From positions 1 through 32,663 of the forward strand of contig CAUJEC010000167.1 in assembly GCA_963169245.1 (NCBI GenBank): DNA of 32,663 bases, in the 5' to 3' direction. Below, one piece after another: positions 1-32,663 of the stretch (position 1 is the first letter of the stretch; each line of letters begins with the position of its first letter). The notes below the pieces were generated by a model. That model was not told where the DNA came from. It saw only the letters and a list, made by a program, of their open reading frames with translations, and did no database searches. The position numbers and the translations under genes were made by a program. Source of the DNA: Actinomycetota bacterium (GTDB lineage Bacteria > Actinomycetota > Acidimicrobiia > Acidimicrobiales > Microtrichaceae).

Positions 1-3000
1 GCGGTGAGCGACCGCTCCCCACCGGACAGGAGCGAGAGCTTGCGCACGTTCTTGCCCGAGGGCTTGGCCTCGATCTCGATGCCGGTCTCGAGCAGATTGT
101 TCGGATCGGTCAGCTTGAGCTTTCCCTCGCCACCCGGGAAGAGGGTCTCGAAGAGCTTGGTGAAATTGATGCTCACGTCTGCGTACGCGGCCGTGAACAC
201 GTTGACAATCTCTTCTTCGACAGCCCGGATGACCTTGGAGAGTTCACGTCGCGTCGACCGGATGTCGTCGAGTTGCCCCTCAAGGAATGTGTGTCGCTCC
301 TGAAGTTCTGTGAACTCCTGTAGCGCCAGCGGGTTGATCGGCCCCATGAGGCGTAGCTCTCGTTCGAGTTCCCTCACACGAGCCGCAGGAGAGACACCGT
401 CTGGCAATGCGGGACACACGGCGGAGATCGCCTGATCGGGCTCGGTGTCGAGTTCGCTGCGCAGAGTCGTGGTCGCCGTCTCCAGTCTCAGCTTCGTTTC
501 GGCATCTTCGATCTCGGCCTTCTGGATCTGGGCACGGATCTCTTCAAGCGACTTCTCGGATGCTGACCGTTCCCGTCTCATTGCCTCGAGGCCGCCAGCA
601 ACCGAACGAGCGGCCTCCGACTGGCGTCGTTGCTCCTCGCGAAGTTCACCGAGGTTGGACTCGATCGTCGAGACCCTCGCTGTCACGAAGTCGTGTAGTC
701 GATCAGTGGCCTCGGCACGGGCATGCAGTTCGACTCTGCGCGCAGTGGCAGCATCACGTTCTGCGATGTTGCGTTCAAGCCGCTCGTCGATCTGCTCGAG
801 CCTTGCGGAGACGAAGCGACGTCGTTCCTCGATTGCTGCAGTGCGAACCTCGAGATCGGTTCGCATGGATGCAACCGTTGCCGAGTGGGTCTCCAACTGG
901 CGACGGGCCTCGGCGATCGCCCTCGCCTTCTCCCCCAGTTCTGCCTCGGCGGCCTCAAGTTCGGGAAGGGCGGCCTCCAACTCCCCTACACGCACTGCCT
1001 CCCGTTCGCGCCGCATGGCGATCTCGGAGATGTGGCCAACCAGAGACGCCAACTCGGCTTCGGTTTCGGCAACCTCACTGTCCAGACGGGTGATCGCCTG
1101 CGCTGAGGACTTGCGCGTCGCCTCGAGCGAGTCACGTTTGCGTATCGCGCTCTGTTCGTCCTGCCTCAGTTGAGCGACGGTCGCCCTGGCGGATTCCATC
1201 CGCGCCCTGGCTCCACCACGAGCCTCATCGGAGAGTTCGACTTGACTGCGAGCCTCCTCCAGTGCGGCGCCCGTGGCGCCGGTGCCACTTGACCCCAGCC
1301 TCCAGCCCGAGGGTCCGAAGCGATCACCGTCACGACTGATGACAATTGCGTCTGGATTGACCGATGCGACCTGAAGTGCTCCGGTCCAGTCGGCATCCAC
1401 CACCACGGCTCCGACGAGAAGCCTGTCGAGGAGACGTTCTATGGCTTCTGGGTCCGACTCGGAACCAGAAGTCCGAAGTGCGCGGACGTGGTCACGGATC
1501 GGGGTCCCACCGGCGACCACCGACCGAGTGACCGCTGCGATGCCCTCAAGTGCCAGGATCGCTCCACGGTGGTCACCGGACTCGAGCGCCCGTAGAGCGG
1601 CTGTGGCGACGTTGATGTCTCGGACCACCACCGCGTCGAGCGCCTCACCGGCTGCAGCCTCGAAGGGACCCTCCCAGCCGTCGTCAACCTGGACCAGATC
1701 GAGAAGTGTTCCGAGGACCCCGTTGAGCCCAGCCAGATGTTCGGCTCCCGCTCTCTGGCGCGCGTCATCGAGAGCCAGAGAGAGAGCCTCGGAGCGGGCC
1801 TTCCAGCCCGAGTACTCGCTCTCGGCCGCTGTCGAAAGCGACTCGGCCTCGAGCAACTCGGCCTCTGCGGCCACGCGGCGTTTCGTGGCCTGTTCCACGT
1901 CGCCGGCTGTCTCGACGGTGGCTGTCTCGGCCCCCTTCGACTCGATGACCGCCTTGTGATGATCGGCACGCTGTCGCTCGATCCGTTCTGTCAGCGACTG
2001 TTGTCTCAGTTGAAGTCGTTCCTCATCGGCTGCAGTGCGCCCGATGGCCGACCGAAGCGCATCGAGTTCGCCGCGTACTGCTGAAGCCTCGCCGGTGGGT
2101 GCGATGACCCCGTCACCCCACTCCGTCTCGAAGTCCACTCGGGCTCCGGCAAGAGCATTCTCGGCAACTCGGAGTTCGTCGGTCGACCCGATCAGGGCGT
2201 CGCTGTCTGTCGCGATCTGAACCTGTTCGCCACGCAGACGCGACTGTTCCGACTCAAGCGATGCGATTACGCCCTCGTCGACAGATACGTTCAACTCGCG
2301 CTCAAGGCCTCGGCGTCGTTCAGCGAGTAGAGCCGTGAGTCCGCGAGCCTTCTCGGAGAGCTTTTCGTAGCGGACGAGTGAGTCGCCCAGATCACGACCG
2401 CCAAGAGAACCCAACTGGGATTCCGCGGTGATGATCCGCGTGTCCATCTCCGCGAGCGCTACACGAAGTTCCTGATCGGAGCGGCGAAGTTCTCCCTGCC
2501 TAGTGGAGGACTCCGTGAGTCGGGCGCGGAGACGGGCGAGTTCACGTCCGCTCAGGTGCACTCGTAGAGCGGTCAGTTCTTTGACGAGTGCTCCGTGCCG
2601 TCGTGCCGCGTCGGCCTGTCGTTCGAGTGGCCGCAGTTGACGTCGAACCTCTCGGAGCAGGTCCTGCACACGCGTCAGGTTTGCTTCGGTCGCCGTGAGC
2701 CGACGTTCGGCGCGCTCCTTGCGACGACGGAACTTGAGGACTCCAGCCGCCTCCTCGATGATCAGGCGCCTGTCCTCCGGGCGAGCGTTCAGTACGGCAT
2801 CGATGTTGCCCTGAGAGATGATGACGTGCTGTTGTTTGCCGACACCGGAGTCGGAGAGCAGATCCTGGATATCGAGCAGGCGACACGGAACGCCGTTGAT
2901 CGCGTACTCGCTGTCTCCGCTGCGGAAGAGCAGACGGGTGATTGTCACCTCGGTGAACTCGATCGGCAACATCCCCGCCGAATTGTCGATCGTGAGCGAC

Positions 3001-3239
3001 ACCTCTGCACGACCCAACGCGGCCCGCTTCGATGTGCCGGCGAAGATGACGTCCTCCATCTTCCCCGAGCGGACCGTCGAGGGTTTCTGTGCGCCGAGCA
3101 CCCAGCCGATGGCGTCGACGACATTCGACTTGCCGGATCCGTTGGGTCCGACGACGACGGTCACGCCGGGTTCGAGGCTCAGCGTCGCGGGGTCGGCGAA
3201 CGACTTGAAACCCTTGATCTGGAGGCTCTTTAGGAACAC
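1..3239 (-). CDS. smc: Chromosome segregation protein SMC (partial, C-terminal end outside window)
   Basis: SMC ATPase that condenses and organises the chromosome with ScpA and ScpB. The reading frame stays open from a GTG at 3239 to the window edge, about 1079 codons of a usual length near 1180. The N-terminal head has Walker A GPNGSGKSN at about residues 31-39, then the Q-loop and the IISQGNID motif. Two long charged coiled-coil arms follow, separated by a hinge from about residue 501 to 640. The ABC signature LSGGERSLT lies at the very edge, so only Walker B and the last segment are missing. The start is supported by an AGGGG Shine-Dalgarno a few bases upstream. It lies 29 bp after the Fpg-like gene, the usual actinobacterial rnc-fpg-smc neighbourhood. 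Identity is certain; only the 3' end is unknown. Confidence 0.97.
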   Translation of the reverse strand, partial: MFLKSLQIKGFKSFADPATLSLEPGVTVVVGPNGSGKSNVVDAIGWVLGAQKPSTVRSGKMEDVIFAGTSKRAALGRAEVSLTIDNSAGMLPIEFTEVTITRLLFRSGDSEYAINGVPCRLLDIQDLLSDSGVGKQQHVIISQGNIDAVLNARPEDRRLIIEEAAGVLKFRRRKERAERRLTATEANLTRVQDLLREVRRQLRPLERQADAARRHGALVKELTALRVHLSGRELARLRARLTESSTRQGELRRSDQELRVALAEMDTRIITAESQLGSLGGRDLGDSLVRYEKLSEKARGLTALLAERRRGLERELNVSVDEGVIASLESEQSRLRGEQVQIATDSDALIGSTDELRVAENALAGARVDFETEWGDGVIAPTGEASAVRGELDALRSAIGRTAADEERLQLRQQSLTERIERQRADHHKAVIESKGAETATVETAGDVEQATKRRVAAEAELLEAESLSTAAESEYSGWKARSEALSLALDDARQRAGAEHLAGLNGVLGTLLDLVQVDDGWEGPFEAAAGEALDAVVVRDINVATAALRALESGDHRGAILALEGIAAVTRSVVAGGTPIRDHVRALRTSGSESDPEAIERLLDRLLVGAVVVDADWTGALQVASVNPDAIVISRDGDRFGPSGWRLGSSGTGATGAALEEARSQVELSDEARGGARARMESARATVAQLRQDEQSAIRKRDSLEATRKSSAQAITRLDSEVAETEAELASLVGHISEIAMRREREAVRVGELEAALPELEAAEAELGEKARAIAEARRQLETHSATVASMRTDLEVRTAAIEERRRFVSARLEQIDERLERNIAERDAATARRVELHARAEATDRLHDFVTARVSTIESNLGELREEQRRQSEAARSVAGGLEAMRRERSASEKSLEEIRAQIQKAEIEDAETKLRLETATTTLRSELDTEPDQAISAVCPALPDGVSPAARVRELERELRLMGPINPLALQEFTELQERHTFLEGQLDDIRSTRRELSKVIRAVEEEIVNVFTAAYADVSINFTKLFETLFPGGEGKLKLTDPNNLLETGIEIEAKPSGKNVRKLSLLSGGERSLT

Positions 3240-3268
3240 GTTTCCCCTGGAATCGAGTTATCGAGCGA

Positions 3269-4102
3269 TCAGACCTGCGTCTGCTCGCAGTAGTAGGTGT
3301 AACCGCTGCTGAAGCGCGACTTGACGATCGGCCCACGAGCTCTGGGACTCATCTCACCGTCGCGTTTGAAGACAGTGATGTACTCGTTGTACCCACCGGG
3401 CTCGCCCATGAGTCCAACCCAGCCGTCCTCACCAATGGTGGTTCCGCCGTATTTGACGGCGTCGTGGATTGTCTCGACCACGGCACGATAGAGGCGTCGG
3501 ATCTCCTGCGTGGAGAGGCTGGCCGGTGTGCGATCGAATCGGAGACCAGCATGGAAGAGGATCTCGTCGGAGTAGATCATGCCGATACCGACCATGAAGG
3601 TCTGGTCCATCAGTATCGACTTGAGCTTCTGGTCCCGACGCAGCAGACCCTCTCCAAAGGTTGTCCACGAGATCGGCTCGTCGATCGGGTCCACGCCTAG
3701 TTCGGCCAGTTCTGGGTGTGTCTCGGCGAGTTCGTCGACGCCGATCAACTCGAGCGTCGCCTCCTTCTTGGGATCCACGATCCGCAACTGTCCCCCCTGA
3801 GTGAATGTGAGAACCAGGGCGGTCCCCGCTTCGACAGCATCCTTGGCCTGATTCCGGGTGAGGCGCGTGTGCCCTCCGAGGCTGAGTACCAACAACTGCT
3901 CGTTGTCGAGCCCGATGAGGAGAAGCATCCCCTTTCGGGTCACATGAGTGATCTTCTGCCCCTCGACTCCTGCCACGAACGCCTTTTTCGTCAATGGCTT
4001 CACCATTGACACAACGGACAGATCAGCCTCCTTGATCTTCCGCTCGTTGATCTCTCGTTCGAGGTCGCGTCTGAGTGTCTCGAGTTCAGGTATCTCAAGC
4101 AT
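3269..4102 (-). CDS. Fpg/MutM-family protein with degenerate active site
   Basis: A 277-residue protein with the Fpg/Nei fold, in the position of fpg (mutM) between rnc and smc. Canonical Fpg removes oxidised purines and cleaves AP sites. Here the start reads MLEIPELETLRRDL where Fpg has MPELPEVETIRRDL, so the catalytic N-terminal proline is Leu2; Glu3 and Glu6 remain. The beta-hairpin lysine position falls on Gly58 or Met59, with a neighbouring Lys57. The LGMSG loop is LGGHT, DPRRFG is DPKKEA, and the phosphate-binding Asn of GxGNxY is Met175. The zinc finger keeps one cysteine (Cys272) of four. ATG 4102 has a strong GGAGGAGG site and overlaps the rnc stop by 8 bp, suggesting translational coupling. 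The intact frame and well-preserved remainder suggest a selected, probably non-glycosylase DNA-binding role (inference). Confidence 0.85.
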   Translation of the reverse strand: MLEIPELETLRRDLEREINERKIKEADLSVVSMVKPLTKKAFVAGVEGQKITHVTRKGMLLLIGLDNEQLLVLSLGGHTRLTRNQAKDAVEAGTALVLTFTQGGQLRIVDPKKEATLELIGVDELAETHPELAELGVDPIDEPISWTTFGEGLLRRDQKLKSILMDQTFMVGIGMIYSDEILFHAGLRFDRTPASLSTQEIRRLYRAVVETIHDAVKYGGTTIGEDGWVGLMGEPGGYNEYITVFKRDGEMSPRARGPIVKSRFSSGYTYYCEQTQV

Positions 4103-4838
4103 GGTCCTCCTCCACTTCGTGTTCGTTCCTGTCGTGTCCGACGACAAAAGCGTCGGACGTGCTCTGATCGCTATGGGCCATCAGGCGTTTCAACGCCCTT
4201 CTGGCCGCCGCCTGTTCCGCTGCCTTTTTGGTGTGCCCATCGCCCGAGCCACAGACCTCCCCATCGACAACCACCTCGGCGGCAAAGCGCTTCTCGTGCT
4301 CGGGGCCTTCTTCCCTTATTCGGTACGCCGGCACCTCACCGAAGTCCCGTGCGCTCAATTCCTGTAGTTGCGACTTGTAGTCCGTTGTCAGATCACCGGC
4401 GAGCACAGTATCAAGCTGCTGACCCACGACACGGAGAATCACCGCCTCAGCTGCTGAAAGTCCAGCGTCGAGGAAGACCGCCCCTATGACAGCTTCGAGA
4501 GCATCGGCCAGAATCGAGGACTTCTCACGGCCACCGGTTGCCGACTCTCCCTTGCCGAGTTGGAGCGAATCACCAAGGTCCAATGCCCGAGCGAAGCGCG
4601 CCAGAGCAGTTGAGGAGACAAGTTCGGATCGATTGCGGGCAAGCACACCCTCACTTCGGTCCGGCGCTCTACGGAACAGGTGATCCGTTACAACGACACC
4701 GAGGACTGCGTCGCCGAGGAACTCAAGCCGTTCGTTCGACTCGACACCGCCATTCTCGGAACACCAGGAACGGTGACGAAGGGCCAGATCGAGCAGGTCA
4801 GGGTTAACGAATGTGTGGCCGATGCGCTCGGACAGCAC
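4095..4838 (-). CDS. rnc: Ribonuclease III
   Basis: Endoribonuclease that cuts double-stranded RNA in rRNA and mRNA processing. From the GTG at 4838 it is 247 residues. The catalytic domain has NERLEFLGDAVLG, giving Glu37, Glu40 and Asp44, and DALEAVIGAVFLD, giving Asp112 and Glu115, the expected metal ligands. A double-stranded RNA-binding domain follows at about 150-225, ending in the HTKKAAEQAAARRAL helix, then a charged tail. The start is not certain: GTG 4838 has AGGGG upstream and fits the family N-terminus, while a TTG at 4910 would add 24 residues and overlap the acyl carrier protein gene. The stop overlaps the Fpg-like start by 8 bp. Confidence 0.95.
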   Translation of the reverse strand: MLSERIGHTFVNPDLLDLALRHRSWCSENGGVESNERLEFLGDAVLGVVVTDHLFRRAPDRSEGVLARNRSELVSSTALARFARALDLGDSLQLGKGESATGGREKSSILADALEAVIGAVFLDAGLSAAEAVILRVVGQQLDTVLAGDLTTDYKSQLQELSARDFGEVPAYRIREEGPEHEKRFAAEVVVDGEVCGSGDGHTKKAAEQAAARRALKRLMAHSDQSTSDAFVVGHDRNEHEVEEDHA

Positions 4839-4896
4839 CGATCTTGGCCCCTGAGCCGACGGCGGGCCGGGAGGTGACTCAATTGGTTGCGTGTGG

Positions 4897-5172
4897 TCAG
4901 AGTCGCGCAAGGACGTAGTCAACAGCGTCTCGGACCGTCTTGAGGTCCTCAAGGTCCTCATCCTCGATCCTGAAACCGGACGAGTACTGATCAAACTCGT
5001 CCTCAATGGCCTCGGCCAATTCGATCAACTCGATCGAGCCCAGGTGGAGATCTTCGGTGAAGGAGTCGGACTCGTTGATGGTTCCGGGCTCAACCTCAAG
5101 AATGTCGGAGAGTTGGTTCCGGATTCCGTCCAAGACGCCGGCTCGATCTGGTTTCTGTGTCTCGGCTCCCAA
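4897..5172 (-). CDS. acpP: Acyl carrier protein with atypical GSI phosphopantetheine site
   Basis: Small acidic protein of 91 residues that would carry fatty-acyl intermediates on a 4'-phosphopantetheine arm. The helix-II motif is DLHLGSIELIEL where most ACPs have DLGxDSLxxVEL. The carrier serine (Ser46) is kept, but the preceding Asp, which helps recognition by the phosphopantetheinyl transferase, is Gly. The TTG start at 5172 is chosen because GAGGAG lies just upstream; a GTG at 5235 would add 21 residues not typical of ACP. It sits between rpmF and rnc, where other bacteria often have plsX-fab genes plus acpP. No plsX is present here, and 244 bp without a recognised gene separate it from rpmF. 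Confidence 0.85.
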   Translation of the reverse strand: MGAETQKPDRAGVLDGIRNQLSDILEVEPGTINESDSFTEDLHLGSIELIELAEAIEDEFDQYSSGFRIEDEDLEDLKTVRDAVDYVLARL

Positions 5173-5416
5173 TTCCTCATCTCCTCGTTGATTGTGGTGA
5201 AGGCACCGGTCCACGATACGGGAACCGGGCACCACCTCGCGCCTTCAAAACTGCGAACATGGCGACACCAAACACTTTGGCCTCAGTTGCCTCTGGGCGG
5301 TTGAGTCAGGTACGGCGACGCATCGCGGCATCACAGGACCTTGTCACTTTGGTCCACCGCTCAATGCGGCCGTCTGCCCGACGGGGCAGCGAGACTGCAG
5401 CGCGGGCGACGGGTTC

Positions 5417-5596
5417 TCAGTCGACTTCGATTGCCTGACGGCCGTTGTACCAGCCGCAGTTCCCACACACGACGTGTGGAAGCTTGACCGCGCGACAGCG
5501 TGGGCAGGTGCTCCTCGGAGCGGGCTTGAGGGTCCAGTTGGAGGCTCGGCGACTCCGGCTCTTCGACTTGGATGTCTTCTTCTTCGGTACGGCCAT
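5417..5596 (-). CDS. rpmF: 50S ribosomal protein L32
   Basis: Protein of 59 residues starting MAVPKKKTSKSKSRSRR, the standard L32 N-terminus, followed by a zinc ribbon with Cys31, Cys34, Cys44 and Cys47 (CPRC and CGNC). It is a structural protein of the large ribosomal subunit. The four-cysteine form is the zinc-binding paralogue type. It lies 138 bp downstream of yceD, the usual yceD-rpmF pairing. A short GC-rich hairpin (CTGCCC/GGGCAG, 5374-5389) lies just past the stop, but it has no T-run and is not called as a terminator. Confidence 0.97.
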   Translation of the reverse strand: MAVPKKKTSKSKSRSRRASNWTLKPAPRSTCPRCRAVKLPHVVCGNCGWYNGRQAIEVD

Positions 5597-5734
5597 CGTC
5601 TCTTACTCGGTTGGCTACTGGTTCTCTGGAATTCGCAGTGCGTTCACGGACGGGCGAGGCCGAAGGCCCTTCCCACTCAGGAGGCTCACTGAGGTCGAAC
5701 GCGCAGCAGGCGCCTTCGACACGGATAGGACACT

Positions 5735-6262
5735 CTAGTCAGTGTCGTCGTCGGAGTCGAAGCGGAGGCCATCGAGGGCAGCCCAACGGGGGTCCTTGGA
5801 CTCGACGGCCGCTTCGGCATCGAGAATTGGGAAGTCATCAGGAGCGGGACCGGCACAGTCGTCCCGACAGATCGGAGCGATGGGAAGGCTGAGTATCACT
5901 GCGTCCTTGAGGGCTGCACCCACGTCGATCGCCTCGTCGACAATCGGCAACATGTCCTCGAGCGGATCGGCCCTGTATATCTCGTTCACCTCGAAGGAAT
6001 TGATTCCTTTGGCGGGCCCAAGACATCGGCGACACTCGCCCACCCAGGGAACTGTCACCTCTGCGGTCAGAACGATTCCTTCGTTGATCGAGTCGAGGAT
6101 CACCTCGACATCCACCAGAGTTCCGTCCGGTATGTGAGCGGTCGAGGTTGCGAGACCGCTGACGTCCACCTTGGCATCGATCACCTGCCTGCTGCCGCGA
6201 CGCCGCAGCAGGTCGTGTACGCCAACCGAGATGACTGAGGTGTCCAACGGAGACTCACTCAT
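5735..6262 (-). CDS. yceD: YceD/DUF177 family protein
   Basis: Protein of 175 residues of the YceD (DUF177) family, which is linked to 23S rRNA accumulation and is usually encoded just before rpmF, as here. The conserved core reads VPWVGECRRCLGPA with Cys77 and Cys80, and a second pair ICRDDC with Cys132 and Cys136, suggesting a metal site. The C-terminus has the family's DPRWAALDGL motif before an acidic tail. ATG 6262 overlaps the stop of the upstream SepIVA-like gene by 8 bp. The frame is open further upstream only as a shadow of that gene's repeat tail, so the longer version is rejected. Confidence 0.9.
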   Translation of the reverse strand: MSESPLDTSVISVGVHDLLRRRGSRQVIDAKVDVSGLATSTAHIPDGTLVDVEVILDSINEGIVLTAEVTVPWVGECRRCLGPAKGINSFEVNEIYRADPLEDMLPIVDEAIDVGAALKDAVILSLPIAPICRDDCAGPAPDDFPILDAEAAVESKDPRWAALDGLRFDSDDDTD

Positions 6263-7109
6263 CCTGATCGAACACGGCAGGGCGATGGCCGGACCCATCG
6301 TCGGGCTCAGGTGCACCGCCCCCACCTTCGGGCTGCCGTTGAGGAGATGGGCGTCGCTGCTGCCCCTTCTGTGCTTGACTCTGCCGTCCTTGCCCCGGCC
6401 GTGGTTGCCCCTGGCGGGCCTGACCCTGCCGTGGTTGCCCCTGGCGGGCCTGACCTTGTCGCGATTGGCCCTGCCCCTTGCGAACAGCACGGGTCTGACC
6501 TGTGCGGGGACCGCTGCCAGCACGCTCAGCCGCAGCGGCCAAGGCAGCTTCTCCGAGCTCTGACTCTTCAACGGTCGGAGCTGCGAGTCGATCGCGCATC
6601 TTGCCGACCTGCTTGTGCAGCTTCACCAAGGCATTCTCGTACCTTGCGAGTTGCTGGTCGCAGTAGTCGTCGGCCTCTCGGCGCCGACGACGCGAGATCC
6701 GCTCGGCCTCTTCGATGATGGAATCCGCGCGGGCTTGGGCGTTCTTGACTATCTCGCGCTTCTCAACAAGTCTCGCCGCGTTGGTCTTTGCTCGCTCGAT
6801 GATGGCCTGTGCCTCTCGTTCTCTCTCAGCGAGGAACGCCTCTCGGTCCTTCAGCAGCCATTTGGCCTGACGGACCTCCTCGGGAAGACGGTCGAGCGCA
6901 TCGCCGAGCATCTCGAGGATCTCATCCTTGTTGACGCGCACCGTCGAGGACATCGGCATTGATGGCGAGGTGTCAATCAGCTCCATCACCCGCGAGATGA
7001 TCTCGTCCGATTCAGGCATCAGGTAGTCAGTGTCGTTGTCGCCATGACGATCACCGCCACCTGAGTCGGAGGCATGGCCACTGTGTTCGTCGTATCTCGA
7101 TGAACTCAT
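6255..7109 (-). CDS. SepIVA/DivIVA-like coiled-coil protein with G/Q/R repeat tail
   Basis: Protein of 284 residues. The N-terminal 25 residues are polar and disordered. Residues about 55-185 form a charged, continuous coiled coil rich in Glu, Arg and Ala (for example REREAQAIIERAKTNAARLV), as in DivIVA and F-type ATPase b-subunit-like proteins. In mycobacteria the gene beside the yceD homologue is SepIVA (Rv2927c), a DivIVA-like septation protein, so position and architecture both support a division or envelope-growth role. Residues about 200-250 are a low-complexity tail of GQxRQGQ units, followed by a proline/glycine-rich acidic end. A GGAG site precedes the ATG at 7109. The function is inferred from synteny, not from catalytic motifs. 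Confidence 0.75.
   Translation of the reverse strand: MSSSRYDEHSGHASDSGGGDRHGDNDTDYLMPESDEIISRVMELIDTSPSMPMSSTVRVNKDEILEMLGDALDRLPEEVRQAKWLLKDREAFLAEREREAQAIIERAKTNAARLVEKREIVKNAQARADSIIEEAERISRRRRREADDYCDQQLARYENALVKLHKQVGKMRDRLAAPTVEESELGEAALAAAAERAGSGPRTGQTRAVRKGQGQSRQGQARQGQPRQGQARQGQPRPGQGRQSQAQKGQQRRPSPQRQPEGGGGAPEPDDGSGHRPAVFDQDE
6399..6455 (-). repeat. 30-bp tandem repeat in the SepIVA-like tail
   Basis: A 30-bp period: bases 6399-6425 recur exactly at 6429-6455. It encodes two copies of the ten-residue RQGQARQGQP block. Shorter imperfect copies (GQxR units) extend on both sides. Recent slippage-type expansion is likely. Confidence 0.9.
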
Positions 7110-7205
7110 CGATTCTCCAAAGGTGACAGATTTTCCAGCTGTGTCGACCGATAGCGGCGGTCAGGTCATCGAGTTCCGGAATCCGGAACCTGCAGGGACG
7201 AAAGG

Positions 7206-7688
7206 CTACTTGTGGTGTTTGTCGGCCAGCCTCGCGGCAACCGGCGCCGGCACCATTGTGGTCACGTCGCCGCCGAAACGCGCGACTTCTCGGATCAGTT
7301 TCGAGGCCAGGAACGAGTTCCTCGAAGCGGACGGCACAAAGAGCGTGTCGACACCCGAGATGGACTTGTTCATCTGAGCCATCTGCAACTCGGATTCGAA
7401 GTCCGACACTGCCCGGAGACCCTTTACGATGAAGTTGGCTCCAACGTCTCGGGCGAGGTCCACCACCAGTGCCGAGAACATGGTGACCTCGACGTTGGGA
7501 ATGTGCGCCAGAGAGTCCACGATCAGTTCCTGACGCTCCTCGAGAGAGAACAGCGGTTCGCCTTTCTGTGGGTTCCGCAGCGCTGCAACGACGACCCTGT
7601 CGAACAACCGTGCCGCCGTCTCGACGATCTCTACGTGCCCGTTGTGAATGGGGTCGAAAGACCCTGGGTAGAGAACGGTTGATGTCAT
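7206..7688 (-). CDS. coaD: Phosphopantetheine adenylyltransferase
   Basis: Enzyme of 160 residues that joins ATP and 4'-phosphopantetheine to make dephospho-CoA, the fourth step of CoA synthesis. The nucleotidyltransferase signature is PGSFDPIHNGH (HxGH at 15-18), and the C-terminal ATP-binding motif is SSRNSFLASKLIREVA-like (VPSASRNSFLASKLIREVAR). The length matches the family. The start at 7688 overlaps the rsmD stop by 4 bp, the classic rsmD-coaD coupled pair. It is followed by 96 bp before the SepIVA-like gene, which has its own Shine-Dalgarno site. Confidence 0.97.
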   Translation of the reverse strand: MTSTVLYPGSFDPIHNGHVEIVETAARLFDRVVVAALRNPQKGEPLFSLEERQELIVDSLAHIPNVEVTMFSALVVDLARDVGANFIVKGLRAVSDFESELQMAQMNKSISGVDTLFVPSASRNSFLASKLIREVARFGGDVTTMVPAPVAARLADKHHK

Positions 7689-8284
7689 TGAGGATCCTTC
7701 CGATATTCATCGTGGAGTTCATCGTGCTCGCTGCCACGCCGTGAGACTGCGATCGTCACCACGGTAGCGCCGTATCGACGTTCCCTTATCACTTCGAAGG
7801 TGGCCTCACCGGTCCCTCCGTACCGGATGGAATCAAGCACTGCCCTGTCCGACTCGATCATCACGGCGTCAGCGTCGATCAACTCGAGCAGTTCATCCCA
7901 TTGGTCGAAAGCGTAGGGCGGGTCGGCCAGAACCAGGTCGAAGTGATCGCGGCGGGTCGACAGATAGGCCATCACGTCGGCTGCGATAATCCGAGATGAA
8001 CCGTCAAGGCCCAAGAACTCGACATTGGAGCGGATCACGCCGACCGCTGGCCGACTGTTCTCAATGAAGGTGACTTCGCCGGCACCTCGCGAAAGCGCCT
8101 CGATGCCCAATGCCCCTGACCCTGCGAAAAGGTCGAGAACCTTTGCCCCACGGATGAATCCGCTTGCGTCGAGAGAGTTGAAAACGGCCTCCCTGACCCT
8201 GTCGGCTGTCGGACGAGTGCTCTCACCCGCTGGAGTTTCCAGCCGGCGTCCGCGAAGGGATCCAGCCACGACTCTCAGTGACAT
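7685..8284 (-). CDS. rsmD: 16S rRNA (guanine966-N2)-methyltransferase RsmD
   Basis: SAM-dependent methyltransferase of 199 residues that modifies G966 of 16S rRNA. The SAM-binding motif is DLFAGSGALG at 51-60 and the catalytic motif is DPPY at 121-124. The N-terminus MSLRVVAGSLRGRRLETP is the typical RsmD start (RVIAGxxRGRxL). It starts 1 bp after the stop of the lipoprotein gene and overlaps coaD by 4 bp, so the three genes probably share a transcript. Confidence 0.95.
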   Translation of the reverse strand: MSLRVVAGSLRGRRLETPAGESTRPTADRVREAVFNSLDASGFIRGAKVLDLFAGSGALGIEALSRGAGEVTFIENSRPAVGVIRSNVEFLGLDGSSRIIAADVMAYLSTRRDHFDLVLADPPYAFDQWDELLELIDADAVMIESDRAVLDSIRYGGTGEATFEVIRERRYGATVVTIAVSRRGSEHDELHDEYRKDPQ

Positions 8285-8285
8285 G

Positions 8286-9002
8286 TCAGTTCCCCGATGT
8301 GGAACCGGAGTTGATTGCGGCTGATGGTGGAAGTGTGGGAAGTGACGACTCGGGGGTGAAGGTGATGACGAAAGCCGAGCCGTCCTCGAAGAACGGAACC
8401 TCCTGGGGGTCCTCCACCACCACGACCAAGCCGTTGCCGGTCTTTACCGCCTCTCGCGAGTAGACCCAGACAGCAACCTTGCCCTTTACCCCTGCGCACT
8501 GCGCTCCGTCGGTGAAGGTAGCTCCCGCTATGGGAACGGTCGCATCGCGTACCGTGAGTTCGGCCGGGGTGATCGAAGCGGGCAACCCGAGCGAGCCGGT
8601 CGACAACTTGGCCCCCACCGACTCGATGTAGGCGCCGAGTGTCGAGAAGTGGCCGGCCTCACCTGCGTTGGTGGGGGCGATGTCCACGGTTCCATCGGCG
8701 TTGGGGGTGACCCCTCGAACGGTGTCACCGGCGGGGGGATTCAGGAACTGACCGCACACGTTCAGAGCAACCGATGCGCGCCACCTGTCGCCGACCTTGG
8801 GGCCGGGGCCGGACTGGCGAACCTGGGAAACCATCATCTGGGGCGGCGCCAGGTGCGAGCCGTGCTCGGACTCTGATGTTGTCGTCCTCGCCTCGGGCGT
8901 TGGATCGGCGTTCTTACAGCCACCAAGGAGGAGCGCAGCCAGGACGATGGCCACTGGAACGAGCCCGGTCACAAATCGCTTGGCTGATCGGAGGTGTCTC
9001 AC
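8286..9002 (-). CDS. Putative lipoprotein of unknown function
   Basis: Protein of 238 residues. A basic N-terminus (MRHLRSAKR) is followed by a hydrophobic stretch and the lipobox LLGGC, with Cys29 the predicted lipidated residue, so it is probably exported and anchored to the membrane. The mature part starts with a Thr/Ser/Glu-rich linker, has two further cysteines (in NVCGQF and AQCAGV) that could form a disulfide, and ends in a Ser/Gly-rich tail. I do not recognise a catalytic motif or family. The GTG start at 9002 lies 8 bases after a TAGTCT hexamer, so it may be transcribed almost without a leader. The stop is 1 bp from the rsmD start. Confidence 0.75.
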   Translation of the reverse strand: MRHLRSAKRFVTGLVPVAIVLAALLLGGCKNADPTPEARTTTSESEHGSHLAPPQMMVSQVRQSGPGPKVGDRWRASVALNVCGQFLNPPAGDTVRGVTPNADGTVDIAPTNAGEAGHFSTLGAYIESVGAKLSTGSLGLPASITPAELTVRDATVPIAGATFTDGAQCAGVKGKVAVWVYSREAVKTGNGLVVVVEDPQEVPFFEDGSAFVITFTPESSLPTLPPSAAINSGSTSGN

Positions 9003-9010
9003 GATCCCAG

Positions 9011-9016
9011 AGACTA
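9011..9016 (-). promoter_or_regulatory. Possible -10 box for the lipoprotein gene
   Basis: TAGTCT fits TANNNT and ends 8 bases before the GTG at 9002. It would put the transcript start at or next to the start codon. The match is weak by itself and is supported by the same spacing at other genes in the window. Confidence 0.3.
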
Positions 9017-9095
9017 CTTGTGGCCGGCACCGACCCCATAAGGTGCCCGTGTCGAGCGGGGCTGTTTCGAGAGGGGCCCTCGGCAGCGTCGGAGG

Positions 9096-11258
9096 TCAGT
9101 TCTTCTCAAGGAACTCTGCTTCCTCCTCAGCAATGAAGACCGACGTCTCCTCGGTCAGTGCCAACAGCGCCGGTGCATGCTCCGGGGAGTCGATCAGATC
9201 GAAAGCGCTGGCGCGAGCCTTCTCGATCCACTCGCCGTCCCGGCTGAGCGACGCGAGCCGAAGATCTGAACGTCCCTTCTGACGCTGACCCATGATCGTT
9301 CCCTCACCTCGCAGTTCCAGGTCAACCTCGGCGAGCTTGAAACCGTCGGTCGTTGCAACCATGGCGCCCAATCGTTCGCTGCCCTCCTCGGAAACGGCCT
9401 CACCGCTGACAAGTACGCAGTAGGACCGATCCGACCCGCGACCAACCCGGCCACGAAGCTGATGTAGCTGAGCGAGCCCAAAACGATCAGCATCGAGGAT
9501 CACCATGACGGTCGCATTAGGAACGTCAACTCCGACCTCGATCACTGTCGTCGCGACCAACACATCAAGTCTGCGCTCCCGGAAGGCACCCATGACTTCG
9601 TCCTTGTCGTCGGAGGACATCCGGCCATGCAGCAGTCCAACCGCAAGCCCTGAGAGTTCTCCCTCAGCCAGCGAGGCTCTGGTCTGCTCCGCCGATGCGG
9701 CCTGGATCTTCTCTGACCCCTCGACCAGCGGGCAGACGACGTATGTCTGGCGTCCGATCGAGACCTGCTCGCGAACAAGGCTCCAGGTGTCATCCTGATC
9801 AGAGATCGACGAAGCCCAGATCGTCTCGACCGGTGTCCGACCCGGAGGCAACTCGTCGAGAATCGTCATGTCGAGATCGCCATAGACGGTCATGGCTGCG
9901 GTTCGGGGTATGGGAGTTGCAGTCATGACCAGCACGTCCGGGTGACGTTCGCCTGCCCGGAGCGAGTCACGTTGCTCCACTCCAAAGCGGTGCTGTTCAT
10001 CGATGACCACCAGGCCGAGGGACCGGAAACGAACCGACTCCTCGAGAAGTGCGTGAGTTCCGACGAGGATGTCCATTCGGCCAGCGTCGAGCTCCTCGAG
10101 AATTCGTCTGCGTTCAGCAACCCTGACCCGTCCACTCAGCAGGCCCACCGTTACTGGACGGTCCCCGAGCAATGATCCGGCCTCTCCTACTCGCAGATGT
10201 CCCACGAGTGCCCTCAGCGACTCGGTGTGCTGCTCGGCGAGAACCTCTGTCGGGGCCATGAACGCTCCCTGATGACCCGCCTTTACCGCTGTCAGGAGCG
10301 CAACGAGCGCCACCAACGTCTTACCGGCTCCCACATCGCCCTGGAGTAGCCGGTGCATCGGTACCGGCGAGGTCATATCGGCGGCGATCTCGGCGATCGC
10401 CCGTCGCTGTGCCCCGGTGAGTTCATAGGGCAGTGACCTATAAAACTCACCGAGCAAGTCCTCGGGCCGTGCCCCTTCGCCGTTGGGCAGATGCCGGAAA
10501 CCCATCTGCTCACGTTCGATCTGACGCTTTCGCCCAACGAGTGATACCTGGATTCGGAGGAGTTCATCGAAGACGAGTCGTCTACGAGCAATCACCATTT
10601 GGGCCATCGTCTCGGGGAAATGGATGGAATTGAGCGCATCCTCTCGTGGGACGAGGTCATGGGCCTTGAGAATCGAATCCGGTACAGGGTCGCAGATCCC
10701 GCGTTGTCGACAACGACGAAGCGTCTGTGACACCAGAGCGGCGACGTCGCCTGAGGTCAGCCGGACCTTCTCGCTCATCGGGTAGATGGGAACGATCCGA
10801 CCGGTCTGGTCGCCGATCATGTCGACGAGAGGATTGGTCATCTGGGCTCGCCCGTTGAAGCGTTCGACCTTGCCGTAGAGCGCCACTTCGACACCTTCGA
10901 CCGCCTCCAACTGACGCTGGCGCCATGGTTGGTTGAAAAAGCTGCACCTGATCGTTCCGGAACCGTCGGCGAAGGTTGCGTTGACCATCACCCTTCGCGA
11001 CCGGGTACGCCTTGTCTCCACGCAGCGCAGCGTCGCCAAAACCAACGACGATTCACCCTCCTTCAGATCCCGTATCCGTCGAGGGCTGCTGCGGTCGATG
11101 TAGCGACGAGGGAAGTGGGTGAGCAGGTCCAGAAGATTCTCTATGCCGAGCGAGGCGAGGGCGGATTGCCTGGCCGGGCCGACACCGCTCAGTCGACCGA
11201 CAGACATCTCCGTCAGATCGCTGTAGCTGATCTCGTTGGGGGAGTCTGTGTTCGACAT
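9096..11258 (-). CDS. recG: ATP-dependent DNA helicase RecG
   Basis: Branch-migrating helicase of 720 residues that remodels stalled replication forks and recombination junctions. The N-terminal wedge/OB region covers about 20-160 (GRLSGVGPARQSALASLGI and LTHFPRRYIDRS). Helicase domain 1 has Walker A GDVGAGKT at 307-314 and DEQH at 420-423, which is the RecG-specific box. Domain 2 has the ATTVIEVGVDVPNA and QLRGRVGRG motifs. The length is normal. It starts 38 bp after the DAK2-like gene, as in many actinobacteria (rpmB, DAK2 protein, recG, rsmD, coaD). Confidence 0.97.
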   Translation of the reverse strand: MSNTDSPNEISYSDLTEMSVGRLSGVGPARQSALASLGIENLLDLLTHFPRRYIDRSSPRRIRDLKEGESSLVLATLRCVETRRTRSRRVMVNATFADGSGTIRCSFFNQPWRQRQLEAVEGVEVALYGKVERFNGRAQMTNPLVDMIGDQTGRIVPIYPMSEKVRLTSGDVAALVSQTLRRCRQRGICDPVPDSILKAHDLVPREDALNSIHFPETMAQMVIARRRLVFDELLRIQVSLVGRKRQIEREQMGFRHLPNGEGARPEDLLGEFYRSLPYELTGAQRRAIAEIAADMTSPVPMHRLLQGDVGAGKTLVALVALLTAVKAGHQGAFMAPTEVLAEQHTESLRALVGHLRVGEAGSLLGDRPVTVGLLSGRVRVAERRRILEELDAGRMDILVGTHALLEESVRFRSLGLVVIDEQHRFGVEQRDSLRAGERHPDVLVMTATPIPRTAAMTVYGDLDMTILDELPPGRTPVETIWASSISDQDDTWSLVREQVSIGRQTYVVCPLVEGSEKIQAASAEQTRASLAEGELSGLAVGLLHGRMSSDDKDEVMGAFRERRLDVLVATTVIEVGVDVPNATVMVILDADRFGLAQLHQLRGRVGRGSDRSYCVLVSGEAVSEEGSERLGAMVATTDGFKLAEVDLELRGEGTIMGQRQKGRSDLRLASLSRDGEWIEKARASAFDLIDSPEHAPALLALTEETSVFIAEEEAEFLEKN

Positions 11259-11296
11259 GGGGATCTGAGGCCTGATCGGTGACTGGTCCTTGCCCG

Positions 11297-12241
11297 TCAG
11301 GAGTCCGATTGGGCTCCCACCGTTGCTGGCTCAGCTCGCGCCCCCTGGAGCTCTATCCGAAGTTCAGTGGGTCGTCCGACTTCACACAGAGCCTCGATCG
11401 CCCTGCCCGCGTCCCGGGTCCGCAGTTCCAGACGACAGCGATCCCCAAGTATCTCGAATACGTCAAGAGAACCCAGATCATTCCAGGTCGACTCGATCCA
11501 GGCGCATGACTCGATCCAGGAGCCGTCGCTCGTTCCAGCGGACTCGAGCGGAATTGCGGTGCAGACCACGAGGAAGATGGGTGACTCGTCATCTGCACCG
11601 ACGAGGACCTCTACCGGTGCCTGCGGAAGCTGATCCCCGGTGACAATTGCCGCCAGGGAATCAAGGACCAGAAGAAACCCCGCCGCGGTGGCATCCACGA
11701 CACCGACCTCTGCCAGCCTGGGGTTGGCCACTACGCCGGACTCGAGCTCATCGAGGCCCTCGTCCGCCGCTGCGATAATCACATCGGGAAGGCCTAGACC
11801 CTGATCGGACGCCCGCAACGCACCCTCGGATGCAGCAGACACAACCGCTGTCGGACCACCTGGATCCACAGAACCATCACGCTCACGGAGTCTCTCTGCT
11901 GCAAGTTCCAGCACCAACGCGAACCGACCTGCGTCGATCGAATCGGCGCCGGACGCCACCTCGGCGAACGATGCGAACAATTCGAGCAGCACTTGTCCGG
12001 GGACCGAACCCGACGCCGTTCTCGCTCCGTTTGCCATCGCCGATGCGATCGAGACCAGGTCGGATGCCGTTGCAGCAGACTCCACTGCTGATGCGAGTGC
12101 CTCGGTCAGAACAGTGCCCACACCGCCCGATTCGATTCCGCTGAGCGTGTCGAGCGCTTGGGCATGTTCATCAAGCACTCCTGAGATCCGGACGAACGCA
12201 TCCTTGAGTTCTCCGGCGTGGAACTCCGTGACCAACGCCAT
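11297..12241 (-). CDS. Degenerate DAK2/FakA-like protein
   Basis: Protein of 314 residues related to the DAK2-domain proteins (FakA, the fatty acid kinase) normally encoded beside recG. Family landmarks are visible: NPRLAEVGVVDATAAGFLL matches the conserved VVDAGGxGFLL segment, and RDAGRAIEALCEVGRPTELRI matches the TDDVGxAIEAGIExGRP segment. The kinase motif DGDTGTN, whose aspartates bind Mg-ADP, is replaced by SGGVGTV (38-44), the preceding NVFPVP is missing, and GARGNSG has become GARTASG. It is also far shorter than the usual 530-560 residues. It is probably not an active kinase (inference). ATG 12241 has TAGGA about 10 bases upstream; the frame extends further but without support. It is divergent from rpmB. 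Confidence 0.8.
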   Translation of the reverse strand: MALVTEFHAGELKDAFVRISGVLDEHAQALDTLSGIESGGVGTVLTEALASAVESAATASDLVSIASAMANGARTASGSVPGQVLLELFASFAEVASGADSIDAGRFALVLELAAERLRERDGSVDPGGPTAVVSAASEGALRASDQGLGLPDVIIAAADEGLDELESGVVANPRLAEVGVVDATAAGFLLVLDSLAAIVTGDQLPQAPVEVLVGADDESPIFLVVCTAIPLESAGTSDGSWIESCAWIESTWNDLGSLDVFEILGDRCRLELRTRDAGRAIEALCEVGRPTELRIELQGARAEPATVGAQSDS

Positions 12242-12487
12242 AGCCACGATCCTACCCAGTCGAACCTGGGCCCGATGTCGTCGGAGTTGATCATCCGTCG
12301 TCTCCATCGGTTGCCCGTGACACTGAACTTCGGTGTTTGGATCGCGACCCGAGCACTGACTACCATTGTCGGTCGGCAAATCACCATTGGCGAACAAGCA
12401 GTCGCCGGTGGACCACTGCCACGATGAGGTCCGTCGGCGTCAAGGGTGCTCCGGGCTACAAGGAACAAGGATCAGCGAGAGAACACC

Positions 12488-12703
12488 ATGGCTGCCGTCT
12501 GCGACGTTTGCGATAAGAAACCCATCTTTGGCATGAGCCTCAGCCACTCGCATCGCCGGACCAAGCGCCGGTGGAATCCCAACATCCAGCGCATCCGTGT
12601 GCAGGTTGGCAACTCGACCAAGCGGATGAACGTGTGCACGCGCTGCATCAAGGCCGGCAAGGTGACCAAGCCTGCCGTGAAGCCCAAGACAGCAGACGCC
12701 TGA
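12488..12703 (+). CDS. rpmB: 50S ribosomal protein L28
   Basis: Large-subunit protein of 71 residues. It begins [15 protein letters not shown] and contains the L28 core [16 protein letters not shown]. Cys5, Cys8, Cys50 and Cys53 form two CxxC pairs, so it is the zinc-binding (C+) form. The ATG at 12488 gives the normal N-terminus; an upstream in-frame ATG at 12446 would add 14 unsupported residues. It is divergent from the DAK2-like gene, and a hairpin terminator lies about 85 bp downstream. Confidence 0.96.
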
Positions 12704-12787
12704 ACCGAACCACCTCGGATTGGCGCGCGGCGGATTGACCCGTGGCGCAATCGCAGCGGCGGCCATCCAGCCCATCGGCACTCACCG

Positions 12788-12811
12788 AGCCGCGTCAGGT
12801 GACGCGGCTTT
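12788..12811 (+). terminator. Rho-independent-like terminator after rpmB
   Basis: A perfect 9-bp stem AGCCGCGTC/GACGCGGCT with loop AGGT, ending in TTT. The T-tract is short, as is usual in high-GC genomes. Confidence 0.65.
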
Positions 12812-12895
12812 GCCGCGCCTGTTCTAACCGTTTACCCTTGTGGAGGTCTGGGCTGAAGAGTCACAGGCACTCGTAGGCAGTTCAAGGAGTGCTCA

Positions 12896-13147
12896 GTGCA
12901 AGGTGTAATCAAGTCGTACGATCCAGCGACCGGCGATGGGATCGTCGTGAGCGATACCGACTTGGCCGAGTACGACCTTGCGCCCGGAGCCATAGTCGGT
13001 TCGGTGTTCCGAATGCTCCGTCAGGGGCAGCGGGTCAGATTCGAGCTCGACTCCAAGGGTCTTGCAGAATCCCTGTCACTTGGTTCCGAGTCAGACATGG
13101 GGACACCAGCGTTCCTGGCGCACGCCGAGCCCGTCCCGGAGCGCTAG
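12896..13147 (+). CDS. Small cold-shock-domain-like protein
   Basis: Protein of 83 residues that resembles cold-shock proteins in outline: MQGVIKSYDPATGDGIVVSD parallels the CspA start (MxGxVKWFNxxKGFGFI), and LRQGQRVRFELDSKG parallels LxEGQxVxFExxxGxKG. The RNA-contacting motifs are not kept. RNP1 KGFGFI is TGDGIVV, RNP2 VFVH is absent, and the Trp-Phe pair is Ser-Tyr. It may still form a five-stranded OB barrel without classic single-stranded nucleic-acid binding (inference). The GTG start at 12896 has a clear AAGGAG at 12884-12889. It is a single gene between the rpmB terminator and pckG. Confidence 0.7.
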   Translation: MQGVIKSYDPATGDGIVVSDTDLAEYDLAPGAIVGSVFRMLRQGQRVRFELDSKGLAESLSLGSESDMGTPAFLAHAEPVPER

Positions 13148-13278
13148 CGATCCAGGTACGCGATAATCGAGCATCACGCCTTTTCTTGTCTACTGAATTT
13201 TTGCGTTGACCAACTAGCCATTTCGAAAGTCTCCGGGACGGTCAGCCGCTCCGGTCCAACAATCAGCGAGGGATCCTC

Positions 13279-15087
13279 ATGGCAGGTACCACCAGCAATC
13301 AGAAGCTCATCGACTGGGTGAAGCACTGGGAGGAGATCCTCCAGCCCGACGCCGTCGAGTGGTGCGACGGCTCCGTCGAGGAGTACGACCGCCTGAGTGG
13401 TCTGCTCGTCGAGGGAGGGACCTACCAGAAGCTGAATGAGCAGAAGCGTCCCAACAGCTACTTCTGTCTCTCTGACCCCGCAGATGTGGCCCGAGTGGAG
13501 GACCGCACGTTCATCGCCTCCAAGTTGGAGATCGACGCAGGGCCAACCAACCACTGGCGTGACCCGGCCGAACTCAAAGACGAGATGCTCGCTCTCTACA
13601 AGGGCGCAATGAAGGGCCGCACCATGTATGTGGTGCCCTTCTCGATGGGGCCTCTCGGCTCGCCGATCGCCCACGTCGGAGTTGAACTGACCGACTCCGC
13701 CTATGTGGTGGTCAATATGAGGATCATGACCCGCATGGGACAGGGTGCGCTCGATGTGATCGGCGCCGATGGCGCGTTCGTACCAGCTGTCCACTCGGTC
13801 GGCTATCCCCTCATCGACGCAGATGGCAACTCCCGTGAGGACGTCCCGTGGCCCTGCAACGCTGACAACAAGTACATCTCGCACTTCCCCGAGACCCGAG
13901 AGATCTGGTCCTATGGATCGGGCTACGGCGGTAACGCTCTGCTGGGCAAGAAGTGCTTCGCTCTACGCATTGCCTCAACCATGGCGCGCGAAGAGGGCTG
14001 GATGGCCGAGCACATGCTCATCCTCGGCATCACCTCTCCCGAGGGCGTAAAGCGATACATCGCTGCGGCGTTCCCCTCGGCGTGCGGTAAGACGAACATG
14101 GCCATGCTCGTCCCGAGCCTGCCCGGATGGAAGGTCGAGACGGTCGGGGACGACATCGCCTGGATGAAGTTCGGCGAGGACGGCCGCCTGTACGCGATCA
14201 ACCCAGAGGCGGGATTCTTCGGCGTTGCTCCCGGCACCTCGGACGAGACCAACAAGAACGCCATGGACACGATGTGGGGCAACTCCATCTTCACCAACGT
14301 CGCACTTACCGATGATGGTGACGTCTGGTGGGAAGGAATGACCGACGAGGCTCCAGCTCATCTGATCGACTGGCACGGTAACGACTGGACACCGGATTCG
14401 GGAATCAACGCCGCACACCCGAATGCGCGTTTCACCACCCCGGCCTCGCAGTGCCCATCCATCGCCCCCGAGTGGGAGGACCCCAAGGGTGTGCCGATCT
14501 CGGCGATTCTCTTCGGTGGTCGTCGTGCAACGAATGTGCCACTCGTGACCGAGTCCTTCGACTGGCAACACGGCACGTTTCTGGGTGCGTCGATGAGTTC
14601 CGAGAAGACCGCCGCAGCGGCAGGCACTGTGGGCGAGGTTCGTTTCGATCCGTTCGCGATGCTCCCGTTCATGGGTTACAACGTGGGCGACTACATCCAG
14701 CACTGGCTCGACATCGGCAACTCCACCGATGCAGACAAGCTCCCAAAGGTGTTCTGGGTCAACTGGTTCCGCAAGGGTTCCGATGGCAGCTTCCTGTGGC
14801 CAGGCTTCGGCGACAATAGCCGTGTGCTCAAGTGGGTCCTCGAGCGCATCGACGGCAAGGCGGACGCGACCCGCACCGCGATCGGCAACACGCCGACCGC
14901 CGAGGCACTCGACCTCTCGGGTCTCGATATCGACGCCGGTCACCTTGAGGAACTTCTGTCGGTGGACAACGAGGCCTGGCGTGGCGAGCTCGAATTGATC
15001 TCGAAGCACTTCGAGTTCATCGGCGAGCGTCTCCCCGAATCCATGAAGGACGAACTCGACGGCCTGGAGAAGCGCCTCTCCGAGTGA
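13279..15087 (+). CDS. pckG: Phosphoenolpyruvate carboxykinase (GTP)
   Basis: Cytosolic enzyme that converts oxaloacetate and GTP to PEP, GDP and CO2; it links the TCA cycle to gluconeogenesis and can run in the anaplerotic direction. It has 602 residues, normal for the GTP class. The P-loop FPSACGKTN is at 265-273 and includes the reactive Cys269 typical of this class. The [31 protein letters not shown] region holds the metal and nucleotide sites (read in parts: [20 protein letters not shown]). FWVNWFRKG and [11 protein letters not shown] are family signatures near the C-terminus. GAGGGA precedes the ATG. It is closed by the strong hairpin at 15171-15209. Confidence 0.98.
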
Positions 15088-15170
15088 GACGACGGGCCAC
15101 GGGCCACGGTGCCCGTCCGGTCAGTCCCGTCGACTCGGTCCAGCCGAGTCACCCAACCAAGTCAGTTAAC

Positions 15171-15209
15171 CGAGTGTGCCCGAATGGTCAATCCGTTCGG
15201 GCACACTCG
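15171..15209. terminator. Bidirectional hairpin terminator between pckG and the DUF4184 gene
   Basis: Perfect 14-bp inverted repeat (CGAGTGTGCCCGAA at 15171-15184, complement at 15196-15209) with an 11-nt loop, between two convergent genes. A second smaller hairpin, GACTCGG/CCGAGTC, sits at 15132-15150. Neither has a long T-run. Confidence 0.75.
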
Positions 15210-15229
15210 CGTTCTGTTGCGACAACCGG

Positions 15230-15991
15230 TCAAATACGGTCTGGGTGGTCAGATCTCAGGTTGCCCAACCACCCCGCGACACCTATGCCGACCACAATCC
15301 CGAGCATGATCTTGAAGGTATGTCTCACCGGAACCTGCCACGACGCCAGCGTCATCAGCGCTGCGGTAATCGCCGCCACTGCCCAGAACCTGAGTCGCTG
15401 GGGCAACTCGGGGCGCACCGAGCGAGCATCAGCAACCGCCTCGTTCCCGTACCAGCGCTCAAGGAGGCGATGGCGCCCGATGTGGACGAACAGTGCGATA
15501 CCAATGAGTGACCCGACGCTGTGGCCGAGAATCTGGAGGACATCTGCGATGGTCTGGGGCCCGAGCCGCGGCGCCACGAATGCCAGACGGTCCAGCCCCA
15601 AGGCCCTTGCTCCGAATCGGTCAGCGTGGGTGAGTGTGTCGATTGCGATGTGACTGACCGAACCGATCACAGCGGAGCTCAGGGTTTGCCAAAAGGCTGG
15701 TCGCCGCGCCGAGATGACCCCGTAGGACCTCACGCGTAGGGGGCCGAGGTCCGGGAAATTGGCGGCCACCACGCGTGCAACTCCGCTGCGCAACACAGCG
15801 CAGGCAACCAGCGTGAGTGGAATCGCGAAGACCGCTACTCCCAGCAGTGAGTGCCCTTCGAGCAACAACACCGGGTAAGAGAGGTCCGGCGCTGCTGCTG
15901 CCACGCACAACGCCGTGCCGTCGATCCGGTCAGGCCACCGCAGCTTCAGTGGGAGAACCGCTGCCTGATGGGCGGGAAAGGTGAGTGGCAC
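15230..15991 (-). CDS. DUF4184 family membrane protein
   Basis: Protein of 253 residues with the N-terminus of the DUF4184 family: MPLTFPAHQAAVLPL, then AAAAPDLSYP, where His and Asp are conserved and resemble metal-dependent membrane hydrolase-like proteins. Several hydrophobic segments follow (for example LLGVAVFAIPLTLVACAVL), and a conserved-looking SHIAIDTLTHADRFG holds two His and two Asp that may bind metal within the membrane. The precise function is unknown. GTG 15991 lies 9 bp after the stop of the small membrane protein gene, so the two are probably cotranscribed. Confidence 0.8.
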   Translation of the reverse strand: MPLTFPAHQAAVLPLKLRWPDRIDGTALCVAAAAPDLSYPVLLLEGHSLLGVAVFAIPLTLVACAVLRSGVARVVAANFPDLGPLRVRSYGVISARRPAFWQTLSSAVIGSVSHIAIDTLTHADRFGARALGLDRLAFVAPRLGPQTIADVLQILGHSVGSLIGIALFVHIGRHRLLERWYGNEAVADARSVRPELPQRLRFWAVAAITAALMTLASWQVPVRHTFKIMLGIVVGIGVAGWLGNLRSDHPDRI

Positions 15992-16000
15992 CCGTCTTCG

Positions 16001-16354
16001 CTAGGCGAGGTAGAAGGCTCGCAGCATCAGCCCAACGAGGAACAGGCTGCCGCCGCCGTAGAGGACGTACATCCATGCCTTGAGTTGCGTTCGGTAGCTG
16101 TAGATGATTCCGACTGAGACGATGCCCACAAAGCCGTAGAACATGTGCATTCCCGGCGCCTTCAGCCCGCCGGCGGAGACCAGGTACACCCCGAGCGCCA
16201 CCTGCACGAAGATCGTCGCCTGGGCAACCGCCACCGCCCACCAGAGTTGTCTCACGCGCAGCGGTGCGACCCAGTGCGCCGCAAGCGACCAGACACCCAC
16301 CAGGAGGTTGGACAACAGGACCAGGTAGGCCCAGTCAGCATGTGCTTTGAGCAT
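16001..16354 (-). CDS. Small four-helix membrane protein, unknown function
   Basis: Protein of 117 residues with about four transmembrane segments: WAYLVLLSNLLVGVWSLAA, LWWAVAVAQATIFVQVALGVYLV, FYGFVGIVSVGIIYSY and LYGGGSLFLVGLMLRAF. Two histidines lie at membrane edges, in AAHWVAP and APGMHMFYGF, which could be haem or metal ligands, but I see no family signature that proves this. An AGAGGCG site lies upstream of the ATG at 16354. It is adjacent to the DUF4184 gene on the same strand. Confidence 0.7.
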   Translation of the reverse strand: MLKAHADWAYLVLLSNLLVGVWSLAAHWVAPLRVRQLWWAVAVAQATIFVQVALGVYLVSAGGLKAPGMHMFYGFVGIVSVGIIYSYRTQLKAWMYVLYGGGSLFLVGLMLRAFYLA

Positions 16355-16446
16355 CTATCGCCTCTGCCCGGTCCTTGACTCAGATCGAGGTTCGACCCCT
16401 GGCTCGATTACTTGTTCCGAATACGGTTCCGTTCGCACGCCGACGC

Positions 16447-17610
16447 TCACGCGACAGCTCCGGATGAGCGAAGCCCAACGATGCGCTCGGCGTCAGCTCC
16501 GAGCCACTCCCCCAGGATCTCATCTGTGTGTTGACCGGCATGAGACGGTGGACGTTGGATCTCACCAGGGGTGCGATCGAAGCGCGGCGCAGGGGCAGGC
16601 TGGGTGATACCCGCAACCTCTGTGAAGGTCCCACGTGACACGTTGTGGGGATGCTTGGCAGCTTCGTCCATGGTGAGCACTGGCGCGAAGCAGATGTCGG
16701 TTCCCTCCATGATCTCGCACCACTCATCACGACTCTTGGTCCTGAAGATCCCCGCCAGACGGTCCTTCATCTCTGGCCATGCAGTGCGATCCATCTGGTT
16801 TGGCAGGTCCATGCTGTCCGCGCTGTAGGACGCCTCGAGGTCAGTGCACTTGAGCAGTTCGGCGTAAAATTGAGGCTCGATTGCTCCGATGGACACGAAC
16901 TGTCCATCTGCACATTCGTATGTGTCATAGAAATGCGCTGCTGTGTCCAAGAGGTTGGTCCCACGCTCGTTGTTCCAGAATCCGAGCGACTTGAACGCCC
17001 ACATCATGGTCATCAGGGTTGCCGAGCCATCGACCATTGCGGCATCAACGACCTGTCCCTTACCGGACTTGGTTGCCTCAAGGAGCGCGCAGACCGTCCC
17101 GAATGCAAGAAGCATTCCTCCACCACCGAAATCACCGACCAGATTGATAGGCGGCGTCGGCTTCTCGCCCTCTCTACCCAAGTGCGCGAGTACACCGGCA
17201 AGAGCGATGTAGTTGATGTCATGTCCGGCTGTCAGCGCGTAGGGCCCATCCTGGCCCCAACCGGTCATCCGACCGAACACCAGCTTCGGATTGCGCTCAA
17301 GGCACACCTCGGGGCCGAAGCCCAGACGCTCGGCGACTCCAGGCCGGAAGCCCTCGATGAGAGCGTCGGCGCCCTCGACAAGCTCGAGGAGAACCTCTAC
17401 ACCCTCGGGTGACTTCAGATCGAGACCGATCGAGCGACGCCCGCGATTGAACAATTCCAGTGGCGGGGCTGCCGGGTCGCCGCCGAACACAGATGCTGAG
17501 CGATCGACACGTATGACGTCTGCCCCCATGTCAGAGAGCATCATCGCTGTGAACGGGGCGGGCCCGATGCCTGCGATCTCAATGACCTTGAATCCTGTAA
17601 GCGGTCCCAC
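16447..17610 (-). CDS. mcr: Alpha-methylacyl-CoA racemase-type CoA transferase family III enzyme
   Basis: Protein of 387 residues of the CaiB/BaiF (family III CoA transferase) fold. The residues that set alpha-methylacyl-CoA racemase apart from true CoA transferases are present: His130 in TAGHDINYIALAG, Asp160 in NLVGDFGGGGM and Glu245 in GAIEPQFYAEL. These match His126, Asp156 and Glu241 of the mycobacterial enzyme with a constant offset of four. It would interconvert (2R)- and (2S)-methylacyl-CoA in breakdown of branched-chain lipids, sterols or isoprenoids. GTG 17610 is preferred because AAGGGGAT lies just upstream; the longer frame from 17706 lacks family similarity. A TACTAT hexamer at 17661-17666 (minus) is a candidate -10 box. 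Confidence 0.92.
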   Translation of the reverse strand: MGPLTGFKVIEIAGIGPAPFTAMMLSDMGADVIRVDRSASVFGGDPAAPPLELFNRGRRSIGLDLKSPEGVEVLLELVEGADALIEGFRPGVAERLGFGPEVCLERNPKLVFGRMTGWGQDGPYALTAGHDINYIALAGVLAHLGREGEKPTPPINLVGDFGGGGMLLAFGTVCALLEATKSGKGQVVDAAMVDGSATLMTMMWAFKSLGFWNNERGTNLLDTAAHFYDTYECADGQFVSIGAIEPQFYAELLKCTDLEASYSADSMDLPNQMDRTAWPEMKDRLAGIFRTKSRDEWCEIMEGTDICFAPVLTMDEAAKHPHNVSRGTFTEVAGITQPAPAPRFDRTPGEIQRPPSHAGQHTDEILGEWLGADAERIVGLRSSGAVA

Positions 17611-17718
17611 TCGTGATCCCCTTTTCGCGTTGTCGTGACCTTCGGCCCGATGTGTGCCACATAGTACGGTGTCGACGGGCCCTGCCATCCCACCGTCAGG
17701 TGCCACCCGTCTCAGGAC

Positions 17719-18642
17719 ATGCCAATTCAGATTGACGAAGACCTACCAGAACCGATGACGCCCGCCTCCGAGGATTCAAATGTCAGTCAGCCAAGGTTCG
17801 TCACCGATCCCCTGACCGGTCGCGAGACAGTCGTCGTTGCTTCTCGTCAGAGTCGCCCCAATCTCCCCGACCGGGGTTGCCCGTTCTGTCCCGGTGGCCT
17901 CGAGGCCCCGGAGCCGTATGAGACCCGCTGGTTCACGAATCGCTGGCCGGCTCTTGGAGATGCCCGCTGCGAGGTCGTTCTCTACAGCCCAGAACATCAC
18001 GCCTCGTTCTGGTCGCTCGGGGTGGATGGTGCCTGCCGGGTGATCGATCTGTGGGCCGAACGCACTCGCGAACTCGGCAGTCGTGATGACGTCGACTACG
18101 TCCTCATCTTCGAGAACCGTGGGCCCGAGGTTGGGGCGACGATCGCTCATCCACACGGACAGATCTATGCCTTCGCTGACGTTCCGCCGGCGGTAAGCAA
18201 CGAGCTCGACCATGGCAGTCTCGATCTGCCCCCAACCGATGATCCTCGAGTGGTGAGCGCTGTGGGCGACTGGGTGGCATGGATTCCCGATGCAGCGACC
18301 TACCCATATGAGATGCGTATCGGTAACCGTGGCGACATCGGTTCCCTGACCGATATGGACCTGGATCGTGTCGGTCTGGCATCGGTGCTCGTGGACGTGC
18401 TCGCTCGGCTGGATCAGTTCTTCGACGAACCGACTCCGTACATGCTCTGGATCCATCAGACTCCGACGGATGGAAAGGCGTGGCCATCGGCCAGACTCCA
18501 CTTCCACATCGTCCCGCTGCGAAGGGCCGGCGGAGTCACCAGATTCGTCGCAGCGGCCGAACTGGGCGCCGAGGTCTATTTCAATCCTGTCGAGCCCGAA
18601 CGAGCGGCGAGAGACCTTCGAACACAACCCGGAGCGCTGTGA
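17719..18642 (+). CDS. galT: Galactose-1-phosphate uridylyltransferase
   Basis: Enzyme of the Leloir pathway that exchanges UDP-glucose and galactose-1-phosphate, giving UDP-galactose and glucose-1-phosphate. It has 307 residues. CPFCPG (Cys54, Cys57) is the metal-binding pair, FENRGPEVGAT and HPHGQ (144-148, nucleophile His146) form the active site, and HFHIVPL near 268 is the second His cluster. It could instead use another sugar-1-phosphate, but the adjoining galK argues for galactose. Its stop overlaps the galK start by 4 bp (GTGA). The ATG at 17719 lacks a strong Shine-Dalgarno site; an in-frame ATG at 17755 is a possible alternative. Confidence 0.93.
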   Translation: MPIQIDEDLPEPMTPASEDSNVSQPRFVTDPLTGRETVVVASRQSRPNLPDRGCPFCPGGLEAPEPYETRWFTNRWPALGDARCEVVLYSPEHHASFWSLGVDGACRVIDLWAERTRELGSRDDVDYVLIFENRGPEVGATIAHPHGQIYAFADVPPAVSNELDHGSLDLPPTDDPRVVSAVGDWVAWIPDAATYPYEMRIGNRGDIGSLTDMDLDRVGLASVLVDVLARLDQFFDEPTPYMLWIHQTPTDGKAWPSARLHFHIVPLRRAGGVTRFVAAAELGAEVYFNPVEPERAARDLRTQPGAL

Positions 18643-19661
18643 AACCCAGAGACGATTACCAACCAGTTCTGCGAGCGACGGCTCCGGGACGAGTGAACCT
18701 GATCGGCGATCACACCGACTACATGGGTGGGCTCGCAATGCCCATGACGGTTCCGATGTCAACAGTCATAGAAGCCCGTCAACTCCCAGGCCGGATACTG
18801 CTTCATTCCGACAGCCAACCGGAGCCGCTGGAGATGACCCTGCCGGTTCTCGACGCAGCCAGTGTCACACCGAAATGGGGGCGATATGTGGCGGCGGTCG
18901 CCCAACTCCTGGGGGCACCACTGGGAGTGGAGGGCAAGATCACCTCCGACCTGCCGGTTGGCGCAGGCCTGTCATCAAGCGCAGCACTCGAGGTGGCCAC
19001 GGCCTTGATACTCGGAGCCAACGGAACAACCCTCGATCTCGCCCGTCTCTGCCAGGCTGCAGAGCACCTCGCCAGCGGCGTCCCGAGTGGCCTGATGGAT
19101 CAGATGGCGATCATCGGTTCGGAGCCGGGCCATGGGCTACTCATCGACTTCACCACACTGGAGACCGAGTCGGTGCCGCTACCGGAGTCGTTCCAGTTCT
19201 GGGTGATCGATTCCAACCAACGACGCAAACTCGAGAACTCCGACTACGCGTCCCGGCGGGCCGAATGTGAGAAGGCACAGGAACTGATAGGGCCGCTCCC
19301 CGCAGCCGATCCTGCTCTGGTGGAGTCAATAGTGGATCCGACGCTCAGGGCCCGAGCCCGTCACGTCATGTCCGAATGCGCCAGGGTGAGGGACTTCGGC
19401 GATGCCATGCGCGCGGAGGACATCGCCGAATGCGGGCATCTGATGCTGTCGAGCCACGAGTCGCTGCGAGTGGATTTCGAGGTGTCCACCGCGGACCTCG
19501 ACAACCGCGTCGACGATCTCATGTCCACTCCAGGAGTTCACGGAGCACGGCTCACCGGGGCGGGTTTCGGTGGCTGCCTGGTGGCGCTCGCCGAACCTCA
19601 AGTCGAGTTGGACGGATGGCGTGTGTCTCCCTCAGGGGCGGCGAGGCTGGAAATCCTCTGA
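18639..19661 (+). CDS. galK: Galactokinase
   Basis: GHMP-family kinase of 340 residues that phosphorylates galactose at C1 with ATP, feeding GalT. The galactokinase signature GRVNLIGDHTDYMGG is at 17-31, with Asp in place of the usual Glu before HTDY. The ATP-binding GHMP motif PVGAGLSSSAAL is at 106-117, and the C-terminal motif is TGAGFGGCLVAL. It is somewhat shorter than the usual 380 residues. The GTG at 18639 is chosen because it overlaps the galT stop in the GTGA arrangement, has GGAG upstream and begins just before the conserved core. No galE or transporter gene is in the window. Confidence 0.94.
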   Translation: MKPRDDYQPVLRATAPGRVNLIGDHTDYMGGLAMPMTVPMSTVIEARQLPGRILLHSDSQPEPLEMTLPVLDAASVTPKWGRYVAAVAQLLGAPLGVEGKITSDLPVGAGLSSSAALEVATALILGANGTTLDLARLCQAAEHLASGVPSGLMDQMAIIGSEPGHGLLIDFTTLETESVPLPESFQFWVIDSNQRRKLENSDYASRRAECEKAQELIGPLPAADPALVESIVDPTLRARARHVMSECARVRDFGDAMRAEDIAECGHLMLSSHESLRVDFEVSTADLDNRVDDLMSTPGVHGARLTGAGFGGCLVALAEPQVELDGWRVSPSGAARLEIL

Positions 19662-19674
19662 GCCAGTGTCAGCC

Positions 19675-20325
19675 TCAGCGCTCGCCTCGCAACAGGGTGG
19701 CCTTCTGGGTATCGAACTCAGCTTGGGTGATATGACCTTGTTCCAGCAGTGAGGCCAGCTTCGCTATCTCATCGGCCGTTGAAGCGGTGCTGGTTACAGC
19801 AGCTGCTGCATTCGCGCTGATCCGATCGAATTTCCGGTTCTCGTTCTCCTCGATCTGCTGGTAGATCGCGTTCTGGACCTTCACCGGATTCCGAACGTGA
19901 GAGAACTTCTCGGTTCCGCGCTCACCGGCTGACTCGAGCGCGAGGCTTCCGCATCCGACCATCCGCTCTAAGACGTTCTGCTCGAAGAAAACCGTGTTTA
20001 TTCGTTCAAGTGGGATCTCAACTCCCGACCTCTTGAGAATCCCCTGTCTGAAGATGCATCGATCTGTGGTTACAACGAACTGCTCCGACATGAAGTTGAC
20101 CCACTCGACGAGAAAGTAGATGAGCGCACCGACGATCAACACGGCGACCACGACCTTGAATACCGCCCACGCGTTGCCCTCGGGCTGCCACCAGAACACG
20201 ACCCAGAGTCCGAACAGCACCGACACGACCAGCGCCAGGACGCTCTTGAACAGGACGATCGGATGCGGATGCATGTCGAGAACGATCTGTTCGCTTGAAT
20301 GGAGCTCAGAGGTCTTGAATGCCAC
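19675..20325 (-). CDS. PH-domain (bPH2) membrane protein with C-terminal SHOCT
   Basis: Protein of 216 residues. An N-terminal cytosolic part is followed by two transmembrane helices (VLALVVSVLFGLWVVFWW and VFKVVVAVLIVGALIYFLV). Next comes a bacterial PH-like domain (FVVTTDRCIFRQGILKRSGVEIPLERI read in parts: VVTTDR, RQGIL, EIPLERI, GSLALES). Residues about 180-214 are a SHOCT domain (IAKLASLLEQGHITQAEF), a short oligomerisation or binding module. The biochemical role is unknown; such proteins are often envelope-stress linked. The GTG start at 20325 is chosen because TACTGT ends 6 bases upstream, fitting a leaderless transcript; a frame start at 20373 is the alternative. It converges with galK, with a 13-bp gap. 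Confidence 0.85.
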   Translation of the reverse strand: MAFKTSELHSSEQIVLDMHPHPIVLFKSVLALVVSVLFGLWVVFWWQPEGNAWAVFKVVVAVLIVGALIYFLVEWVNFMSEQFVVTTDRCIFRQGILKRSGVEIPLERINTVFFEQNVLERMVGCGSLALESAGERGTEKFSHVRNPVKVQNAIYQQIEENENRKFDRISANAAAAVTSTASTADEIAKLASLLEQGHITQAEFDTQKATLLRGER

Positions 20326-20331
20326 AGGTGA

Positions 20332-20337
20332 ACAGTA
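20332..20337 (-). promoter_or_regulatory. Leaderless -10 box for the PH-SHOCT gene
   Basis: TACTGT (minus strand), 6 bases before GTG 20325. The spacing puts transcription start at the start codon. The 16-bp palindrome at 20354-20369 falls on the -35 position. Confidence 0.5.
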
Positions 20338-20353
20338 GACGGCCCACACAGCT

Positions 20354-20369
20354 GGATATGGCCATATCC
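20354..20369. promoter_or_regulatory. Perfect 16-bp palindrome, candidate operator
   Basis: GGATATGGCCATATCC is a perfect palindrome in the gap between the divergent PH-SHOCT and thioredoxin genes. It overlaps the expected -35 of the PH-SHOCT promoter and lies about 80 bp before the thioredoxin start. The shape fits a dimeric repressor site; no regulator gene is next to it. Confidence 0.45.
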
Positions 20370-20445
20370 GCACAGTGGCATGGACCAGTCGTCAGTCCCG
20401 AGTCGCAGCGGGAATAGCTGCGATGCGAAGTGAGTTTGGGTCACC

Positions 20446-20817
20446 ATGAGCACTGTTGAACTCACTCAGGACAGCTTCGAATCAACGATCGCGGGCGATG
20501 GAATAGTGATCGTCGACTGGTGGGCGTCGTGGTGTGGTCCCTGCATGGCCTTCGCCCCGGTCTACGAGTCGGTGTCGAGTCGCCACCCCGACATCGTCTT
20601 CGCCAAGGTCGACACGGAAGCAGAGATGGATCTCTCCGCAGCGGCTCAGATCCAGTCGATCCCGACGCTGATGATCTTCCGCGATGGGATCCTGGTGTTC
20701 CGTCAGTCCGGCGCACTGCCAGAGGACGCTCTTGAGGACATCTTGGGTCAGGCCCGTGGCCTGGACATGGATCAGGTTCGCGCCGCAGTAGCTGAGGCAG
20801 AGGCGGCGAACGCTTAG
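20446..20817 (+). CDS. trxA: Thioredoxin
   Basis: Protein of 123 residues with the thioredoxin fold and active site SWCGPCMAF (Cys30, Cys33), the cis-proline motif SIPTLMIF and a Trp-rich strand before the active site (VIVDWWASWC). It reduces protein disulfides in the cytoplasm. An extra helix after the fold (DQVRAAVAEAEAANA) gives it about 15 residues more than E. coli Trx. It is divergent from the PH-SHOCT gene. No reductase gene is nearby. Confidence 0.93.
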   Translation: MSTVELTQDSFESTIAGDGIVIVDWWASWCGPCMAFAPVYESVSSRHPDIVFAKVDTEAEMDLSAAAQIQSIPTLMIFRDGILVFRQSGALPEDALEDILGQARGLDMDQVRAAVAEAEAANA

Positions 20818-20875
20818 CAGCGCCGCCTGACGCCTCGGCTGGTCTCGGCGGGCCGGTCGGGTTCCGTCCGATCAC

Positions 20876-20905
20876 ACCACGTCCGAGGACACCACGTCCG
20901 AGGAC
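20876..20905. repeat. 15-bp perfect tandem duplication upstream of uvrD2
   Basis: ACCACGTCCGAGGAC occurs twice in direct succession (20876-20890 and 20891-20905), just upstream of the presumed uvrD2 promoter. Confidence 0.85.
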
Positions 20906-20937
20906 TGGTCCCCGGTCAAGGTGTCACACTCCCCTGA

Positions 20938-20943
20938 TAGGTT
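20938..20943 (+). promoter_or_regulatory. Leaderless -10 box for uvrD2
   Basis: TAGGTT fits TANNNT and ends 7 bases before the in-frame GTG at 20951. It lies inside the longer frame from 20921, so it decides between the two starts. Confidence 0.5.
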
Positions 20944-20950
20944 CGCCCGT

Positions 20951-23194
20951 GTGCCCGGATCGCTCTTGGAACTCGATGTGAACTCAAGCCAACCTGAGGA
21001 CCACGAAGGCGGTCGGCAGTCCGACCCCCTAATTCGGTTGCTCAACGAGGCGCAGTTTCAGGCTGTCACCACCGACGCATCCCCTCTGCGTGTTCTCGCA
21101 GGCGCGGGTTCCGGCAAGACCCGAGTGCTCACTCACCGGATCGCTTACCGAGCCCGGAACAACGCACTCGACCCCTCGCGTACCCTGGCGGTCACATTCA
21201 CACGCAAGGCCGCAACCGAGCTTCGCTCACGACTCGCTAGCCTCGGACTGCGTGACGGGGTCACCTCTGGCACGTTCCACTCAATCGCCTATGCCCAGCT
21301 TCGACAGCGCTGGGAGGAACGCGGTGTGCGTCCACCAGAACTTCTCGATCGCAAGGTCAGCTTCGTCAGTCGCCTCATGAGCGCCAAACAGCGCCCATAT
21401 GCAATAGATGTCGTGGGCGAGATCGAATGGGCGGTCGCCAGAATGGTCTCCCCAGAGGACTATGAGCGTGAAGCGCAGCGGGCCGGCCGTTCAACCGCGC
21501 TTGATTCCGGTGCTATCGCATCGATCTACGAGCGATTCCTGAAGGAGAAACTCCGCAAGCGACTGGTCGATTTCGATGATCTGCTTCGACTCGCCGTGCG
21601 CGATCTGGAGGCCGACCCCGTATACGCGGCCGCTCAACAATGGCGCTTCCGACACTTGTTCATAGACGAGTTCCAAGACGTCAACCCTCTGCAGTTCAGG
21701 CTGGTCAAGGCATGGCTTGGACCGGAGTCGGATCTGTGTGCAGTCGGCGACCCGAACCAGGCGATCTACGCATGGAACGGTGCAGATGCGCGATACATGG
21801 TCGATTTCGAGAGCTACTTCCCTGGCGCACACACCATCGTCCTCGACCGCAACTACCGTTCAACCCCTCAAATACTTGCGGTGGCAAATGCTGTACTCGC
21901 CGAGGGGGGTGGCAAGACCTTGATCCGGCTCCGATCCGAACAGCGCGACGGACCGGTCCCGGCAGTCATCAGCCACGACAATGCCACCGAGGAGTCGCGA
22001 TCGATCGCCCGCGAGGTGCGGGACCGTCACTCGCAGGGGAAGGGGTGGTCGCGACAGGCCGTCCTTGTTCGCACCAATGCCCAAGCTCTGCAGATAGTCG
22101 AGGAGTTCAAAAGGAACGGCATTCCTCACACCATCCGCGGGGCAGCGAGTCTCCTGACACAGCCAGAGATCCGCGACGCTCTCACGGTCCTGCGGCAGGC
22201 CACGTCGTTGGACGTCGGACTGGCCGATGTCGAGGACTCTCTACGTCAGCGCGCACCAGGATACTTCGCTCGCCAACAAAGCCAGGCGGCCCGCACCGAC
22301 CCAGAGTCCTCGGAGGGATTGGATCCTCCGAGGCATCCGGACGAACCTGCTTCGACATCGAACCCATCTGACGCCGACGTCTCCATGACCGATGAGCGAG
22401 TGGCGAACCTCTTGGAACTCATCAGACTCGGGCGCGAATACCTCGTTCTGGACCCGACTGGTGGAATCACCGGATTCAACTCGTGGCTACGGTCAACGCT
22501 CCAGGGTGATGACCGCGCGGCGGGCGATGTAGTGGAGGTCATGAGCTTCCACGCCGCCAAGGGACTTGAGTGGCCAGTGGTTCACCTCGCTGGGCTCGAA
22601 GAGGGGTACGTGCCCATCCATCACGCCAAAGAACTGCCGGCCGCAATTGCGGAGGAACGCAGGCTCCTCTACGTGGCCATGACTCGCGCCCGCGAGGAAC
22701 TCATCTGCAACTGGGCCCAGAGCCGTGAGTTCGGATCCAGGTCGGTCAAGCGAAAGCCCTCCCCATGGGTGGAGACGATTCTGAACACGACACAACTGAC
22801 AGCCCCTGCGCTGAGTGGCCAGGCTGGCGTGGCCAGAGCGCGAGCAGCTCGACAGGCAGCGAAAGGTGCTTCGAAGCGTGGCACCTCGCAACGTCAGAAC
22901 ACTGCGGATGGTGGACATCGAATCAAGGGTGGTGATTCGGCTTCAAAGAAGGACCGAATAGCCGCCCTCGGGCCTGACCGCGCCCTCTTCGAGGAACTCA
23001 GGATATGGCGCAAAGCCCAGGCCGACGCAGCAGATGTTCCCGCCTTCGTCGTCTTCAACGACGAGACGCTCATTGAACTGGCTTCCAGACGTCCGAGTTC
23101 GACAGATGAGATCCTCTCTGTAAGCGGCATCGGCCCGGTCAAAGCACATCGTTACTCCGAGGAGCTACTCGCCCTGATCGCGGCGGCCGACTGA
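20951..23194 (+). CDS. uvrD2: UvrD2-like ATP-dependent DNA helicase with HRDC domain
   Basis: SF1A helicase of 747 residues for DNA repair and unwinding. Walker A AGAGSGKT is at 50-57, motif Ia TFTRKAATEL follows, Walker B IDEFQD is at about 238-243, GDPNQAIYAWNGA is motif III, and VMSFHAAKGLEW and VAMTRARE are the late motifs. A C-terminal HRDC domain covers about 675-745 (ISSVSGIGP-type: ILSVSGIGPVKAHRY), which is the UvrD2 architecture of mycobacteria. The linker before HRDC is Ala/Lys/Ser-rich and lacks the tetracysteine motif found in mycobacterial UvrD2. GTG 20951 is preferred because of the TAGGTT -10 box 7 bases upstream; GTG 20921 would add 10 residues. Confidence 0.93.
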   Translation: MPGSLLELDVNSSQPEDHEGGRQSDPLIRLLNEAQFQAVTTDASPLRVLAGAGSGKTRVLTHRIAYRARNNALDPSRTLAVTFTRKAATELRSRLASLGLRDGVTSGTFHSIAYAQLRQRWEERGVRPPELLDRKVSFVSRLMSAKQRPYAIDVVGEIEWAVARMVSPEDYEREAQRAGRSTALDSGAIASIYERFLKEKLRKRLVDFDDLLRLAVRDLEADPVYAAAQQWRFRHLFIDEFQDVNPLQFRLVKAWLGPESDLCAVGDPNQAIYAWNGADARYMVDFESYFPGAHTIVLDRNYRSTPQILAVANAVLAEGGGKTLIRLRSEQRDGPVPAVISHDNATEESRSIAREVRDRHSQGKGWSRQAVLVRTNAQALQIVEEFKRNGIPHTIRGAASLLTQPEIRDALTVLRQATSLDVGLADVEDSLRQRAPGYFARQQSQAARTDPESSEGLDPPRHPDEPASTSNPSDADVSMTDERVANLLELIRLGREYLVLDPTGGITGFNSWLRSTLQGDDRAAGDVVEVMSFHAAKGLEWPVVHLAGLEEGYVPIHHAKELPAAIAEERRLLYVAMTRAREELICNWAQSREFGSRSVKRKPSPWVETILNTTQLTAPALSGQAGVARARAARQAAKGASKRGTSQRQNTADGGHRIKGGDSASKKDRIAALGPDRALFEELRIWRKAQADAADVPAFVVFNDETLIELASRRPSSTDEILSVSGIGPVKAHRYSEELLALIAAAD

Positions 23195-23219
23195 CCGGCT
23201 GCCCAGGCACTCGGAATAC

Positions 23220-23249
23220 ATGCCATCCCAGGGTGCCATCATCGGCGTC
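23220..23249 (+). repeat. 30-nt exact copy of an internal kgd segment
   Basis: These 30 bases are identical to 26995-27024, which are codons 314-323 of kgd (MPSQGAIIGV). The match begins at an ATG and stops at a codon boundary, and the flanks are unrelated. A second copy this long is not expected by chance in a window of this size. Confidence 0.95.
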
Positions 23250-23294
23250 AACGCTGACGGAAGCAGCAATGGCATAAGCTGCCAACAGGACTAG
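23220..23294 (+). CDS. Possible 24-codon leader ORF before parD
   Basis: ATG 23220 opens a 24-residue frame: the ten residues shared with Kgd, then NADGSSNGISCQQD. Its TAG (23292-23294) ends one base before the parD Shine-Dalgarno GCGGAGGA, so ribosomes finishing it would be placed at the parD start. A weak GGA lies 6 bases before the ATG. It may equally be an accident of the duplicated segment. Confidence 0.25.
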   Translation: MPSQGAIIGVNADGSSNGISCQQD

Positions 23295-23310
23295 CGGAGG
23301 AACTGTAACG

Positions 23311-23592
23311 ATGCCCACCCGAAACGTGGTCCTCACCGATCGCCAACAACGTCTCGTCGAGGAACTGGTGTCAACCGGCGAGTATCAGAACGCGAGCGAA
23401 GTCCTACGCGAGGGACTTCGCCTGATCGAGGCTCGTCGTAATTTCGATCGTGAAAAGCTGGATCTTCTTCGAGCGTTGGCCCAACAAGGCTGGGACGACG
23501 AATCTGGGAGCCGCTACATCGACTTGGACGAAGACCAACTGGCTAAGGGCATCGCCCAGCTCCGATTCGGGCCCCGAATAACCCGGGCATGA
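23311..23592 (+). CDS. parD: ParD-family antitoxin
   Basis: Protein of 93 residues. The N-terminus MPTRNVVLTDRQQRLVEELV followed by GEYQNASEVLREGLRLIE is the ribbon-helix-helix domain of ParD antitoxins; the rest is the flexible, acidic toxin-binding tail. It should bind the operon's own promoter and neutralise the ParE toxin. GGAGGA at 23296-23301 gives a strong ribosome binding site. The toxin gene starts 1 bp after its stop, the usual antitoxin-first order. Confidence 0.92.
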   Translation: MPTRNVVLTDRQQRLVEELVSTGEYQNASEVLREGLRLIEARRNFDREKLDLLRALAQQGWDDESGSRYIDLDEDQLAKGIAQLRFGPRITRA

Positions 23593-23593
23593 T

Positions 23594-23947
23594 GTGCAGA
23601 TTCGAATTACCGAGAGCGCCCAGTCAGACATCAACGAAATCCTTCGCTGGACCGCCAACAACTTCGGGGACGAAGCCGCCCAGAGATACCTCGCGTTGGT
23701 CACCGCCGCAATTTTCGACGTTGCAGAGGATCCCGAGCGAGTGGGAAGCATTTCACGCCCCGAGTTAGGACCAGCGGCTATGACCTGGCACCTACGTCTC
23801 AGCCGAAGTCGATCCAGCAGTGAGGTTCAAAGACCGCGCCATTTCCTGATCTACCGAGTCGTCGATCAACACGTCCTGCTGGGCCGAGTGCTACATGACG
23901 CAATGGAGCCTTCTAGGCACATGGGAAGTGACGAGACCTTCGAGTAG
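23594..23947 (+). CDS. parE: ParE-family toxin
   Basis: Protein of 117 residues of the RelE/ParE superfamily; ParE toxins typically poison DNA gyrase. Visible landmarks are QIRITESAQSDINEILRW, the helix AAQRYLALVTAAIFDVAEDPERVG, RPELGP, and the C-terminal YRVVDQHVLLGRVLHDAMEPSRH, where RVLHxxMDPxRH is the family signature. It carries an extra Ser/Arg-rich stretch (RLSRSRSSSEVQRPRH) before the last strands, making it about 20 residues longer than usual. It starts at GTG 23594, directly coupled to parD. The frame is intact, so the module may be active. Confidence 0.9.
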   Translation: MQIRITESAQSDINEILRWTANNFGDEAAQRYLALVTAAIFDVAEDPERVGSISRPELGPAAMTWHLRLSRSRSSSEVQRPRHFLIYRVVDQHVLLGRVLHDAMEPSRHMGSDETFE

Positions 23948-24130
23948 GCGCACCGGTACCAGGAGGAGGCGAACTGCTGCTGTCCAGAACTATTCGCGAT
24001 CTGACATCGCTTCGAACGAACTTCGATAACAGGTGGCTCCGAGCAAGTGCCAGCGATGAGCACTTACGAACCTGCTGCCGGTCTCGCGTGAGCGAGGAAG
24101 TAAGCCGATATGGCCGATCGGTTTCACCAT

Positions 24131-24199
24131 GACATCGGACAGGATCCCCGGGTCGTACAACGCACCGAGTTCGGCCAGCTAGGCGAGCTTGTCATCCAT
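24131..24199 (-). pseudogene. Broken SHOCT-domain remnant
   Basis: Reading the minus strand from ATG 24199 gives MDDKLA, a stop (TAG at 24181-24179), then LAELGALYDPGILSDV. This resembles the SHOCT consensus (KLAxLAELRDxGILTDEEF). The in-frame stop and loss of similarity after SDV mark it as a decayed fragment. Confidence 0.5.
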
Positions 24200-24228
24200 A
24201 CTCGGCCCAGCCTGTGCCGGAGCCGCCG

Positions 24229-24348
24229 CGGGTGACGAGTTGGTTGACCGAGGGGATCGCCGCCTGGAACAACAACCCCAAACCGTTCGTCTGGCACTAG
24301 ACCGCCGAAGAGATCCTTGACAGCCTCAAGAAATAACTAACGAACATC
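24229..24348 (+). pseudogene. IS630-family transposase C-terminal remnant
   Basis: The plus frame reads TEGIAAWNNNPKPFVWH, a stop (TAG 24298-24300), TAEEILDSLKK, a stop (TAA 24334-24336), then LTNI and a stop. This is the typical C-terminus of IS630-type transposases (AWNxNPKPFVWxKTAxEIL). Single-base changes explain both stops (AAG to TAG, TAC to TAA). The catalytic DDE part is absent. Confidence 0.75.
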
Positions 24349-24367
24349 TGACGCGGGACACTGGGAA

Positions 24368-25126
24368 CTAGGACAACTTGTCCCGTTCGTCGAGCAGCGC
24401 CTTGAAATGACCGGGTTCGATCGCAATGAACAGACCCTGCGCCTCCGCAGTCAGAACACCGTCGCATCGGATCTCTCCCCGTGCGTAGATCTTCCGACCT
24501 TCCCGACGGTCGAACCACCCGGTGAGTTGCAACTCCCGCTCCAGGGGCGTCGGACGTCGATAGTCGACGCCTAAGTGGGCGGTCATGCCCTGCGCGCCGG
24601 ACAAGGCCTGTGTAGCCCCTAGCAATTCGTCGAACGCCCCGGCGACATAGCCGCCGTGCACACAGCCGGGCGGACCTTCATAGGCAGAACTGAACGTGAC
24701 GGTCGCCTCAACACGATCCTCGACGTACTCCATGAACAGCGGAGGCGACAGCGGATTGGCGAGCCCGATGAAAGGGCTGTGATCAAAGAAGGTGTTCCAG
24801 CGATCATCACCCGGTTTCACACCCTCGAGCTCTCCCCCAGCGGTGGCCGCCTCGGCAAACCCCTTGTATGTCAACCCGGCTGGCAACTCTCGCAGCAGTT
24901 CACCGAAGGATTCCGCAGCGTCCGCAGCCCGATTGAGTTCCTCGGCACTCGCAGTGGTGCGGGACAACAGATCGATCATCTCACGCAGCCCAGCCGCTAG
25001 TCGGCGTGCGGCTGCCCTCTCGGGGGTCACATCCATGAGGCCGATCCCCTCGACGCGTGGGCTCCTGTTCGGAGCTACGAATGGGATCACCGGCTCGTCG
25101 CGCTCGACATCTTGTTGACTACTCAT
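24368..25126 (-). CDS. PaaI-type hotdog-fold thioesterase
   Basis: Protein of 252 residues. The C-terminal half is a hotdog domain of the PaaI family with the signature CVHGGYVAGAFDELLG at 155-170, where the His-Gly-Gly loop and Asp166 are the expected catalytic elements; it would hydrolyse an acyl-CoA thioester. The N-terminal 100 residues form a mainly helical extension (RRLAAGLREMIDLLSRT) with no recognised domain, common in actinobacterial members. The start at 25126 has GGTGAGGA upstream. It lies 55 bp downstream of exoA on the same strand. The substrate is unknown. Confidence 0.88.
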   Translation of the reverse strand: MSSQQDVERDEPVIPFVAPNRSPRVEGIGLMDVTPERAAARRLAAGLREMIDLLSRTTASAEELNRAADAAESFGELLRELPAGLTYKGFAEAATAGGELEGVKPGDDRWNTFFDHSPFIGLANPLSPPLFMEYVEDRVEATVTFSSAYEGPPGCVHGGYVAGAFDELLGATQALSGAQGMTAHLGVDYRRPTPLERELQLTGWFDRREGRKIYARGEIRCDGVLTAEAQGLFIAIEPGHFKALLDERDKLS

Positions 25127-25181
25127 CTGTCCTCACCTGAAGATCCGCTGTCGCTATGTGGATACGGGCCATTGAAGGTTC

Positions 25182-25955
25182 TCACACGTCGAAGAGTCCG
25201 AGCACCGGAGCATGGTCCGATGGCTTGGTGCCCTTTCGGGCGTTGCGGTCAACCAGGTCCGCTTTCGACTTGGCCGCAAGTGAGGTGGACGACAGTAGGT
25301 AGTCGATTCGCATGCCTCGACGCTTGTGGAAGTCTCCATTGCGGTAATCCCAGAAGCTGTAGATTCCCGGGATCGGGTACCGCTGTCGGAGAGTGTCGAC
25401 GAGTCCCCAGTCGACAATGCGATCGATCGCATCCCGTTCGGGCTTGCTGACGTGTGTCATCCCCTCGAACGCCTTCGGGTTCCAGATGTCGATGTCGGTC
25501 GGTGCCACGTTCCAGTCTCCAAGGATCACAAGGTCCTCATCTGGAGTGTGATGACGGTCCAGATGATTCCGCAATCGAGCGAGCCATGAGAGCTTGTACT
25601 GATAGTGGTCGTTGGTCAGTTCCCGGCCATTTGGGACATAGACGCTTGCGACTCGCACTCCTCCACAGGTTGCCCAGACGATTCGGGAATCCGGATCGGG
25701 TTCCTCTCCATCGTCGAAGCCGTAGTGCGCAGCCTCAAGTCCAACCTTCGAGAGGATCGCGACACCGTTCCAGCGACCCTGTCCGAAATGGACCGAGTCG
25801 TAGCCCAGGCGGGCGAAGTCGAGACCGGGAAACTGGACGTCGGTCATCTTGGTCTCCTGCAGACACAGGACATCCGGCTGAACTCCCTCGAGCCACTCGA
25901 GCACCCGGGGCATTCGGGCGTTGAGCGAGTTCACGTTCCAGGTCGAAATCAACAC
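25182..25955 (-). CDS. xth: Exodeoxyribonuclease III
   Basis: AP endonuclease and 3'-5' exonuclease of base-excision repair, 257 residues. The motifs match the ExoIII fold: WNVNS with Asn7, LQETK with Glu34, GDWNVAP with Asp147 and Asn149, and SDHAPV with His248, the metal and catalytic residues. The GTG start at 25955 lies 7 bases after a TAGATT hexamer, pointing to a leaderless transcript, and gives the standard start MLISTWNVNS. It is divergent from kgd, with a 100-bp shared upstream region. Confidence 0.95.
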   Translation of the reverse strand: MLISTWNVNSLNARMPRVLEWLEGVQPDVLCLQETKMTDVQFPGLDFARLGYDSVHFGQGRWNGVAILSKVGLEAAHYGFDDGEEPDPDSRIVWATCGGVRVASVYVPNGRELTNDHYQYKLSWLARLRNHLDRHHTPDEDLVILGDWNVAPTDIDIWNPKAFEGMTHVSKPERDAIDRIVDWGLVDTLRQRYPIPGIYSFWDYRNGDFHKRRGMRIDYLLSSTSLAAKSKADLVDRNARKGTKPSDHAPVLGLFDV

Positions 25956-25962
25956 GTGTAGA

Positions 25963-25968
25963 AATCTA
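25963..25968 (-). promoter_or_regulatory. Leaderless -10 box for exonuclease III
   Basis: TAGATT (minus strand) ends 7 bases before GTG 25955; no Shine-Dalgarno sequence is visible in between. No convincing -35. Confidence 0.5.
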
Positions 25969-26043
25969 GGCGGCTGACGAGCAGTGCCGTGGAGCGCCTG
26001 GATCCTGCACGCTTGCGTGACCCGCTAGCTCACCCCGCCCGGA

Positions 26044-26049
26044 TAGGCT
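26044..26049 (+). promoter_or_regulatory. Leaderless -10 box for kgd
   Basis: TAGGCT ends 6 bases before the kgd GTG at 26056. No clear -35 is seen at 17-18 bases. Confidence 0.5.
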
Positions 26050-26055
26050 GAGAGC

Positions 26056-29000
26056 GTGGCCGATGAGCATGCCCCCGAAACTCTTGGACCGAACGCCTGG
26101 CTGGTCGAGGAGATGTACGAGAAGTACGTAGCCGACCCCCAGTCTGTGAATGACACCTGGAGGGAGTTCTTCGCCGGTTACAAGCGATCAGCCACCGGCG
26201 GGGTCAACACCGGAACGGCCGGAGTCACAACCACGAATGTCGACACAGCGACTGCGGCAGCAGCGGCATCGGTCACCGGAGCGACCCCACAGATCACCTT
26301 GGCTCAGGCCACGCCTGCACCGGCATCCTCTGGGAGCAGCCCATCCTCGGCGACAAGCGCTGCCGTTGCGACCAAACCGGCCGCCGCAGCACCTGCAGCC
26401 GCGACACCCAAGGCAGCGTCGACACCCAAGGTAGCGTCGACTCCATCGGGTAACGGCTCGTCCGCGCCCGTTGAACCAACCGGCGAACCGATCAGGGGCG
26501 CTGCATCACGAATCGTCACCAACATGGAGGCCAGCCTCGAGATCCCGACGGCAACCTCCTACCGAGAGGTCCCCGCCAAACTGCTCGAGATCAATCGCAG
26601 GGTCATCAACGGCTACCTAGGCCGAACGTCGGGTGGGAAGATCAGCTTCACCCACGTCATCGGGTACGCAATAGTTCGCGCTGTCGCGGATCACGTCCCG
26701 AACATGAACAACGCTTTCACCACCGACGCCGATGGCAAGCCGCTTCTCATCCGCAATGACCATGTCGGACTCGGAATCGCCATCGACTTGGAGAAGCGTG
26801 ACGGCACCCGGTCACTTCTGGTTCCTTGCATCAAGAACGCCGAGTCCATGGACTTCTCAGAGTTCAAGGCCGCATATGACGACCTGGTCCGCAAGGCGAA
26901 GACCAACAAGCTCGCCGTCGAGGATTTCGCCGGGACGACGATCACCCTAACCAACCCGGGAACCATCGGCACCGAGAGAAGCGTTCCGCGTCTGATGCCA
27001 TCCCAGGGTGCCATCATCGGCGTCGGGTCGATGGACTACCCGACCGGTTTCGCTGGAGCCGATCCCGCTGCCATCGCCAAGCTAGGCCTGTCCAAGGTGA
27101 TGACGATCTCGTCGACCTATGACCACCGGATCATTCAGGGCGCCGAGTCAGGTCTGATGCTCAAGAAGGTCGCCGAGTTGTTGATGGGCGACGGTGACTT
27201 CTACGAGGAGATCTTCAAGTCGATCGGCGTTCCATACGAGGCGGTCCTCTGGCGACAGGACGTGAACCCGCCCGACTCGGCCGACGGTGGCGATACCCAG
27301 CTTCGTAAGCAGATGCAGGTTGCGACGCTCATCAACATGTACCGAGTTCGCGGACACCTCATCGCAGACCTCGATCCGCTGTCAGCCAAACAGCCCGAGA
27401 TGCACCCGGAGTTGGATCCGGCGACCTATGGGCTGACCATCTGGGACCTCGATCGCGAGTTCCTGACCGGTGGTGTCACCGGGATCTATGCTCCAGTCGG
27501 CGGGGTGTCGAAGATGCCTCTGGGTGACATACTCCATGTGCTTCGCGACGCTTATTGCCGCACAATAGGCATCGAGTTCATGCACATCCAGGACCCCAGT
27601 GAGAAGCGCTGGATCCAGGAACAGGTCGAGGGCGCCAGCACCAAGCTGCCGGTGGACGACCAGCAACACATCCTCGACAAGTTGAACGCAGCCGAGGCGC
27701 TCGAGAAGTTCCTGGCGACCAAGTACGTAGGAGCGAAGCGTTTCGGACTCGAAGGCGGAGAGTCACTCATCCCGATTCTCGACGCGATCCTTGAGGCAGC
27801 GGCCGATGCCGATCTCGACTCGGCCTATATCGGCATGCCTCACCGCGGCCGACTCAACGTGCTGGTGAACATCGTGGGCAAGTCGTATGCCAAGTTGTTC
27901 CGCGAGTTCGAGGGCCATGTCGACCCCGACTCGATTCAGGGCTCCGGTGACGTCAAATACCACCTGGGACAACGTGGCACCTACGAGTCCCGCTCCGGCG
28001 GTCGCCTGCCACTGACCCTGGCGGCCAACCCGTCTCACCTCGAGGCGGTCAACCCGGTCGTCGAGGGAATGGCCAGAGCCCGCATGGACGCCATCCCCCA
28101 GGACCAGACCCGCGCCTTCCCGGTTCTGCCGATCCTGATGCACGGCGACGCCGCCTTCGCCGGGCAGGGGGTTGTGGCCGAGACTCTCAATCTCTCGGTC
28201 ATCAAGGGTTACCGAGTCGGCGGAACCATCCACGTGGTGGTCAACAATCAGCTCGGCTTCACGACCCCCCCGGAGTCCGCGCGCTCATCCGACTACTCCA
28301 CCGATGTCGCAAAGACCGTCCAGGCCCCGATCTTCCATGTCAACGGGGATGACCCCGAAGCATGTGTCCGCGTGGCTCGACTCGCGTTCGAGTATCGCCA
28401 GAAGTTCCACAAGGACGTCGTCATCGACATGGTGTGTTACCGACGCCACGGTCACAACGAGGGGGATGACCCCAGTTACACCCAGCCCCTCATGTACCAG
28501 CGGATCGAGGCACTTCGTAACGTCCGCATGCAATACGTCGAGACGCTTGTCCGGCGTGGCGACTTCAGCCTCGAAGAAGCGGAGGTGGCACTGCAGAACT
28601 TCCATGGCCGTCTGCAGCAGGCTCTTGACGAGACCCGACAGTCGGCACCTGAAAAAGAACATGTCGCCGCTCCGCATCCGCCGCTCGAGGGGGTTCTACC
28701 CCACATCGAGACGGGTATCTCGATGGAAGACATCAACTCCATCTATGGCGTGCTCAGCACAGTTCCCGAGGACTTCACCGTTCACCCCAAACTCGCAAAG
28801 CAGTTCCAGACGCGTGATGCGATGCTCGCCGGCGGCACAGTCGACTGGGCACTCGCCGAGGCGCTCGCATTTGGAAGCCTCCTCAAGGATGGCAAGTCGT
28901 TCCGACTCGCCGGCCAGGACTCTCGACGTGGCACGTTCTCGCATCGACACTCGACTCTCTTCGACTACCACACCGGAGCAGAGTACACGCCGCTGATTCG

Positions 29001-29898
29001 CATGCCGCGCAAGAACAATGCGCAGATGTGGATCTACGACTCGCTGCTCAGTGAATACGCCGCTCTCGGGTTCGAGTACGGGTATTCGGTTCAGAACCCT
29101 GATGCCCTCGTCATGTGGGAGGCACAGTTCGGCGACTTCGCCAACGGTGCGCAGATCATCATCGACCAGTACATCGTTGCCGCTGAGGACAAGTGGAAGC
29201 AGCGGTCCGGCCTGGTGCTCCTCCTCCCCCACGGTTACGAAGGACAGGGCCCCGAGCATTCCTCTGCCCGGCTCGAGCGGTTCCTCACGCTCTGCGCCGA
29301 GGACAATATCCAGATCTGTGTGCCCACCAACGCAGCACAGTTCTTCCACCTGCTTCGCCGTCAGGTGATGCTCGAGGAACGCAATCCGCTCATCGTCATC
29401 ACGCCCAAGTCCGGACTGCGGGACAAGCGTTGGAGATCACCAGTGGAGCGTCTCACCGAGGGCAACTTCTTGGAGCTGATACCCGATCGGTCACAGGATA
29501 TCGATCCTTCCACGGTCAAGCGACTGGTCCTCACCGCAGGAAAGATTGGCCATGAGGTGGCGACTCTGCGCGACGAGATGAAGGAGAACATCGCCGTGGC
29601 CCGGGTTGAACAACTCTACCCGTGGCCCTATGCCGCGATCGCCGAGTACATCTCACAGTTCCCGCAGCTCTCCGAACTGATCTGGCTGCAGGAGGAGCCC
29701 GAGAACATGGGCGCCTGGAACTCCATCAAGGGCCGCCTCTACGAGACGCACGGCTCAAATCTGACCATCAGGCGGATCAGCCGCCCAGACGAGGCAAGCC
29801 CAGCTACGGGTAGCCACAAGATCCACGCTCAGGAGCAGGACTTGATTCTTGTTGCGGCACTCTCGCCGCTTCAGCCCAAGAAGACCATCTTCCGCTGA
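26056..29898 (+). CDS. kgd: Multifunctional 2-oxoglutarate metabolism enzyme (Kgd/OdhA type)
   Basis: Protein of 1280 residues that fuses an E2-like succinyltransferase domain to the E1 component of 2-oxoglutarate dehydrogenase, the actinobacterial arrangement. It decarboxylates 2-oxoglutarate with ThDP and passes the product to lipoyl carriers. Order: the E1 N-terminal helix (LVEEMYEKYVADPQSV, 1-50); an Ala/Thr/Pro linker (50-140); the E2 catalytic domain (about 145-375) with the DHRxxxG motif YDHRIIQGAESG, catalytic His357; then E1 (about 395-1280) with the ThDP site HGDAAFAGQG at 696-705 and NNQLGFTT. There is no lipoyl domain, as in the family. GTG 26056 is set by the TAGGCT box upstream. 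It is followed by a hairpin in the convergent HAD gene. Confidence 0.97.
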   Translation: MADEHAPETLGPNAWLVEEMYEKYVADPQSVNDTWREFFAGYKRSATGGVNTGTAGVTTTNVDTATAAAAASVTGATPQITLAQATPAPASSGSSPSSATSAAVATKPAAAAPAAATPKAASTPKVASTPSGNGSSAPVEPTGEPIRGAASRIVTNMEASLEIPTATSYREVPAKLLEINRRVINGYLGRTSGGKISFTHVIGYAIVRAVADHVPNMNNAFTTDADGKPLLIRNDHVGLGIAIDLEKRDGTRSLLVPCIKNAESMDFSEFKAAYDDLVRKAKTNKLAVEDFAGTTITLTNPGTIGTERSVPRLMPSQGAIIGVGSMDYPTGFAGADPAAIAKLGLSKVMTISSTYDHRIIQGAESGLMLKKVAELLMGDGDFYEEIFKSIGVPYEAVLWRQDVNPPDSADGGDTQLRKQMQVATLINMYRVRGHLIADLDPLSAKQPEMHPELDPATYGLTIWDLDREFLTGGVTGIYAPVGGVSKMPLGDILHVLRDAYCRTIGIEFMHIQDPSEKRWIQEQVEGASTKLPVDDQQHILDKLNAAEALEKFLATKYVGAKRFGLEGGESLIPILDAILEAAADADLDSAYIGMPHRGRLNVLVNIVGKSYAKLFREFEGHVDPDSIQGSGDVKYHLGQRGTYESRSGGRLPLTLAANPSHLEAVNPVVEGMARARMDAIPQDQTRAFPVLPILMHGDAAFAGQGVVAETLNLSVIKGYRVGGTIHVVVNNQLGFTTPPESARSSDYSTDVAKTVQAPIFHVNGDDPEACVRVARLAFEYRQKFHKDVVIDMVCYRRHGHNEGDDPSYTQPLMYQRIEALRNVRMQYVETLVRRGDFSLEEAEVALQNFHGRLQQALDETRQSAPEKEHVAAPHPPLEGVLPHIETGISMEDINSIYGVLSTVPEDFTVHPKLAKQFQTRDAMLAGGTVDWALAEALAFGSLLKDGKSFRLAGQDSRRGTFSHRHSTLFDYHTGAEYTPLIRMPRKNNAQMWIYDSLLSEYAALGFEYGYSVQNPDALVMWEAQFGDFANGAQIIIDQYIVAAEDKWKQRSGLVLLLPHGYEGQGPEHSSARLERFLTLCAEDNIQICVPTNAAQFFHLLRRQVMLEERNPLIVITPKSGLRDKRWRSPVERLTEGNFLELIPDRSQDIDPSTVKRLVLTAGKIGHEVATLRDEMKENIAVARVEQLYPWPYAAIAEYISQFPQLSELIWLQEEPENMGAWNSIKGRLYETHGSNLTIRRISRPDEASPATGSHKIHAQEQDLILVAALSPLQPKKTIFR
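26995..27024 (+). repeat. kgd copy of the 30-nt repeat
   Basis: Codons 314-323 of kgd, in the conserved SQGAIIGVG strand of the E2 domain. It is identical to 23220-23249 upstream of parD, 3775 bp away in the same orientation. Confidence 0.95.
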
Positions 29899-29937
29899 TC
29901 TGGAGGGCAAGTGGCTGGAACCAACCAGCGTTTGAGA

Positions 29938-30573
29938 TCAATCGGGTGACAGGATCGAAATACCTGTCACCCGCTCCAGTTCTGCGATCGCTTCGAAGGG
30001 GTCGCAAACCTTGATGGTCGTCATGCCCATCTCACGCGCAGGTCGCAGGTTGATTCCAAGGTCGTCGAGAAATACGACCTGATCTGGTGAGACGCCAACT
30101 CGCTCGAGAGCCACCCGGTAGAAATCCGGTTCGGGCTTGCGGCACCCAACCACCGACGACTCAATCACTGCATCGAAATACCCGAGGATCTCACCGAAGG
30201 TCCCCCCGCTCGCCCACTCGGGATTTCCGGACACGAAGTTGTTCGTGAGCAGAGCTGTAGCGAAGTGTTTCCTGCATTTCGCCAATGCTGTGATCATCTC
30301 TGGTCTCACTTCGCCCTGAAGGCATCCGATCACCTCTGTGCCGTCCAACTCGATTCCTAGGGCCGATGCCTCTGTCTCGAATTCACCAACGAAGGTGGCC
30401 ACGTCGGTCTCTCCACGCTCCAACCTTGCCCAGGCGTTGTCATCGGGATTGGATGCGTTGATCGAACGGATCGTACCGACGTCGATTCCGATTCGTCGCT
30501 CATAGCGCTCAAAGGCTTCGAAGGGGCTTGAGAGAATCACGCCGCCGAAGTCGAAGAACACTGCTGAGATCAC
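29938..30573 (-). CDS. HAD-superfamily hydrolase
   Basis: Protein of 211 residues of HAD subfamily IA. Motif I is FFDFGGVI with nucleophile Asp8; the usual second Asp is Gly, as in several HAD members related to epoxide-hydrolase N-terminal phosphatases. Motif II is ALLTNN, motif III is the Lys in CRKPEPDFY, and motif IV is VVFLDD. It probably hydrolyses a phosphate ester; the substrate is unknown. The second GTG (30573) is preferred over the first (30579) because TAGGCT lies 7 bases upstream and the product then starts MISAVFFDFGG like its relatives. It converges with kgd, with 39 bp between stops. Confidence 0.9.
   Translation of the reverse strand: MISAVFFDFGGVILSSPFEAFERYERRIGIDVGTIRSINASNPDDNAWARLERGETDVATFVGEFETEASALGIELDGTEVIGCLQGEVRPEMITALAKCRKHFATALLTNNFVSGNPEWASGGTFGEILGYFDAVIESSVVGCRKPEPDFYRVALERVGVSPDQVVFLDDLGINLRPAREMGMTTIKVCDPFEAIAELERVTGISILSPD
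29943..29973. terminator. Hairpin at the kgd/HAD convergence, inside the HAD 3' end
   Basis: A perfect 11-bp inverted repeat (CGGGTGACAGG/CCTGTCACCCG) with a 9-nt loop. It lies 45 bp after the kgd stop but within the last codons of the HAD gene. There is no T-run, so termination is inferred only from its position. Confidence 0.45.
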
Positions 30574-30580
30574 CGTCACA

Positions 30581-30586
30581 AGCCTA
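30581..30586 (-). promoter_or_regulatory. Leaderless -10 box for the HAD gene
   Basis: TAGGCT (minus strand), the same hexamer as at kgd, ends 7 bases before GTG 30573. Confidence 0.45.
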
Positions 30587-30707
30587 ACGGAGCCAGATCA
30601 TCAGTCGATGTATTCTTTCATTTTGCAACTGTTTTTACATCATGTAGATGAAACTGCGATCAATTGCACCGCTTCGGTCAGTTTTCCTGCTTCACTTGAC
30701 ATTCGAA

Positions 30708-32114
30708 ATGCCCGATTCACACCTCGTCGTTGACGGATCCAATATTGCTACCGAGGGACGAACAGTGCCCTCGCTCGCGCAGCTCGACGAGGCTGTGCGC
30801 ACGTTCACGTCCGAATACGATTACGACAACGTCATCGTCATTGTCGACGCAACCTTTGCTCACCGGATCGATCCATCGGAGCGGGAGATGTACGAAGAGG
30901 CGATCGTGGCCGGCGAGATGCTCACTCCCCCGGCTGGTGCCATCGGCAGGGGGGATGCCTTCGTACTGGAGATTGCCGACCGTTCCGGTGGAGCGGTCCT
31001 CTCCAATGATTCGTTCCAGGAGTTCCACGCAGATCACGAATGGCTCTTCGACGAAGGCCGACTCTGGGGAGGCAAGCCAGTACCGGGCATCGGTTGGGTG
31101 TTTGTGACGAGGCTCCCTGTCAGAGGGCCTGCCTCGCATAGGAGCAAGGCCTCTGCCGCCCGGAAACACAAGTCGTCAACAGGGACGGAGACAAAGTCGT
31201 CACGAGCCAAGGGCGGGTCGTCCAAGGCTGGCTCCGCGACGGGATCGGCTGCAGCGAAGGTTTCGAGATCAAAGACATCCGCGGCCAAGCCATCAGCGTC
31301 CAAAGACGTTGCACCCAAGTCAAATGCGCCGAAGGCAGCCGTTGCTAAGACAACAACACCTCGCAAGGCCGTCGCCGGTGCGAGCAGACCGAAGATCGGT
31401 GACACAATTCCAGTTGCGTCGCCGACAGCGGCCTCTAAGCCACAGGCCAGTGGATCGAGAGCGAAGAAGGGTGACACTCACAACACTCCGGCTGTCTTCC
31501 TGGCGTTCGTAACCGATCACGCCGTCGGCAACCAGGTCGAGGGCGAGGTTGTCGAGTTCTCATCTCATGGCGCCTACGTGCTTTCTGACGGCGCTCGCTG
31601 CTACATCTCTCTCAAGTCGATGGGCGACCCCCCACCCAAGAGCCCTCGTGAGGTGCTCAAGGTTGGAGAGAATCGCTCCTTTGTCGTGCAAGGTTTCGAT
31701 ACTCCACGTCGTGGAGTTGACCTTGCGCTACCCGACCTCATCTCGGTCGGGGTCCAACAGGCAGGTGAGTCCGAAATCTCGTCGGCGCGTACGTCGTCGA
31801 GGTCAGGTTCATCGGCCGTCGACCAACCCCTCCTGACACAGGGGGATGCCGAGGAGGCAACAGTGGCAACAGCCAAGAAAGCACCAGCAAAGAAAGCAAC
31901 GCCAGCTAAGAAGGCTCCGGCCAAGAAAGCGGCACCAGCTAAGAAGGCTCCGGCCAAGAAAGCGGCACCAGCTAAGAAGGCTCCGGCCAAGAAGGCCCCA
32001 GCCAAGAAGGCAGCACCAGCCAAGAAGGCAGCACCAGCCAAGAAGGCCCCAGCCAAGAAGGCCCCAGCCAAGAAGGCAGCACCAGCCAAGAAGGCCCCAG
32101 CAAAGAAGAAGTAG
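30708..32114 (+). CDS. NYN-domain (Zc3h12a-like) ribonuclease with S1 domain and lysine-rich tail
   Basis: Protein of 468 residues in three parts. Residues 1-140 are a NYN/PIN-type RNase domain: VVDGSNIATEG (Asp9, Asn12), VIVDATF (Asp47), GRGDAFVL (Asp83) and LSNDSFQEF (Asp101) supply the acidic metal site. A Ser/Lys/Ala-rich linker follows to about 265. Residues about 274-342 look like an S1 RNA-binding domain (VEGEVVEFSSHGAYVLSDG, then GENRSFVVQGFDTPRRGVDLAL, read in parts). The last about 70 residues are KKAPAKKA repeats like histone H1 or mycobacterial HupB. ATG 30708 starts right before the nuclease fold; ATG 30648 would add 20 residues. Neither has a good Shine-Dalgarno site. The likely role is RNA cleavage or processing near nucleic acid (inference). 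Confidence 0.85.
   Translation: MPDSHLVVDGSNIATEGRTVPSLAQLDEAVRTFTSEYDYDNVIVIVDATFAHRIDPSEREMYEEAIVAGEMLTPPAGAIGRGDAFVLEIADRSGGAVLSNDSFQEFHADHEWLFDEGRLWGGKPVPGIGWVFVTRLPVRGPASHRSKASAARKHKSSTGTETKSSRAKGGSSKAGSATGSAAAKVSRSKTSAAKPSASKDVAPKSNAPKAAVAKTTTPRKAVAGASRPKIGDTIPVASPTAASKPQASGSRAKKGDTHNTPAVFLAFVTDHAVGNQVEGEVVEFSSHGAYVLSDGARCYISLKSMGDPPPKSPREVLKVGENRSFVVQGFDTPRRGVDLALPDLISVGVQQAGESEISSARTSSRSGSSAVDQPLLTQGDAEEATVATAKKAPAKKATPAKKAPAKKAAPAKKAPAKKAAPAKKAPAKKAPAKKAAPAKKAAPAKKAPAKKAPAKKAAPAKKAPAKKK
31872..32111 (+). repeat. Tandem repeats encoding a KKAPA tail
   Basis: Repeats of 15-18 bp arranged in higher-order units; one 33-bp unit is repeated exactly at 31905-31937 and 31938-31970. They encode AKKAPAKKAAP-type sequence, and the coding frame is kept throughout. 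The array is coding and lacks CRISPR-like spacers. Confidence 0.9.
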
Positions 32115-32136
32115 CTCAACGCTGCACTTGATTTTT

Positions 32137-32175
32137 CGAGTTGGTCCTGGGTGCAGCGTGCCCGGGACCAACTCG
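32137..32175. terminator. Strong hairpin between the NYN gene and ettA
   Basis: A 15-bp stem with one G-T pair (32137-32151 with 32161-32175) and a 9-nt loop. No T-run follows on either strand. The alternative pairing CGCTGCAC (32120-32127) with GTGCAGCG (32151-32158) would use its loop and compete with it. Confidence 0.55.
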
Positions 32176-32224
32176 TTCATCAGCTCATGCCACAACGGTG
32201 AACTACGGAGGTAGCACCGCGGTT

Positions 32225-32236
32225 TAAGGGCCCTTA
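32225..32236. promoter_or_regulatory. 12-bp palindrome at the ettA promoter
   Basis: TAAGGGCCCTTA is a perfect palindrome at the -35 position relative to the TACGAT box of ettA. Possible operator. Confidence 0.35.
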
Positions 32237-32247
32237 CGACCGACCTA

Positions 32248-32253
32248 TACGAT
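32248..32253 (+). promoter_or_regulatory. Leaderless -10 box for ettA
   Basis: TACGAT ends 6 bases before the ATG at 32260, with no Shine-Dalgarno sequence at normal spacing except a weak AGGG. Confidence 0.5.
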
Positions 32254-32259
32254 CAGGGC

Positions 32260-32663
32260 ATGGCAGCGCAGTACATCTTCACCATGCACAAGGTGAGCAA
32301 GTTCGTCCCGCCCGACCGGGACGTCCTAAAGGACATCTCCCTCAGCTTCTTCCCTGGTGCGAAGATCGGTGTCATCGGAGCGAATGGCTCTGGAAAGTCG
32401 ACCCTGTTGAAGATCATGGCGGGCATCGACGACCATTTCACCGGAGAAGCGAGGCTGACGCCCGGCTTCACCGTCGGGATGCTGGAGCAGGAGCCTCAGC
32501 TCGACCCCGACAAGGACGTGATCGGAAACATCATGGACGGCGTCGCTGCCGTCTCAGGACTGTTGACGGAGTACGACGCTCTGATGGCGTCATGGAGCGA
32601 CCCAGAGGCCGACTACGAAAAGCTCGGAGCACAACAGGCCGAACTTGAGGCCAAGATCGAAGC
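32260..32663 (+). CDS. ettA: Energy-dependent translational throttle protein EttA (partial)
   Basis: First 134 residues of an ABC-F ATPase; the frame runs off the window. The N-terminus MAAQYIFTMHKVSKF and the LSFFPGAKIGVIGANGSGKS region (Walker A at 40-48), followed by LKIMAGIDDHFTGEARLTPG and VGMLEQEPQLD, are close to EttA, which binds the ribosomal E site and gates translation in response to the ATP/ADP ratio. The segment after about residue 95 is the start of the inserted arm domain. Two palindromic or hairpin elements precede the gene, which may matter because several ABC-F genes are controlled in their leaders. Confidence 0.92.
   Translation, partial: MAAQYIFTMHKVSKFVPPDRDVLKDISLSFFPGAKIGVIGANGSGKSTLLKIMAGIDDHFTGEARLTPGFTVGMLEQEPQLDPDKDVIGNIMDGVAAVSGLLTEYDALMASWSDPEADYEKLGAQQAELEAKIE

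Follow-up and report, generated by a model that had tools for sequence, protein, structure and literature searches.

Does the protein encoded in front of recG in this contig, which resembles the fatty-acid kinase FakA and lacks its metal-binding motif, still act as an enzyme, and if not, why has the gene been kept? The window, meaning the whole analysed stretch of 32,663 nucleotides, is contig C167 of a 2.7 Mb assembly of 239 contigs that is 87% complete. The gene, here called pseudo-FakA, occupies positions 12241-11297 on the minus strand and runs from an ATG start without an internal stop for 314 amino acids, so that the initial annotation was right in its coordinates and in describing a clean frame. 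Although the frame stays open upstream to 12397 (TTG), the methionine of MALVNEF starts both the window protein and its same-genus homologue. On the same strand, 38 bp downstream, lies recG (9096-11258, minus strand; NF008168 819 bits, cut-off 718; TIGR00643 694 bits, cut-off 659), confirming the neighbour that had been named, and the divergent neighbour on the other side is rpmB, encoding L28 (12446-12703, plus strand, by Pfam), whose true start is probably an internal ATG. The closest named relative found was the metagenome-assembled genome Microthrixaceae bacterium HKST-UBA20, with 52% identity over the best-matching segment, and the family label Microthrixaceae used here rests on that one named genome. 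A frameshift or assembly artefact was ruled out, as none of the 21 stretches matched in the family contains an internal stop and one of them (G005) comes from a single-contig assembly; three of these rows (L006, L037, L038) are truncated at a contig end or by masked bases. Two further proteins of the locus are recorded as observations in their own right. The one at 8286-9002 (minus strand), in the recG-rsmD interval, matched no Pfam or NCBIfam family, has a 41% identical copy in G005 and was not matched by tblastn in L111-L117 or at the G001 locus. The one at 6255-7109 (minus strand), between coaD and yceD, matched no Pfam family above cut-off and is 36-52% conserved across the nine compared loci that reach it.

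Profile searches and fold comparison both place pseudo-FakA in the FakA/DAK2 family, as had been proposed. Residues 47-197 passed the Pfam Dak2 cut-off (E 2.4e-6, 28 bits, cut-off 27), and matches below the curated cut-offs came from NCBIfam YloV (residues 43-209, E 6.8e-11, 41.4 bits against 396.1) and FakA_VfrB (23.5 bits against 975). An AlphaFold2 model built on 50 alignment rows, which included active homologues and may be guided by them, reached a pLDDT of 90.4 and a pTM of 0.74. It predicts a FakA_N-like barrel of eight long helices and one short helix (residues 9-201), followed by a FakA_L-like alpha/beta domain of ferredoxin type with the order beta-alpha-beta-beta-alpha-beta (residues 222-299; 11345-11578, minus strand). 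The first-ranked Foldseek match to the model was S. suis FakA (7w7h; E 3.4e-14, 309 columns), and the barrel aligned with S. aureus FakA_N (8vit) at a Z of 27.8 and an rmsd of 2.3 over 208 residues. The second domain matched many ferredoxin-like domains at Z 7-8.4, and as the comparison tool marks this as a common arrangement, no function was read from these matches. An origin from DhaL, the ADP-binding subunit of dihydroxyacetone kinase, was dropped since FakA_N fits better (Z 27.8 vs 23.5); DhaL has the same barrel fold, whereas pseudo-FakA adds FakA_L and lacks the metal-binding Asp set of DhaL, with no Asp in the D38 and D40 columns. The protein is 43% shorter than the 548-residue S. aureus FakA (length from the excerpted text of PMC9136124), close to the roughly 40 percent given by the initial annotation, because FakA_C is absent. 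That domain (PF13684) found no match in the window's own genome (87% complete) or in any of the 33 family genomes. Among the matches listed outside the family, open frames mostly span about 520-880 amino acids, with one of 335 (G042), one of 1435 and several shorter frames that end at contig ends.

In order to judge what has been lost from the site itself, the residues assigned to FakA function in the excerpted text of PMC9136124 were followed through the alignments. According to that text, Asn32, Asp38 and Asp40 hold the two Mg ions, Thr41 and Asn82 contact the phosphates, Asp185 contacts the ribose, and Cys240, His282 and His284 of FakA_L are assigned to catalysis. The segment ESGGVGTV (residues 37-44; 12110-12133, minus strand) aligns to PDGDTGTN of FakA in the class and represents a dead Mg/ATP loop. 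The window protein has Ser at N32, Ser or a gap at D38 depending on the alignment, Gly at D40, Val at T41 and Val at N82, and in FakA_L it has Glu at H282 and Arg at H284; the Cys240 column contains no Cys in the class rows examined. The idea that the Asp motif had merely moved elsewhere was dropped, as no segment resembling DxDxGxN occurs in the protein and N82, H282 and H284 are lost as well. The motif loss reported at the outset thus holds, and the loss extends beyond it to Asn82, both FakA_L histidines and FakA_C.

These losses are shared by nearly all family members that carry the gene. Only one of the 21 family members, G001, keeps the Mg, phosphate and His residues. None of the other 20 keeps N32, D38, N82, H282 or H284 (three of these rows have a gap at N32 and four, the window row among them, at D38), and D40 survives only in G025 and T41 in G025 and G021. 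Outside the family, N32, D38, D40, T41 and N82 are present in 32/32 class loci (one row being cut at its N end) and H282 and H284 in 33/33. These 33 loci were drawn from 155 matches, 26 of them from among the best-scoring and seven picked by hand, so the set leans towards close relatives. The equivalent of Asp185, Asp183 in the window protein (11693-11695, minus strand), is kept in 21/21 family members and in 33/33 of the other class loci examined.

The partners of the kinase are also undetected in all family genomes but one. DegV/FakB found no match, and PlsX and PlsY went undetected, in the window's own genome (87% complete). Across the 33 family genomes FakB, PlsY and PlsX were each found once, every time in G001, where the FakB and PlsY genes adjoin and the PlsX gene sits between rpmF and acpP. 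The controls for the family searches were positive in 6-8 of the 14 known genomes, with G001 as a positive control inside the family. As all three were found only in G001, 32 of the 33 genomes have no detected acyl-phosphate route while the FakA shell persists. The local gene order agrees: in the window, rpmF (5417-5596, minus strand) is followed directly by acpP (4897-5235, minus strand) with no plsX in the gap at 5236-5416, as is also the case in G005 and G022, and among six further genomes of the class, plsX adjoins rpmF in all five stretches that extend this far. Of 296 class genomes sampled, 154 have both a FakA-profile match and DegV and 128 have neither, leaving five with FakA alone (four of this family and G151) and nine with DegV alone. 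A search of the genome for an intact DAK2 protein and FakB, which the initial annotation had suggested, came back negative, with a single Dak2 match in the whole assembly, hence no second DAK2 protein, and no FakB.

Two other proteins of the window depart from their relatives at functional motifs. The acyl carrier protein beside rnc (4897-5235, minus strand) reads LGSIEL where six matching relatives read ADSL or ADSI, the residue before the serine being Gly in the window and Asp in the relatives; we take this serine/Asp motif to be the prosthetic-group site. MutM (3272-4147, minus strand) starts MLEIPELE, and five of the seven relatives compared start MPELPE, the other two also differing (MRELPEVE in L113, MFELPEVE in L114). 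The window MutM thus lacks the N-terminal catalytic proline, and this is perhaps the other syntenic enzyme that the initial annotation described as seeming to have lost catalysis.

With the site lost and the pathway undetected, the question becomes whether the gene is being maintained. A copy is present in 21 of the 33 family genomes, and the 20 pseudo copies span 12 genera. Absence from five of the remaining 12 genomes (G003, G008, G010, G014, G015) was set aside because recG there is missing, fragmentary or at a contig end. The other seven, from two genera, carry recG without the gene, which is therefore dispensable; in four of them rpmB lies directly beside recG, and in the other three the surroundings of recG yielded no rpmB and no FakA-like gene. 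Where present, pseudo-FakA is under purifying selection. Its dN/dS was 0.10-0.43 over 11 within-genus pairs (the maximum in G005/G006) and 0.18-0.23 in the four pairs with a dS of 0.40 or less, and the window's own pair, with G016, gave 0.22 at a saturated dS of 2.06. For five of those pairs recG yielded 0.055-0.154, with pseudo-FakA above it every time, and five pairs of active FakA_NL yielded 0.074-0.204, pseudo-FakA being mostly higher. Values below 1 yet above those of recG indicate that the constraint on pseudo-FakA is real and milder than that on recG. By this computed evidence the protein has the marks of a pseudoenzyme, namely an enzyme fold, lost catalytic residues and retention by selection.

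The constraint has also been redistributed over the protein. Seven residues, D100, E112, E116, L142, D146, A159 and E167, are each present in 20/20 pseudo members, in 1 to 9 of 32-33 other class loci, and at none of the seven places in G001; five of the seven are acidic. Mean pairwise identity is 0.40 in the pseudo clade vs 0.53 in the active set. Of 85 columns that vary in active FakA, eight are invariant in 15 non-redundant pseudo rows, and 27 of 67 columns near-invariant in active FakA have turned variable in the pseudo rows. Near-identical rows were left out of the conservation counts (L011, L012 and L015, and three active rows, reducing 32 to 29), and alignment A2 omitted L037, L038, L081 and L082. 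Site-conservation profiles correlate at a rho of 0.61 between halves of the pseudo clade and 0.72-0.81 between active sets, vs 0.07-0.15 between pseudo and active rows. The largest gain falls on residues 94-116 (11894-11962, minus strand), the top of 264 windows of 23 residues, for a stretch picked after viewing the columns, and it contains D100, E112 and E116. Residues 142-167 (11741-11818, minus strand), on helices 6 and 7 of the AlphaFold2 model, hold the other four. Each of the pairs E112/E116, L142/D146 and A159/E167 is displaced by one step from the hydrophobic core of its helix (5, 6 and 7, respectively), at places that vary and are mostly polar in active homologues. Topology and residue variability together suggest that the newly invariant residues of helices 5-7 form one exposed face, and up-down topology would put loop 97-103 and the D146 end of helix 6 at the opposite pole from the ATP loops.

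The reading that we favour, with a probability of roughly 0.6, is that pseudo-FakA is a repurposed FakA pseudokinase serving as a non-catalytic adaptor or scaffold, probably dimeric, that docks a putative protein partner through the new face of helices 5-7. The parts needed for phosphorylation have been lost, yet the gene is kept with newly fixed residues, and it therefore probably has a different, non-enzymatic job, much as had been surmised at the start. A slowly decaying relic is a rival account, in which the kinase became useless after the loss of FakB, PlsX and PlsY and weak constraint, for example through expression coupled to the downstream recG, still holds the gene. The dN/dS above that of recG and reaching 0.43 in one pair, the weak conservation of FakA_L in the pseudo clade (0.33 vs 0.67) and the four genomes in which rpmB directly adjoins recG all fit such decay. 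Decay does not sit well with frames that are free of internal stops in all 21 matched stretches, with copies spread over 12 genera at a mean identity near 0.40, with seven newly invariant positions, with a constraint that is coherent within the clade (rho 0.61) or with dN/dS well under 1, and we regard the relic as unlikely. The opposite possibility, that the protein still works as a fatty-acid kinase by means of displaced catalytic residues, can point to the retained fold, to the D40 still seen in G025 and to the T41 of G025 and G021. Given that five catalytic positions are kept in none of the 20 pseudo members and that FakB, PlsX and PlsY are undetected in the same genomes, it is very improbable.

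Two alternatives accept a new function of another kind. The barrel, with its ribose-contacting Asp, might bind a nucleotide or small ligand without Mg-dependent chemistry and switch a partner, and the Asp185 equivalent in 20/20 pseudo members, together with the highest regional conservation of the clade at residues 169-183 (0.59), speaks for a sensor. The phosphate and Mg loops show the largest conservation drops of all (0.30 vs 0.98 and 0.37 vs 0.97), and the Asp stands just before a helix in the model and may be kept as a cap; a sensor is also unlikely and ranks behind the relic. The acidic character of most of the new residues raises instead the prospect of a relocated enzyme or metal site with other chemistry, made up of D100, E112, E116, D146, E167 and perhaps H26. 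By topology these residues are scattered, on helices as well as loops and at several heights along the barrel, L142 and A159 suit an interface better, and a re-examination of Foldseek's matches, a weak check, brought out no unrelated fold for the barrel, which together leave this site doubtful and less probable than the sensor. A broader statement, that the FakA barrel now constitutes a separate, new protein family with a function of its own, that its invariant acidic and hydrophobic site (the seven residues above) serves to bind some new partner, metal or ligand, and that it was hence kept in most of the family after pathway loss, we hold tentatively, at a little under even odds. As to the suggestion of a regulator or fatty-acid binder in the initial annotation, a regulator is possible, and a fatty-acid-binding role is unsupported and not favoured, because FakA itself binds no fatty acid without FakB in the excerpted text of PMC9136124 and no FakB was found. 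Ca. Microthrix is described as importing long-chain fatty acids and as having the potential to store triacylglycerol (PMC8267870, in excerpt), and a link of pseudo-FakA to this lipid storage is only suggestive.

For the repurposed pseudokinase, a plausible history can be set against the tree. The 19 pseudo rows present in the tree, from which L038 and L081 were left out, form one clade with support of 100/99. G001 and the short G042 protein fall between this clade and the other class proteins, their mutual order being unsettled. Two changes are required on this tree for the family as labelled; G001 and the pseudo clade are not grouped together to the exclusion of others, so that the G001 gene may not be of the direct ancestor type. 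The family ancestor is likely to have carried a short FakA_NL kinase; this form retains activity in the S. aureus truncation experiments excerpted from PMC9136124, where FakB binding is assigned to FakA_C (residues 328-548) and FakA_NL alone has an apparent Km for FakB1 of 0.99 against 0.09 uM. Since G001 is short but intact, the loss of FakA_C is placed first in the simplest order that we infer, with the later changes after it. Next, phospholipid synthesis by way of acyl-phosphate (PlsX, FakB, PlsY) would have been given up, with loss of the ATP/Mg site and the FakA_L histidines. The two-domain fold, probably dimeric through FakA_L, and the place in front of recG would have been retained. The new set of invariant residues would then have arisen on barrel helices 5, 6 and 7, away from the dead ATP pocket, and a protein partner most likely docked there non-catalytically. 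Deletion of the gene in two genera would have come last. As a separate observation, the G042 protein (L075, about 1380-2318, minus strand) is a second short FakA_NL, from another family of the class, with an intact ADADTGSN and FakB in its genome.

Set beside known systems, pseudo-FakA has the same predicted FakA_N barrel and FakA_L fold as FakA (YloV/VfrB; S. aureus 7RM7/8VIT, S. suis 7W7H) and, like FakA in the class, lies beside rpmB and recG and keeps Asp185. It differs in lacking FakA_C and the Mg, phosphate and His residues, in a genome without detected FakB, PlsX or PlsY. The short forms of G001 (312 amino acids) and G042 (open frame 335 amino acids) match its two-domain length, and G001 shares its synteny; unlike the window protein, both keep the Asp and His motifs and have FakB in the genome, and G001 lacks the new invariant residues. 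Pseudokinases and pseudoenzymes in general (among the papers listed, PMC10211241 and PMC7586955) likewise combine an enzyme fold and lost catalytic residues with retention by selection, and no report of a FakA/DAK2-derived pseudoenzyme was found among the papers listed in the literature searched. Naming the protein automatically from the weak Dak2 match, for example as 'DAK2 domain / fatty acid kinase', would mislead here. As G001 has the whole FakA_NL-FakB-PlsX-PlsY set, its comparison with the window protein makes the change from enzyme to non-enzyme testable. In total, pseudo-FakA appears to be a natural case of a metabolic enzyme outliving its own pathway, and it implies that phospholipid synthesis is started and fatty acids are activated without acyl-phosphate in these bacteria.

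Follow-up and report, generated by a model that had tools for sequence, protein, structure and literature searches.

Introduction

Templated insertions and filler DNA are known mainly from eukaryotic repair by polymerase theta, an enzyme that is not known from bacteria. In 2016, Harms et al. reportedly showed that short-patch double illegitimate recombination (SPDIR) gives short patches from intragenomic templates, and we know of few reports of such patches outside laboratory systems. SPDIR has been described in bacteria and is lenient in its requirements for sequence identity (PMC7192050).

Here we describe a window, by which we mean the whole analysed stretch of 32,663 nt from an actinomycetotal contig (CAUJEC010000167.1, family Microtrichaceae), in which a short piece of the central-metabolism gene kgd recurs beside a parDE toxin-antitoxin module. 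The locus resembles SPDIR products in two respects: it has a short patch with an exact ectopic template (30 of 30 nt from kgd, set between isolated flanks), and this template comes from the same genome or a near relative, as the kgd genes of relatives differ at 5-9 of the 30 positions where they can be aligned. It also resembles the filler DNA of end-joining junctions, in that a short exact copy of a nearby locus sits at a junction with foreign DNA, and differs from that class in that Ku was not detected in the source assembly, which is 87% complete. The adjoining module is like horizontally acquired chromosomal parDE loci in its parD-parE order, its operator overlapping the -10 box, its neighbouring IS remnant, and its patchy distribution.

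Results

A direct-repeat search of the window showed that positions 23220-23249 (ATGCCATCCCAGGGTGCCATCATCGGCGTC, forward strand) are identical at all 30 positions to 26995-27024, in the same orientation and at a spacing of 3775 nt. The source segment, also on the forward strand, lies inside kgd (26056-29898, forward strand), which encodes a fused multifunctional 2-oxoglutarate dehydrogenase/decarboxylase of the E2-E1 type, and it corresponds to codons 314-323 (MPSQGAIIGV) within the E2-like acyltransferase domain (PF00198, kgd residues 142-376). Outside the repeat, identity is at chance level (30% to the left and 23% to the right, with 40 nt compared on each side). The exact match between unrelated flanks, as given in the preliminary description, was thereby reproduced, and so was its judgement that a chance match of this length is negligible: when the window was simulated 100 times under a third-order Markov model, the longest dispersed direct repeat measured 13-18 nt, against the 30 nt observed. 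The copy is real and non-random.

Searching the whole 2.7-Mb assembly with up to three mismatches returned only two copies of the 30-mer. In a sample of unmasked sequence from the same genome (approximately 380 kb), the kgd repeat was the only isolated dispersed exact match longer than 21 nt, where isolated means neither inside a longer repeated element nor part of a contig-end overlap; the other matches above this length were tandem duplications, a repeated element (L091/L096), and a contig-end overlap. The sample covers few of the genome-wide pairs, and we therefore describe the repeat as unique locally only, not genome-wide. Short tandem duplications of approximately 15-60 nt are numerous in this genome, and examples were seen at 6398-6455 of the window and on several sampled contigs.

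An artefact of the metagenome-derived assembly, by a false join or wrong gap filling, has to be considered given its draft state (239 contigs, 87% complete) and the fact that no second assembly of the same species was found. We regard it as unlikely: the contig runs through both copies and leaves kgd intact, an explanation by false joining has to assume two wrong junctions only 30 nt apart, and the operator and the IS terminal repeat beside the copy are intact and natural.

The exact 30-mer is absent from the genomes of other species and from viral contigs. In the kgd genes of relatives, the homologous 30-mer carries 5-9 mismatches where it is alignable, with six in the single congener, whereas the copy matches its source without error. 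The template was therefore the kgd of the organism's own lineage (or of a near-identical strain), not an imported kgd.

The copy lies at the left edge of a lineage-specific insertion. Readable relatives share a gene order that we take as ancestral, in which a uvrD-like helicase gene is followed by a convergent thioesterase gene, by xth in the same direction as the thioesterase, and by kgd in the direction of uvrD; a HAD hydrolase and an NYN/S1 protein then follow kgd in several of them. In the window, the NYN/S1-domain protein bears a lysine/alanine-rich repeat tail of AKKAPAKKA units (31829-32107). The corresponding genes here are the uvrD-like helicase with an HRDC domain (20921-23194, forward), a thioesterase of the 4HBT family (24368-25126, reverse), and the exodeoxyribonuclease III gene xth (25182-25955, reverse; PF03372, TIGR00633), which stands between the insert and kgd. 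Measured between aligned ends, the gap between uvrD and the thioesterase gene is 22 nt in the congener (G001) and approximately 36-109 nt in eight other genomes, whereas 1173 nt separate their stop codons in the window. The insert of approximately 1.17 kb (23195-24367) is missing from the congener and from most relatives, and this conserved synteny identifies it as specific to the lineage. From left to right it comprises an unassigned stretch of 25 nt (23195-23219) that has no match elsewhere in the genome, then the kgd copy and a leader, followed by parD, parE, approximately 280 nt, and what is left of the 3' end of an IS630 transposase gene. At blastn sensitivity, the rest of the insert likewise has no match in the organism's own genome.

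A member of another genus (G032) carries an unrelated ORF of 508 aa between uvrD and the thioesterase gene (L042, 2284-3810), and the spacing from uvrD to kgd looks enlarged in two further genomes (G015 and G002), which suggests that insertions may recur at this gap.

The right border of the insert is an IS end. The 3' part of a transposase gene of the IS630 family persists at 24232-24362 (forward), decayed by an in-frame TAG and an in-frame TAA, and the right terminal inverted repeat of the element (CTGACGCGGGACACT, 24348-24362) is intact. Intact IS630 elements of Rhodococcus and of one relative from the family carry a terminal inverted repeat that CTGACGCGGGACACT matches, which places the border at the IS end, with only five bases left before the stop codon of the thioesterase gene. 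The stretch of approximately 280 nt between parE and this relic (23948-24231) has no recognisable open frame, coding content, or origin. Within the kgd copy, CATCCCAGGGTGCC loosely resembles an IS end; an IS630 end at that place was ruled out, as intact IS630 ends read AGTGTCC..CTAG.

These remains show that deletions have happened at the locus, and they lend some support to the view that a larger duplicated segment of kgd once stood at the same spot and subsequently lost both of its ends to deletions. We consider this rather improbable, although likelier than the other alternatives. Neither side of the 30 nt retains residual similarity to kgd, the insert holds no other kgd-like stretch, and the trimming would need two independent deletion breakpoints that spared an error-free 30 nt. 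The same pattern, a perfect copy between flanks at chance identity with no further kgd match in the insert, speaks against an earlier suggestion that the copy is the remnant of a second E2-like gene.

To the right of the copy lies a ParDE module, with a ribbon-helix-helix (RHH) ParD antitoxin gene (23311-23592, forward; PF03693, TIGR02606), then a ParE-family toxin gene (23594-23947, forward; PF05016), and a palindromic operator TGGCATANNNTGCCA over the promoter at 23270-23284. The preliminary description had already remarked on the placement of the copy beside a toxin-antitoxin pair and decayed mobile DNA. No ParE relatives were found in 32 other genomes of the family or in 396 others of the order (the two sets overlap), and no close relatives occur in the genome contigs or viral contigs searched; the nearest related proteins that we found are encoded on proteobacterial plasmids (up to approximately 51% identity). 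Judged from this distribution, the module was most likely acquired horizontally. PADLOC gave no match for parDE as an anti-phage system.

The operator is well defined by comparison. We examined 13 homologues of parD from Alpha-, Beta-, and Gammaproteobacteria (L120-L132), and 12 of them have the palindrome TGGCATAnnnTGCCA or a one-base variant approximately 25-70 nt before the start codon; in the remaining one (L126) the palindrome has diverged further and reads TTGGCTAGAATGCCAA. The palindrome of the window (TGGCATAAGCTGCCA, forward strand), which includes a -10-like CATAAG at 23273-23278, shows no mismatch to TGGCATAnnnTGCCA, where 0.07 matches would be expected at one mismatch or fewer. The motif is near-invariant upstream of a parD subfamily whose members have an MxTRNVVL N-terminus and which is found on proteobacterial plasmids and in the source genome. 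As a by-product, the analysis thus yields a parD operator motif common to both.

With the conserved operator at 23270-23284, the kgd copy is not part of the operator and adjoins the promoter on its outer side, toward uvrD. Given a 17-nt spacer, the -35 position would fall at 23250-23255, directly after the copy, and the parD transcription start is expected at approximately 23285. The copy does begin with an ATG and end at a codon boundary, as the preliminary description had noted. Within kgd, however, this ATG is an internal Met codon, and beside parD it precedes the predicted start of transcription; we take both features to be coincidences. A mini-ORF that begins at this ATG (MPSQGAIIGVNADGSSNGISCQQD, 23220-23294) was considered as a leader peptide and rejected: it has no Shine-Dalgarno sequence, and, because its ATG precedes the expected transcription start, it would not be in the parD message.

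The position next to the expected -35 box raises the question of whether the copy has been kept as an extension of the parD operator or as upstream promoter DNA, since it adds two TGCCAT half-sites beside TGGCATAAGCTGCCA, and the half-site of the operator reads TGCCA. Repressors of the ParD family may occupy extended operators in oligomeric form (PMC8251345), and the 116-nt leader holds six TGCC/GGCA sites where 1.1 are expected, a number reached by 0.15% of same-size pieces. This test was chosen post hoc, though, and the enrichment is not significant after correction over all 4-mers (approximately 0.14). The operator itself accounts for two of the six sites, and the kgd sequence brings in another two. 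The half-sites of the copy are moreover direct and 13 nt apart, in contrast to the conserved GGCA-N5-TGCC arrangement, and homologous parD genes do without such an extension. Retention in this role is accordingly quite unlikely, and we give still less credence to the fuller proposition that a fragment of kgd, once captured, was retained as a parDE promoter element, be it for extra ParD half-sites or for upstream promoter DNA. Were it true, a piece of a central-metabolism gene would have become part of a toxin-antitoxin switch. The fragment also sets this leader apart, as no kgd-like segment is present in any of the other parD upstream regions examined.

A second functional proposal, that the minus strand of the copy is transcribed into an antisense RNA directed at kgd mRNA, appears very improbable. 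The complementarity over 30 nt is perfect by construction, as it would be for any copy and its source, and it is not evidence for such a role. A search for signs of antisense or small RNA gave no promoter-like site, no fold better than those of shuffled sequences, and no Rfam match, and the target would lie far inside the kgd coding region.

Discussion

The exact copy of the organism's own kgd stands at the seam between host and inserted DNA, beside the parDE operator. We infer, as the simplest account, that it is probably a templated short-patch insertion at the insert junction, SPDIR-like or filler left by a template switch, and that it has no function. The preliminary description had listed an integration or recombination scar among its explanations, and the comparison with relatives favours that option, with the copy at the left seam of a parDE and IS630 insert that they lack.

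In outline, the patch would have arisen when the parDE/IS630 DNA entered between uvrD and the thioesterase gene, or in a later event at the same seam. The ectopic template may have been a short single-stranded piece or a switching nascent strand, either of them with kgd sequence, and its trace would be the 30 nt of kgd at the left junction. Such a patch would be dispensable to parDE, whose own operator lies just to its right, and it shows no sign of regulating kgd. Microhomology at the edges, as considered for SPDIR, was sought in the present flanks, which do not represent the seam before the event, and these show no similarity to the kgd flanks beyond chance.

No Ku gene was found in the source genome or in the congener, while Ku is present in 9 of 33 genomes of the family. 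This is a mild argument against classical end joining, tempered by the 87% completeness of the source assembly. Since the IS630 relic is decayed and the 30 nt are free of errors, the patch and the IS event need not be one, and the patch may be the younger of the two.

The locus has no evident functional novelty. Its interest is as a clean natural example, from a wild bacterium, of what is probably a short ectopic patch, one whose source, orientation, and insertion context can all be read. Surveying the borders of acquired modules for such patches would tell how commonly gene gain goes together with illegitimate, templated repair.
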